Assembly: GCA_905182095.1 (NCBI GenBank)
Contig: CAJJAQ010000009.1
Span: 1 to 54,399 of the forward strand
Source of the DNA: an uncultured Pseudomonadales bacterium
GTDB lineage: Bacteria; Pseudomonadota; Gammaproteobacteria; Pseudomonadales; Azotimanducaceae
Direction of reading: 5' to 3'
Length of the DNA stretch: 54,399 bases
Shown here: positions 1 to 54,399 of the stretch, piece after piece
Numbering within the stretch: the first letter of the stretch is position 1
Layout: each line of letters starts with the position of its first letter
The notes under the pieces: generated by a model
Databases searched by the model: none
What the model was told of the DNA's origin: nothing
The model's input: only the letters and a program-made list of their open reading frames with translations
Position numbers and translations under genes: made by a program

Positions 1-719
1 CAGATCGTGGCGGCTTGCCTTTTAATGATCTGCCACTGTCGGTAGCTGACACTAATGCCTCATTGCATGGTCTAGTAGGTTTACTAGCCGCGGTCATACT
101 GCGCCAGCGCACTGGGTTGGGTCAGCATATTGATATTGCGATGATTGACGCAACGGTAGCCACAGATGACCAAGTACATTACGCCATTGAGGATGCCGAA
201 GGCACAGCCGCCTTGCCCAACGACACCTGGGAAACCGGGGCGGGGCCTATTCTCTTGTCTGCGGATTTTCGCTTCTTATGGCAGCAGTTGACTCGCCTGA
301 TGGGTGTTAATGACCCTACTTACAAAGAAATGCAGCTGGCGGAAAAAATTCGTGTTCGCCGGGAAATTGTTGGTGAGTATTTGGCTGGGTTGCCGACTTG
401 GGCAGATGTAGAAGAAGCCATGGGAAAGATGAATTTGGCCTGGGGGCAGGTTCGAGATCCAGCGGATTTACAGCAGCAGCCAACGGTGGCCGCTCGTGGT
501 GCCATTGTGCAAATTGACGACCGAGCAGGTGGTACTCGCCCTATTACTCAGTCGCCCTATCGTTTTTCTGCTGCTAAAAGTGGTGTTAGAGGTCCTGCGC
601 CACATAGGGGTGAGCACAATATTGAAGTTTTGGCGCACTGGTTGAAGAAAACATCTAGCGAGGTAAGTGACTTACAGGCTAAAGGCGTTCTAAAAGTGGA
701 TGAAGAGTTTGTAAAGTAG
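1..719 (+). CDS. CaiB/BaiF family CoA-transferase, C-terminal part (5' end outside window)
   Basis: This is the C-terminal ~239 residues of a class III (family III) CoA-transferase, which moves CoA between carboxylic acids through an enzyme-bound aspartyl intermediate. The frame is open from base 3, so the gene begins upstream of the window; family members are about 400 residues. The segment VADTNASLHG (bases ~42-71) aligns with the GDSNTG region of formyl-CoA transferase that carries the catalytic Asp169, so the Asp at bases 48-50 is the likely nucleophile. It is followed by the conserved RTGxGQxIDIAMxDA block. The substrate cannot be read from the sequence. A strong hairpin terminator follows about 100 bases downstream. 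The family call is firm; the physiological role is not. Confidence 0.9.
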   Translation, partial: DRGGLPFNDLPLSVADTNASLHGLVGLLAAVILRQRTGLGQHIDIAMIDATVATDDQVHYAIEDAEGTAALPNDTWETGAGPILLSADFRFLWQQLTRLMGVNDPTYKEMQLAEKIRVRREIVGEYLAGLPTWADVEEAMGKMNLAWGQVRDPADLQQQPTVAARGAIVQIDDRAGGTRPITQSPYRFSAAKSGVRGPAPHRGEHNIEVLAHWLKKTSSEVSDLQAKGVLKVDEEFVK

Positions 720-817
720 GCGCTTGGGGTGATTAAGGCCTGTGGCCTAACTATATTTTGTTGGGGCATAACTATGGCCTAGGGTAACAGTACGTTCACG
801 GGCTGTGGTTTGCAGGC

Positions 818-848
818 AAAAAAAGCCCCGCTTAGGCGGGTTTTTTTG
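818..848. terminator. Rho-independent terminator after the CoA-transferase
   Basis: CCCGC (827-831), loop TTAG and GCGGG (836-840), preceded by an A-run and followed by seven T. The flanking A and T runs extend the stem and would let it work in both directions, serving the CoA-transferase on the plus strand and possibly the minus-strand gene ending at 1106. Confidence 0.85.
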
Positions 849-1105
849 TCTTCTGTTTTAGCCGCCGAAGGAAAGTTGCAAGCGTACTCCCTCCCTACGA
901 GCCGGCAGTAGCCGACCTTGCAGGCAGAAGTTTTCTTTGTGATTAGCTGTAGATATCTTTTAGTACGGTGTTACTGAAAACAGTGATCTCGCTATTAGAG
1001 TCGTCAGAACGTATGTTGTAGATATAAGCAATATGGCTATAACCAAACCAATATTTGACCGTTGCCGCTTCGCTGTCATCCCCTATGATGGTGGTTGATA
1101 TACGC
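849..1105. other. Remainder of the 386-base gap 720-1105
   Basis: Apart from the terminator at 818-848 nothing convincing is present. A minus-strand frame is open for about 53 codons (943-1102) with a plausible amino-acid mix but no ATG, GTG or TTG start. It begins just after the stop of the DUF1295-DUF6134 gene, so it could be a remnant of a following gene or chance. Confidence 0.4.
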
Positions 1106-2548
1106 TTACTTTAAGACAGCCAAAAAATCCTCACCCTCAGTTTCATAAGTTTGCAATGTGTAGATGAGTTTGCGCTTTGCCGGCAGATCTGAAACCAAGC
1201 CATCCCATTTGCCATCAGCGTCGTAGCTTACTACAAGAGACATTTCGTCAGCCTCAACTCGATAACTAGTCTCGGCAAAATTGTCGGTTTGGCTTTCTGG
1301 TTGAATAGACACGGCTACCAGTTCACCTGTTTGGCCGTTAAGTAACTGGTTTTGCGCGATGAAGGTTGGCGCCCAGTAAGCGAATGGCACAAGGCACTGG
1401 CTGTCGTGAATTTCGTCGATTGCCGCGTTAACCGCAAACCCCGCAGCTGTCTTGTGACCCTTGAGAGACAGCGACTTGTCCTTGATGCGCGTGGCGCTGC
1501 TGATTTTCTGCAAACAAAAGTTATTGTCGTATTCCTCGGTTACTTCGTGTTTATAGGAGAACACTGTAAAGCCAAGCACCTTGTACGCAAATTCCGCCTC
1601 ACCTTCTAGGCGAATACCAGAGGCTGTGTAATGGGCTTTAAACGAGTGATAACCTACCTCCTTGTTGTCGATAAATACTCGGAATAGCCACACCTCGGTT
1701 TTTGCGCTGACGCTTTCTTTGATCTGATCGCTATTTGCGTTGTCAGCACGAATATCAGGCGCCACAATAATCGCAACTAGGCCTGCTATGAGCAGTTGGC
1801 GCCAGGGGAAAAAACTCGAAGTTTGCGCAACATAGGCGGAGTAACCTGGTCGTCTGCTTTCAATATCCACTTCCATGCGTTTTACCCCGGTCATGCGCAT
1901 TAGCAAAAACGAAAGCAGTGTCATGGCTATAATGGGCCACCAGATACTGTAGTGCATCGAAACGCCGCAAATGCCCAACCAAAAAACCCACTCACCGAAG
2001 TAGTTAGGGTGTCTGGTGTATTTCCACAAGCCGGAATTGAGTACTGCGCTGGACGGCATTTGTGCTCTAAATCTGCCCAGCTGGCTATCTGCTACCACCT
2101 CAAAAATAAGGCCACTCAAGGCAACTGCGAAAAACAGCCACTGACTCCAAGAGACGTCAATTGATTGGGTGAAGATCGGTTGTACAACTAAACAGATAGC
2201 CCAAGCCATACATACTTGGGGTAAGAAAATTAAGTACAGGCTGGTGTAAGGGAAGCGCTCGTCGTTAGATTCGCGCACCGAGGTATAGCGATGATCTTCC
2301 CCGTTGCCCATTTGACGTCTGCCAATATGGTAGGCCAAGCGTAAACCCCAAACAGCAATTAGAACGAAAACGGCTGTAGCCAGGAAGCCAGTTGGCGCGC
2401 CGGCGAAATAGAAAATGGCGGTTACTATGACGTGATAGAGCGGCCAAAATATGTCAGCGACGCTGACGTCGTGACGGCGCAATGACCAAAGCCATACCAA
2501 AGTGGCTAACCCGGCAACAACCCCCAGTGCTAAAAGCGCTTGGCTCAC
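1106..2548 (-). CDS. DUF1295 integral membrane protein fused to DUF6134 domain
   Basis: Residues ~1-260 are a polytopic membrane domain of the DUF1295 / steroid 5-alpha-reductase-like family, with the signature LWKYTRHPNYFGEWVFWLG and a closing RRPGYSAY...TSSFFPW. The frame then runs through a hydrophobic stretch (RQLLIAGLVAIIVAPDIRAD) into a ~200-residue DUF6134-like domain (TEVWLFRVFIDNKEVGYHSF, later CLVPFAYWAPTF). The linker looks like a former signal peptide and contains no internal ATG, so two genes that are normally separate appear fused. I chose the GTG at 2548, which overlaps the SnoaL gene end by a few bases, because it gives a membrane-type N-terminus; the longer frame to 2644 only overlaps the upstream gene. 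Function is unknown; the family co-occurs with lipid-modifying genes. Confidence 0.8.
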   Translation of the reverse strand: MSQALLALGVVAGLATLVWLWSLRRHDVSVADIFWPLYHVIVTAIFYFAGAPTGFLATAVFVLIAVWGLRLAYHIGRRQMGNGEDHRYTSVRESNDERFPYTSLYLIFLPQVCMAWAICLVVQPIFTQSIDVSWSQWLFFAVALSGLIFEVVADSQLGRFRAQMPSSAVLNSGLWKYTRHPNYFGEWVFWLGICGVSMHYSIWWPIIAMTLLSFLLMRMTGVKRMEVDIESRRPGYSAYVAQTSSFFPWRQLLIAGLVAIIVAPDIRADNANSDQIKESVSAKTEVWLFRVFIDNKEVGYHSFKAHYTASGIRLEGEAEFAYKVLGFTVFSYKHEVTEEYDNNFCLQKISSATRIKDKSLSLKGHKTAAGFAVNAAIDEIHDSQCLVPFAYWAPTFIAQNQLLNGQTGELVAVSIQPESQTDNFAETSYRVEADEMSLVVSYDADGKWDGLVSDLPAKRKLIYTLQTYETEGEDFLAVLK

Positions 2549-2556
2549 GATGCCAA

Positions 2557-3132
2557 CTATTCGGCTTGAAAGCGTTTGTTTACTGCACGAACCACACCAC
2601 CTAGTAGCGGCACATGGGAGTAAAAACCCAGTCCCGAATCCCAAAAGTCTTGGTGCAAAATAACCTGACCTTGCTCATTGAAGCGTAGGTGGGTAATGCC
2701 CAAGGTGTCGCTTTCGACAGTGCGAATCATTGGCTTAAAAGTAGCCCGCATAGACCAGACTAAATAGACATCTGCGCCGGAAACGAGGGTCTGATGCATT
2801 TCCACTTCTACCGTGGTGCCAGCCTTGCCCAAGCCATCGAAGTGGTTGATCACCTGCTCACGATTTCTGGTGTGCATCAACGCATCACTGAAATGTAGTT
2901 CTTCTGCATAAAGTTTGCGTGCGTTAGCAGCAGCACCTGGCTGTCCGAGGTCCATTAGAAATTGTGTGAACGCCTCTATGGTGGCGTCGTCGACACTCTG
3001 ATCACCCGGGAAATCGCTAAGTGCAACTCTGTATGCGTCGGGGTAGGCCGAGTTATTTTGTTCTGATTGATACGCGCAGCCTAGAGCAGACGCTGCGATC
3101 AAGATGGCGAAGATATAGCTAAGTTTTTTCAT
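2557..3132 (-). CDS. SnoaL-like (NTF2-fold) lipoprotein
   Basis: A 191-residue protein with a lipoprotein signal peptide (MKKLSYIFAILIAASALGC; the lipobox Cys is within ALGC) followed by an NTF2/SnoaL-like domain ending DFWDSGLGFYSHVPLLGG. SnoaL-like proteins of this type commonly sit beside DUF1295, DUF2878 and cyclopropane-fatty-acid-synthase genes; here the DUF1295 fusion follows with a short overlap, implying one transcript. I prefer the ATG at 3132 over 3153 because it starts a standard signal peptide. The role is probably in envelope lipid metabolism, inferred from neighbours only; no catalytic residues can be assigned. Confidence 0.75.
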   Translation of the reverse strand: MKKLSYIFAILIAASALGCAYQSEQNNSAYPDAYRVALSDFPGDQSVDDATIEAFTQFLMDLGQPGAAANARKLYAEELHFSDALMHTRNREQVINHFDGLGKAGTTVEVEMHQTLVSGADVYLVWSMRATFKPMIRTVESDTLGITHLRFNEQGQVILHQDFWDSGLGFYSHVPLLGGVVRAVNKRFQAE

Positions 3133-3405
3133 GGGATAAGGGTAAAAAACCATTCGTGAAGCTCTGGTGATGGAGATTTTTTTTCTGGTTCACGCAACCT
3201 TCACACTGGTGCATAGAAGGTTGGGAATTGTTGCGCATGCTTTGTGCCATCGCAGCAAAATCATCGATCAAGGGCATATTCCCCTTCGACTAACAATCAT
3301 GTCATCGGTTGCCGCAGCGCCAAGCGTTTAAGCTTAGAGAATCTGCGGAATCGCTGAGTAGACCGCTGAACAACAACACAATAGCAGCCCAAGGATGTGC
3401 AATAA

Positions 3406-3975
3406 GTGACTCTCATAACCGTTCTCAAAAGCGAAAAACTTATTAATGCGCTGTTCCTCAAGGTTGCATGGGTTGCATGTGTAGTGGGCGGTAATGTCTA
3501 TGGGTTGTGTCTAGTTGCTTTGATGTTGTGCCTAAGCATTTATCAAAAGCACTTTGCAGCAGATTGGCCCTATGTAATTGGTTTGGGAATTTTTGGCTTG
3601 TTGCTGGACACAGGCTGGATGTATTTCGGCATGTTGGACTACGGATCTAGCGCAGTGCTGACTGTCGCAGGCGTTACCCTTGCGCCGCTGTGGATTGTAC
3701 TGCTGTGGGTCGCAGTGGGCTTGTCTTTGAATCATAGTTTGATATTTTTCGTTGATCGGCCTTTGATCGGTGGTCTCATAGTTGGCGGCAGCGCGCCGTT
3801 TTCTTATATGGCTGGTGAGCGCTTTGGCGCCGTTGTCATACCTTCCTATGAAAACTTGGTCATACTTGGTTTGGTCTGGTTTGCCGTCTATTACGCCCTC
3901 TTTAGTTTAGCCAAATACGTAAACGGCAGAAGCGCCGAAAAAGCTCAATTGATAGCCGCATCTGCGCTCAATTGA
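3406..3975 (+). CDS. DUF2878 family membrane protein
   Basis: A 189-residue protein with about five or six hydrophobic segments and the pattern LLLDTGWMYFGMLDYG followed by TLAPLWIVLLWVAVGLSLNHSL, characteristic of DUF2878. It starts with GTG, supported by AAGGA at 3391-3395. It is transcribed divergently from the SnoaL-DUF1295 pair across ~270 bases. In other proteobacteria DUF2878, DUF1295 and SnoaL genes occur together with cyclopropane-fatty-acid synthase, DUF1365 and an FAD oxidase; those partners are not in this window. Function unknown. Confidence 0.8.
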   Translation: MTLITVLKSEKLINALFLKVAWVACVVGGNVYGLCLVALMLCLSIYQKHFAADWPYVIGLGIFGLLLDTGWMYFGMLDYGSSAVLTVAGVTLAPLWIVLLWVAVGLSLNHSLIFFVDRPLIGGLIVGGSAPFSYMAGERFGAVVIPSYENLVILGLVWFAVYYALFSLAKYVNGRSAEKAQLIAASALN

Positions 3976-4051
3976 TTCCGCCATCAGCCCTTCTTTTGTT
4001 TCTAGGACTGGGTAAGCTAAGCATCGATTTAGCCATTTATACGAGCGTGCA

Positions 4052-5377
4052 TTGAACATTCAACGAACCAGGCTAGTTACCAAGTTAGGGCGTGTATTTG
4101 CGTTGCAGGTAGCCCTTGTTAGCCTTGCTGTGGCTGCCGGTATATTTATTACCAATACGATAGTGGATGATTTTCTGATCAACGAAGCGTTGGAGGATGA
4201 AGCCAATCACTACTGGGGACTTTACCAGTCCAATCCCGCCCAATCTCTGCCCAATACCAATAACATGATTGGCTATATGTCCCAAGGTGATGATGTTTCA
4301 GCTCTACCCGAAGCACTGCGCCCGCACCAACCCGGGTTTTTAGGCCGAGTAGATTTTGGCTCGTCAAAACAAACACTTTATGTCAGCCAAAGTTCGCCGG
4401 GAGTGGGGCCAAAGCTCTATTTATTGTTCGCCAGCGAAGATGTATCCCAGTTGGCGTTTCTATTTGGCATATTGCCGTTGTCGATTGCGCTTTTTTTGAT
4501 ATACGGTTTTTCGTTCTTAACCTACAGACTCTCTCATCAAGCAATATCACCACTAGTGCAGTTGGCGGATTATTTAGAAGAGTTCCGTTTTGGCGACTTT
4601 AATCAACCTGCTGTTGATCTAGGGGATTTACGGAGAATTGCCAACCCCGAAGTGGATGTGATGATTGATGCCATTGATAGTTTTGCAGAGCGCCTAGATA
4701 CCTTTATTGAGAGAGAACGCATATTTACACGTGATGCCAGTCACGAGCTGCGTACGCCTATTGCGGTGTTTAAAGGCTCGTTAGATTTGTTGCAACTGAA
4801 AGTGGATCGCTCAGAAAGCGATGCGAAAGCCCTAGATAGAATGCGCAGAACCGCTGACGATATGGAAGGCCTAATTGGCACAATGCTGCTGCTTGCTCGG
4901 GGTGAAGAAGTTGAAAAACATGGGGAACCTACGCTGCTTAATGACTTTTTAGCCAATTTTGTTGAGCAGGTTGCACCTCTAGCAAATGACCGAGCCATTG
5001 ATTTGTTGAGCGAGTTTAACGGCGAACTATGGACCAAAGTGCCCAAGCAGGTGCTGCAAATTCTGGTCATAAACTTGCTCCGCAATGCCATTAACTATAC
5101 CGACAAAGGCGCCGTCACGATAAGCGTTAGCGCCACGAAATTTACCGTCACGGATACAGGTATTGGCATGAGTGCGGATGAGCTTCATCAAGCCTTTGAA
5201 CCCTTTTATCGAGGCGAACGCGCCCGGGTTGCTAATGCAGGTCACGGTTTGGGCTTGTCTATTGTGCGGAGAATGGTCGAACAGTTTAGTGGGCGAATTG
5301 ATGTGCAAAGTGAAGCGGGTGTTGGGACCAAAATCAGCGTTAGTTTTCCTCTCCCCGTTAAGAGCGCAAGCACTTAG
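4052..5377 (+). CDS. Membrane sensor histidine kinase
   Basis: A 441-residue HisKA/HATPase kinase. It has a transmembrane helix at ~14-37, a periplasmic sensor of about 95 residues, a second helix at ~133-159, a HAMP-like linker, the dimerisation/phosphoacceptor box (DASHELRTP, His231), the N box (INLLRNAINYTDKG), DTGIGM, FEPFYRG and the GHGLGLSIV box. The start is TTG with a weak ribosome site, so the N-terminus is uncertain by a few residues. The nearest response regulator is the OmpR-type gene at 7116-7808 on the other strand, beyond the photolyase, and it is the obvious candidate partner. The signal sensed is unknown. Confidence 0.88.
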   Translation: MNIQRTRLVTKLGRVFALQVALVSLAVAAGIFITNTIVDDFLINEALEDEANHYWGLYQSNPAQSLPNTNNMIGYMSQGDDVSALPEALRPHQPGFLGRVDFGSSKQTLYVSQSSPGVGPKLYLLFASEDVSQLAFLFGILPLSIALFLIYGFSFLTYRLSHQAISPLVQLADYLEEFRFGDFNQPAVDLGDLRRIANPEVDVMIDAIDSFAERLDTFIERERIFTRDASHELRTPIAVFKGSLDLLQLKVDRSESDAKALDRMRRTADDMEGLIGTMLLLARGEEVEKHGEPTLLNDFLANFVEQVAPLANDRAIDLLSEFNGELWTKVPKQVLQILVINLLRNAINYTDKGAVTISVSATKFTVTDTGIGMSADELHQAFEPFYRGERARVANAGHGLGLSIVRRMVEQFSGRIDVQSEAGVGTKISVSFPLPVKSAST

Positions 5378-5541
5378 AAGGCTGCGACCGGGGTGACGTT
5401 ACTTATCTAACACGTCAAATTGTCGCGGAGGTTGGGTTCGCTGGCATGTCATCAGGAGTGTTTTTACAGCTGATCGCATAAACAAAAACCTCTGAAAAAT
5501 GTTTATAAGCAGCGTGTGCTAAAGCCCAGTCCCAAATTGCA

Positions 5542-5583
5542 GGTCCTAAAGAGCAGGTGCTAAAGAGTAAACGCTAAAGCTTA
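5542..5583. repeat. Three 14-bp tandem repeats between convergent kinase and photolyase genes
   Basis: Units resemble GGTCCTAAAGAGCA. CTAAAG recurs at 5546, 5560 and 5574 (spacing 14), with a further CTAAAG at 5519. The array lies in the 244-base convergent gap 5378-5621, just after the photolyase stop. No function is evident. Confidence 0.6.
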
Positions 5584-5621
5584 GCTGCAATGGTGCTGGT
5601 CCTATGTAAAACCGCCAAAGG

Positions 5622-7034
5622 CTACGTAGAGTCTGCGCGCATTCTTTTCCAAATGGCCAGCGTACTGTCTCTGCCTTGAGCCAGATCGATAACAGGTGAT
5701 GGATAACTTGGGAAACCGCCATCTTTCCAAGGTTCGAGGATCTGCTTTTTTCCTGCATTCGCCAACTCCGGAACCATACTCCTAACGAAGTCGCCGTTGC
5801 CATCAAAGCGTTCGGCCTGGCGGATGGGGTTAAACATACGAAAATACGGCACCGCATCTGTTCCCGTAGAGGCACTCCACTGCCAGCCGCCATTGTTGGC
5901 AGCAATATCGCAATCTACCAGTTTTGACATGAAATACTGTTCTCCCAAGCGCCAGTCGAGAAATAGGTGCTTGGCTAAGAATTGCGCTGTAACCATACGC
6001 AGGCGATTGTGCATCCAGCCGGTACTGTTGAGTTGGCGCATACCAGCATCCACCAGAGGCAGTCCCGTCTCGCCCTTTTGCCAGCGCTCTAACAACTCAG
6101 TATCTTGATTCCAAGGTAAGTTATCGGTCTCGCGCCGGAACGCTTGGCCCATAGCCAATCTGGGATGCTCAACCAAAATATGGTTATAAAATTCTCTCCA
6201 TATTATTTCACTGACCCAAGTATTAATGCCTTCGGACGGTCCAACCCATCGATTGCCATTGACTTTATAGGCAGCGGCTAAGCATTGGTTTGCAGAAATA
6301 GTACCCATAGCCAGCTGTGGCGATAAACCACTGGTGCCACGAACATTTGGTATGTCGCGGTCGCGCTGATAGTTGTCAGCGCGAGTTTTACAAAATGCAT
6401 TGAGTTGGCTCAGAGCCGTACGTTCTCCGGCTTTCCAAAGTTCAGAGCCAAAGCCTTTGCTGACGCCAGCAATCTTGTTGGGGGCTTGATTTGGCGTTAT
6501 TGACGGTCCTTGGGCTTTGGGTGGTGGCAAAAGATCTAATCCAACCTCTGTAAGTACCGATAACCATTTACGCTTAAAGGGCGTGAAGACTGAATAAGCA
6601 GTACCGTCTGGCTTACGCACGCTGCCCGGTTTAAGACAGGTAAAGGCATTGAACGTTTCGCAAGCAATACCGTTGCGGAGCAATGCAGCTATAACCTCGT
6701 TATCTCGACGTGTTTCGTTGAGTGCGATCTCATCATTGAAGAAAACATTGCTGGCACCTATGGCTTTAGCACTTTTTACGACCACGTTGATGGAACTGTC
6801 ATAGCTGTCAGATTTAACAATTTTTAATGGAATACCCAACTCTGCTAGGTCGTTACTGAGTTGATCTAAGGTTCGTAGGATTAATGCCAAGCGATGAGGC
6901 GATATGGTGTGCTCTAACCATTGGTCTGGTGTAAGTATAAAAAGTGCTTCTACTGGACCAGATTGACACGCGTAATAGAGTGCTGGGTTGTCACGAACAC
7001 GAAGGTCAGTGCGGAACCAAACTAGGCTGGGCAT
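5622..7034 (-). CDS. phrB: Class I deoxyribodipyrimidine photolyase
   Basis: A 470-residue cryptochrome/photolyase-family protein that uses FAD and blue/near-UV light to split pyrimidine dimers in DNA. The N-terminal antenna-binding Rossmann domain begins LVWFRTDLRVRDNPAL. The C-terminal FAD domain has WREFYNH, GETGLPLVDAGMRQL, GWMHNRLRM, DCDIAANNGGWQWSA and GTDAVPYFRMFNP, matching class I CPD photolyases. Length is normal. It lies 81 bases downstream of the response-regulator gene on the same strand, suggesting co-transcription and perhaps two-component control. A 6-4 photolyase or cryptochrome role is less likely because the core resembles E. coli PhrB. Confidence 0.93.
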   Translation of the reverse strand: MPSLVWFRTDLRVRDNPALYYACQSGPVEALFILTPDQWLEHTISPHRLALILRTLDQLSNDLAELGIPLKIVKSDSYDSSINVVVKSAKAIGASNVFFNDEIALNETRRDNEVIAALLRNGIACETFNAFTCLKPGSVRKPDGTAYSVFTPFKRKWLSVLTEVGLDLLPPPKAQGPSITPNQAPNKIAGVSKGFGSELWKAGERTALSQLNAFCKTRADNYQRDRDIPNVRGTSGLSPQLAMGTISANQCLAAAYKVNGNRWVGPSEGINTWVSEIIWREFYNHILVEHPRLAMGQAFRRETDNLPWNQDTELLERWQKGETGLPLVDAGMRQLNSTGWMHNRLRMVTAQFLAKHLFLDWRLGEQYFMSKLVDCDIAANNGGWQWSASTGTDAVPYFRMFNPIRQAERFDGNGDFVRSMVPELANAGKKQILEPWKDGGFPSYPSPVIDLAQGRDSTLAIWKRMRADST

Positions 7035-7115
7035 TGTATTGTCTCTGAGGTTTGACCTATGCGGTCTTATAATTTTAGGACTGCCGGCGTTAAGCGGCAG
7101 GCAAAAATAGCAGGG

Positions 7116-7808
7116 TTAAACTTCTGCCGCTTCTTTCAGACAATAACCTTGGCCTTGTCTAGTTTGCAAAAGTGGTTTGCCAAAAGGTCGGTCTATAATC
7201 CGTCGCAGATTATAGATGTGACTTCGCAGCGTATCGCTATCAGGTGGCTCGTCGCCCCAGAGTTCCCGCTCAAGAGAAGCTCGGGTAACAACCTTAGGTG
7301 ATTCACGGATTAATACATGCAAAATGTTGAAAAGCGTCCGCGAGAGCATTAGTGGTGTTTCTCCGCGGGTCACTTCCATTGTGTCCAGATTCAGTTTCAG
7401 ATCACTCACAATGAACTCTTTTTCTAAGTGCTGGCTGCGCCGGATTACAGCATCGAGTCTGGCTTTGAGTTCAGCCATATCGAAGGGTTTGATAAGGTAA
7501 TCGTCAGCGCCAGAGGCAAAGCCTTTGAGCTTGTCGTTGAGTTGATCTCTGGCAGTAAGCATTATAATTGGAGTAGTTACGTTGGCATCTTCGCGCAAAC
7601 GTTTGCAGACCGTTAGGCCGTCTGCGCCGGGTAGCATTACGTCTAGGACTATTGCGTCGTAAGTGTTGGTGACGCCCAAGTGCATGGCGGTTAACCCATC
7701 TGCGGCATAATCTACAATGTAGGAGCTGGCTTCCAGGTAAGCGCCCACGGTCTCAGCTAACTCTTTATGATCTTCTACAACAAGTACGGTTTTGCTTGGT
7801 GTTTTCAC
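7116..7808 (-). CDS. OmpR/PhoB-type response regulator
   Basis: A 230-residue regulator with a receiver domain (acidic pocket VVEDHKE, phosphoacceptor Asp56 in LDVMLP, Thr in MLTARD, Lys in IKPFD) and a C-terminal winged helix ending TRQGQGYCL. It starts with GTG. It precedes the photolyase on the same strand and probably pairs with the kinase at 4052-5377. A regulator directly upstream of phr suggests that photorepair or membrane-lipid genes are its targets, which is an inference from position only. Confidence 0.9.
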   Translation of the reverse strand: MKTPSKTVLVVEDHKELAETVGAYLEASSYIVDYAADGLTAMHLGVTNTYDAIVLDVMLPGADGLTVCKRLREDANVTTPIIMLTARDQLNDKLKGFASGADDYLIKPFDMAELKARLDAVIRRSQHLEKEFIVSDLKLNLDTMEVTRGETPLMLSRTLFNILHVLIRESPKVVTRASLERELWGDEPPDSDTLRSHIYNLRRIIDRPFGKPLLQTRQGQGYCLKEAAEV

Positions 7809-7983
7809 GACTTACCCTAGTGTTAGTTGTTCTTATGGGTGCGCCTTCAGTGCGCGGAAGCAATATCCTTACCCTGTCATAATGTTGCTGACTTATCCAC
7901 AAGCGTATGCGTAGAAATCATGTACAAATGTTCGTTCATATTCTGCTCGTCAGTCGCGAATTTCTGGCGTTTTTTTATGTACG

Positions 7984-8048
7984 GCCTTATTCCAGCGTCT
8001 TATGCCGTGGTCTTATGCCGGGGTCTTATGCCGGGGTATATTGCCGGG
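7984..8048. repeat. 13-bp tandem repeat array (about five units)
   Basis: The unit is close to GTCTTATGCCGGG. The best copies start at 7997, 8010, 8023 and 8036; a diverged copy starts at 7984. It lies between the 3' end of the S41 protease gene (8064) and the start of the response-regulator gene (7808), both on the minus strand. Confidence 0.75.
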
Positions 8049-8063
8049 GTAGATAGCACAGTC

Positions 8064-10049
8064 TTAGCGCAAAGAGTTGGGGCGTAAGAATTTGCCAACT
8101 AACCCACGGTTATCAAGCATATTACTGCTGTCTTGAAAGCGCCCCGGTAGTTGCTTGATTAAATTTTGTTGCCTAAGTGGGCTAATGCCTGCGGGTAGTT
8201 CTGGGCAGGTGCCAGGTGCGGTTCGATAGGCTAAGGCCGCGGCAAATAACGCTTCATTTTCGTTGCCCAAGAGCTGAGAAAAGTCATCTTCTACGCTGCA
8301 TCCTGGTATAGCAACGCCCTCTACAACATTGAGGTTTTGTGGTGAAAAACCGTCAGGATAATCGCCAAAACCGACAGCATTGACACCCTGAAATTGGGTG
8401 GAAAAGTACGTGGTGCCACAGTTTTCTCTGGGGTAGAAGCCATAGGGTTTGCCGCAGGTAGTGGTGCCAATTTGTACCACTTCAACATTGATGCCACGCA
8501 GCCCGTTAATGATGGATTCTGATGCAGAACATGTACCTTTGCCGGTCAGTACAAACACCCGGTTCAATCCCAAAGTAGGTAGGTCTGTCCCGGCGGTCAG
8601 GGTTAACCCAACGGTTTTTTCTTCAAACAGGGCGGGTTGTAAAGCGGCGCGGCTCACCGGATTGATGTTGGGGTACTTGTCATTGAAGGTTAGCGATTCA
8701 AACACTTGGTTGCGTGCGTTGGGGCCAGCGATCATATAGGCGAGTTGGTTGGCAACGATCAAATAGCCGCCGCCGTTATAGCGCAGGTCTAGCACGAGGT
8801 CGTTAATATTTGCGGCAGCTAAGTCTGTGATCGCGTCGAATAATTCTTCTTCCGCTGTAGCGATGTGATCGTTAAATTGTAAATAGCCCACTGGACCGCT
8901 TGGCGTCGCCACCACCTTATATAACGGTACTGGCTCAACAGTGATGGCTGAAGTAGTCATGGAAATCGTTCGGGTGCTGGCTGCGCCTAGATCTCGAATT
9001 TCGAATTCATGGGTTTCGCCGGCATTAGAAGGGAATAAGGCGCTGTTTAGCGTTGCCGTATCTGTACCTAATTCGATATCCACGCCATCTGCGCTGATGA
9101 TCTGCGCGCCTCTACTGAGATTTATTGACGCGCTGGAAGCAGAAGTATTGGCCTCAACGAAGGATACGACTACGGATCTAGGACGAGTGGAACTTAGCAA
9201 AACGAAATTAGCTCCGTAGCCAACGGTTGCTCCGGAGGAAGTAAAACTATTCCATTCCTCGGTATCGATAGAGAAATGGAAGCGATCTCTGTCTGCGCCA
9301 GATGGGGTTTTGGCAAAAGTCCGCATTAGATCAAAATAGTCCTCCACATCCTGGCTGGAGTCTGCATTAGTCAGTGGATTTACGTCTTCGATTTCCTCAT
9401 ACCAGAGATATTGATCATTGCTCCAAGACCTTAGAAAATTGTTCTCGTCGGCAAATGTACCTTGAAGATCAGGGTAGGGGATATTTGAACTAGGGTCTGT
9501 GCCTGTTCTGGGCTCACCGCAAAGATTGGCAAAATTTCTAGCAGGAGCAAAAGCTGCACCATTGGTCACTGCAATATTCATAGCCAGCGTCGATGCCGCG
9601 GTGCCATCAGATGCTTGCACGATTATTTGATACATGTTGTCAGCGTTGGCGTCTTGCGGGTTGTTGAAGTTCGGTGCACTTCTAAATGACACAGATCCAC
9701 CATTGGTGATGCTGAGCATGGCGGCATCAACGCCAAGAAGATTAAATGCAATATTTTGCCCTTGGGCATCTGTGGCAACAATGGTGGTCACGGCCGTGGT
9801 GCCTGTTGGGATAGATAAGACGCCAGGATTGACAATGGTTGGCGCTGTATTGAAAGGGGTTGCGCTTGCTTGGTTGCCACCGCCACCACCACCGCAAGCT
9901 ATCAGGCTCAGAGCAAGGGCCACCATTATTACTGGTCTTAAGCGAAAACCTTGCCGAGGGCATATCTGCGAAGTATTTGGCAGGTTTGACGAAAAGGCAT
10001 TCAGAACTGCCTGCAAAGGGCCTAGTGCTAATAAATCTAATCTGTGCAT
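8064..10049 (-). CDS. Lipoprotein S41-family (C-terminal processing) peptidase
   Basis: A 661-residue secreted serine peptidase. A signal sequence ends in the lipobox LSLIAC (Cys52) followed by a run of six Gly. Next come a cadherin-like/Ig-like segment (~residues 60-165), an S41 N-terminal region, a PDZ-like part (GAQIISADGVDIELG) and the S41 catalytic domain: DLRYNGGG, the nucleophile Ser in GTCSASESIINGL and the general-base Lys in CGKPYGFYP, the Ser-Lys dyad of CtpA-type peptidases. I chose the ATG at 10049 because AGGAAAA lies seven bases upstream. A later ATG at 9926 would give a very short signal peptide. It probably acts at the outer membrane or cell surface. Confidence 0.85.
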   Translation of the reverse strand: MHRLDLLALGPLQAVLNAFSSNLPNTSQICPRQGFRLRPVIMVALALSLIACGGGGGGNQASATPFNTAPTIVNPGVLSIPTGTTAVTTIVATDAQGQNIAFNLLGVDAAMLSITNGGSVSFRSAPNFNNPQDANADNMYQIIVQASDGTAASTLAMNIAVTNGAAFAPARNFANLCGEPRTGTDPSSNIPYPDLQGTFADENNFLRSWSNDQYLWYEEIEDVNPLTNADSSQDVEDYFDLMRTFAKTPSGADRDRFHFSIDTEEWNSFTSSGATVGYGANFVLLSSTRPRSVVVSFVEANTSASSASINLSRGAQIISADGVDIELGTDTATLNSALFPSNAGETHEFEIRDLGAASTRTISMTTSAITVEPVPLYKVVATPSGPVGYLQFNDHIATAEEELFDAITDLAAANINDLVLDLRYNGGGYLIVANQLAYMIAGPNARNQVFESLTFNDKYPNINPVSRAALQPALFEEKTVGLTLTAGTDLPTLGLNRVFVLTGKGTCSASESIINGLRGINVEVVQIGTTTCGKPYGFYPRENCGTTYFSTQFQGVNAVGFGDYPDGFSPQNLNVVEGVAIPGCSVEDDFSQLLGNENEALFAAALAYRTAPGTCPELPAGISPLRQQNLIKQLPGRFQDSSNMLDNRGLVGKFLRPNSLR

Positions 10050-10286
10050 GGCGCATTTTCCTGCCCTGAGGCTAGGCGTTAGGAAGTTCCTATTCTGAAC
10101 CCTCGGAGCATATTTGCAATCTAACAGCGGCCTTGAGCAAATAGTGAGTTGAATGAGTAACTCAACTGGAGATATCAAAGTTGTAGGACGTCGGTTTTTC
10201 GCTATTTTTTTTGCAACAGGCCATACATCTTGTGCTAACCCTCAATGTATCGGTAAATTGGGTTACTGGATAAGAGGAGACGGGTT

Positions 10287-11231
10287 ATGCAAGAGCACAT
10301 TACTGAACTACAAAAATACGCTGTGCAACCAGATTTAGAAAAGTTATATAAGGCAGTAGCTGGTGCCACGCAAGGAGAGCGCCAAGCTCAGGCCATTGTT
10401 TGCGGCGCCATGATTTGGTCTGCTTTTGCTTCACCAGCCGGCATTCCATTGGTCTTTGACGTCATTGCCGATGCTCAATTGGGTAAGCCGATGCCACACA
10501 ATAATTGTAATGCTCCTTGTACACCCTTGCCCGACGAGTTTTGGCGCGCATTTGTGGCCACGGTGGAAGGCCCTGAAGGGGGTTATGATGCAACTTCGAT
10601 CACAGTAACGGTTGCCGCTCTAGCTGGAGTACTTGACGCAAATTATAGCGGGTTGTCGGAAGCTGCTGCCATTGCACACCCTGGTGCAGATTCGCCAACT
10701 GAGAAAACGGTGCCGCCTTTGCTGGCTTTAGCTACCCTAGAGGCGTTACCCCTAGGCAGTCTGGGTCGTGACTTATATAGTATGTGGGTAGACAATGGCT
10801 TCGATCCTGAAGTACTTGATAGACAAGCTATTGGGCTAGAACAAATGAGCCCGGCTTTGCGCTATCTAAATACGAGGATTTTGCAGATGCATGATGTCTG
10901 GCACTTAGTGGGTGGATATCAGACCACTAGTTTGCACGAAATAGCGATCTCGTCTTTTCAGCTGGCTCAGTTTGGACATAATTACTCAGCCATGTTTTTG
11001 GCCACGGGAGCCACCATGAGTCATGTGCGCACACCCCAAGGTTTTGGTTTGTTAATGCAAAACTTGGCCGAGTCATGGCTGCATGGGCGAGAAGCGCCGT
11101 CGTTTATGGCGATTGAGTGGGAAGAGCACTGGCATAAAGATATTCAGACAGTGCGAAGCGAGTTAGCAATCAAAGCTTTTAAAGGAAGTTTTCCGCCAGA
11201 TTTACTCGAGCAGTTGGCTGCGGTTGCCTAA
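10287..11231 (+). CDS. Coq4-like protein with an extra N-terminal domain
   Basis: A 314-residue protein. Residues ~185-290 match the Coq4 family and contain the full metal-site motif HDxxH-x11-E (His202, Asp203, His206, Glu218) within HDVWHLVGGYQTTSLHE. Eukaryotic Coq4 works in ubiquinone biosynthesis at the C1 decarboxylation/hydroxylation step of the ring; bacterial homologues are poorly characterised. The first ~150 residues, rich in Ala and Gly, are not recognised. A strong AGGAG lies upstream of the ATG. It is followed 42 bases later by the YgjP-like gene. A role in quinone metabolism is inferred from family only. Confidence 0.75.
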   Translation: MQEHITELQKYAVQPDLEKLYKAVAGATQGERQAQAIVCGAMIWSAFASPAGIPLVFDVIADAQLGKPMPHNNCNAPCTPLPDEFWRAFVATVEGPEGGYDATSITVTVAALAGVLDANYSGLSEAAAIAHPGADSPTEKTVPPLLALATLEALPLGSLGRDLYSMWVDNGFDPEVLDRQAIGLEQMSPALRYLNTRILQMHDVWHLVGGYQTTSLHEIAISSFQLAQFGHNYSAMFLATGATMSHVRTPQGFGLLMQNLAESWLHGREAPSFMAIEWEEHWHKDIQTVRSELAIKAFKGSFPPDLLEQLAAVA

Positions 11232-11273
11232 TCTGCCTGCCATTAGAACCCTGATAATTAGCGAGTTAGCGTA

Positions 11274-11978
11274 ATGCCCGAAGTTCTGTCTTTTAGACAT
11301 TTTGAAGTCACTGTGATTCGCTCGGCTCGTCGGCGGAGTGCCACCATAAAGGTGGATCAATCGGGTGTGTCTTTCAGAGTGCCGAATGACATAGACCATC
11401 ATAAGATTATCGAACTGGTCGAAAAGAAAACCTCGTGGATCCGCAAAAAGCTTGAATATGCAGCTTCTCTGGCGGTTCGCCCTGAGCTGACTTTCCAAGA
11501 TGGCGATCAAATACCCGTTCTAGGAAAGCCCCATAGTCTAAAATTATTGCTCGGTAGCGAGCCTCATGTGGAGCAAATGGGTGACCAGATACAGGTCACC
11601 CTAGCCGCGCAAAGATCGTTTGGTTCGTTGCACGTAAGGACATTGCTTGAGCGTTGGCTCATAGATGAGGCAGCAATATTACTGGCACAGCGTTTGGATT
11701 ATTTTGCACCCATAGTCGGCGTGCGTCCCGCCGGTATGCAGGTTAAAGCGTATAAGGCCCGTTGGGGTAGCTGTAGGATGGATGGGCAAATTCAATTCAA
11801 CTGGCGGCTTATTCATGGGCCAGCGGATATTATAGATTATGTGGTGGTGCATGAGTTGTGCCATATTCTCGAACACAACCATAGTCCAGCTTACTGGTCC
11901 CAAGTAGAGCGCGTAATGCCCGATTACAAAATTAGACGTAAGTGGCTTGCAGAAAACGGCGCCGCTTTGACCATGTGA
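11274..11978 (+). CDS. YgjP-like M48/DUF45 family zinc metallohydrolase
   Basis: A 234-residue protein with the zinc motif HELCH (193-197) followed by HNHSPAYW, and the upstream signature RWGSCRMDGQIQFNWRL of the YgjP/DUF45 (SprT/WLM-related) family. These proteins are predicted metal-dependent peptidases or hydrolases of the cytoplasm; no substrate is established here. It follows the Coq4-like gene with 42 bases between, so the two may be co-transcribed. Its TGA stop lies inside the first unit of the tandem repeat that follows. Confidence 0.88.
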   Translation: MPEVLSFRHFEVTVIRSARRRSATIKVDQSGVSFRVPNDIDHHKIIELVEKKTSWIRKKLEYAASLAVRPELTFQDGDQIPVLGKPHSLKLLLGSEPHVEQMGDQIQVTLAAQRSFGSLHVRTLLERWLIDEAAILLAQRLDYFAPIVGVRPAGMQVKAYKARWGSCRMDGQIQFNWRLIHGPADIIDYVVVHELCHILEHNHSPAYWSQVERVMPDYKIRRKWLAENGAALTM

Positions 11979-12051
11979 CCTAGCTATGTGATCTAGCTAT
12001 GTGATCTAGCTATGTAATCTAGCTATGTAATCTAGATAGGCGATCTAGCTC
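11974..12051. repeat. Six 13-bp tandem repeats overlapping the stop codon of the YgjP-like gene
   Basis: Units are TGTGATCTAGCTA with drift: starts at 11974, 11987, 12000, 12013, 12026 and 12039. The two central units are identical and the outer ones diverge, as expected of slippage followed by decay. CTAG occurs once in each unit. The array overlaps the stop of the upstream gene and ends about 50 bases before the GNAT start. Confidence 0.9.
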
Positions 12052-12101
12052 ATTGAAAATTTTTCCAAGCGAAAACAACAATAACATTAAGGCTTATACA
12101 A

Positions 12102-12701
12102 ATGATTGAAAATGCACCTTTAGTAACCTCCGTAGCTGTAGATCAGCGTAACGTGGCGCTAAGTACTATAATTGCAGCTTTTACTGCGGACCCATTGGTT
12201 CGTTGGATTTTCCCCCAAGCTGATGTTTATCTGACCCATGCTGCACAGGTATACGATAATTTTGGTGGTGCTGCTTTTGCTGCAGGTACTGCGTTCGAAA
12301 TAAATAATTATGCTGGTGTTGCACTGTGGGTTCCACCTAGTGAGGACGATCATGCGGAAGACGATGCCGTAATGTCTGAGCTACTGGTGCAAACGGTTGC
12401 CGCAGAACGTATGGAAGAAGTTGGTACAGTCTTAGGCGAAATGGACGCATACCATCCCACCGAGCCTTGTTGGTATTTACCATTGATTGGCGTAGATCCC
12501 TGCCATCAAGGCCGCGGATTAGGTGCCCAATTAATGAAGCATGCTTTGGCGAAATGTGATGAAGCAGGTTTGCCCGCATATTTAGAATCTTCAAACCCAG
12601 CGAATATTTCGCTGTATGAGCGTCATGGGTTCGAAACAATGGGTAAAATTCAAACGGCAACTTCGCCAGCCGTACACCCAATGTATAGAGCTGCCCGCTA
12701 A
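12102..12701 (+). CDS. GNAT-family N-acetyltransferase
   Basis: A 199-residue acyltransferase that would use acetyl-CoA to modify an unknown amine. The acetyl-CoA loop is visible as LIGVDPCHQGRGLGAQLMKHAL, with the Q/RxxGxG/A signature, and the C-terminal strand-helix NPANISLYERHGFE is typical of the fold. Position 12102 is the first ATG after the repeat array. Neighbours do not suggest a substrate. Confidence 0.88.
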   Translation: MIENAPLVTSVAVDQRNVALSTIIAAFTADPLVRWIFPQADVYLTHAAQVYDNFGGAAFAAGTAFEINNYAGVALWVPPSEDDHAEDDAVMSELLVQTVAAERMEEVGTVLGEMDAYHPTEPCWYLPLIGVDPCHQGRGLGAQLMKHALAKCDEAGLPAYLESSNPANISLYERHGFETMGKIQTATSPAVHPMYRAAR

Positions 12702-12882
12702 CACCAAAGTGCAGTGTTAAGTTGAGAACACTGGGTGCTAAAATGGCAGCCAGTGGAGCCTTTTTCGAAGCGCCGAGCCGGCACCCAGTTGTCGAGTTAA
12801 CCTAACCGGGAACTCGGGTGTCCAACCGAAATAGCATGTTTGTAGATCCAGAAGCTTGGCGACGGCTTAGTAGCAATGCTTG

Positions 12883-13074
12883 TTACTGTGGAAGTTGTGA
12901 GTCCACCAGCGTTCTCAACAAATGAATATCAATGGGCAGTACATTGCCGCTTTCTAGGTTGAAATCACCCAATTCAAGTATTTGATGCACGCCGCTGGCA
13001 AGGGCAGTTGTGGTGGCTGCCATAGCGCCGAAAAAAGTAGGAATATTATTCTTCGCATTAGAACATCCGTACTT
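12883..13074 (-). pseudogene. Possible C-terminal gene remnant
   Basis: A minus-strand frame is open for 63 codons ending at a TAA (12883-12885). Its translation has a protein-like composition (for example NIPTFFGAMAATTTALASG and later LPIDIHLLRTLVDSQ) but is bounded upstream by a stop. A 45-residue product from an internal ATG is possible. I do not recognise the family. It could be the end of a gene whose front was lost, or a chance frame. It occupies most of the 450-base gap between the GNAT and DUF1993 genes; the rest of that gap (12702-12882) shows nothing clear. Confidence 0.35.
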
Positions 13075-13084
13075 TTAAGAAATA

Positions 13085-13113
13085 GATTGCTGGCAGAAGG
13101 ATGCCCAGCAATC
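13085..13113 (-). terminator. Hairpin terminator downstream of the DUF1993 gene
   Basis: Perfect 9-bp inverted repeat GATTGCTGG (13085-13093) / CCAGCAATC (13105-13113) with an 11-base loop. On the minus strand it lies 38 bases after the DUF1993 stop and is followed by TATTTCTT, a moderate T-tract. Confidence 0.65.
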
Positions 13114-13151
13114 ATAAGGCAGGTTGAAAGGGCGGAAGTCTCCTCTAGAAG

Positions 13152-13673
13152 CTAGACACCGATACGCATCTGTCCCAAAAAGTTCATCTTGCCGAGAGGT
13201 GCACCCTGCATGCGTAAAATGTCATAGGCAGTGGTGGCATGGAAATATAAGTTGGGCAGGGCAAAAGATTGAATGAAGTTCTCACAGGTAAAAGGGATTT
13301 CTGTTTTGCCCATTTTGAACACAACGGTACCGCCGCTAAGCTCGTTAATGCTTGCTGGGTCGAGGGCTTTAAGTGCATCAAAGGTTTGCTGTGTTAATGC
13401 CATCAGGCCAGCGTAGTCCATTTGTTCGTAGCCACTAGGCGGTCCAAACTCGCCGTTCTGGAGGCCTTTGATAGCTCCCCAAGATTGGTGTGTGACGCAA
13501 ACAACCTGAAAGTGAAAGCCGGCCATATCCGGGTGCAGTGTGTTCGCGACAACGTCGTCTAGATTAATGTTGTTGTCAGCACAATACTGCTGGCCAACTT
13601 GCATAAACCCCACTGTCGCCTCCGCCATTTGCAGAAAGGACCCAACACTTAAATCATATAAAGACGTAGACAT
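13152..13673 (-). CDS. DUF1993 family protein
   Basis: A 173-residue soluble protein of the DUF1993 family, which has a DinB-like four-helix fold in related members. Recognisable parts are the ETTG-like C-terminal region FALPNLYFHATTAYDILRMQG and the ending GKMNFLG. The ATG at 13673 has GGAG at a good distance; the frame extends four codons further upstream to a weaker start. No enzymatic role is established for the family. It is transcribed divergently from the amidohydrolase gene at 13808. Confidence 0.85.
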   Translation of the reverse strand: MSTSLYDLSVGSFLQMAEATVGFMQVGQQYCADNNINLDDVVANTLHPDMAGFHFQVVCVTHQSWGAIKGLQNGEFGPPSGYEQMDYAGLMALTQQTFDALKALDPASINELSGGTVVFKMGKTEIPFTCENFIQSFALPNLYFHATTAYDILRMQGAPLGKMNFLGQMRIGV

Positions 13674-13807
13674 AACAAACTCCAATTATTTTCTCCAAGA
13701 TTAGCAGCATATTGATGGTTCGTAGCACGCTTTAGCAAAGATTTTTTGATGGCCGGCATGATGGGCTTTTATGTCATGATGTTGGTCAAATCTATGGGGG
13801 TGAAAGG

Positions 13808-15556
13808 ATGAGAAATTACACATTGGCGGTCCTGATCACGGCGGTATTCGCTATCTCTGGTGCAGTATTTGGCGCCGAGCCTTCCCAGGCTTTGGCTAAT
13901 GAGCCTGCGAAAAGGGATTTAATGGATGCGGATGTGGCGTTCTACGGCGACAATATTCTGACTTTTGCTGAGCAGCCTTCCACAGTCAATTTTGTCGCTA
14001 TCAAAGGTGAAAAAATTGTTTTTGTTGGTTTGCGTAAAAATTGGCGAGGCAATGTTGAACGCATTGTGGCGCTCAAAGACAAGGCGCTGCTGCCAGGCTT
14101 TATTGATGCTCATGGACATATTTCCTTTCATGCTCGGGTAGCGAGTTTGGCCAATGTGGCGTCACCGCCTGTTGGTCCGGCTAAAGATATTGCCGGTGTA
14201 GTCCAAGAGCTAAAAAACTATGCAGATAGCAAAAAGTTGGCCAAGGGCCAGTGGATTATTGGCATGGGTTACGACGACTCATTGCTCACTGAGCAGCGTC
14301 ATCCAACGAGAGACGATTTAGATCTAGTGTCCAATACCCACCCTATTATGTTGATGCATGTTTCAGGGCATTTGGCGGCTGTGAATTCTAAAGCGTTAGA
14401 AATTACGAACATTAATGCGGCATCTAAAGATCCAGCCGGTGGCGTGATCAGACGTTATGTGGGCACAACCAAGCCCAATGGCGTGTTAGAAGAGTCTGCG
14501 ACTTATGCGGTGAGAAAATACATGGCCGCCAGCAATAAACCCTTTGAAGAGATTCATCGTGGCGTTTTAGATTATGCGCGCTATGGCATCACCACGGCTC
14601 AGGACGGTGCAGCCTCAATTCAAGGCGTACAATTACTACAAGCTTCGGCAGCTTACAGAAAGTTTCCCATCGATGTGGTGGCGTACCAAATTGCCAACGA
14701 GCGCTACCTTAATGAGGCAGATTTGGCTTTGCCCGTTCTTGCACCATACGAGAATGGTTTCCGCGTTGGCGGCGTGAAAATGGTTTTGGATGGATCCCCT
14801 CAGGGCAAAACAGCCTACTTAACGAAGCCCTACGAAGTGCAACCACACGGGCAATCCGCCGACTATCGCGGTTATCCCATTATGCCCGCAGCATCGGTGG
14901 ATGCGCTGTTTAACAAATTCATTAGCGCCGATATCCCGTTCCTAGCTCACGCCAATGGCGACGCTGCTGCGGATTTGTTTATTCAAGCGCTTGCTAAAAG
15001 CTTGGAAGGTAAGAAGCCGAAGGATCACCGAAGCGTTATGATTCATGCCCAAACCGTACGTGATGATCAGTTAGATAGCATGGCAGCAATGAATGTAATC
15101 CCTTCCTATTTTTCTGCGCATACTTTTTACTGGGGTGATTGGCATAGAGATTCTGTGCTCGGTTTAGAGCGCGGTAGCCGCATAAGCCCCACGGCTAGTA
15201 GCTTAGCAAAAGGCATTACCTTTACGGTGCACAATGATGCACCCATTGTACCGCCGGATGTAATGCGTTTGGTATGGGCAACTAGCAATAGGCTTACACG
15301 TAGTGGTCAAGTGTTAGGCCCCGATGAGCGTATATCCGTGGAGGATGCTTTGAAAGCCGTGACGGTGAATGCCGCGTATCAATACTTTGAGGAAGACCGC
15401 AAAGGCTCCATTGAGGTGGGTAAGCAGGCAGACTTTGTGTTGCTGTCAGCAAACCCTCTGAATATTCAAAGAGAAGATTTGCTGAACATCAAAGTGTTGC
15501 AAACTATCGCTCGTGGCGTGACGGTATTTTCTGCAGAAAATGCGCTGCCCGAGTAA
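13808..15556 (+). CDS. Exported amidohydrolase family 3 metal-dependent hydrolase
   Basis: A 582-residue protein with a signal peptide (MRNYTLAVLITAVFAISGAVFGA) and an amidohydrolase barrel: the metal-binding DAHGH after LLPGFI, HVSGHLAAVNS, and the C-terminal QADFVLLSANPL strand. YtcJ-like members hydrolyse amides or related bonds of unknown substrates. It is followed after 63 bases by an AGCS amino-acid/sodium symporter, so release of an amino acid or amine followed by uptake is plausible. The substrate is unknown. Confidence 0.88.
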   Translation: MRNYTLAVLITAVFAISGAVFGAEPSQALANEPAKRDLMDADVAFYGDNILTFAEQPSTVNFVAIKGEKIVFVGLRKNWRGNVERIVALKDKALLPGFIDAHGHISFHARVASLANVASPPVGPAKDIAGVVQELKNYADSKKLAKGQWIIGMGYDDSLLTEQRHPTRDDLDLVSNTHPIMLMHVSGHLAAVNSKALEITNINAASKDPAGGVIRRYVGTTKPNGVLEESATYAVRKYMAASNKPFEEIHRGVLDYARYGITTAQDGAASIQGVQLLQASAAYRKFPIDVVAYQIANERYLNEADLALPVLAPYENGFRVGGVKMVLDGSPQGKTAYLTKPYEVQPHGQSADYRGYPIMPAASVDALFNKFISADIPFLAHANGDAAADLFIQALAKSLEGKKPKDHRSVMIHAQTVRDDQLDSMAAMNVIPSYFSAHTFYWGDWHRDSVLGLERGSRISPTASSLAKGITFTVHNDAPIVPPDVMRLVWATSNRLTRSGQVLGPDERISVEDALKAVTVNAAYQYFEEDRKGSIEVGKQADFVLLSANPLNIQREDLLNIKVLQTIARGVTVFSAENALPE

Positions 15557-15619
15557 TTTAGTAGTATCTAACCAAGATCAAATTTGATCGAAACTAACAA
15601 GATTAAGAGAGCGCATTGT

Positions 15620-17044
15620 ATGCTGAATTTTCTAGAGACTGCCATGGCTGCTTTGGCCGCAGGTCTTACCTCCGTTGTGTTTTTTAAGGTTGAATTTCTT
15701 GGTGTGGGCGTGCCACTCATCGTACTGTGGCTAGTTACAGGCGCTGTCTTTTGCACTGTCTACTTTAATTTTATCAATATCCGCGGCTTTGCTACGGCAA
15801 TAAAATTGCTTACTCAAAAGCCAAAATATAAAGATGGGGTGGTGGGTGAGATCACGCATTTCCAAGCATTGACCACAGCGGTGTCGGGCACTGTGGGTAT
15901 TGGTAATATTGCCGGAGTAGCTGTGGCCATATCGCTGGGCGGCGCAGGTGCTGCGTTTTGGTTGGCTGTCGCTGGCTTCTTAGGTATGTCGACAAAATTT
16001 TGCGAATGTACCCTGAGCACTTTGTATCGACAAAGCCGCAGTGATGCCACCGTGGCAGGTGGGCCCATGTTCTATCTGCAAGAAGGCTTGGCGCGCATAG
16101 GGCGTCCTAAATTAGGAAATGCCATGGCCAAGTTCTACGCGCTATGTATGGTTATTGGCTGCTTTGGCATTGGCAACATGTTTCAGTCTAACCAAGCCGC
16201 GGTCATTCTCACGTCGCAGCTCGGCGAATCCAATTTTGCCTATTCTAATGTTTTAGTGGGTCTTGTTATGGCTGTGGCTATTGGTCTGGTCATTATCGGC
16301 GGCCTAAAAAGTATTGCTTCTGTGACCTCGCGCTTGGTGCCGATGATGTTGGTTGTCTATTTGGCACTGGTGATTATTGTGTTGGGCTTGAATTACTCCC
16401 TTGTGGACGATGCCTTTGCACTGATATTCAGCGAAGCGTTTACCGCTAACGGTGTGAGTGGTGGTGTTATAGGCGCCATGATTATTGGTTTTCAGCGCGC
16501 CGTGTTTTCTAATGAAGCGGGTTTGGGTTCAGCAGGTATTGCTCATGCTGCGGCAAAAACAGACGAGCCAGTGACTCAAGGTATGGTGGCGCTACTAGAG
16601 CCATTTATTGATTCTGTAGTGGTTTGCACCATGACTGCATTGGTTATCGTTATTTTGGTGATTCTTCCGGGTGAGGCCACTAACGGCATTAGCGGTATAG
16701 AGATGTCGATTCGCGCTTTTGATACAGCTATACCTGGCTCATCTCCCTTGCTGGCAATTATTGCCACGCTGTTTGCCTTCTCCACCATGTTGGCTTGGTC
16801 ATATTATGGTTTGATTGCTTTGGAGTACTTGGTTGGGCGTTCTGAGTTGTCGAGCATGATCTTTAGACTTACGTTTCTATTTTTCATCGTGGTTGGCAGC
16901 GCTATTAACTTGCAGTCGGTTATCGACATATCTGATGCGCTGGTATTTCTAATATCTATTCCAAATTTGATTGGTCTATATTTGTTGGCGCCAGAAGTTA
17001 AGCGTGAGTTGATAGCGTTTCAGCAACGGTACGCAAATAGCTGA
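15620..17044 (+). CDS. Sodium:alanine/glycine symporter (AGCS family)
   Basis: A 474-residue inner-membrane transporter with about eleven hydrophobic segments. Family signatures are TTAVSGTVGIGNIAGVA, AVAGFLGMSTKFCECTL with the preceding Gly-rich helix, and the FQRAVFSNEAGLGSAGIAH block. I chose the ATG at 15620, which has AAGAGAG upstream, over the TTG at 15584. It follows the exported amidohydrolase on the same strand, which suggests uptake of a product of that enzyme. The usual substrates, alanine, glycine or related amino acids, are known for the family and not shown here. Confidence 0.9.
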   Translation: MLNFLETAMAALAAGLTSVVFFKVEFLGVGVPLIVLWLVTGAVFCTVYFNFINIRGFATAIKLLTQKPKYKDGVVGEITHFQALTTAVSGTVGIGNIAGVAVAISLGGAGAAFWLAVAGFLGMSTKFCECTLSTLYRQSRSDATVAGGPMFYLQEGLARIGRPKLGNAMAKFYALCMVIGCFGIGNMFQSNQAAVILTSQLGESNFAYSNVLVGLVMAVAIGLVIIGGLKSIASVTSRLVPMMLVVYLALVIIVLGLNYSLVDDAFALIFSEAFTANGVSGGVIGAMIIGFQRAVFSNEAGLGSAGIAHAAAKTDEPVTQGMVALLEPFIDSVVVCTMTALVIVILVILPGEATNGISGIEMSIRAFDTAIPGSSPLLAIIATLFAFSTMLAWSYYGLIALEYLVGRSELSSMIFRLTFLFFIVVGSAINLQSVIDISDALVFLISIPNLIGLYLLAPEVKRELIAFQQRYANS

Positions 17045-17094
17045 TGCAACCGCGTGGCTGAACAAGATAGAGATAAAATTTCCGGGGAGGCAGG

Positions 17095-17865
17095 ATGAGT
17101 GAGGCGGTGAATGGTTTAGCGGGGAAGGTTGTTGTAGTTACAGGCGCGGCTTCTGGTCTGGGACTTGCCGATGCGCGCTTGCTTGCCAGTCAGGGCGCTC
17201 ATGTCGTGATGACTGATATTGACGATGCCCGAGGGCCAGTACTGGCAGAAGAAATAGGCGCCTTATTCATTGCCCATGATGTCTCTGATGAAGGTCGCTG
17301 GGGCCAAGTAATGTTAGAGGTGGAAAGCAAATATGGCCGCTTAGATGGATTGGTGAACAACGCAGGTGTTGCCCATATCGCTAACATAGAAAATACCTCA
17401 CTCGAGGTTTGGCGCAATACTCTAGCAATTCATTTAGACGGTACGTTCTTCGGCTGCCAAGCGGCTATTAGGTTGATGAAGGTAAGTGGCGGCGGATCGA
17501 TTGTGAATATGTCGTCTACCGCCGCGCTTGTAGGTATTCCAGATTACTTAGCCTACTCTGCGGCCAAAGGCGGTATTCGCTCCATGACCAAAGCGATTGC
17601 TATTCATTGTCGCCGCGAGCGTTTGAAGATTCGTTGTAACTCTGTGCACCCAGGGAGCATTAATACGCCAATGGTGCACCACGCTCTAAAAGAACTTGTA
17701 GACGTTGATCTTGGCGCCATGGAAGACCAGGAAAAGGCGCGGCTTGCAATGGGTATTGGTGAACCAGACGACGTGGCGCATATGGTTTCCTACCTACTTT
17801 CAGACGTATCCAAGCATGTGAATGGCACCGAAATGGTGGTAGATAATGGCGATACCGTCGTCTAA
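17095..17865 (+). CDS. Short-chain dehydrogenase/reductase
   Basis: A 256-residue NAD(P)-dependent oxidoreductase. The cofactor motif is TGAASGLG near residues 15-22, an acidic residue after the second strand (MTDID) favours NAD(H), NNAG is present, and the catalytic Ser/Tyr/Lys appear as NMSS and YSAAK. The C-terminus (NGTEMVVDNGDTVV) resembles hydroxysteroid and 3-oxoacyl reductase groups. GGAGG precedes the ATG. It heads a run of small catabolic-type genes (VOC, EthD-like, crotonase). The substrate is not determinable. Confidence 0.9.
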   Translation: MSEAVNGLAGKVVVVTGAASGLGLADARLLASQGAHVVMTDIDDARGPVLAEEIGALFIAHDVSDEGRWGQVMLEVESKYGRLDGLVNNAGVAHIANIENTSLEVWRNTLAIHLDGTFFGCQAAIRLMKVSGGGSIVNMSSTAALVGIPDYLAYSAAKGGIRSMTKAIAIHCRRERLKIRCNSVHPGSINTPMVHHALKELVDVDLGAMEDQEKARLAMGIGEPDDVAHMVSYLLSDVSKHVNGTEMVVDNGDTVV

Positions 17866-17942
17866 GTTAACAGGCCCTGTTTGTAAGTTAAGCCGGGTAT
17901 TTTCAAATAACAAAAGTTTTCTGCGTGTTGAGGATTTTAACA

Positions 17943-18395
17943 ATGAATATTAGTGGTTTAGTGCACATCAATATAAATTGCACTGATTTTGCGCGGTCAC
18001 GAGCGTTTTACGAAATGCTTGGCTTTGAGCACGTATGGCAGGTGCCTGCAACCAATACGCCTGAAGTGAATCAAGCAGTGGCTATGAATGACTATCGTGT
18101 GAACGGTGCCATCATGAAGTTGCGCGGAGTTGAGCCGGTGGTTTTGATTGATCTGTTAGAGTGGCAAGCGCCTCGCGACACCAGTGCGCCCTATGCCAAT
18201 CTGTATCGGCCTGGTTTAGCTCGGCTTGCTCTGCGTTCTACAAATTTGCAGGAAGACTATGCTTTCTTGATAGCTCAAGGCGTTGAGGTCCTGTCGCCAC
18301 CGGCCACGGTTTATATGAGCGCAACCAGCGGCAGTAGCTTCTTTTGTTTTAAAGATCCGGATGGTACTTTTTTGGAGCTGGTTGAAAGCTTCTAA
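17943..18395 (+). CDS. VOC (glyoxalase/dioxygenase) family protein
   Basis: A 150-residue vicinal-oxygen-chelate protein. The N-terminal half has LVHININCTDFARSRAFYEMLGFE and the C-terminal half ends with FKDPDGTFLELVES, the usual metal-ligand Glu position. I chose the ATG at 17943 (GAGG about ten bases upstream) over the earlier TTG. It follows the SDR by 77 bases. Members may be lyases, dioxygenases or isomerases; which applies here cannot be read. Confidence 0.88.
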   Translation: MNISGLVHININCTDFARSRAFYEMLGFEHVWQVPATNTPEVNQAVAMNDYRVNGAIMKLRGVEPVVLIDLLEWQAPRDTSAPYANLYRPGLARLALRSTNLQEDYAFLIAQGVEVLSPPATVYMSATSGSSFFCFKDPDGTFLELVESF

Positions 18396-18401
18396 AGCAA
18401 A

Positions 18402-18731
18402 TTAACTCGAGCTAAGCATTTGCTCGGTAACGGAGCTGAATACCGACACATCAGCATGACGCTGATCGATGGCATCGCTCATAGTCAGCCAGGTGGCCTG
18501 CTTTAAATTCTCCAATGTCTCTGCCACGTTATTACTGTCTATCTCGTATATGGCTAGATAGTCATGAGTCTGTGTGTTTTGCATTTGCGTAGGGTTAAGC
18601 GCAAATCGCTGGGCAGATTGAAAGCCATCAATTTTTAATATTTCTGGAAGATGCACATCGTTATACCAAGTGTTGTAGTCATTCACGCGACCGACGGCCG
18701 CATTACTTTTAACAACAAATAAAGTCTTCAT
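18402..18731 (-). CDS. EthD-like ferredoxin-fold small protein
   Basis: A 109-residue dimeric alpha/beta-barrel-type protein. The N-terminal strand (MKTLFVVKSNA) and the segment YNTWYNDVHLPEIL are typical of the EthD/DUF4286-like group that binds or degrades small aromatic or polyketide compounds. GGAG precedes the ATG at 18731. It is convergent with the VOC gene, six bases apart, and points the opposite way to its neighbours, but its context is again catabolic. Confidence 0.7.
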   Translation of the reverse strand: MKTLFVVKSNAAVGRVNDYNTWYNDVHLPEILKIDGFQSAQRFALNPTQMQNTQTHDYLAIYEIDSNNVAETLENLKQATWLTMSDAIDQRHADVSVFSSVTEQMLSSS

Positions 18732-18900
18732 ATTGATCGCTCCCAAATCGCTGGCAAATTTTCCTACAAACTAAGCATAGGTCATAGCTTCTATAAAAGG
18801 CCAGCGCGGCTATCTCTTCACTGGAAAGCCGGTACTTGTCTAATAGTATTCGCGAAGACAAATAACTAAGCTGGTGGAAAGAAATAGCTGGAGAACGGGT

Positions 18901-19707
18901 ATGAATATTAACGACTATAAAACCATTGAAGTTGAACCGCAGGGCGCACTAGACATTTTGTGGCTGAATCGGCCTGATCAACTCAATTCCATTAACACCC
19001 CAATGGTCACGGAACTGCGCCATTATTTTGATCAGCTTGCTGAGAATGAAACTACTCGAGTAGTGATTATGGGCGGTCGCGGAAAAGCATTTTGCGCAGG
19101 GTTAGACATTAAGTCCGCCAGTGATCCGTCTCAGCCCCGCCCCTTTGGTAGTGGCATGGGCTTTCAGGGCTATCTTGCAGATGTGTATATAAAGATGCGC
19201 CGTTGTCCGCAACCTATCATCAGCATGATTCAGGGTGCTGCATGTGGTGGCGGCTTTGCTTTCGCGCTGGCCTCGGACGTGCGTATTGCAGCAGACACAG
19301 CAAAAATGAATGCGGCCTTTATTAAGGTGGGTTTATCCGCCTGTGATATGGGCACCAGTTACTTCCTGCCTCGACTTGTGGGCACCTCTATCGCCTCCGA
19401 GTTAATGTTAACCGGCAAATTCATACACGCAGAAAGGTGCTTGAGCACTAATTTGGTGTCGGAGGTTGTTGCCGAGGAAGATTTGTTCGCAACAGCAAAT
19501 GACTACGCACAGCAAATGCTGCTGGCGTCACCAATGGGCTTACGCCTGACCAAAGATGGTCTGAATGTAGCCATTGATGCGGCGGGATTGGAGGCAGCTA
19601 TTGCGGTGGAAAATCGTAACCAGGTTTTGTGTAGCCGCACCAAGGATGCCAAAGAAGGCATGCAAGCGTTTATTGAAAAGCGTGCGCCGCAATATACGGG
19701 TAGGTAG
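18901..19707 (+). CDS. Enoyl-CoA hydratase/isomerase (crotonase) family
   Basis: A 268-residue crotonase-fold protein. The oxyanion-hole segments are GGRGKAFCAGLDIKSAS and IQGAACGGGFAFALASD. The usual catalytic Glu region reads NAAFIKVGLSACDMGTSYFL, a variant found in a subgroup lacking the standard second Glu, so hydratase activity is not assured. The ATG at 18901 has GGAG upstream. It probably acts on a CoA thioester in a fatty or steroid-like catabolic pathway. Confidence 0.88.
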   Translation: MNINDYKTIEVEPQGALDILWLNRPDQLNSINTPMVTELRHYFDQLAENETTRVVIMGGRGKAFCAGLDIKSASDPSQPRPFGSGMGFQGYLADVYIKMRRCPQPIISMIQGAACGGGFAFALASDVRIAADTAKMNAAFIKVGLSACDMGTSYFLPRLVGTSIASELMLTGKFIHAERCLSTNLVSEVVAEEDLFATANDYAQQMLLASPMGLRLTKDGLNVAIDAAGLEAAIAVENRNQVLCSRTKDAKEGMQAFIEKRAPQYTGR

Positions 19708-19811
19708 AAGTTGGTGATTTAACGAACAGCTTGGCTTTAGCCCAGCTGTTGATCTCCTAGGATGGTAAGCCCTTAGGCGCCGCTGAAAGCGCCAAAGAGT
19801 CTCTTTAATTA

Positions 19812-20936
19812 CTACTTTGCCAAGCTTGTGAACACGGCTTGAGAAATAGATATGCCCCGTTCATCGCCCATCAGCCCCGCATGCATTTTGTTCATAACGT
19901 AGGAAATTGAGAAGTTTTGATCTTGGTCGATGATGGCTGTGGAGCCGCCCCAACCACCCCAAAAGCATAGGTTGCGTTTGCTGCCGGGAGGCATGCCAAA
20001 GCCAAGGCCGTAGCTCATAGGTACGTCCACCACTTGGTCGTGACCGCTAATGCGTGGCACCATAACCGAACGCGCAGTTTCCTCCGAGAGTAAGCGTACA
20101 CCCTGAGATTCCCCAAGGTTTGCTAACACCGAATGAATTTTTGCCACGGACCGAGCGTTGCCGTGACCGTTAGCCGCAGGAATTTCGGCCTTTTTCCACT
20201 CTAGTGTCCAGCTGTCTCGCGCATCTCCCGCAGGGTTTGTGTACGTCCGTCCGGCAATGCTGTCACCAGTGGTATCTTTCCCCAGTCTGCGGTTCGGGGG
20301 TGGGATCAGGTGACCTATTCGCTGTAGCGCTTCATCTGGCACGCCGATATGGAAGTCCACGCCTAGCTTATCTGCGACCTCCTGTTTAAAGAACGCGCCC
20401 ATGCTTTGTCCCGTGATGCGCCGTAACACCTCGCCCAAAAGATAACCCTGAGTTAACGCATGATAGCCGGTGGCGCTGCCCGGCTCCCACCAAGGGGCTT
20501 GGGCGGCAAGCAGCGCAGTGATTTTTTCCCAGTCGTACATGTCTTCAGAGGTTACAGCTACATCCAGACCAGACAGTCCCGCTGCGTGGTTCATCAAATG
20601 CCAGACTTTGACCTGTTCTTTGCCGTTAGCTGCAAACTCTGGCCAATAGGTGGCCACGTTCTCGTCGAAGTCTAGTAGCTTGCGGTCGGCAAGCATAAGC
20701 ATGCACAGAAAGGACATAGTTTTGGTGGTGGAGTAGACGTTAACAATGGTGTCTTTCTGCCACGGGCGAGTTTTGCCCTCGTCTAGGTGGCCGCCAAAAA
20801 GGTCTACCACCAACTCGTCTTTGTAGGTAACCGCAACGGATGCGCCAACATCAGCGCCGCTGTCTAAGTTAGCTTGTAAAGTTGCTCGTACCTTTTCGAA
20901 TCGAGGGTCACAGTGCCCTTGTACTAATACTCCCAT
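19812..20936 (-). CDS. Serine hydrolase of the class C beta-lactamase/EstB family
   Basis: A 374-residue cytoplasmic-type esterase with no evident signal peptide. The nucleophile motif SxxK is STTK (in VNVYSTTKTMSFL), the Tyr motif is in GYHALTQGYLLGEVL, and the C-terminal GGWGGS replaces the KTG box. These are EstB/penicillin-binding-fold esterases. A strong GGGGAG lies five bases before the ATG at 20936; another ATG at 20939 is equally possible. It is convergent with the crotonase gene. Confidence 0.87.
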   Translation of the reverse strand: MGVLVQGHCDPRFEKVRATLQANLDSGADVGASVAVTYKDELVVDLFGGHLDEGKTRPWQKDTIVNVYSTTKTMSFLCMLMLADRKLLDFDENVATYWPEFAANGKEQVKVWHLMNHAAGLSGLDVAVTSEDMYDWEKITALLAAQAPWWEPGSATGYHALTQGYLLGEVLRRITGQSMGAFFKQEVADKLGVDFHIGVPDEALQRIGHLIPPPNRRLGKDTTGDSIAGRTYTNPAGDARDSWTLEWKKAEIPAANGHGNARSVAKIHSVLANLGESQGVRLLSEETARSVMVPRISGHDQVVDVPMSYGLGFGMPPGSKRNLCFWGGWGGSTAIIDQDQNFSISYVMNKMHAGLMGDERGISISQAVFTSLAK

Positions 20937-21182
20937 CATCTCTCCCCTAGGCTTATAAAACTGAAAAAAAATCTGTGCTTTATCCCTCTCAAGCATTGCA
21001 CGCTAAGCCACTACGTTAATCAGATTTGTCTTCGCATGCTAGGGTGTTGGCAAACCAAGAAAAAGCGTGGTCTGAGCGTTTCGATACCTAAAGTGCATCG
21101 CGCAATTTGCTCTGGTTAAGTTTGTACTAGCAACTAATATGATGCTTTACATGAAATAAGCAACTTATTGGGGCCTATAAAA

Positions 21183-21460
21183 GTGAATTCACTGCTTCAG
21201 AAATTTAAACAGCGGCGCCATTTTTAGGGTTAACGCAGAGCGATATGATGCTTCGTGTGGGCGTTTCTCGTCAGCAATACCAGCGCTTGGAGTCAAAAGG
21301 CAATCCTAGACTGAATACGCTTGAGCTAGTTGCCAACGGTTTGAACAGCGAAGCTATGCTCATACCCAAGGAAAAACTCGAAGCTGTTAGTACGCTACTT
21401 GAGGGCAGAGGTGTGGATCTTTTTGTGGGAGAGACTCGTGTTGAAACCAAACTAGGGTAG
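21183..21460 (+). pseudogene. hipB: HipB-like XRE antitoxin, frameshifted
   Basis: The GTG-started frame reads MNSLLQKFKQRRHF and then hits a stop; the continuation LGLTQSDMMLRVGVSRQQYQ follows in another frame and gives a normal helix-turn-helix with RLESKGNPRLNTLELVANGL. One extra T in the five-T run 21221-21225 restores a continuous reading frame, so this is a single-base homopolymer indel. It is followed by a decayed hipA. HipB binds operators of its own operon and neutralises HipA. The indel could be a sequencing error, but the next gene carries several lesions of its own. Confidence 0.8.
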
Positions 21461-21540
21461 AAGAGTCTTGTTGACGACCCTTGGCAGGGGTTGCTGGACG
21501 CTGAGCAGTGAGCGCCAGGGGCTATCTTGGAAGAGACGAA

Positions 21541-21885
21541 ATAAATGTCCTCAAGCTGACTTTGCACGATCGGCTTGTGGGATATTTGGCCGGTTATCAG
21601 AGTGGGCGCAATGTATTGAGTTTTGCCAGGGCGTTTATTGAAGATGAAAGCCGAGCCACTTTTGGTTTAATCACTCACCCGTAATTCCCTCGGTCAAATA
21701 CCTTACTGACAACGCCTTGGGTAAAGAATCAGCGCCTGCATCCCGCAATATCTAACCTCCTACCCGTGGGTTCGTTAAGGGAGTAGATCGCCCAAGGGCT
21801 TAAGGTGCATGTAGATAACGAATTCCATACTCTGCCTTATCTAGGAGAAGGTTTGCCGGGTGCGTTAGTGGCGTTGCCCAGTTGA
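21541..21885 (+). pseudogene. hipA: HipA toxin remnant (N-terminal ~115 codons only)
   Basis: One frame reads NVLKLTLHDRLVGYLAGYQS...FARAFIEDESRATFGL and later NQRLHPAISNLLPVGSLRE, then VHVDNEFHTLPYLGEGLPGA, the N-terminal subdomain of HipA kinases. It contains in-frame TAA (21682) and TAG stops, ATA stands where ATG would start it, and the kinase domain (about 300 residues) is missing. HipA phosphorylates glutamyl-tRNA synthetase in E. coli. With the frameshifted hipB this is a dead toxin-antitoxin locus. The next gene starts 33 bases later. Confidence 0.85.
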
Positions 21886-21917
21886 CGGACCTATGGCACT
21901 TCGTCTAGTTTTGGCCT

Positions 21918-23033
21918 ATGACAAATGTACTTGAAATAATTCCGCAAAATCTGCAAGCCGAAGTGGATAGCGCTTTGGCTTGGTTTAACTCACATGAACA
22001 CGCGTCCTATGAAGTGACGGGTATTGTTGATCCGCCAGTTGCATCAGGTAGTGGTGAGGATTTGCGTTTGGTGCTCTGTGGTGAGGGTGTGTGTCGTCAA
22101 GAAACTTTTAAAGTTGCCGGTTCTGCTGGTGTACCTACGGTTGCGTGGTTGGGCTTAGATCACGCGCGTGACCGCCTTGGCGTTGCTGAACTTGATCCAC
22201 CTCCTGGGGCAAGAAAAGCATGGCTAGCTGATGTGGCCGATAAGCATTCTTTTGCTGTGTTGTTATTTTATCGCGGCTTTTGGTGACCTCCCTGCCGCCT
22301 CGAGTTACGAGGCTACGTTTTTAGTGGCGTGATTGATGCCATTCGAGCTGCGGGTGGCGAAGTTTATGCCGTGACGAGTGAACCCCAGGCGCTGGCTTCG
22401 CGCGCCCAAGAAGATTGGCAACTCTCTTTCGACTGTGTGGGTGACCCTCATCAAGAGATTGCTGATGCTGCGCGCCAGCAAGGTATGCTAGATCTGCGTA
22501 CAAGCGAAGTGGGTGAGTTTATAACGCGGGATACGCCTTGGGGTGCTACCCATCCTAAGGGCTTTTATCAGCCCGGTGTGCTCGCACTGAATTCTGACCG
22601 TCTGCTTTATCGTTGGCAGTCTATTCCCAATCGGGAAAATATGGGTGGTGCTGGAGGCAGGCCTACGGAAGACTATGTTTGGCAACAGATTCAGGCAGCT
22701 CTGGCCGATACTTCAACCGCTGACGCTTTGTTAGATGAAACGCCTGTTACAGGGGGTAAGGCACCGCCTTTTTTTGTATTCTCCTTGATGTTGATGGCTC
22801 ACGGTTGGTTTCTGCGGCCTAAAGCGTTTACCTATCAAGGCGACGGGGTGAATCCAATGCAACGTTTCCCGTTAGTGCTTATGCGTATTGTTGGATTTAT
22901 TGGGTGCTGGATTGCAGCATTTGCGCTGCTGCCGCCAATTTGGGTGGGTGTTGCGTTGGCCTTGTATGCGCCACTGGCTATCCGAGGCATTCGCAAGGTT
23001 TACGCTACTTTTGCCGTAGAGGCCGCAGAATAA
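21918..23033 (+). CDS. Probable selenoprotein: peroxiredoxin-like (AhpC/TSA) protein with UxxC and C-terminal membrane anchor
   Basis: A 371-residue product if the in-frame TGA at 22284-22286 is read as selenocysteine (Sec123). Before the TGA are ~122 residues ending AVLLFYRGFW; after it PPCRLELRGYVFSGVIDA continues the same frame to a stop at 23033. In thioredoxin-fold AhpC/TSA proteins, FYRG-x-W-C-P-x-C is the redox centre, so the TGA replaces the first Cys and Cys126 would be its UxxC partner. Later parts (KGFYQPGVLALNSD) fit peroxiredoxin-like proteins, and residues ~285-365 form membrane helices. A SECIS-like hairpin follows. SelL-type aquatic selenoproteins are the closest concept. The alternative is a nonsense pseudogene; no sel genes are visible in this window. 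Confidence 0.72.
22287..22313 (+). promoter_or_regulatory. Candidate bacterial SECIS element
   Basis: A perfect 6-bp stem GCCTCG (22297-22302) / CGAGGC (22308-22313) with loop AGTTA starts just inside the coding sequence after the TGA. The loop begins 16 bases after the TGA and has G followed by U in its first positions, both features required by known bacterial SECIS hairpins. It lacks an obvious bulged U in the stem. It is the strongest hairpin near the TGA. Confidence 0.65.
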
Positions 23034-23073
23034 CTTGTCTTGCTCGAGCTTTGCCGTTGGATTGCCGAGTGAC

Positions 23074-24132
23074 TTAGAGTTCTTCCGCTGGATAAAAGAT
23101 GCCATCGAGAAATGCGATCATAACGTCTAATGCATGTGGCGCATTGTCTGCGAAGCTCACTCCCAATAACGGGTTGTGCCCAGAGTCTAAATACGCGTGT
23201 CTTTTGTCTGCGTACTCCCAATACTCTGCTGGGTGTCCGGCGCTTTGTAACTTTGTAAGATAGTCTTTAACCAGTGCTGGGGTGGTGAGTGTATCTGCGC
23301 TGCCAACAGTCATTAGTTGCGGCGGCAGTGCGCGCGCTGTGCTCATAGGTATTGTGTGGGCGGGAGACACGCCCTTGTAAAGTTCGGGGTGAGCGCTTGC
23401 AGTGATCTCGCCAGCAAAAAGGCTGCGTGGTAACGCGCCGCCGAAAAGCCAGAAAGGGTTTTTCCAAGTCTCGAAGTTGCTCAGTCCACGTTGATAAAGG
23501 TCAAAGGCGCCGTAACTTAACAGTGCGGCTTGGACTTCTATGCCACCGTTTTGTGCGATGGACTCGGCGGTCTCGCCTAGCGGCAGGTATGAGGGGGTAA
23601 ACGACTGTGTGTTTGCAGTATATCCCTGGGAACTTAAATGCTGGCCTCGGTTGACGACCATCGCCGCAAGGTGCGCGCCAGCACTGTCGCCGGTTAAGGC
23701 AACGCGTGCCGTGTCTCCTTGATAGCGGTGGATGTTGTGTTGCGTCCATAACACTGCGCCAAATGTATCTTCAACGATTTGGTCGATGGTCACGCTATTG
23801 TCTTGGTCGCCGAGTAAGCGATAGTCGACGTTACAAATGACATATTCGCTGTTCGTGGCAAAGTACTTTGCCGCCTGATCCATGATGGATTTGTCATTAA
23901 TCAACCAGCCGCCGCCATGAAAAATCATCAGTACTGGATAACTTTCTTTGCCTGACGTTGGCGTATAGATATCCATGGTCAGGTCGAAACCGTCTGGGGA
24001 CGCCCACAGTACGTCGGGTTCTAAAGTGTATTTGCTAGGGTCGTTGTGGCTTGTTTTCTCCGTTGGCGCCGCACAGCCCAAGCTCAGAGTGCACAGTAAA
24101 GTTGCTATCCAATTGCGAATGGGGAATTTCAT
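23074..24132 (-). CDS. Exported alpha/beta-hydrolase (esterase) lipoprotein
   Basis: A 352-residue hydrolase of the hormone-sensitive-lipase/BD-FAE type. A signal peptide ends in the lipobox LSLGC near residue 19. The oxyanion motif is HGGGW, the nucleophile elbow GDSAGAHLA, and the acid and His are expected in SADTLTTP and YADKRHAYLDSGHN. AAGGATG precedes the ATG. It converges on the selenoprotein gene (41 bases between stops). The substrate is unknown; short-chain ester hydrolysis at the cell surface is likely. Confidence 0.88.
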   Translation of the reverse strand: MKFPIRNWIATLLCTLSLGCAAPTEKTSHNDPSKYTLEPDVLWASPDGFDLTMDIYTPTSGKESYPVLMIFHGGGWLINDKSIMDQAAKYFATNSEYVICNVDYRLLGDQDNSVTIDQIVEDTFGAVLWTQHNIHRYQGDTARVALTGDSAGAHLAAMVVNRGQHLSSQGYTANTQSFTPSYLPLGETAESIAQNGGIEVQAALLSYGAFDLYQRGLSNFETWKNPFWLFGGALPRSLFAGEITASAHPELYKGVSPAHTIPMSTARALPPQLMTVGSADTLTTPALVKDYLTKLQSAGHPAEYWEYADKRHAYLDSGHNPLLGVSFADNAPHALDVMIAFLDGIFYPAEEL

Positions 24133-24452
24133 GAAACATCCTTTTTTAGTCTATGTTTGCCGACCATAGCCGATTAAACATTTTGTTCTTGCCCTAGACG
24201 GTCAGGCGTGGGGTGCGTCGAAAGTACACAGTGCGCTGGCAGATTATGACGTTGATTAAGAATCGATTGATAGCTATTTAGCAGTGCCATTGGGTAGCAA
24301 ATTCTTCAACACTTTGTTGGACTCGCACTGGTGGATAGACTTTGGCAAGCAAGGACTGTTTCCTCAGAATTGCAACGCACATCAAATGGCTTGCCTAAAA
24401 CCAAGAAATTACGGCAAGCTGTTGAATCGCCAATTTATTAGGGAGAAAGGAA
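24133..24452. other. 320-base intergenic stretch, no gene seen
   Basis: This gap lies between the divergent esterase and MAPEG genes. Neither strand carries a convincing ORF or a strong hairpin. The promoters of both genes should lie here, but no clear -35/-10 pair stands out. The MAPEG ribosome site (AGAAAGGAA) is at its right edge. Confidence 0.5.
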
Positions 24453-24872
24453 ATGGAAGCTAATACAATTTTGCAGCCGGTAATTGCGCTTGGTCTTTGG
24501 AGTGGGGTAATGATGATTTGGATGTATGCCACACGTATTCCAGCCATTGCTGGTGCCAATATTCCAGAGGACGATATGGGCCACCCTGTGGGCATGAGTT
24601 ATTTGCCGTCCCACGTGCGCCGCATTGCAGATAACTACAATCATTTATTTGAGCAGCCCACGCTCTTTTACGCGACCTGCATTGCTATTGCTGTGGCCGG
24701 CCATGTAGATGCTTTGGCAGTTTATGCAGCCTGGGCGTTCGTCATTCTTCGAGTAGTGCACTCCCTTATTCAGGCCACGGTGAATGTCGTTGTTCTGCGC
24801 TTCGGTATCTTTATGCTTTCTTGGGTGGCGTTGCTGGTGTTACTGATCCGCGAGGCTTTGGTTATATTTTAA
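24453..24872 (+). CDS. MAPEG family membrane protein
   Basis: A 139-residue integral membrane protein with four hydrophobic helices. MAPEG signatures are RRIADNYNHLFEQPTLFYA and RVVHSLIQATVNVVVLRFGIF, which hold the glutathione-binding positions of the family. Members are glutathione transferases or peroxidases of lipid hydroperoxides. A cytosolic GST gene lies convergently 226 bases away, giving a glutathione-related pair. Confidence 0.88.
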   Translation: MEANTILQPVIALGLWSGVMMIWMYATRIPAIAGANIPEDDMGHPVGMSYLPSHVRRIADNYNHLFEQPTLFYATCIAIAVAGHVDALAVYAAWAFVILRVVHSLIQATVNVVVLRFGIFMLSWVALLVLLIREALVIF

Positions 24873-24949
24873 CAGTCAGCGCGCGGTAGTGATTGGTCGC
24901 AGGTGTCGGTAGTTTTGGGGCGCATACAATGTGTGAAAGGTGAAGTGTC

Positions 24950-24972
24950 CCCCGCGAAAACGCTTCGCGGGG
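24950..24972. other. Strong GC hairpin
   Basis: Perfect 9-bp inverted repeat CCCCGCGAA / TTCGCGGGG with a 5-base loop, directly after the MAPEG gene. No T-tract follows, so it is not a classical terminator. It is the first of three adjacent hairpins between convergent genes. Confidence 0.8.
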
Positions 24973-24986
24973 CAGACGCTCTTGTG

Positions 24987-25008
24987 GTTCTTTTGCTTAG
25001 CAAAGAAC
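24987..25008. other. AT-rich hairpin next to the GC hairpin
   Basis: GTTCTTTTGC (24987-24996), loop TTA and GCAAAGAAC (25000-25008) pair with one bulged T. The hairpin contains its own T-run on the left arm and could terminate leftward or rightward transcripts. It belongs to the same structured block as the flanking elements. Confidence 0.65.
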
Positions 25009-25009
25009 G

Positions 25010-25092
25010 CCTAGAACTCAAAGACTGCGCATAAGAATAGATGTTGCTCGAGCGCCGCATCTATTCAGAGTCCGCAGTTAGTTCATTCTAGG
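25010..25092. other. 83-bp nested palindrome between convergent MAPEG and GST genes
   Basis: Three concentric stems: CCTAGAA (25010-25016) with TTCTAGG (25086-25092), ACTGCG (25024-25029) with CGCAGT (25073-25078), and GAATAGATG (25035-25043) with CATCTATTC (25058-25066), all perfect. Together with the two hairpins before it this fills the 225 bases between the MAPEG and GST stops. It could be a bidirectional terminator complex, a structured RNA or a mobile palindromic element. Confidence 0.7.
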
Positions 25093-25097
25093 GCGTA

Positions 25098-25775
25098 CTA
25101 AATGCCGTACAGTTCTTTCAGGTGTGCCATGAAACCTGGACGATTCGCTGCTGCATCGGCACGAATGGTCTTAACGTGAGGGCGTTCTTCCATGCGAGCG
25201 CAATAGGCGTCTAGTCCTGGCACCTCTGACAAGAGGTCTTTGCCCAAGAACTGCTTACCCACGTTGCGTACTACGGGCAAATTCAAAATTGCTGCGATAT
25301 CCGCCATGGTGAATGTATCGCCATAAGCAAATTGTTCGAATGTTGAAAGCTTTGCCAATGCCGCAGTTGCTTTAGTAAGACCAGTCTGGACTTCTTTCAA
25401 TACTGTGGGTTCGGGTGTGGTGCCCGAGAGCAGGTTTGGTATAACGCGGCGGGCCACAAGTTCAAAATATAGCTCAATGAACTGGGATAGTTCCTGTACT
25501 TTGGCAATGCCAAAAGGACTTGTTGGTAACAGTGGGTGTTCTGGGTGGGCGCGTTCAATGTATTCTAGAATTGCTCGGGATTCGCTGACGAAACCTTCCT
25601 CGGTTTCCAATGCAGGCACTTTGCCTAGCGGGCTTTTGTCGAGGTATTCGGGTTTGTACTTTGGGCCAACTCCGGTGTATGACTCTATCTCTTCAAAGGC
25701 TACGCCTTTTTCTAAAAGAGCGAGCTTAGGTACGTTGTAGTAATTGCTGGCAGAAAAACCGTGAAGTCTGAGCAT
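25098..25775 (-). CDS. Glutathione S-transferase family protein
   Basis: A 225-residue cytosolic GST. The N-terminal thioredoxin-like domain has LHGFSASNYYNVPKLALLEKG and the conserved cis-Pro and Ser-containing loop PLGKVPALETEEGFVSESRAI. The C-terminal helical domain contains the GDTFTMADIAAIL cap motif. It conjugates glutathione to electrophiles; no specific substrate is implied. It is oriented toward the MAPEG gene. Confidence 0.9.
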   Translation of the reverse strand: MLRLHGFSASNYYNVPKLALLEKGVAFEEIESYTGVGPKYKPEYLDKSPLGKVPALETEEGFVSESRAILEYIERAHPEHPLLPTSPFGIAKVQELSQFIELYFELVARRVIPNLLSGTTPEPTVLKEVQTGLTKATAALAKLSTFEQFAYGDTFTMADIAAILNLPVVRNVGKQFLGKDLLSEVPGLDAYCARMEERPHVKTIRADAAANRPGFMAHLKELYGI

Positions 25776-26253
25776 TGTTATTTCCTATGTGTGTAATTCC
25801 GAAGTGGTTCGGTAGATTAATACGTTGGCCATCATTCATAAACTTATTGCTCAGCTTATTTTCGTTCTTCTCCACGTTTAAGGTTTCGTGCTGACCAGTG
25901 GAAGAGCTGGTGGGGGTTTTCTAAAGCGCCCGGCTATTTACCAAGCGACGAGGTTTGGCGGTTACATTAGCAGCCATAAAAGCTATTTCGAGGGCTTTCA
26001 ACAACCGTCGAATCCATCAGGGCTTGCCTCGTGTCCCGCCGTTGTAACTTTCTTTTGTCGTGAACGGGTCCTTCGGGTGTCAAAATTTCGACGCATAAAG
26101 CCAGCGGTTGATTGGCGCTCAAGTTTTGCGATTACATGAAAAAACCAAATAAAAACCATGTAAATCAATTACTTAAATGAAATTTTTCTATCGGTTTTGT
26201 TGGTACGAAATTTGTATGTCTATAGTGTTCAAACAACTTTCGGGCGCCCAATT
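25776..26253. other. 478-base gap before the giant flagellin gene
   Basis: Both strands lack a convincing gene: the plus-strand frame 25888-26139 has no family resemblance. The right part, from ~26120, is AT-rich as in a promoter region. I looked for sigma-28 and sigma-54 promoters ahead of the flagellin and found no match with correct spacing. The start region has no clear Shine-Dalgarno sequence. Confidence 0.5.
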
Positions 26254-29200
26254 GTGGCTTCAATATCCTCTCTCAACAGTTCGACACTGGTCGCTCGGTC
26301 CAATATGGACAAGAGTTCTCAGCGTTTGGAGCGTGCTATGGAAAGCCTTAGCACTGGGCTTAAGCCAAACCTCAGTAGGCAAGACCCCGCTGGGTTTGTG
26401 CGCGGAAGTCAGATGGCCGCCCATGTCCGGTGGCAGACGGAGGCGGTCCAAAACATTTCTAACGCCGGTGCAATGGCCGGCGTTGCCGATACCGGAATTG
26501 AACGAATTAGTGATGCCTTACTGCGTATTCGCGAGCTCGCTATTCAGGCGACAAACGCAACAACGGATAAAGACCGTTCTTCTTTGCAGCTTGAAGTGGC
26601 CCAGTTGGTGGACTCCATAAGTAGTCTGTCTTCGGATACAAAATACAATGGCATTGCTGTGTTAGGCGAATACAAGGATCCCTTCAAATTTCATACTGGC
26701 GCCAGCGCAACCGACTTTCGCACACATAGTATTGATAGCTTTCGTCCTCAAGATATTGGCGCACATTCTTATACAAGTGAGGGTGATGGTGCCCTGACCG
26801 CAGCAGCTAGCCCGAGTGAAGTTGTTCGTGCCGACAATCCGAGCACCATGACGGTACTTAACGAGAAAGGACAGCCTACGGACATTAACTGGCGCACGAA
26901 CCAGCCAGCGGATGAAATAGCTGAACTAATCAACTCGGAAAGTAACATTACCGGCGTCAAGGCTAACGCCGTAACAAGAGCTTCACTCACCTCCATCAGT
27001 AGCCAGGCGGATACCTATAGCCTAAAAATAAACGGCTATAGTACAGGCAACTTTTCTATACGCGCTGGTGAAGGAATTGCTGCCGCGGCTGCAATTAATC
27101 GCATTTCTGGGCAAACCGGTGTGCAGGCAAAATTTTTCGATGGGGCAGTACTCCTAGAGGACAGAAGCGGTAAAGATATAAGTATTGAAAATGCCCGGGT
27201 TGGTGCGACTTTCAATTCCCTTCAGGTGCAAAAAATTGGTTGGGCCGGCAGCGCAAACGATTTGGTTGGCACAGCGGTTAGTTTAGATGGCTCTGGCGCC
27301 AACGACAGTACTGTTGTGTCTGGTAGCATCAAGCTCTCTTCAAACAATGTTTTCTCCATTCATAACACCGCAGCGGTGGGTCATTTCGATGACGACCAAA
27401 CGCAAAAGATCACCCAAGATGACACCGCCTCAATTACCAAGGATGAGCTTTCGCTGGTTGGCGGTAAGCTGTTTCGAGGCAATGGTAAAAGCGCCGATCT
27501 TGTCGGCCTGTTGGATACAGCTGCCTCAGATTTAGCCAATGGGGTTGCGCGATTCAATTTTGCCTATGGTCTTTCTGAGGCGGGCTTTGACGATGAAGCT
27601 GCCGGCTCAGCTAGTTTTGTCAAATGGGACAGTCATAACCAACGGGTCAATCTTGACGGTCAAACGCGTATTAGCAATCACAATTTACCAGTCGATAGCT
27701 TGTTACCTTCCTTTACGAACGGCCTGCTAGATGCAGCCGGGGATGCAACGGCGCCTTATGAAGAGGCGACATTCAGTATTCAGCGGGTTACCGATACTTC
27801 TTCTGCCAGCGGCTTTTCGGTCGAACTACAAAGTGGCCCAATCAAGGTCCCCAGCGTGGGCATTGTGCATGGACCGGTTTTTGAGAGTTCAGAAACCTAT
27901 GCCCTTGAAGCAGGGGATAAACTTTCGTTCGACTGGCGTGGTATTGCTGGAACCGCAGACTATGACGTATATGCCTACGCAATTGACGAAGAAACAGGGG
28001 TCACTCAAGAGCTTTTGAATGCAACCGGTAGTGGCGGTGCATCAAGTAGTTGGGCTGTGGTTAATCAAAGCATCGAAACCGCTGGTAACTACAAAGTGGT
28101 ATTTGTCGGTGGTGTGCGCAGTGACGAAGCAGTTACGTTTACCAATGGCGACTTTGAAGATGGTAGCGCTGGCGATACAGTCATTCCTGGCTGGTCCACC
28201 TTTACCAGTCAAGTTCGTCTCAATGGCATAGATACAATTGCCGGCCAACCCAGCGCCACTGATACAATTTTTCCAGATAACGTTGTTGGGGCTGCGCCCC
28301 ACGATTCCGCATCCCCTAATTCTGCAACCTACACAGCAAATTTGTCTACAGAAACCTCCACCGGTAGCGGGCTTTCTACCCAGTTAAAGTCAAGTGGCGT
28401 GAGCCTGCCTGGATTTGGCATTCTGCATGGCCCCTACCTAGTCAGTAATGACTCGGTAAAGTTACAGCCGGGAGATTCGGTAGGCTTTGATTGGCGAGCT
28501 ACTGGCGGTGCCGACGCTTACGATGTGGTTGGCTATTTGGTTAATGAAAACACCGGCCATGTTGAGCAGTTGTTAAACGAAACTGGTGAAACGGCAAGTG
28601 CAAATACGCCATGGGCCACAGTTAGCAAAAACATTGAAGTTGGCGGAGACTACCGTTTTGTATTTGTCGCGGGTACCTGGGATGCTACGGGTGGTACCGC
28701 TGCGGGTGCTAATCTTTATGTCGACAATATCACCGTACAAGCCGCCGCTTATCCGCTGGTATCGCGAGATGCAAGTCTGCGCATCGACAATATTGCTGTG
28801 GAGAAAAAATCCGGCAACTTAGACCGAGCTGAGTTTAAAGACATGGCAGATCGTTTATATGGTTTGGGTGGCGACGATGGCAGTTCTTACTCAACGGTGT
28901 TCGCTGCAAATTATGTTGAAATCACATCAAATGCAATTGTCTCGGACATGGCGACAGTGTCCACAATTGATATATCGACTTCGGCTGGCGCGAATGCTGC
29001 TTTGTCTGTAATTGATGGCGCGCTAGCGCATTCTGCGAATAATCAGGCCCAGTTGGGCGCATTACAAAGCTCAATAGATTTTGGGATGGAGCGCTTACTG
29101 CAAACGTCGATACAATTCGAATCGTCTAAATCGCGCATGATGGATGCGGACTTTGCGCTGCAGAGTGCCCGCCTAGCGCGAGAGCAAATGCTGCAACAAA

Positions 29201-29265
29201 TGGGCAGTTTTGTGCTTTCCAATACTCAAGAAATTCTCAGAATGTCATTGTCTTTGTTGAGATAG
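26254..29265 (+). CDS. fliC: Giant flagellin with duplicated adhesin-like insert domains
   Basis: A 1003-residue flagellin, about twice the usual length. The conserved N-terminal D0/D1 begins SISSLNSSTLVARSNMDKSS and includes VADTGIERISDALLRIRELA; the C-terminal D1/D0 has RMMDADFALQSARLAREQM and ends LSLLR. A flagellin-IN motif lies at ~252-315. Residues ~505-630 and ~692-830 are two copies of one domain (GIVHGPVFESSE / GILHGPYLVSND, then FDWRGIAGT / FDWRATGGA), resembling repeats of large marine adhesins. I chose the GTG at 26254 because it puts the conserved N-terminus at residue 2; no Shine-Dalgarno is evident. It exports through the flagellar type III system and polymerises on the filament. 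No other flagellar gene lies in the window. Confidence 0.9.
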   Translation: MASISSLNSSTLVARSNMDKSSQRLERAMESLSTGLKPNLSRQDPAGFVRGSQMAAHVRWQTEAVQNISNAGAMAGVADTGIERISDALLRIRELAIQATNATTDKDRSSLQLEVAQLVDSISSLSSDTKYNGIAVLGEYKDPFKFHTGASATDFRTHSIDSFRPQDIGAHSYTSEGDGALTAAASPSEVVRADNPSTMTVLNEKGQPTDINWRTNQPADEIAELINSESNITGVKANAVTRASLTSISSQADTYSLKINGYSTGNFSIRAGEGIAAAAAINRISGQTGVQAKFFDGAVLLEDRSGKDISIENARVGATFNSLQVQKIGWAGSANDLVGTAVSLDGSGANDSTVVSGSIKLSSNNVFSIHNTAAVGHFDDDQTQKITQDDTASITKDELSLVGGKLFRGNGKSADLVGLLDTAASDLANGVARFNFAYGLSEAGFDDEAAGSASFVKWDSHNQRVNLDGQTRISNHNLPVDSLLPSFTNGLLDAAGDATAPYEEATFSIQRVTDTSSASGFSVELQSGPIKVPSVGIVHGPVFESSETYALEAGDKLSFDWRGIAGTADYDVYAYAIDEETGVTQELLNATGSGGASSSWAVVNQSIETAGNYKVVFVGGVRSDEAVTFTNGDFEDGSAGDTVIPGWSTFTSQVRLNGIDTIAGQPSATDTIFPDNVVGAAPHDSASPNSATYTANLSTETSTGSGLSTQLKSSGVSLPGFGILHGPYLVSNDSVKLQPGDSVGFDWRATGGADAYDVVGYLVNENTGHVEQLLNETGETASANTPWATVSKNIEVGGDYRFVFVAGTWDATGGTAAGANLYVDNITVQAAAYPLVSRDASLRIDNIAVEKKSGNLDRAEFKDMADRLYGLGGDDGSSYSTVFAANYVEITSNAIVSDMATVSTIDISTSAGANAALSVIDGALAHSANNQAQLGALQSSIDFGMERLLQTSIQFESSKSRMMDADFALQSARLAREQMLQQMGSFVLSNTQEILRMSLSLLR

Positions 29266-29417
29266 ATTCGTTGCTTGGCGGTTATTCAGCTGCAAAGGTA
29301 TTTTGCCATTGATATATGCGTAATGGGCAATACTCACCAGACTTATTGTTGGCATACTCGTGGCTGAGAGATTGATTGCTAATTGGTGTAATTTAGATTG
29401 TCGTGAGGGGAGAAATT

Positions 29418-30392
29418 ATGAAAAAAGTATGTTGTCAGGCATTTGGTCCGCCGGAAAACCTTCAACGTATTGAGGTAGACATGCCTGTGCCTCAAGCGCA
29501 CGAAGCCTTAGTTAACATCAGTGCCGCGGGCGTTGGTTTTGTAGATGGCCTCATGGTGCAGGGTTTGTATCAGGTTAAACCCCCTTTACCCTACTATCCG
29601 GGCAGTGAGTTTGCCGGGATTGTCAGCGCGGTTGGCGAGGGTGTTACTGCAGTTGCGCCTGGCGATCGAGTTCTGGGCATGGCCGGTAATGGTGCTTACG
29701 CAGACAGTATTGCCGTTGCAGCTACAACCTTAGTTAAAATCCCAACCAATCTTAGCGACGCTATTGCCGCCGGCTTTTATATCAACTATGCCACTGCCCT
29801 TTATGGATTGAGAGATTGCGGCCACCTCAAAGCTGGCGAAACTCTGTTAATTTTGGGCGCAGCAGGTGGGGTTGGTTCGTCGGCCATTAGCGTTGCAAAA
29901 GCCATGGGAGCACTGGTGATTGCTGCCGCATCTAGCGATGAAAAGCGCCGCGCTGCGCTGAGTTTTGGTGCACATCACACCGTTGACTACACCGATCCAA
30001 ATTGGCGGCAAGCTCTTAAAGAGCTGACCAAAGTCAGTGGGTTAAATATGGTCTACGATCCGGTGGGTGGCGATAAGGCCGAGCCGGCTTTTCGCTCCTT
30101 GTCTCCCGGCGGTAGATTTCTAGTTGTGGGCTTTGCGGGTGGTGAAATTCCAAAGATGCCGCTTAACCTTCCTCTGCTAAAAAGATCTTCAATCGTTGGT
30201 GTTGACTGGGGTGGTGAGTTTCGTGCCAACCCAAGCATTAACCAGGAATTGATGCAGACGCTGATGAGCTGGACGGCTGACGGCACGCTTGCACCTGCCG
30301 AAGTTGTTTGTCGGCAGATGAGCGATTATCAAGAAGCGTTAAAGGATCAGTTGGCTGGCAAAATAGTCGGTAAGTTAGTGCTTATGAATTAG
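29418..30392 (+). CDS. NADPH:quinone oxidoreductase-like zinc-free alcohol dehydrogenase
   Basis: A 324-residue MDR-superfamily oxidoreductase. The N-terminal GroES-like domain contains YYPGSEFAGIVSAVGEGV, and the cofactor domain has GAAGGVGSSAISVAKAMGA followed by the AAASSDEKRRAA loop of NADPH-preferring members. The structural and catalytic zinc Cys ligands are absent, as in quinone oxidoreductases. GGGGAG precedes the ATG at 29418. It converges on the VOC gene at 30414. Confidence 0.9.
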   Translation: MKKVCCQAFGPPENLQRIEVDMPVPQAHEALVNISAAGVGFVDGLMVQGLYQVKPPLPYYPGSEFAGIVSAVGEGVTAVAPGDRVLGMAGNGAYADSIAVAATTLVKIPTNLSDAIAAGFYINYATALYGLRDCGHLKAGETLLILGAAGGVGSSAISVAKAMGALVIAAASSDEKRRAALSFGAHHTVDYTDPNWRQALKELTKVSGLNMVYDPVGGDKAEPAFRSLSPGGRFLVVGFAGGEIPKMPLNLPLLKRSSIVGVDWGGEFRANPSINQELMQTLMSWTADGTLAPAEVVCRQMSDYQEALKDQLAGKIVGKLVLMN

Positions 30393-30413
30393 GCCGCCAA
30401 GTAAATCTAAAGT

Positions 30414-30899
30414 CTACTTTGGTGGGTGGAGGTCTTGGCCGTTTTTGCGAACGTAGTCTTCCCCTGAGCCAAAGCTCTGCCCTGTCTCAAATAGTCCAAC
30501 GCCGGGTACGTAGTTGACCTCTATACGTATACCGTCGGGGTCCTCAAACAGTACGTAGTAATACCCGGGCGCCCAGTCGCGTTCTTCTGGGCCGCGAATA
30601 ATATTGGCGCCTAGAGAGGCGGCGAGTTCTGCGGTTTTGTCGATGTCTTCACGACTTCTGGCACGCAGGCAGATGTGGTGTAAGCCCACACGATATTGTT
30701 GGAACGCTTCTCCAGCAAATTCTGGGTCGCACTTGCGTACACCAATGGCAGTGCGAGCACCGACGTGATAAAGAAAATCGGGGCCGTCTTCTACCTTGGT
30801 CATGCCAAATTCTGGCAACAGACCAGAATAAAATTTATGCGCCTTGTCAAACTGGCTGACAGTGAGAATGACGTGGGCCATACCGTTTATATCAATCAT
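30414..30899 (-). CDS. VOC family protein
   Basis: A 161-residue vicinal-oxygen-chelate protein with IDINGMAHVILTVSQFDKAHKF and the C-terminal FEDPDGIRIEVNYVPG, so it keeps the metal-ligand Glu. It is of the lactoylglutathione-lyase/catechol-dioxygenase-like type. It converges on the quinone oxidoreductase and lies downstream of the P450 gene on the same strand, 147 bases away, so it may belong to the same catabolic set. Confidence 0.87.
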   Translation of the reverse strand: MIDINGMAHVILTVSQFDKAHKFYSGLLPEFGMTKVEDGPDFLYHVGARTAIGVRKCDPEFAGEAFQQYRVGLHHICLRARSREDIDKTAELAASLGANIIRGPEERDWAPGYYYVLFEDPDGIRIEVNYVPGVGLFETGQSFGSGEDYVRKNGQDLHPPK

Positions 30900-31046
30900 T
30901 TATTGCCGTCCTTTTTTGTCCGCTGGCTTTTTCTTGCTGCGAGCACTGGTAAAAATTGCTGGCGCAAATGGTGGGATACATCTACGACTATTTTACAATT
31001 TGGCCGCATTTAGTAGCGGCCTAGTTTTGGGTGGGCATTTTTTATA

Positions 31047-32282
31047 CTAAGGTCGAGTGACTCGCACAGGCATAGTGGTTATGCCATGTATGACATTAGA
31101 GTGGGTGCGCTCTGCTTCTCCCGCCAGTTCAAATGCCATGTTGCGCGATAGGATTTCTTCCCACAACACACGGATCTGCATTTCCGCAAGACGATTACCC
31201 ACGCAGCGATGAATGCCAAAGCCAAACGATAGGTGGTGTCTTGGATTTTTACGGTCGACGATAAATTGATCTGCTTTATCTATAACTTGTTCGTCGCGGT
31301 TGCCTGAGAGGTACCACATGACAACTTTTGCGCCTGCTGGAATGGCCACACCGCCAATCTCCACGGCTTTAGTTGTGGTTCTACGCATGTGAGTCAGCGG
31401 CGTCTGCCAGCGGATGACCTCTGGTACAAGTGAGTTCACAAGACTTGGGTTTGCTCTAAGTTTTGCGAACTCTTCTGGGTTTTGCATAAGTGCAAGTAAG
31501 CCGCCGGATATAGAGTTACGTGTAGTGTCATTACCACCAATAATGAGCAGTATGAGTGTGCTTAAGAATTGTTGGTCATCCATGTTGACCATTGGCGAGT
31601 GTGCCAGCATTGACACCAAATCATTCTTTGGTGGCAGGTTGGCTCTCTCGGTCATCAATTGCTTAAAGGTGGTAAGGCATTCGCCTAGCGCTGCGATTCT
31701 TTGCTCTTCCGTTTTTATCTTGTCACTGGTGGCCAGGTCTGCGCTTGCGACTTCAGACCAGTAAGTGAGCTTTCTTCTTTCTTCAAAGGGAAAGTCAAAC
31801 AGTGTTGCCAGCATTCGTGTGGTCAGTTCAATGGAGACTTTGTCTACCCAGTCGATGACTTCGCCGTTGGGTAGTTGGTCTAAAATATCGATGACATGTT
31901 CACGAATCGTCCCTTCCATACTCGCCAAGTTAGAAGGTGCAACAATAGGGCTTACAATCTTGCGTTGGGCGTCGTGTTCCGGTGGGTCCATGTTAATAAA
32001 GTTGGCGCGTTCCATACCTTTTGGGAAATCTGTCAGTTGGATGCCGCCCAGAAAAGCGTTTGAGGAAAAGTTTTGGTGGTCTTTTTCAACCGCCATAATG
32101 TCGTCAAACTTGGTGATTGACCAATAAGGACCGAAGCGACTTTCTGCGCAATAGTGAATGGGGCGTTCGTTTCTCAACCTTTGAAAATATAGGTCGATGG
32201 TGTCGTTTTGAAAATATTCTGGTTGGCTGACATCAATGGCGTCGATGTCTATGTCGTAGGGGTTGCCGTGTTCTGCTTGCAT
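31047..32282 (-). CDS. Cytochrome P450 of the CYP153 type (alkane/fatty-acid terminal hydroxylase)
   Basis: A 411-residue soluble P450. Recognisable parts are HYCAESRFGPYWSITKFDDI, MDPPEHDAQRKIVSPIVAP, the I-helix GGNDTTRNSISGG, PEVIRWQTPLTHMRRTTTK and the haem-ligand loop HHLSFGFGIHRCVGNRLAE (Cys360). The blocks match CYP153A enzymes, which oxidise the ends of medium-chain alkanes and fatty acids. CYP153 genes usually lie beside a ferredoxin and ferredoxin reductase; neither is within the window, so the redox partners must be elsewhere. The family assignment is from memory of the motifs. Confidence 0.88.
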   Translation of the reverse strand: MQAEHGNPYDIDIDAIDVSQPEYFQNDTIDLYFQRLRNERPIHYCAESRFGPYWSITKFDDIMAVEKDHQNFSSNAFLGGIQLTDFPKGMERANFINMDPPEHDAQRKIVSPIVAPSNLASMEGTIREHVIDILDQLPNGEVIDWVDKVSIELTTRMLATLFDFPFEERRKLTYWSEVASADLATSDKIKTEEQRIAALGECLTTFKQLMTERANLPPKNDLVSMLAHSPMVNMDDQQFLSTLILLIIGGNDTTRNSISGGLLALMQNPEEFAKLRANPSLVNSLVPEVIRWQTPLTHMRRTTTKAVEIGGVAIPAGAKVVMWYLSGNRDEQVIDKADQFIVDRKNPRHHLSFGFGIHRCVGNRLAEMQIRVLWEEILSRNMAFELAGEAERTHSNVIHGITTMPVRVTRP

Positions 32283-32712
32283 TGTGTTGCTCCGCTCTGT
32301 GCATCCAAATTTAAAGATAGAACAATTCGTTCAAAATCATCAACTGGTCTCAAGACTGCGCTCTTCAGTGCTTGAAGCTATATTTATGAGTGCATGACGA
32401 GGGAAAGAATCGCATAAAAACATTAATCTGTCCCTTAGTGAGTTGCCCTCAATTACTCTGATAGATTCTCTGATTTGCTACTGCAAGCTATCGTCCTATC
32501 GCCGACGAACGGTTAGATACATTTTAAACAAAGCTATTAAACTACCGACCCTTGCTGGCTTGAGGCTACCCCAGTAGCGTTGGGTGAAGTATCTTGATAA
32601 TTTTTCATCCGGACTTGGTTGGTCAGATTGTCGAAAGGGGCGGTCTGCGGTATGTACTCATAAAAGTTGATGGGATCTATGAAATTCAAATTTATCAGGT
32701 GGGCATACAACA
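32283..32712. other. 430-base gap between the P450 and the tmRNA region
   Basis: No tRNA, hairpin or gene is visible. A plus-strand frame (32594-32851) is open but has no family resemblance and overlaps the frame of the short ORF that follows. The region may contain remnants of an element at the tmRNA locus. Confidence 0.4.
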
Positions 32713-32844
32713 ATGGCTGTTAATCAGGGAAAGGTTATCGAGGCGCTTGAAGCGATCTGTGATGAGATCAACCCCCCTGAGTTTTGCTATCAGTTTCTCG
32801 CGGCTTACGGTGTTCAGGACAGAAAATATTATAAGGCCCTGTAA
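32713..32844 (+). pseudogene. Possible 43-residue gene fragment at the tmRNA locus
   Basis: An ATG frame encodes a 43-residue acidic and hydrophobic peptide with protein-like composition (MAVNQGKVIEALEAICDEIN, then PPEFCYQFLAAYGVQDRKYY) and an upstream AGGTGGG. From memory it is reminiscent of the first residues of DNA-methylase or restriction-modification proteins, but I cannot confirm a family. Its last codons form the left arm of the hairpin that terminates the tmRNA, so it could be a fragment left by insertion beside ssrA, or a chance ORF. Confidence 0.35.
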
Positions 32845-32883
32845 TATATAAAGTTTTTATTTAACTTCGTATATCCCAGGGCC
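32835..32883 (-). terminator. tmRNA terminator: long imperfect hairpin
   Basis: GGCCCTG (32835-32841) pairs with CAGGGCC (32877-32883), with further pairing inside (ATATA/TATAT, AAGTT/AACTT). On the minus strand it follows the tmRNA CCA end by six bases and is followed by TTATAATATTTT. This fits a rho-independent terminator for ssrA. Confidence 0.7.
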
Positions 32884-32889
32884 GTATAG

Positions 32890-33245
32890 TGGTGGAGGCG
32901 GCGGGAGTTGAACCCGCGTCCGCTGGCTCGCCATTATTGGCTCTACATGCTTAGGGTCCGTCTATTAATTTAGCGTCCAGTGACCCGACGGTCAGGGTAC
33001 TTTCTGCGATCCCGATTGGTTTTAACGGTTCAACCCCGGGCGAGGTATCCGCGCGATCTTGCTGTTTTGCCGTCCATTTCTCCTAGCAAGAAACGAATCA
33101 TGGACGTAAGCGGGTTTTTTAGGCCGCTAGTGCGTAGTTTTCGTCGTTGGCAACTATAAAGTTACAGCGATTGTTTTACGAGAGTCACTACCCTCTCGGC
33201 ATGCACCTCAAATTTTGATACCCGCGTCGAAACCATGTCGCCCCC
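32890..33245 (-). ncRNA. ssrA: tmRNA (transfer-messenger RNA)
   Basis: The 3' end reads, on the minus strand, GCGGGTTCAACTCCCGCCGC and then CTCCACCA; the 5' end is GGGGGCGACATGGTTTCGAC. The first seven bases pair with the seven before ACCA, with one G-U, giving the tRNA-like acceptor stem. The tag frame (33119-33151) encodes ANDENYALAA followed by TAA. With SmpB and alanyl-tRNA synthetase it rescues stalled ribosomes and tags nascent proteins for proteolysis. smpB lies 2.6 kb away. Length (356 nt) is normal. Confidence 0.97.
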
Positions 33246-33673
33246 AATAAGGTTGTTGACTAGATGATTCATTCCACCCACATCTAACTTACGTTTGACG
33301 CGGTATACCCAGTCCAGCCTTTGGCTGTCTTGGGCGGTCTGAAACCATGTCGCTTTAAATTCTATTGGCTTACATGTGTCTATTTGCAGCATTTGTACTA
33401 ATTTGCAGCACTTGTACCAAGTTGCAGCATTTGTACCAAGTTACATGTCACCACTATTGCTCAAAAGTTGCGTTTTTAGCACGCGTCTCTTGGAGTGATT
33501 AGTGCACATCTTGTGCTCAGCAAATAAACCTGTTCGATTCGGTAATCTGTTGTTTAAAACAGTTCCTCTATCTTACGTTGATGCGAATGTTACCACGCTA
33601 TGTCTATCCCTTTGTCATGATTTTTCACCTTTACGTCGGTTGGCAGATTTCCTTGCAATGGTAAGCTTAGAGG
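33246..33673. other. 428-base gap upstream of tmRNA
   Basis: It holds the tmRNA promoter region (no clear -35/-10 pair can be assigned) and a 19-bp tandem repeat. A plus-strand frame (33502-33723) has no family resemblance. The Sel1-repeat gene begins at the right edge. Confidence 0.5.
33384..33440. repeat. Three 19-bp tandem repeats upstream of ssrA
   Basis: Units close to TTGCAGCATTTGTACCAAG start at 33384, 33403 and 33422; the last two differ by one base or so and the first is more diverged. They lie about 140 bases upstream of the tmRNA 5' end. No function is evident. Confidence 0.85.
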
Positions 33674-35005
33674 ATGAAAAAATGTTTTTTGAGCTTTTGC
33701 GTTTTAATCGGGCTTGTGATTAGTCCGCTGTCTTTTTCCGTTGACAGCCCCGGGTATATTGATCGCGCCGTTATCTTGATCGAAGAGGGTGAATTAAGTC
33801 TTGCCCGCAGCTACTTAGGGCCCGCTTTGGTAGACCCCTATATTTCACCGGGCCTGCGCAGCAAGGCCTTTTACCTGCGCGGCTATAGTTATTACGCCCA
33901 AGGCTTGCTGGTTTCTTCTCTGCGAGACTTTAACCGGGCATTGGAATTCAGCCCCAATAATCCTGTCGTACTGTTTATGGTGGGGCGTGCTCACTACGAG
34001 GGTTTGGGCACACAGCCTGACCCTGTGCTTGGCGTTGAATTATTTCAGCGTGCTACTGACGCGGGTCATGAGGGCGCATCAGCATACCTGGGGTTTGCTT
34101 TACTCCAGGGTAAGGGTGTTGTGAAAGATATCTCGCGGGCACGAAATTTGTTATCCGTGGTGGCCGAAGCAAAGGGCGATACATTTGCCATGCTGCAATT
34201 GGCACGCAGTTATCGTCGGGAGTTAACTGATTCACCTGACCCCGCATTGGCTGAGCAGTGGTACCGGCGTGCTTTTGCTGCCGGTGAATTCAACGCTTAC
34301 GTGGCCTTGGCTTATATGTATAGCAAAGGCGAATTCGAGTTAACGCAAATTGCGGCTAATGAGCGTTCCTTCGCATTACTTAAAGAGGCTTTGGATGCAG
34401 GTGCAGAATCTGCCTACGCGCGTTTAGCCTATGCGCATTTGGCAGGCATTGGTACCGCAGTGAATTATGACAAAGCCTTTGCGCTATATGGTTCTGGCGT
34501 TGAGTTGGGTCAGGCTCAGAGCTTCACTGGTGTTGCCCACATGTTTGAAGCGGGGTTGGGGCGGCCGGTGGATTTACAGCTGGCCGAGTCTTGGTATTTG
34601 CGCGGTATTGAGGCTGGCGATGTTTATGCGCACTCGGCCTTGGCCTATATGTTGCTGCGCAAGGGCGAAGATGAACGCGCGTTACGATGGTTTTCCAGCG
34701 CGACGAAATTTGGTGGTGCGCAAAGTTATAATGATTTAGCGTGGCTATTGGCTACCAGCAAAATCACCGAGTTACGCAATGGTGAGTTATCTCTGCAACA
34801 TGCGTTAAAGGCTGTGGACTTGGCAGCTTCGGCAGCATACTTAGATACCTTAGCCGCGGCTTACGCCGAGTCTGGCTTGTTCGCAGATGCGTTGCTTACG
34901 CAAGAGCAAGCAATTGCGGCAGCTTTTGCTGAAGATGAAGGCGTGAAACAAGAATTAGAACTGCACCTTCTGAGTTATCAGAAGCAGCAACCCTGGCGGG
35001 AGTAG
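33674..35005 (+). CDS. Exported Sel1/TPR-repeat protein
   Basis: A 443-residue protein with a signal peptide (MKKCFLSFCVLIGLVISPLSFS) and a series of Sel1-like/TPR helices: GRAHYEGLGTQPDPVLGVEL, AYLGFALLQGKGVVKDISRA, AYMYSKGEFELTQ, GVAHMFEAGLGRPVDLQLAE. Such solenoid proteins usually scaffold protein-protein contacts in the periplasm or outer membrane. No specific partner is indicated by the neighbours. Confidence 0.85.
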   Translation: MKKCFLSFCVLIGLVISPLSFSVDSPGYIDRAVILIEEGELSLARSYLGPALVDPYISPGLRSKAFYLRGYSYYAQGLLVSSLRDFNRALEFSPNNPVVLFMVGRAHYEGLGTQPDPVLGVELFQRATDAGHEGASAYLGFALLQGKGVVKDISRARNLLSVVAEAKGDTFAMLQLARSYRRELTDSPDPALAEQWYRRAFAAGEFNAYVALAYMYSKGEFELTQIAANERSFALLKEALDAGAESAYARLAYAHLAGIGTAVNYDKAFALYGSGVELGQAQSFTGVAHMFEAGLGRPVDLQLAESWYLRGIEAGDVYAHSALAYMLLRKGEDERALRWFSSATKFGGAQSYNDLAWLLATSKITELRNGELSLQHALKAVDLAASAAYLDTLAAAYAESGLFADALLTQEQAIAAAFAEDEGVKQELELHLLSYQKQQPWRE

Positions 35006-35055
35006 GTACTTTCTGGTACAAACTTTAGTCGAATATTGAGCACTGGGAGTGGGCA

Positions 35056-35298
35056 TTGAGTACTGAGCGTAGAAGAGTTGTAGAAGTTTTCCAAATCATT
35101 GAAGACCTCATAAAAGAAAATCAATCTGGTGTTACGGCTGGCGCAGTTGCTGATGTATTACGTGGACGCAATGCGCCAAGTGGTATGTGGCAACTTAGGG
35201 CAGATTTTAGTCAGCTTGCCAGCGAAGGTCGTATTCAATGCGATGAATTGAGCGGCACATGGACTCCTGTCGGCGCACCTCTAAAGAACGTGGGCTGA
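35056..35298 (+). CDS. Small 80-residue protein, winged-helix-like, unknown
   Basis: An 80-residue acidic protein (TTG start, GGGAGTGGG upstream) with a helix-rich N-terminus (RRRVVEVFQIIEDLIKENQS) and a C-terminal LASEGRIQCDELSGTWTPVG that resembles the wing of a winged helix. I do not recognise the family. It ends one base before the RibH-like gene starts, so the two are almost certainly co-translated. Confidence 0.65.
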   Translation: MSTERRRVVEVFQIIEDLIKENQSGVTAGAVADVLRGRNAPSGMWQLRADFSQLASEGRIQCDELSGTWTPVGAPLKNVG

Positions 35299-35299
35299 G

Positions 35300-35794
35300 G
35301 TGAAGGCTAAAGTCGATATATCTAATCTGCCTAAGATTACCAACCCCGGCAGAATTTGTGTTTTGAAGTCCAAGTGGCATTTGCAGTATGTACAAAGCAT
35401 GGCAGACGCCTGCCGCAGCGTACTTGAAGATGCCGGCTATACACAGATCGACGAATACATCTTGCCGGGTTGTTTAGAAATACCTTTAGCTGCCAGAGAT
35501 TTACTGGCTGAAGAAACTGAGCATAACGCCAACCCCAAAATCGATGCGATTGTCTGTTTTGGCATCATTGTTAAAGGCGATACGTTGCACTTTGAGATGA
35601 TCAGTGAAGAGAGCATGCGCGGGCTTGGCTCAGTGATGCATGACTTTCGTCGGCCAATATTGGTTGAAATCTTACCCGTCTTTGAAATGCAGCAAGCCAT
35701 TGATCGCTGCTCAGATGATGAGTTCAACAAGGGTATTGAGGCCGCTGTAGCGGCAATTGAAATGGTGGCGTGGCGTCGGTCTATCTGTTCCTAG
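35300..35794 (+). CDS. Lumazine synthase-like protein (RibH family)
   Basis: A 164-residue protein of the 6,7-dimethyl-8-ribityllumazine synthase fold: VLKSKWHLQYV (phosphate/aromatic strand), LPGCLEIPLAARDLL, CFGIIVKGDTLHFEMISEES with the catalytic His of the GxTxHF region, and NKGIEAAVAAIEMV. It starts with GTG, one base after the preceding stop. It is not beside other rib genes, and the GAFEIP motif is replaced by GCLEIP. It may be the riboflavin enzyme placed alone or a divergent paralogue; the former cannot be checked in this window. Confidence 0.72.
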   Translation: MKAKVDISNLPKITNPGRICVLKSKWHLQYVQSMADACRSVLEDAGYTQIDEYILPGCLEIPLAARDLLAEETEHNANPKIDAIVCFGIIVKGDTLHFEMISEESMRGLGSVMHDFRRPILVEILPVFEMQQAIDRCSDDEFNKGIEAAVAAIEMVAWRRSICS

Positions 35795-35847
35795 GTGGAT
35801 TGATAGTTCGTTCTCTAAATCGTTCTCTAGCAAGCGTCGACCAAGTG

Positions 35848-36327
35848 CTAGTGCGCTGAAGTTTTAAACAGGCGCTGTTTGTCGCGCTGCCAATCACCTT
35901 CTTTCATAGTGGCGCGTTTATCGTGTTGCTTCTTGCCTTTGCCCAAGGCGATTTCAACCTTCACCTTATTGCCTTTCCAATACATAGCCAGTGGCACAAT
36001 GGTGTAGCCTTTTTGCTGATTGGCAACAAACAGTTGTGCCAGTTCCTTAGCATGTAGAAGCAATTTTCTTACCCGCTGTGGTTCAGCTATGACGTGGGTC
36101 GAGGCGCTTAGCAGGGGGGTAATATTGCAGCCAGCCAGATAGGCTTCACCTTGATGTAAATTGATATAGCCTTCGGCTAATTGCACTTTGCCGTCGCGAA
36201 TGCTTTTTACTTCCCAGCCAAGCAGCATCAGACCAGCCTCAAAGCGATCTTCGATAAAATAGTCATGCCGGGCTCTTCGATTTTGCGCGATGCTGCCGGG
36301 ACTGGATTTCTTTGCTGATTTGGCCAT
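35848..36327 (-). CDS. smpB: SsrA-binding protein SmpB
   Basis: A 159-residue protein, the family's usual length, with [40 protein letters not shown] and the basic C-terminal tail [20 protein letters not shown] that reaches into the mRNA channel. SmpB delivers tmRNA to stalled ribosomes; its RNA partner is encoded at 32890-33245. I chose the ATG at 36327 (MAKSAKK); the frame to 36402 adds 25 non-conserved residues. Confidence 0.95.
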
Positions 36328-36465
36328 GATGGCTGTGTACTTTGCTTTGTTTAGGTCGACGGTCAGCCGATAGTATATCAGGTTGTTATCCGTACATCGC
36401 AATCTCTGGGTTACTCGACGATATCAGTAGTAAACTGCTTACTCTTTAGGAAATAAAAAAGCGCT

Positions 36466-37851
36466 ATGGCTATACAAGACAACTCTTCACAAAATCGCTG
36501 GTCTAGTCGGTGGTTGTTTGTTTTGGCTGCTGCCGGTTCTGCCGTCGGTTTGGGTAATATTTGGAAGTTCCCCTATATAGCGGGAGAAAATGGTGGTGGC
36601 GCCTTTGTCCTCATTTACCTGGTGTGTATCGCCTTAGTGGGTATTCCAATCATGATCTCGGAAGTTTTAATGGGCCGAGAGGGTCGCTCTAGCCCTATTC
36701 ATACGATGCGCACTCTGGCGAAAAAGGCGGGTCGTAGTGAGCGTTGGGCGCTGTTGGGTTGGCTAGGTGTGATCACGGGCTTTCTTATTCTTTCTTATTA
36801 CGCAGTGATTGCCGGTTGGGCATTGAACTATGTCTGGTTAACCGCCAATGGCACATTTGATGGTGCTAGCGCGGATTCTGTTGCTCAAGCATTTACTGAT
36901 CTGCAGGCCGACCCTTTGCAAATGATCGCCTACCAAACGGCCTTTATGGTGGTGACTATTTGGATCGTTGGTCGCGGCGTAACCGCGGGTTTGGAGAAAG
37001 CCATTCAATGGTTTATGCCGGCGCTCTTTATATTGCTGATCGTATTGCTTATTTACAGTTTCAATTCGGGTGGTTTCGCACAGGGTTGGGCCTTTATGTT
37101 CGACTTTAAGTGGGAAGCCGTTGGCCCAGAGGCCTGGCTCATTGCCATGGGCCAAGCGTTTTTTACTTTGAGTCTAGGTATGGGCACGATGATGGCTTAT
37201 GGAGCCTATGTACCTGAGGACGCGAAGTTGAGTACCACGGTGGTGACCATTGCTTTGCTCGATACACTGGTCGCCATTGCTGCCGGTTTAGCAATTTTCC
37301 CCATCGTCTTCGCCAACGGTTTGGAAGTTAGTCAGGGGCCGGGTTTGACCTTTGTGACGCTGCCATTGGCTTTTGGCCAATTGCCTTTTGGTGCCCTCTT
37401 TGGCGCTATATTTTTCGTCTTGATCAGTTTTGCGGCCATTACCTCAGCCATTTCGCTGACTGAACCTGCTTTGGCCTATCTTACGGAAGAGTACAATGCT
37501 AAACGTCAGCGAGTTGCTATAAGCCTGGGCGTAGTGTGTTGGTTGCTTGGTTTAGGTACAGTGTTTTCGTTCAATATTTGGTCTGACATTTTTATCGTTG
37601 GTGAACTCAATTTCTTCGGTTTTGTCGATTACCTCTCGCAAAATATCATGCTGCCATTGGGCGGTATGTTGATCACCATATTTGCCGTTTGGTTACTGCC
37701 TAAAGAGATGGTGAATAGGCAGTTGGGTATTTCTAGTACGGCGATGTTTTGGGCTTGGCGTATTGTTGCCGGGATTGTGGCGCCTTTGGGCGTGCTGGCC
37801 ATATTTGTCTTTACTATTTGGCCACTAGTGCGAAGTCTGTTCAATTTATGA
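36466..37851 (+). CDS. Sodium-dependent transporter, NSS (SNF) family
   Basis: A 461-residue inner-membrane symporter with eleven or twelve hydrophobic segments, matching LeuT-like neurotransmitter:sodium symporters: the sodium-site helix AAAGSAVGLGNIWKFPY, then EVLMGREGRSSP, and GQAFFTLSLGMGTMMAYGAY. Bacterial members carry amino acids or related compounds. It overlaps ratA by four bases (ATGA), suggesting co-transcription with ratA and rnfH. Substrate unknown. Confidence 0.9.
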   Translation: MAIQDNSSQNRWSSRWLFVLAAAGSAVGLGNIWKFPYIAGENGGGAFVLIYLVCIALVGIPIMISEVLMGREGRSSPIHTMRTLAKKAGRSERWALLGWLGVITGFLILSYYAVIAGWALNYVWLTANGTFDGASADSVAQAFTDLQADPLQMIAYQTAFMVVTIWIVGRGVTAGLEKAIQWFMPALFILLIVLLIYSFNSGGFAQGWAFMFDFKWEAVGPEAWLIAMGQAFFTLSLGMGTMMAYGAYVPEDAKLSTTVVTIALLDTLVAIAAGLAIFPIVFANGLEVSQGPGLTFVTLPLAFGQLPFGALFGAIFFVLISFAAITSAISLTEPALAYLTEEYNAKRQRVAISLGVVCWLLGLGTVFSFNIWSDIFIVGELNFFGFVDYLSQNIMLPLGGMLITIFAVWLLPKEMVNRQLGISSTAMFWAWRIVAGIVAPLGVLAIFVFTIWPLVRSLFNL

Positions 37852-38306
37852 CAATACTGACTCGCTCATCGCTGTTAATGGTGCCGGCTAATGTCGCCTA
37901 CGATGTGGTGAATGATGTGGCCAGCTACCCTGAATTTTTACCTGCTTGCGATAATGTGGAATTGTTGACGTCAACTGGTGACGCGCAGGTTCGAGCGCGA
38001 GTTACCGCGGGTGCAAAGGGGATGACTTATACTTTCGTCACCAACAATACCTGTGTGGTTAATGAACGCATAGAGATGACTTTGGACGAAGGTCCCTTTG
38101 AAGTGTTGGAAGGCAGTTGGGTTTTCAAAGCGCTCAGTGATGAGGGATGCCGCATTGATCTAACATTAGAATTTGTTGCTCAAGGCATGTTGTCACGATT
38201 GCTTAGCCCAATGGCGAATTCGGTGGCTGATCGTATGGTTACTGCATTTACGCAGAGAATTCAGGACGTAGGCGATACCTATGCTCAGCAGCCCGAGCAC
38301 AAATGA
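37848..38306 (+). CDS. ratA: RatA-like START-domain protein
   Basis: A 152-residue SRPBCC protein (TRSSLLMVPANVAYDVVNDV, ASYPEFLPACDNVELL) of the Coq10/RatA family. In E. coli RatA was described as blocking 70S initiation and is encoded beside RatB; the family also includes ubiquinone-binding Coq10. Here the start codon overlaps the NSS transporter stop and the gene overlaps rnfH, the usual gammaproteobacterial pair. Which of the two activities applies is unclear. Confidence 0.88.
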   Translation: MTILTRSSLLMVPANVAYDVVNDVASYPEFLPACDNVELLTSTGDAQVRARVTAGAKGMTYTFVTNNTCVVNERIEMTLDEGPFEVLEGSWVFKALSDEGCRIDLTLEFVAQGMLSRLLSPMANSVADRMVTAFTQRIQDVGDTYAQQPEHK

Positions 38307-38581
38307 TGCATATTGAAATTGTTTATGCCGACCTCGACGATCAGCAGCATATTGATTTGCAGGTTGAGGAGGGAGCGGATGTTGCAAAGTGCCTAGATCT
38401 TCTGCGACTGCATTCACAGGGTGAAGGCTGGCTTTTTGAGGGTCTTACTATGGGTGTTTTCGGTGAAGTATGCGGCCTTGAGCGAGTGCTCAAGGAGGGT
38501 GATCGCCTAGAATTTTATAGACCCCTAATCGCAGATGCTAAGACCGCGCGCCGGCTTCGAGCTAAATCTCAGTCAGTTTGA
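38303..38581 (+). CDS. rnfH: RnfH/RatB family (UPF0125) protein
   Basis: A 92-residue ubiquitin-fold protein (IEIVYADLDDQQHIDLQVEE, LKEGDRLEFYRPLIADAK). It starts by ATGA overlap with ratA. The family is found next to ratA (RatB) or in rnf clusters; its function is not settled. It is convergent with bamE, with 18 bases between stops. Confidence 0.88.
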   Translation: MMHIEIVYADLDDQQHIDLQVEEGADVAKCLDLLRLHSQGEGWLFEGLTMGVFGEVCGLERVLKEGDRLEFYRPLIADAKTARRLRAKSQSV

Positions 38582-38599
38582 CTCGATCTTCGACCTAGC

Positions 38600-39091
38600 T
38601 TATTCGCTACTAACTTCTTCATCGGCTTTAGGTGCTGCATCTATTTCTGCTTTTTGCTCTGGGTCCGCTTCAGCTGTCTCTTCAACCGTTGCTTCAACCG
38701 TTGCTCCGGCTTCAGTCTCAACTTCCGCGGTCTCTTCTTTTTCTGCTATTGGCGCCATATCTCCGGAGATAGTTGTTAGCAGATCATCTTCAAAATCTAA
38801 AATCAGTTTAATTTTTTGATTGAAAAAGTCCGGCACCTCTAATGTATAGAGATAGACCCAGCGATTTTGCTCAAATGGGTCTTTATTAACAGTGTCACCT
38901 AAAACAAAAGATACTTGGTTCCTAGTCATCCCCGGCTTGAGCCTGTTGACCATTTCCTGGGTAATCACATTCCCTTGTTGCACAGGAATTTTATAGACCC
39001 GGGGAATTTTTATATCTGAGAGTTTAAGGTTAAACAGGCCACACCCTCCAAGAAGGGTAATGCAGACAGCTGAGATTATTAGATGTTTCAT
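38600..39091 (-). CDS. bamE: Outer-membrane assembly lipoprotein BamE with an acidic C-terminal extension
   Basis: A 163-residue lipoprotein: signal peptide with lipobox LLGGC and the SmpA/OmlA domain VITQEMVNRLKPGMTRNQVS, NRWVYLYTLEVPDFF. BamE is part of the BAM complex that inserts beta-barrel proteins. About 45 C-terminal residues beyond the domain are Glu/Ala/Val/Thr-rich, a low-complexity tail absent from the E. coli protein. It lies upstream of nothing on its own strand and is divergent from no gene: recN, on the same strand, is just beyond its start. Confidence 0.92.
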   Translation of the reverse strand: MKHLIISAVCITLLGGCGLFNLKLSDIKIPRVYKIPVQQGNVITQEMVNRLKPGMTRNQVSFVLGDTVNKDPFEQNRWVYLYTLEVPDFFNQKIKLILDFEDDLLTTISGDMAPIAEKEETAEVETEAGATVEATVEETAEADPEQKAEIDAAPKADEEVSSE

Positions 39092-39170
39092 GGCGCGGAT
39101 ATTAACGACCCCAGTAGGTGCTGACTAGTGTTGATTGCTAGAAGAATTGTTTTGCTGAGGAAGCTTGCCA

Positions 39171-40811
39171 TTACTGTGGGTGGGCTTCTTGTAAAAGTGT
39201 TGCTGCATAGGCTCGGGTTTTTTCGGTTACGTCGGCTCCGGCAAGCATTCTTGCCAGTTCCTCAATGCGCTGGTGTTCTGATAACGCTTCAATAACTGTT
39301 TGGTCCTTGTGTTTACTCACGCGCATATGGTTGTGGCCAAGCGCGGCCACTTGGGGTGCGTGGGTCACACACAACACTTGGGTATGATCTGCTAGGTCGC
39401 GCAATATCCGCCCAACGGTGTCAGCGGTTGTGCCGCCGACACCAACGTCAGCTTCGTCTAATACCAAACAGGGTAGGGCGCTATTCGCCGCGGCAACAAT
39501 TTGAATGGCTAGACTAATACGTGTCTGCTCGCCGCCAGAGGCAATTCTGCCCAGAGGGCCGGCGGCGAAGTTGGCATTTGTAGTGACATGGAATTCAACT
39601 TGTTCCAAGCCGTGTTCACTTTGTTGTTCGTGGAAGACAATGCTCAACGCACCCTCTTTGATGCCCAAGGCTTGAATGTACTGATTTACATCTTTACAGA
39701 AACCGTTGCTGTGTTTGTGTCGGGCGCTGGACAATTTCTTCGCATTGGTTAGATATTCTTCACCTAGCTTGAGTTCTTTGCGGGTGAGATCATCTAACAA
39801 CGATGTATCAGAGGCCATATTCTCAAATTCTTGCTGCAATTCTTGGGCAAAGCTGGCGACTCGCTCAGGTTGTATCTTGTGTTTGCGTGCCACTTCCAAA
39901 ATCGCGCTGATGCGTTCGTCGATTTCTAATAGTGCGCTGGGGTCAACTACCACTTGATCTTGGTAGCGCCGTAAATCTCTAGCGGCATCATCAAGTAATG
40001 CCAATGCTGAAATGAGGGTGTCTTTGGCCACATCGAGGTCTTGGTGAGAGTCATCTAACTCGCTGAGTATGCGAGCGGTTTGACGCAGATCGTCCAGTTC
40101 TTCCAAGTTGCCGTTGGCGCGGCTGAGGATTTCCAAAATACTTTGGGCTTGAGCTAATCTTTTTTGCTCTAGCTCCAGTTGCGCCAATTCGTTCTCGCCA
40201 ATGGATAAATTTGCGAATTCTTCCAGTTGATACTTTAAGAGTGTTTTTCGATCTTCGTGGGCGGCGATGACTTCTTCAAGTTTGGCAATTTCTTGTACGG
40301 TGGATTGCCAAGTTTTATACAACTGTGAGACTTTTTTGCTCTGGCCTGAGAGCTTGCCATAATCATCTAGCAAGCCTCGTTGTACATTTCGATCTAACAG
40401 GCGTTGATGTTCATTTTGCCCTTGGATCTCTACTAGGTGCTCGCTGATGTCTTTCAAATACTGCAACGTGACAGGGATACTGTTAATGAAGGCGCGGGAG
40501 CGGCCTTCGGCGCTGATCACTCTGCGCACTAGGCAATGTGTGTCGCCGGCTTCAAGCAGTTCATCTGCTGCCAGTTTGGTTTGAAGCCAACCTGCTGCCA
40601 ATAATTCGAACTCGGCACTGATATCTGCCTTGTCGGCTCCGGGTCTGACACAGTCTGTTTTTGCGCGCTCACCCAAGAGCAAACCTAAGGCGCCGAGCAG
40701 GATGGATTTGCCAGCTCCAGATTCTCCTGTAATGCCTGTTAGGCCAGCATCAAAGGACACATCTAGAGTGTCGACGAGTACATAATTACGAATGGTCAGC
40801 TGTTTCAACAT
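39171..40811 (-). CDS. recN: DNA repair ATPase RecN
   Basis: A 546-residue SMC-like protein. Walker A GESGAGKSILLGALGLLLGE lies near the N-terminus, a long coiled coil occupies the middle, and the C-terminus has the signature RIASGGEQTRISLAIQIV and LVLDEADVGVGGTTAD. RecN acts in double-strand break repair by holding DNA ends or sisters. It precedes bamE on the same strand with ~80 bases between and is divergent from hrcA over 215 bases. I saw no clear LexA box. Confidence 0.95.
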   Translation of the reverse strand: MLKQLTIRNYVLVDTLDVSFDAGLTGITGESGAGKSILLGALGLLLGERAKTDCVRPGADKADISAEFELLAAGWLQTKLAADELLEAGDTHCLVRRVISAEGRSRAFINSIPVTLQYLKDISEHLVEIQGQNEHQRLLDRNVQRGLLDDYGKLSGQSKKVSQLYKTWQSTVQEIAKLEEVIAAHEDRKTLLKYQLEEFANLSIGENELAQLELEQKRLAQAQSILEILSRANGNLEELDDLRQTARILSELDDSHQDLDVAKDTLISALALLDDAARDLRRYQDQVVVDPSALLEIDERISAILEVARKHKIQPERVASFAQELQQEFENMASDTSLLDDLTRKELKLGEEYLTNAKKLSSARHKHSNGFCKDVNQYIQALGIKEGALSIVFHEQQSEHGLEQVEFHVTTNANFAAGPLGRIASGGEQTRISLAIQIVAAANSALPCLVLDEADVGVGGTTADTVGRILRDLADHTQVLCVTHAPQVAALGHNHMRVSKHKDQTVIEALSEHQRIEELARMLAGADVTEKTRAYAATLLQEAHPQ

Positions 40812-41026
40812 TTTGATTTGATCAATGCAGCAATAATAGCGTCTAGATTATCATCAAATGATGCATGATCGCGCTATCACTGGTACTTTCATTACCTCGA
40901 AGATGACGAGAAGAAAAGTTGCCTACTAGCGTCCTATGTTTTGTTTTACGCTGCATGTTTTCAGGCGGGCGGCTTAAAGTAACTTACTGAGCGACTTACA
41001 GAGCAAAAGAGCCAGGTAAAACTTCC

Positions 41027-42064
41027 ATGGAAAATGATGTTGATATTCGCGCCCAGCAGCTCTTTAAGTTGTTGGTCGAACACTATATTGCAGATGGTAC
41101 GCCAGTAGCCTCCAAGGCTTTGGCAATGCTGCCTGAGGTTCAGGTTTCTTCTGCGACAGTGCGCAATGTTATGGGCGATCTCGAAGCCTTGGGCTTGGTC
41201 AGTTCACCACATACTTCTGCAGGCAAAATTCCAACTCAACTGGGGCTGCGGTTTTTTGTCGATACCCTGCTTAGCGTAGAGCCTTGGCAGGATTCGCGAA
41301 TCAAAGAGATTGAAGCAGAGTTGAATCCGGATATGTCTTCTTCTGAATTGGTCAATGCGGCCTCTAATGTATTGTCGCAATTCACCCAGATGACCTGCCT
41401 CATCACCACTCCGCGCCGCAATCAGGTGAGCCTTCGGCAAATAGAATTTTTGCGCTTGGACGAGTTACGCATTTTGGTCATTTTGGTACTCAGTGATCGA
41501 GAGGTGCAAAATCGAGTTGTCCATCTAGATAAACCGTTTTCCGATAACGAGTTGACTCAAGCCTCTCTTTTGCTGAACAGAGAATTTGGTGGCAAGCCTC
41601 TGATGCAGGTGCGCCAGTCTGTTGTTGAGAGCATGCAGGATGATAAAGACTGCATGGACCAGTTGATGCAGCGCGCACTGGATATGGCAGCCAAGGCGTT
41701 TGACTCAAAGGACGTAGAGGGCGATGGGCAGGAACTTTTGGTCAGTGGCGAAAGGCGGTTATTAGACTTCACGCCGGATACGGACAAAGTGAAATCTTTG
41801 TTCGAGGCTATTTCAAAAAAAGGCCAGGTTTTACATCTATTGGATCAATGCATTGAAAGCTCTGGTGTGCAGTTGTTTATTGGTAAAGAGTCTGGCTACC
41901 GTCCTTTGGGAGACATGTCTTTGGTAACTTCGTCTTACAAGGTCAATGGTGAATTGGCCGGCGTGCTGGGTGTCATTGGGCCTACGCGAATGGATTATAA
42001 AGATGTGATTCCGGTGGTTGATGTCACTGCCCGTGTGCTCAGCGCGGCGATGCGATATAGCTAA
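41027..42064 (+). CDS. hrcA: Heat-inducible transcription repressor HrcA
   Basis: A 345-residue repressor with an N-terminal winged helix (SATVRNVMGDLEALGLVSSP, HTSAGKIPTQLGLRFFVD) and a C-terminal GAF-like dimer domain. HrcA normally binds CIRCE (TTAGCACTC-N9-GAGTGCTAA). No CIRCE element is visible before hrcA, grpE, dnaK or dnaJ here, so it may regulate groE or another operon elsewhere, while these chaperones look sigma-32-controlled. Confidence 0.94.
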   Translation: MENDVDIRAQQLFKLLVEHYIADGTPVASKALAMLPEVQVSSATVRNVMGDLEALGLVSSPHTSAGKIPTQLGLRFFVDTLLSVEPWQDSRIKEIEAELNPDMSSSELVNAASNVLSQFTQMTCLITTPRRNQVSLRQIEFLRLDELRILVILVLSDREVQNRVVHLDKPFSDNELTQASLLLNREFGGKPLMQVRQSVVESMQDDKDCMDQLMQRALDMAAKAFDSKDVEGDGQELLVSGERRLLDFTPDTDKVKSLFEAISKKGQVLHLLDQCIESSGVQLFIGKESGYRPLGDMSLVTSSYKVNGELAGVLGVIGPTRMDYKDVIPVVDVTARVLSAAMRYS

Positions 42065-42145
42065 TTTCGCTGGCTCGGTTTGTCGTTCTTGAGCCACTTT
42101 TTGTCGGCTAAATTGCCCTCTCTCACAGATTAATTTATTTTTACC

Positions 42146-42173
42146 CTTGTTATCGATATAGATACCCTTATAT
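42146..42173 (+). promoter_or_regulatory. Candidate sigma-32 promoter for grpE
   Basis: CTTGTT (42146-42151), 13-base spacer, CCCTTATAT (42165-42173), a fair match to the CTTGAAA / CCCCATNT heat-shock consensus. It lies about 35 bases before the grpE start. Confidence 0.6.
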
Positions 42174-42206
42174 ACCCGCCACAGTGAAAAAACTGGGAGT
42201 TACCGA

Positions 42207-42785
42207 GTGAGCGAAGATCAAGAAGAAAATCTGTCAACTAACCCTCCGCAAAGTGATGCTGAGCAACCTGTTGTTGACGAGATTCCGGGTGCAGCAGAGG
42301 CGCAAATGGCGGCTGGAAATTTTGTGCCGGTTGACGATGTGGCTGAGCAGTTAGTCGAAGCTAAAGATCAACTGCTGCGTAGTATTGCAGAAATGGAAAA
42401 TGTACGCCGAAGGGCGCAGCGAGATGTTGAGAACGCGCATAAATTTGCTGTTGAAAAACTCCTTGGAGAGCTTTTCCCAGTAATGGACAGCATGGAAAAA
42501 GCCGTTGAGACGGCGGAAAGTTCTGAGCCTAGTGAGGGCACTAAAGCCATTATCGAGGGCGTGTCGTTGTCACTTAAGCTATTTGTAGACACTCTTGCTA
42601 AAGCGGGTGTGGAGCAAATTGACCCTATCGGTATGCCGTTTGATCCGCAGCTTCATGAAGCTATGGCCATGGTGCCAAATCCAGATGCTGAACCGAATTC
42701 GGTAATGGACGTTATGCAAAAAGGTTATGTACTCAATGGTCGTTTGGCTAGAGCAGCAAAGGTGATTGTAGTAAAGGCATCGTAG
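42207..42785 (+). CDS. grpE: Nucleotide exchange factor GrpE
   Basis: A 192-residue protein: acidic disordered N-terminus, long coiled coil (AKDQLLRSIAEMENVRRRAQ) and the C-terminal beta domain with GVEQIDPIGMPFDPQLHEAM and VLNGRLARAAKVIV. GrpE releases ADP from DnaK. GTG start with GGGAG upstream. A separate promoter precedes dnaK, so it may be transcribed alone or with it. Confidence 0.96.
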   Translation: MSEDQEENLSTNPPQSDAEQPVVDEIPGAAEAQMAAGNFVPVDDVAEQLVEAKDQLLRSIAEMENVRRRAQRDVENAHKFAVEKLLGELFPVMDSMEKAVETAESSEPSEGTKAIIEGVSLSLKLFVDTLAKAGVEQIDPIGMPFDPQLHEAMAMVPNPDAEPNSVMDVMQKGYVLNGRLARAAKVIVVKAS

Positions 42786-42855
42786 TTTACCCACCCCAAG
42801 TGGAAACCAGGTGGAAAAATCGACGGAATTAGAACAACGTCAAATGTGATCAGCC

Positions 42856-42883
42856 CTTGAAGAAAGAGCTGGCGGCCTAATAT
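42856..42883 (+). promoter_or_regulatory. Candidate sigma-32 promoter for dnaK
   Basis: CTTGAA (42856-42861), 14-base spacer, CCTAATAT (42876-42883). This matches the heat-shock consensus well in the -35 region and lies 75 bases before the dnaK start, inside the 173-base gap after grpE. Confidence 0.75.
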
Positions 42884-42958
42884 AAAGGCTGTGCGTGAGG
42901 TATGAGTTTGCCCACTTGCGCAGAGAGCCTCAACGCAGAAATTAAGTGGAGATGAAAG

Positions 42959-44878
42959 ATGGGAAGAATTATTGGCATTGACTTGGGTACAACCAATTCA
43001 TGTGTAGCAGTCTTGGACGGTGGTGACCCTCGAGTAATAGAGAACTCGGAAGGGGATAGAACAACACCATCAATCATCGCATATACCGAAGACGGTGAAA
43101 TTCTTGTCGGACAAAATGCCAAGCGCCAAGCGGTGACCAACCCTATCAATACGGTCTTTGCTGTTAAGCGTCTAATTGGGCGTAAGTTTAAAGACGACGT
43201 GGTGCAAAAAGACATAAAAATGGTGCCTTATACAATCGCCGCTGCGGGTAACGGTGACGCCTGGATTGACGTTAATGGTGAAGAATTAGCGCCACCGCAA
43301 ATTTCTGCAGAAATTCTCAAAAAGATGAAGAAGACCGCAGAAGAATATCTGGGTGAAGAAGTTACCGAGGCAGTTATTACCGTACCGGCCTATTTCAATG
43401 ACAGTCAGCGACAAGCCACTAAAGATGCGGGCAAAATTGCGGGCTTAGAAGTGCGCCGGATCATTAACGAACCAACTGCTGCAGCTCTTGCTTACGGTTT
43501 AGACAAGAAGCGTGGCGATACCAAGATTGCGGTATACGACTTGGGTGGCGGTACCTTCGATGTATCTATTATCGAAATTGCTGAAGTAGATGGCGAGCAC
43601 CAGTTTGAAGTGCTTTCAACGAATGGTGATACGTTTCTGGGTGGTGAAGATTTCGACCTAAAAATCATCGATCACCTAGCGGACGAGTTCAAGAAAGAAC
43701 ACGGCGTTGATTTGCACAATGACCCTTTGGCTTTACAGCGTCTAAAAGAAGCTGCTGAGAAGGCGAAAATTGAGCTATCAAACGGCCAACAAGCCGAAAT
43801 TAACCTGCCTTATATTACTGCCGATCAAACTGGTCCTAAGCACTTAGTGTTGAAGCTCACCAGAGCCAAGCTTGAGAGCTTAGTCGGTGACTTGGTTAGT
43901 CGTACTATTGATCCGTGCCGTATTGCCTTGGATGACGCTAATCTTTCTGTCAGCGATATTGATGACGTGATTATGGTTGGCGGGCAAACGCGCATGCCTA
44001 TGGTGCAAGAACACGTTAAGGGTTTCTTTAAGCAAGAAGCTCGACGCGACGTGAATCCTGACGAAGCGGTTGCTATGGGTGCAGCAATTCAGGCGGCGGT
44101 ACTGTCAGGTGACGTTAAAGATGTATTGCTACTTGATGTAAGCCCACTGTCACTAGGCATTGAAACCATGGGTCAGGTAATGAGTGTGTTGATTGAGAAA
44201 AACACCACGATTCCAACGAAAAAAACTCAGGTGTTTTCAACAGCCGATGACAACCAAACTGCCGTGACCATTCATGTATTGCAGGGCGAGCGTAAGCAAG
44301 CAGGCCAAAATAAGTCTTTGGGCAGATTCGACTTGTCGGATATTCCACCAGCGCCTCGCGGTGTGCCGCAGGTTGAAGTGGCTTTTGACATTGATGCCAA
44401 CGGCATACTCAATGTATCGGCTAAAGATAAAGCCACGGGCAAAGAGCAGTCCATTATCATTAAAGCCTCAAGTGGTCTTTCTGATGAAGAAATTGAACAG
44501 ATGATTCGCGATGCAGAAGCGCACTCTGAAGAAGATAAGAAATTCGAAGAGTTGGTGATACTGCGAAATCAGGCTGACGGTCTTATCCATGGTGCCCGTA
44601 AAGCTGTGACCGACGCCGGTGATATAGCCTCTGAAGAAGAAAAGGCCGCCATCGAAGCTGCGGCAACAGACTTAGAGGATTCCTTAAAGAGCGATGACAA
44701 GGATTTGATTGAAGCAAAGATCAATACTTTATCTGCAGCCTCAGGTGAACTTGCGCAGAAGATGTATGCCCAACAAGAAGCCGGTGCAGAAGCGCCCGAA
44801 GCGGAAAGCGGTACGGTGGACGACGCTGTTGATGCGGAGTTTGAAGAAGTTAAGGACCAAAAAGAAGGCAATCAGTAA
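42959..44878 (+). CDS. dnaK: Hsp70 chaperone DnaK
   Basis: A 639-residue Hsp70: [33 protein letters not shown], the [14 protein letters not shown] phosphate loop, and a substrate domain with a Glu/Asp-rich C-terminal end ([13 protein letters not shown]). It folds nascent and stressed proteins with DnaJ and GrpE. Length is normal. A sigma-32-type promoter precedes it. Confidence 0.98.
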
Positions 44879-45156
44879 CACGCAAGTTGCTGCTCTTTAG
44901 CGAGCCCGCTGACGTCATTTATCGGCGTTGCGAGCGTTAGCAAAAGGGTGTCTTTGACAAGCAGGTAAACTGCAATCAATAACGCGCGGCGCATGTTTTT
45001 GGCTACTGTCATTAACTGTGCCGCGTTGTTGCATGTGGCGGACCAACATCGTGCAGCTAATTCATTGAAAGTTATTAGGCTACACTGTCTGCCGGTTTGT
45101 AGCGCTTTTATAGTATTGGGTTGCGGGATGTGGCCCGAGATCATTTAGGGAAAGAG

Positions 45157-46284
45157 ATGGCTAAGCGGGACTATTACGAAATATTAGGCGTTAATAAAGG
45201 CGCGTCTGAAGCTGATCTTAAGAAGGCTTATCGTCGCCTGGCGATGAAGTACCATCCCGACCGCAACAGCGATGACGCTAACTCCGAAGAAAAATTCAAA
45301 GAGGCCAATGAAGCCTATGAAGTGCTCAGTGACGCCGAAAAACGCGGTGTTTATGACCAATATGGTCACGCGGGTTTAGATCAGCAAAGCCAAGGTGGCG
45401 GCGGTGGTGGTGCTGGTAATTTTGGCGATATTTTTGGTGATGTTTTCGGCGATATTTTTGGTGGTCAGCGCGGTGGCGGAAGAAGCGGTCCTGCACGTGG
45501 TTCTGACCTGCGTTATAACCTTCGCTTAAGTTTAGAACAGGCAGTTAATGGTGATACTACCGAAATTAGTATTCCCGTATTGGCGGGCTGTGACGTCTGT
45601 GATGGATCTGGTGCGAAAGAAGGTACGTCGGCATCTACTTGTCCTGACTGTAATGGCGCAGGCCAAATCAGAGTCTCGCAAGGTTTCTTTTCATTACAGC
45701 AGACTTGCCCACGTTGTCGTGGTGCGGGTCGTGTTATTACCGATCCATGTCGATCCTGTAGTGGTGCTGGCCGGGTTGAGCGGCGCAAAAAGCTCTCAGT
45801 TAAAATTCCTGCGGGCGTTGATACTGGCGATAGAATCCGTCTATCTGGCGAAGGTGAGGCCGGCCCGAACAATGGCCCGGCGGGAGATTTATACGTACAG
45901 ATAGATGTCAACGATCACGCCATATTCCAGCGAGACGGCAAACACCTTTATTGTGAGGTGCCAATTTCCTTTGTTGATGCTGCATTGGGTGGCGAGCTGG
46001 CCGTGCCGACATTAGATGGGCGGGTAAACCTTAAAGTCCCAGCAGAAACTCAAACTGGCAAGGTATTTCGTTTGCGCGGTAAAGGTGTCACTCAGGTGCG
46101 TAGCACCGGTGTCGGTGATTTGCTGTGTAAGGTCGTCTTAGAGACTCCTGTGAAATTGACCGACGAGCAGCGTAAGCTATTAGAAGATTTTAAGGCGTCA
46201 TTGGGCGCCAGTACTAAGCATTCGCCACGAGAGAAAAGTTGGTTCGACGGCGTGAAAAATTTCTTTGACGCATTGAAGTCCTAG
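45157..46284 (+). CDS. dnaJ: Hsp40 co-chaperone DnaJ
   Basis: A 375-residue type I DnaJ: J domain with YHPDRN (HPD), a Gly/Phe-rich segment, four zinc-binding CxxCxGxG repeats ([32 protein letters not shown]) and the C-terminal peptide-binding domain. I chose the ATG at 45157 with GGGAAAGAG upstream. It lies 278 bases after dnaK, longer than usual for this pair, so it may also have its own promoter; I could not identify one. Confidence 0.97.
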
Positions 46285-46336
46285 CAAATTACACTAGGCG
46301 ATAAACACAGATCCTTTTCCTGGGAGGGGAGATCGA

Positions 46337-47137
46337 ATGATTCGAGTAGCCGTAGCCGGATGTGCCGGACGCATGGGTAAAACCTTGGTGCAAGCCATTG
46401 AAGAGGCACCACAGCTTAGCCTCGGTGCCGCCTTCGAGCATCCAGGGCATTCTTTTATTGGCACTGATGCCGGTGCGCTAGCGGGCATTGGCGATAAAGG
46501 CGTGATGATTAGCGCAGACCCTGCATCCCAGGTTGACGCATTTGATGTAGTGATAGATTTCACTATTCCTGAGGCCACTCTTGGCTTAGCGGAGATTTGT
46601 GCCCTCCACAGTAAGTCTATGGTTATTGGCACTACTGGCTTGAGCGCAGAGCAGTTAAGCCAGTTGGCGCAGTTTGCTCAGCAGACGTCGCTATTTATTT
46701 CACCCAACATGAGCGTGGGCGTAAACCTTTCTTTGCGCCTTATCGAGCTTGCTGCTAAGGCCTTGGGGGACGACGTAGATGTGGAAGTTATTGAGGCCCA
46801 CCATCGCGACAAAGTAGATGCGCCCTCAGGTACCGCATTACGTATTGGCGAAGTGCTGGCCCAAGCCTTGGGTCGAGACTTGGATGAGAATGCGATATAT
46901 GGCCGTCAGGGTATAACCGGCGCGCGCGACTCTAAGACAATCGGTTTTTCCACTATTCGTGGTGGCGATATTGTCGGAGAGCATACTGTGATGTTTGCTG
47001 GTGAAGGCGAGCGTTTGGAAATTACCCATAGAGCCCATAGCCGCAGCAACTTTGCGCAAGGTGCTTTGCGGGCGGTGGGTTTTGTGCATGGCAAACAACC
47101 CGGGTTGTACAACATGCAAGACTTACTCGGGCTATAA
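46337..47137 (+). CDS. dapB: 4-hydroxy-tetrahydrodipicolinate reductase
   Basis: A 266-residue NAD(P)H enzyme of lysine and diaminopimelate biosynthesis. The Rossmann motif is VAGCAGRMG, the active-site loop is EAHHRDKVDAPSGTALRIG and the dimer/tetramer segment NMSVGVNLSLRL. Length is normal. GGGAGGGGAG precedes the ATG. It follows dnaJ by 52 bases and precedes carA, the order seen in many gammaproteobacteria. Confidence 0.96.
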   Translation: MIRVAVAGCAGRMGKTLVQAIEEAPQLSLGAAFEHPGHSFIGTDAGALAGIGDKGVMISADPASQVDAFDVVIDFTIPEATLGLAEICALHSKSMVIGTTGLSAEQLSQLAQFAQQTSLFISPNMSVGVNLSLRLIELAAKALGDDVDVEVIEAHHRDKVDAPSGTALRIGEVLAQALGRDLDENAIYGRQGITGARDSKTIGFSTIRGGDIVGEHTVMFAGEGERLEITHRAHSRSNFAQGALRAVGFVHGKQPGLYNMQDLLGL

Positions 47138-47480
47138 CTCAGGCGTAATTTTTGCTGCATTTTCGTCTATGCCTGCGTACAATGCTGCTCCAGTCCGCAC
47201 ACTCCAATTTTAGTGAAGACTATAGGTCCTAATGCACCTATTGAAGCGTTTGCTTGGGCGATAAAAAAGCTTTCGATGAGAAGTTTTAGCTAAGCAGCAG
47301 GAACGGCGCAAGCTGTTAGTAAGGCGCGTTTAGTGATGTTTGGAGTGCTAGCGAGATAGGTGCGAGATGTAGCCTGAAGCTATTTTCTAGCGAATTGGTG
47401 GCCGTTAAAGGTCAGTCAATGAGCGCAACAGGAAATAACCAAGAGAGCCCTCGCAAGTGATTAGCTCAAATTAAGGAAAG
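47138..47480 (+). promoter_or_regulatory. 343-base leader region upstream of carAB
   Basis: carA is commonly regulated by pyrimidines and arginine in gammaproteobacteria, and this long untranslated stretch is its likely control region. It contains a possible 13-codon leader ORF (47419-47460, MSATGNNQESPRK then TGA) that overlaps no recognised element. I could not identify a specific attenuator hairpin or ArgR operator. Confidence 0.35.
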
Positions 47481-48641
47481 TTGTTGATACCGGCTTTATT
47501 AGCGCTCGAAGACGGTAGTATTTTTCGCGGCCAGTCGATTGGCGCGCAAGGTATTACTGTTGGTGAAGTGGTCTTCAACACTGCGATGACAGGCTATCAG
47601 GAAATACTGACAGATCCCTCTTATCGTCGTCAGATCATTACCCTCACATATCCACAAATTGGCAATACCGGAGTAACCGAAGAGGACGCTGAGTCTGATC
47701 GTATCTGGGCTGCCGGTTTGGTTATTCGGCAAACGCCGAAGCGCGTCAGTAGTTGGCGTCAGCGTGGCTCATTACAAGATTATTTGGTTGAGCAAAATAC
47801 CATTGCCATTGCCGGCGTAGATACACGTCGACTGACGCGAGTTATTCGTGAAAAAGGAGCCTTAGCTGGGTGTATTTTGGCTGGGCCTGAGGCGGATACT
47901 GAGGAAGGTCTAAATCGTGCGCTGGAGCAGGCGCGCAGTTTTGCTGGGTTGCAGGGCATGGATCTGGCTCAAGAGGTTTCTGGTGAGATTCGTCCTTGGA
48001 CGCAAACTCCTTGGGATTTAGCCACTGGCTATGGGACATTTTCCCCAGCCGATGCGGCAAAGACCTTTCGTGTTGTAGCCTTTGACTTTGGCGTGAAACG
48101 AAATATTTTGCGCATATTGGCGGGCAAAGGCTGTGACCTTACAGTTGTACCAGCTAAGACAACGGCTGAAGAAGTATTAGCCATGAAACCAGACGGCATT
48201 TTCCTTTCTAACGGCCCTGGTGATCCGGAGCCTTGCGATTACGCAATCACTGCAATTCAAAGCTTATTAAAGACCGGCATACCAATATTTGGTATCTGTT
48301 TAGGCCATCAGCTTTTGGCCCTAGCCAGTGGTGCAAAGACAATGAAAATGCCCCATGGACATCATGGCGCTAACCACCCGGTACAAGATTTAAAGTCAGG
48401 TGTTGTCATGATTACCAGTCAGAACCACGGTTTTGCTGTAGACGAAAATAGCCTGCCGGAAAATTTGGCTTGCACGCACAAATCGTTGTTTGATGGCACT
48501 GTGCAAGGCGTTAATCGAACGGATGTTCCTGCGTTCGGCTTTCAAGGCCACCCCGAAGCAAGTCCTGGGCCACAGGATTGCGAATATCTATTTGATCAGT
48601 TCATCGATTTGATGACTGATAACCTGTCTAAAGGGGTATAA
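47481..48641 (+). CDS. carA: Carbamoyl-phosphate synthase small subunit
   Basis: A 386-residue glutamine amidotransferase subunit: [40 protein letters not shown], the nucleophile Cys in [15 protein letters not shown], and [10 protein letters not shown] for the catalytic His/Glu. It supplies ammonia from glutamine to CarB for arginine and pyrimidine synthesis. TTG start with AAGGAAAG; the next TTG (47484) is possible. carB follows after one base. Confidence 0.96.
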
Positions 48642-48642
48642 G

Positions 48643-51600
48643 GTGCCGAAGCGAACCGACATCAAATCCGTCCTCATCCTGGGTGCTGGACCTATTGTCA
48701 TTGGTCAGGCCTGTGAGTTTGACTACTCCGGTGCGCAAGCGTGTAAAGCTCTGAAAGACGAGGGTTATCGCGTTGTTCTAGTGAATTCAAATCCAGCCAC
48801 CATAATGACTGACCCAGCCATGGCCGACGCAACTTATGTTGAGCCGGTTGAGTGGACTACCGTTGCTAAGATTATTGAGCGCGAACGCCCTGACGCATTA
48901 CTGCCGACTATGGGCGGCCAAACTGCTTTGAATTGTGCGCTAGATTTGGTTCGAGAAGGCGTCTTGGAAGAATTTTCTGTTGAGCTGATTGGCGCCAGCC
49001 AAGATGCCATTGATAAGGCCGAAGACCGAGAGCGCTTTGATAGAGCCATGAAATCTATTGGTCTTTCGACGCCTCGATCAGCTATTGCGCACAGCATGGA
49101 AGAAGCTATTCAGGTGCAAAGCCAGCTGGGTTTCCCCTGCGTTATTCGCCCCTCATTTACAATGGGTGGCAGTGGCGGCGGCATTGCCTACAACCGTGAA
49201 GAGTTCGAGGAAATATGTACTCGAGGCTTGGATCTTTCGCCTACCTCAGAATTGCTTATTGATGAGTCGTTGTTGGGCTGGAAAGAGTTCGAGATGGAGG
49301 TGGTGCGCGACAATAAAGATAATTGCATCATTGTTTGTTCCATTGAAAACTTTGATCCTATGGGTGTGCATACAGGCGACAGTATTACCGTTGCGCCAGC
49401 GCAAACTCTGACAGACAAGGAATATCAACTTCTGCGCAATGCTTCAATTGATGTGTTGCGAGAAATTGGTGTAGATACCGGTGGTTCAAATGTTCAATTT
49501 GGCATAAACCCAGAAGACGGCCGCGTTGTTGTGATTGAGATGAACCCGCGTGTTTCTCGATCCTCTGCTTTGGCGTCTAAAGCCACAGGATTTCCAATTG
49601 CTAAAATCGCGGCTAAGTTAGCGGTTGGCTATACCTTGGACGAACTCGGTAATGATATTACCGGTGGCGTTACCCCGGCTTCTTTTGAACCCAGTATTGA
49701 CTATGTTGTTACCAAGATACCTCGGTTCACCTTTGAAAAATTCCCAATGGCAGATGCACGCTTAACCACCCAGATGAAATCTGTGGGTGAAGTCATGGCG
49801 ATAGGGCGAACTTTTCAAGAGTCGTTGCAAAAAGCCATGCGCGGACTTGAGATTGGCATGTCGGGTTTTGATCCGATCATCGATCAGAGCGATTCAGAAT
49901 GGCGTGGTGTGCTGAAGCGTGAGTTACGTAACCCAAGTTCTCACCGGCTATGGTACGTGGCAGACGGATTTAGAACCGGCATGAGTGTTGATGATCTGTT
50001 TGAGTTGACGAAAATAGACCATTGGTTCTTAGCTGAGATTGAAGATTTGATTTTGGCTGAAGCAGAGTTGGAAACCCGAAGTGCGTCTAGCCTGACTAAA
50101 CAAGAATGGCTAGTTGCCAAAACTAAAGGTTTCTCCGATCCGCGATTAGCCAAGTTGATGAATACAACTGAGACTGAAGTGCGCGAAACCCGGCACGCCC
50201 ATGGCGTTAAACCGGTTTATCGACGGGTAGATACTTGTGCCGCTGAATTTCCTGCCAGCAGCGCCTATATGTATTCAACCTATGAGGAAGAGTGCGAATC
50301 GCTGCCGACAAATCGAAAGAAAATCATGGTCCTTGGTGGCGGCCCAAACCGTATTGGTCAAGGAATTGAATTTGATTATTGCTGTGTTCACGCGGCCTTA
50401 GCAATGCGTGAAGATGGCTACGAAACCATCATGGTTAACTGTAATCCAGAAACCGTTTCCACTGACTATGACACCTCAGATCGACTTTATTTTGAGCCGC
50501 TTACCCTTGAAGATGTTTTGGCCATTGTAGAAGTTGAACAACCTACCGGTGTAATTGTGCAGTTTGGTGGTCAAACGCCGCTCAAATTAGCCGATGATCT
50601 TGCTCGTCTTGGGGTGCCAATTATCGGCACCAGTCCAGATGCCATTGATCGAGCGGAAGATCGTGAACGCTTTCAACAGTTAGTGGTGAAATTAGGTTTG
50701 CGTCAGCCGTATAACCGAGTCGCATCTAATACAGAGCAGGGTATTGAGCGGGCAGCGGAAATTGGCTACCCAATTATTGTGCGCCCTTCTTATGTTTTGG
50801 GTGGTCGGGCAATGGAGCTGGTTTACAACCCAGAAGAACTTAGACTGTACATGCAAAATGCGGTGGACGTGTCTAACGACTCGCCAGTATTGCTGGACAG
50901 ATTCCTTGATCAGGCCGTAGAAGTGGACGTTGACGCCATCAGTGATGGAAAAGATGTAGTCATTGGCGCGATCATGCAGCATATCGAGCAAGCAGGCGTG
51001 CACTCTGGTGATTCGGCCTGTTCCCTGCCGCCTTATAACTTGCCTATGGATATCCAAAACGAGATCCGCGAGCAGGTTAAAGCACTGGCCATTGAGCTTG
51101 AAGTTATTGGTCTGATGAATGTTCAGATGGCGGTCCAGGGTAAGGACGTGTTTGTCATCGAGGTTAATCCGCGAGCATCTAGAACAGTACCTTTCGTGTC
51201 TAAGTGTATTGGCGTTTCCTTAGCTAAGGTTGCAGCACGCTGTATGGCAGGTGAGACCCTAGCCAGTATAGGTTTGACCGAGGAAATTATTCCGACTGCG
51301 TTCCATGTTAAAGAGTCGGTGTTTCCGTTTAACAAGTTCATTGGCGTTGACCCCATTTTGGGGCCTGAGATGAAATCTACTGGCGAGGTTATGGGCGTGG
51401 GTCTGACCTTTGGTGAGGCTTTTGCAAAAGCATCTTTGGGCGCGGGTGAACGCCTACCCAGTGGCGGCAGAGCCTTCCTCAGTGTTAAAGATTCAGATAA
51501 GCCTGGCGTGGTGAAAGTGGCTAAAGATTTGGTAGATCTTGGTTTTGAATTGGTGGCAACTACTGGCACGTTGCGGGTGTTGCGCGAAGCGAATGTTGAA

Positions 51601-51870
51601 TGCAGCTTGATTCAAAAAGTTAATGAAGGTCGCCCTGACGTTTCGGATATGCTCAAGAACGAGCAGATCGACCTAATCATTAATACAACGGAAGGGCGCC
51701 AGTCTATTGCCCACTCTGCAATTATTCGACGTCTGGCGCTGCTTAAGAAGGTGTGTTACACAACTACATTGACTGGTGGCGAAGCACTAGGTATTGCGAT
51801 TCGAGAAGGTATAGGTGATCGAGTTACCAGTTTGCAGGACTTGCACCAAAAGCTTGCTCAACAGGAGTAA
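48643..51870 (+). CDS. carB: Carbamoyl-phosphate synthase large subunit
   Basis: A 1075-residue protein of normal length with duplicated ATP-grasp halves: [20 protein letters not shown] at the start of the first half and [20 protein letters not shown] at the second, and the allosteric MGS-like domain at the C-terminus ([20 protein letters not shown]). It makes carbamoyl phosphate from bicarbonate, ammonia and two ATP. GTG start one base after carA. Confidence 0.98.
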
Positions 51871-51875
51871 TTGAT

Positions 51876-52346
51876 ATGCCTATTCCAATGACTATTGAAG
51901 GTGCCGAAAGCTTGCGTAAGGAAGTTGGGCATCGCAAAACCGCACTACGCCAAGAAATCACCCAGGCCATTGCCGAGGCTCGGGCCCACGGTGACCTAAA
52001 AGAAAATGCTGAGTATCACGCTGCGCGCGAGCAGCAAAGTTTTAATGAGGGTCGAATTCAAGAAATTGAAAGCAAGCTAGCTGACGCTCAAGTTATTGAT
52101 CTGAGCAAGATTCCAGCTACTGACAAGGTGATATTTGGTTCAACAGTGACCCTAATGGATACCGATACAGAGGTGGTTAAGGTTTACCGCATAGTTGGTG
52201 AAGATGAAGCAAACTTGCGTGAGGGCAAAATCTCGGTAATGTCGCCTATCGCTCGGGCGCTTATTGGTAAGTCGCTTGATGATGTTGTACGTGTTGCGGC
52301 ACCAGGTGGTGATCTTGAGTATGAGATAACACACGTATCCCACTGA
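51876..52346 (+). CDS. greA: Transcript cleavage factor GreA
   Basis: A 156-residue protein: N-terminal coiled coil that enters the RNA-polymerase channel, with the acidic tip in [20 protein letters not shown], and the C-terminal FKBP-like domain ending [20 protein letters not shown]. GreA rescues backtracked polymerase. It lies five bases after carB, so it is in the same transcript. Confidence 0.97.
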
Positions 52347-52362
52347 AAGAGTTAAACTGACA

Positions 52363-52387
52363 AAGGCAGGTAATTACACCCTGCCTT
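52363..52387. terminator. Hairpin between convergent greA and yhbY
   Basis: AAGGCAGG (52363-52370) pairs with CCTGCCTT (52380-52387) around a 9-base loop. It follows greA by 17 bases. No T-run follows directly, and the T-rich part (52430-52445) lies beyond another weak hairpin, so termination may be shared by both strands. Confidence 0.5.
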
Positions 52388-52485
52388 GAGACAGACGGCT
52401 ATCAGATAACCGCCTGCATTTAGGTAAAAGCTTTTGTTTTTTCAGCCTTTAAAAATTTGCGGGTTGCTTGTGTTGGAGCCGGGGA

Positions 52486-52818
52486 TCAGAAATCTTTCGC
52501 ATCCACATAACGACTGACATTTGAGAGCTTTGCATTGGCCTTTGGGTTTTTGCGGTACAAAACGGCAATTTTGCCAATTTTTTGCAGCACCATAGAGCCC
52601 GTTTTTTGTGCAAGTTCATTGGCAATTTCTCGCCTTATCGCGCGGTCATTGTCGAACACTTTGACTTTAATTAGTTCATGATCGTTAAGTGCTCTCTCAG
52701 TTTCTTCTATTATGCCTTCTGAGAGTCCTCGCTCGCTCACCGCGACCACAGGATCAAGATGATGGGCGATGCCTCTAAGGGATTTTTTTTGCTGCGAACT
52801 CAATGGGATATTTTTCAT
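52486..52818 (-). CDS. yhbY: CRS1/YhbY RNA-binding protein
   Basis: A 110-residue KH-like-fold protein with LSSQQKKSLRGIAHHLDPVV, AVSERGLSEGIIEETERALN and LIKVKVFDNDRAIRREIANE, matching YhbY, which associates with pre-50S ribosomes. It is transcribed divergently from rlmE with 45 bases between their starts, the usual arrangement. Confidence 0.95.
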   Translation of the reverse strand: MKNIPLSSQQKKSLRGIAHHLDPVVAVSERGLSEGIIEETERALNDHELIKVKVFDNDRAIRREIANELAQKTGSMVLQKIGKIAVLYRKNPKANAKLSNVSRYVDAKDF

Positions 52819-52863
52819 TCGGGTATTCTATAAGACTCGCCTCACAGAGTATTGATAAAAAAC

Positions 52864-53487
52864 ATGGTAAAACGCAGTAAATCTAGTGATCGCTGGTTGC
52901 AGCGCCAGCGTAAGGACCAATTTGTCCGGAAAGCCCAAGATGGCGGCCAAATTTCTCGCGCCCACTTCAAATTGGCGCAGATTGATCAGCGTTATAAGTT
53001 GGTAAAGCCGAATCGGCGCGTTTTAGAGTTGGGAGCTGCTCCTGGCGGCTGGACTAACTATTTGGAAGAGCGGCTGGGTGCCGGGCTACTGATCGCTATT
53101 GACCCACTGCCGATAACCTGTGGCGATAGAACTCACGTTATTGAGGGGTACGCTGGCGAATCGGCAGTTGATGATGAGATAGAGCGTATCTTAGCAGGAC
53201 AGAAACTCGACCTTGTTTTATCAGATATGGCCCCAAATATATCTGGAGTCAGGGCAGTAGACCAAGCGAGAGCAATGGATTTGGCGGACATTTCGTTAGA
53301 TAGTTGCCATCGCTGGATGAATCAACGTGGTGCCATGGCTATTAAGGCCTTTCAGGGTGAAGGTTTAGATGACTGGGTGAAGGATTTGAAAAAAATCTTC
53401 AAACAGGTGCATATGACTAAACCTAAGGCCTCGAGGCCGGAATCTCGTGAAGTGTTTGTTGTGGCAATAGATTTTTTGCCCGAATAG
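52864..53487 (+). CDS. rlmE: 23S rRNA 2'-O-methyltransferase RlmE (FtsJ/RrmJ)
   Basis: A 207-residue SAM-dependent methyltransferase modifying U2552 of 23S rRNA. Motifs are ARSKSSDRW-type basic N-terminus, RAHFKLAQIDQRYKLVKPNR (catalytic Lys), VLELGAAPGGWTNYLEERLG (SAM loop), LSDMAPNISGV and GAMAIKAFQGEG (second catalytic Lys). I chose the ATG at 52864. It precedes ftsH, as in E. coli. Confidence 0.96.
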   Translation: MVKRSKSSDRWLQRQRKDQFVRKAQDGGQISRAHFKLAQIDQRYKLVKPNRRVLELGAAPGGWTNYLEERLGAGLLIAIDPLPITCGDRTHVIEGYAGESAVDDEIERILAGQKLDLVLSDMAPNISGVRAVDQARAMDLADISLDSCHRWMNQRGAMAIKAFQGEGLDDWVKDLKKIFKQVHMTKPKASRPESREVFVVAIDFLPE

Positions 53488-53707
53488 AGCTTCAGTAACA
53501 TGAGAATGTCTAAGCTTTAAAGTAGATTTGCCGCCAATTTCACAACCAATGCGGCACACTAGCTCGGTAACTTTCTGTCAGCGCAACCGAATAGGGTGGG
53601 TTTGCGGTAGGTTATCGGTTTGAATATGACCATCGGCTTAGATGGGCGCATAACAGCGCTTATTCGAGTTCCGTGTCCAATAATTAACAGAATGTGAGGT
53701 AAGTCCC

Positions 53708-54399
53708 GTGTCAGATATGGGAAAAAATATAGTACTTTGGCTGATCATAGCGGCCGTTTTGCTGACAGTGTTTAACAAATTTGATGTGGCGCCACAAACG
53801 CCAGAACTCAGTTATTCAGAGTTTCTGAGTGACGTTGAGCAGGGGCGCATAACCAGTGCCACTATTCAGGGTGATAAAATTTATGCTGAGGACACATCCG
53901 GTAATAAGGTGACCGTCACCCGATTGTCTAGTGATTTAGCTTTGACCGACCGTTTACGTGATGGAGAGGTCAGATTCGAAGTCGCACCAGAAGAGAAGCA
54001 GGGCTTTTGGACACAGCTATTAATTGCCAGTTTCCCTATCCTGATCATCTTGGCAGTAGCCATGTTTTTTATGCGCCAGATGCAAGGTGGCGGTGGTGGT
54101 CGCGGTGGTCCTATGGCGTTCGGTCGCAGCAAAGCCAAGCTTCTATCGGAAGATCAAATTAAGACAACCTTTGCCGATGTGGCTGGGGTTGATGAAGCAA
54201 AAGAAGAAGTTCAAGAGTTGGTGGAATTCCTCCGCGATCCTGGCAAGTTTCAGCGCCTAGGCGGGCATATTCCTCGGGGTGTACTCATGGCTGGGCAACC
54301 TGGCACCGGTAAAACTCTATTAGCTAAGGCCATTGCAGGAGAAGCCAAGGTACCTTTCTTCTCCATCTCAGGATCAGACTTTGTTGAAATGTTTGTTGG
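53708..54399 (+). CDS. ftsH: ATP-dependent membrane protease FtsH (3' end outside window)
   Basis: The first ~230 residues of FtsH: a short cytoplasmic end, TM helix ([18 protein letters not shown]), periplasmic domain, second TM helix ([19 protein letters not shown]), then the AAA+ module with Walker [21 protein letters not shown]. The residue before PGTGKT is Gln where most family members have Pro. I chose GTG at 53708 because GAGGT lies seven bases upstream; the ATG at 53717 is possible. The frame is open to the window end. FtsH degrades membrane and unstable cytosolic proteins such as sigma-32. Confidence 0.97.

Follow-up and report, generated by a model that had tools for sequence, protein, structure and literature searches.

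The gene at positions 21918–23033 (plus strand) of the window, the 54,399-nucleotide stretch of DNA that was analysed, almost certainly encodes a true selenoprotein of 371 amino acids with selenocysteine (Sec) at codon 123, as judged from the frame, the single TGA of its relatives and the protein alignment. The best overall explanation of the data, which we regard as highly probable, is a hairpin that would be recognised by SelB, Sec insertion at the TGA, and a membrane-held redox enzyme with a Sec123/Cys126 centre. The family seems to be a sparsely explored branch of an established type of enzyme, the marine peroxiredoxin (Prx)-like UxxC selenoproteins.

The gene and its in-frame TGA

The frame begins with the ATG at 21918 and its stop codon ends at 23033. 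The lone in-frame stop within it is the TGA at 22284–22286 (plus strand; codon 123), which lies in the translated context FYRGFW-U-PPCRLELRGY and is read as the U of W-U-P-P-C on the basis of the frame, its conservation and the SECIS comparison. A sequence-only reading made earlier had joined two same-frame ORFs across this single TGA and counted zero further in-frame stops over 371 codons. The frame bears out both statements, and a second stop, as a disabling lesion that would speak against a functional gene, was not found. The ORF list made under the standard code splits the gene into two ORFs, an example of how easily UGA selenoprotein genes are listed as two broken ORFs.

Conservation of the selenocysteine position

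A search of 200 genomes of the GTDB family returned matches at E <= 0.001 in 80 genomes. The strong matches (E <= 1e-25) number 58 in 49 of the 200 genomes, some of them cut by contig ends; one TGA is present in all 57 that span residue 123, the 58th being a fragment that begins after the site. One strong match (G196:C233) holds two TAG codons besides the TGA. Most of the weaker family matches are confined to a portion of the Prx domain, the exceptions being a match to positions 322–365 in G092 and one to positions 4–68 in G164:C40, the latter with TAG and TAA. The search of the order (390 genomes, partly the same) gave one TGA in 9 of 9 strong matches from families f1, f40, f44 and f47, four of these nine having already been counted in the family search.

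An alignment of 31 distinct proteins puts the TGA of every one in a single column. In a search with a motif that allows either U or C, 61 of 62 fetched family loci (8 of them repeats) had U; the 62nd, L050, was missed by that search and reads USPC. The final protein alignment comprises 54 distinct proteins, L050 not among them. A chance origin of the lone TGA is excluded, because relatives down to about 40% identity carry a single TGA. The named near relatives are metagenome-assembled genomes (MAGs) labelled K189A clade, HTCC2089, Pseudomonadales or Gammaproteobacteria, plus one labelled Myxococcales (L045).

Genomes of the class (369) and phylum (398) were searched with a 17-sequence profile, the best four or five candidates per genome being scored. 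The window gene aside, one match exceeded 50 bits (G630, 100 bits, positions 94–263, no stop) and the others reached at most 47 bits. This match corresponds to L089 1354–1995 (minus strand), a 213-residue PF00578 protein with the motif FFRGEWCPWC and Cys in the Sec column; it is 32% identical to the window protein over 164 residues, and the similarity reaches past the core (QPGV...N.GGA..RP). The Prx-like proteins of L072 and L073 likewise have Cys in the TGA column. The earlier placement of the TGA at the first Cys of a CxxC centre agrees with these three distant relatives, which counters the objection of a non-Cys residue at this column.

No full-length Cys form was found among the family, order, class and phylum genomes sampled, an absence in samples rather than proof, and outside the order L045 was the one full-length family form encountered. 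Searches of PLSDB plasmids and IMG/VR contigs gave no relative of the gene. With Sec the only form observed here, the family lends itself to studying what selenium can do and sulfur cannot.

Two further features of the relatives were noted. L026 carries a further in-frame TGA at alignment column 95, within the linker that precedes the core domain; its near twin L027 has glycine at that place. Strong matches occur on two contigs of one genome in G052, G169, G181, G182, G184, G192, G196, G197 and G445; some are fragments, and the pattern suggests paralogues.

A probable SECIS hairpin within the coding sequence

Downstream of the TGA, positions 22297–22313 (plus strand) form the putative SECIS hairpin GCCTCG-AGTTA-CGAGGC, with a 6 bp stem, a 5 nt loop and G at loop position 2. 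The perfect stem with its AGTTA loop had been noticed in the sequence-only reading; the distance of 16 bases after the TGA given there fits the loop and not the stem, which starts 10 nt after the TGA. Published constraints for bacterial SECIS elements are a loop of 3–9 nt, a stem of 4–16 bp, G in the first two loop positions, a UGA-to-loop distance of 16–37 nt and an energy of <= -7.5 kcal/mol (PMC13188914). The window hairpin, at -10.4 kcal/mol, falls within all of these as they are given in that review; the A...A ends of its loop are without the usual closing pair of the published pattern. Folded alone, the hairpin has a z score of -1.68, and a fold no less stable is obtained for 11 of 200 shuffles. 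On a single sequence the hairpin is not exceptional, and the weight lies in the comparison of relatives.

The comparison set consists of 51 distinct 42-nt stretches, L050 being left out. All six pairs are kept in 46 of the 51, three of these via one G-U pair, and the remaining five have one stem mismatch, in every case with Ala at residue 128. Both sides have changed at two of the six pairs, namely pair 3 (UA in 32, CG in 14, mismatch in 5) and pair 4 (UA in 28, CG in 20, UG in 2, GU in 1). Paired cells amount to 98.4% against 91.1% in shuffles, and stem covariation to 0.289 against 0.143, with 0 of 500 shuffles reaching the observed value in either case, both counts being inflated by relatedness among the sequences. 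Counts of pairs and of pair types were not above shuffles of the 51 stretches, and slid versions of the hairpin are no more than 50% paired. In a quick tree that excluded the stem columns, at least 11 changes of stem type occurred. A phylogeny-aware pair test never pointed in the opposite direction, but involves only four pairs (median p 0.125) and two pairs (p 0.5).

The clearest single sign of the predicted SECIS element is the freezing of codons beneath it. Arg127 is CGC and Glu129 is GAG in 54 of 54 proteins, giving a codon entropy of 0 at both positions against >= 0.87 bits at the other degenerate conserved positions listed; Leu130 is encoded only by TTA or TTG, and the codons of Pro124, Pro125 and Cys126 just upstream vary. 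Over codons 124–133, dS is low in most comparisons, not in all (1.34 for L016). Residues 128 and 132 go in pairs because the stem requires it (among the 54 proteins, Leu-Gly in 14, Ser-Ser in 17, Phe-Ser in 17 and Arg-Gly in 1), the Ala cases (Ala-Gly in 4, Ala-Ser in 1) excepted. A hairpin located within conserved codons of a catalytic domain provides a natural case of RNA structure constraining protein sequence.

Two other loci carry hairpins of their own. The family hairpin is not kept in L050 (minus strand), the relative with USPC, where the Glu129 codon is GAA; the hairpin there, GCCGCG-AAGAATTA-CGCGGC, has 6 bp and an 8 nt loop, which begins 13 nt after the TGA and has its first G at position 3, outside the published constraints. 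The second Prx-like gene of the window genome, L077, has GCCGAC-TGTTA-GTCGGC with the same geometry and place after its TGA.

Domain architecture

The protein has three parts. The N-terminal domain (residues about 1–88; 21918–22181, plus strand), delineated by the alignment and a model, comprises a helix and four strands and holds Cys54 and Cys59. These two residues, like Sec123 and Cys126, show no variation among the 54 distinct proteins aligned. The domain and its Cys pair do not figure in the sequence-only reading. Structure models were built from 8 sequences, and the whole-protein mean pLDDT is 47.4, poor except for residues 1–80. In the model of these residues (block pLDDT 66–88) Cys54 and Cys59 are located on neighbouring strands. 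A Foldseek search with this domain returned cystatin/monellin-like matches at best, none at E <= 0.001.

The central part is an AhpC-TSA (Prx/thioredoxin-like) core encompassing residues 103–184 (22224–22469, plus strand), with a PF00578 score of 38.4 bits against a gathering cut-off of 26; it is the sole Pfam match over its cut-off. Foldseek matches of the core model (mean pLDDT 60.9) start at E 0.0026 and include ResA (ranked first), the peroxiredoxin Bcp1 (second), thioredoxins and a tryparedoxin (24th); no match was at E <= 0.001. By sequence, no solved structure was matched at E below 0.1, ResA standing at a non-significant 0.12–0.13. Placing Cys54 and Cys59 against Sec123 from the models was rejected, as the models are too weak for this purpose.

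The C-terminal hydrophobic stretch (residues 314–359, of which about 317–358 correspond to 22866–22991, plus strand) is read as a two-helix membrane hairpin from hydropathy and a low-pLDDT model. Kyte-Doolittle means over 19 residues rise to 2.24 in this stretch and stay at or below 1.11 for windows within residues 1–280. The stretch is long enough for two helices and is broken at Pro339-Pro340, and the low-confidence model puts helices at 313–336 and 340–369. It contains no conserved Cys in the 54-protein alignment. These observations support the C-terminal membrane anchor proposed from the sequence earlier, and the hairpin very likely holds the protein in the membrane. The globular part would face the cytoplasm, because positive residues flank both hydrophobic ends (positive-inside rule).

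Relation to known selenoproteins and predicted function

The Sargasso and GOS surveys described Prx-like UxxC selenoproteins of marine bacteria (PMC1088965, PMC2398784). The text of the GOS survey names Prx-like 1 (pfam00578, UxxC), Prx-like 2 and 3, and fusions of the latter two to unknown domains with conserved Cys (PMC2398784). There is an appreciable chance, if a minority one, that the window protein belongs to one of these Prx-like groups or fusions of 2008 and is already in print under a general name. It shares the AhpC-TSA core, UxxC and a marine bacterial origin with the Prx-like 1 and PF00578 UxxC/UxxU selenoproteins; beyond what the survey text gives for Prx-like 1, it has the N-terminal domain with an invariant Cys pair, the C-terminal hydrophobic hairpin and WUPPC, and in the genomes sampled its family differs from the class as described there in having no full-length Cys form. 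None of the four NCBIfam models matched reaches its cut-off, and Table 1 of a 2026 review names only the broad PF00578 UxxC/UxxU class and its neighbours (PMC13188914), the groups being compared here by their text descriptions. Titles and the starts of abstracts yielded none describing the three-part architecture, which may be in print in the figures and supplements of the GOS survey.

Filing the protein under SelL was rejected. The sequence-only reading had called it SelL-like, which holds loosely for a Prx-like UxxC protein and fails on the score: against the SelL-related model NF040769 (SelL_rel_redox) the match is weak, covers residues 110–181 and reaches 16 bits, with a cut-off of 120 that nothing scanned passed. 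SelL has UxxU or UxxC, and we know of no SelL with an N-terminal domain of the window type or a membrane hairpin; the three-part architecture distinguishes the window protein from SelL-related proteins. With oxidoreductases of the ResA/tryparedoxin type it shares thioredoxin-like fold matches and W-C-x-x-C geometry, WCPPC being the tryparedoxin motif; it differs in having Sec for the first Cys, a Prx-family core and a C-terminal anchor, the anchor of ResA being N-terminal. The soluble Cys relative in L089 resembles it in PF00578 and the stretch past the Prx core, but is shorter, has CPWC, and matches neither the N-terminal domain nor the hydrophobic hairpin.

The window protein is most likely a membrane-bound thiol-disulfide oxidoreductase or peroxidase, as far as the sequence allows such an assignment. 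A peroxiredoxin proper at the membrane, reducing lipid or hydrogen peroxide directly via Sec, has a fair share of points in its favour and is still the lesser prospect: AhpC-TSA as the only Pfam family recognised, the hydrophobic hairpin and the high rank of Bcp1 are in line with it, but ResA and thioredoxins rank alongside Bcp1, and UxxC is thioredoxin-like rather than the TxxU described for Sec peroxiredoxins (PMC2398784, PMC1088965). The window protein, with W-U-P-P-C, does not have Sec at the TxxU position. We lean towards a thiol-disulfide oxidoreductase rather than a strict peroxidase.

The mechanism favoured here for this redox enzyme is as follows. SelB would recognise the hairpin starting 10 nt after UGA-123, and Sec would be inserted there. 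The two C-terminal helices would hold the enzyme to the inner membrane, near membrane substrates, with the globular part in the cytoplasm. Because UxxC stands at the thioredoxin position, the WUPPC motif suggests that Sec123 is the attacking nucleophile and Cys126 the resolving residue; the resulting selenenyl-sulfide would then be reduced. The likeliest internal partner for reducing this Se-S bond would be the Cys54/Cys59 pair, and such a relay is conceivable though somewhat doubtful. Comparison of the sequences supports the predicted Sec insertion, SECIS element, domain homology, conserved Cys pair and hydrophobic hairpin; the topology, which residue attacks first, the relay and the kind of substrate (thiol-disulfide or hydroperoxide) are what we infer. 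A bolder version, which we consider rather unlikely, would be a Sec-obligate three-part membrane redox enzyme in which the Prx-like UPPC centre is recharged, at the surface of the membrane, by a cross-hairpin dithiol (Cys54/Cys59) in the N-terminal domain of the same polypeptide, selenium matters so much that a full-length Cys form is not tolerated, and the SECIS element dictates the 128/132 pairs (Leu-Gly, Ser-Ser, Phe-Ser).

Selenocysteine machinery and other readings of the TGA

The window genome (G000; 2.57 Mb, 216 contigs, 97.75% complete) contains the genes for Sec insertion, in agreement with what had been proposed for checking: tRNA-Sec (71.4 bits, TCA anticodon), selA (526.6 bits), SelB (609 aa, 404.3 bits, cut-off 242.25) and a SelD domain (TIGR00476, 255.5 bits, cut-off 125) all score over their cut-offs. 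The selB gene lies directly after selA and upstream of tRNA-Sec, all on one contig. These genes, the PF00578 match and the hydrophobic C-terminal stretch lend support to the earlier view of a Sec-dependent, membrane-tethered protein of AhpC/TSA type with UxxC.

The SelD domain forms part of a 761-residue ORF (L008 217–2502; G000:C36), in which its fusion partner is a pyridine-nucleotide-disulfide oxidoreductase domain (TIGR03169, above its cut-off at 393.2 bits). This ORF scores 459.9 against TIGR04369, a model of fusions that are not SelD, below the cut-off of 700, and is comparable to the Ndh-SelD fusions reported in the GOS survey text (PMC2398784). Between selB and tRNA-Sec lies a gene of the dienelactone hydrolase family (L006 3226–4113; PF01738, 77.3 bits).

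Co-occurrence with tRNA-Sec proved uninformative as a test, since 145 of the 200 family genomes have a tRNA-Sec over cut-off. Carriers of the gene were taken as the 48 of these 200 genomes with a match at E <= 1e-50, fragments included. By best E-value a tRNA-Sec over cut-off is missing in 17 of the 48, and a repeat scan of these gave one in 0 of the 17. Among them, selB over cut-off is present in 11 and an ARAGORN tRNA-Sec in 5, together 13; the positive controls of the selB search, G050 and G162, both passed. The other ten fetched loci gave no further tRNA-Sec by ARAGORN. Neither selB over cut-off nor an ARAGORN tRNA-Sec was found in four draft carriers (G187, G194, G018 and G127; estimated completeness 73–96%), where gaps are the likely, not proven, explanation. 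The genome of L045, the MAG labelled Myxococcales, has a tRNA-Sec of 66.5 bits, also detected by ARAGORN.

Genetic codes with a reassigned UGA exist elsewhere, and the codon might likewise have a new meaning here, or be decoded as Trp or Cys with no selenium involved. This has very little chance of being correct: TGA ends 3 of 30 hand-picked long ORFs of the window, each gene of the family has one TGA at one redox-active column, the full sel set and a SECIS-type hairpin are present, and distant relatives have Cys, not Trp, at the site.

Values of dN/dS after the TGA are 0.05–0.12 in 9 of 11 comparisons with a defined value, and those before it 0.08–0.28 in 8 of 11, several dS values in the 11 comparisons being near saturation; the low values after the TGA indicate that the downstream segment is constrained as protein, as far as sequence comparison can tell. 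A pseudogene or sequencing error, in which the TGA arose by mutation of an ancestral Cys codon or the two ORFs are proteins in their own right, would fit a codon one base from TGC and TGT and the two ORFs of the plain list, but is very unlikely, its chance being negligible given the occurrence of the same TGA in relatives as distant as about 40% identity, across four families of the order and in L045, the low dN/dS after it and SECIS pairing above shuffles. On conservation, selection and the SECIS data, pseudogene, sequencing error and codon reassignment were all rejected.

Neighbourhood and other genes

The selenoprotein gene looks monocistronic. It is flanked in the window by genes for a PF00144 protein, an alpha/beta hydrolase and others. 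Across 18 loci compared, with no more than 5 kb of flank each, these neighbouring genes recur at >70% identity only in L011, L012, L021, L040, L041 and L044, six loci that represent three distinct gene copies, and assigning a function from neighbours was rejected.

The window genome encodes further candidate Sec-type proteins. A second Sec-type Prx-like protein of 160 residues with FYRGHWUPYC (L077 1483–1965; G000:C34) reaches 25 bits with the SelL-related model. A third AhpC/TSA gene interrupted by TGA, with DWUPFC, is located at L075 1414–2049 (minus strand; G000:C139), and its N-terminus resembles a signal peptide by eye. Elsewhere in the window, positions 26197–29265 hold a very large flagellin-like ORF of 1022 residues with flagellin N and C domains, and positions 32890–33245 (minus strand) a tmRNA with the tag ANDENYALAA.
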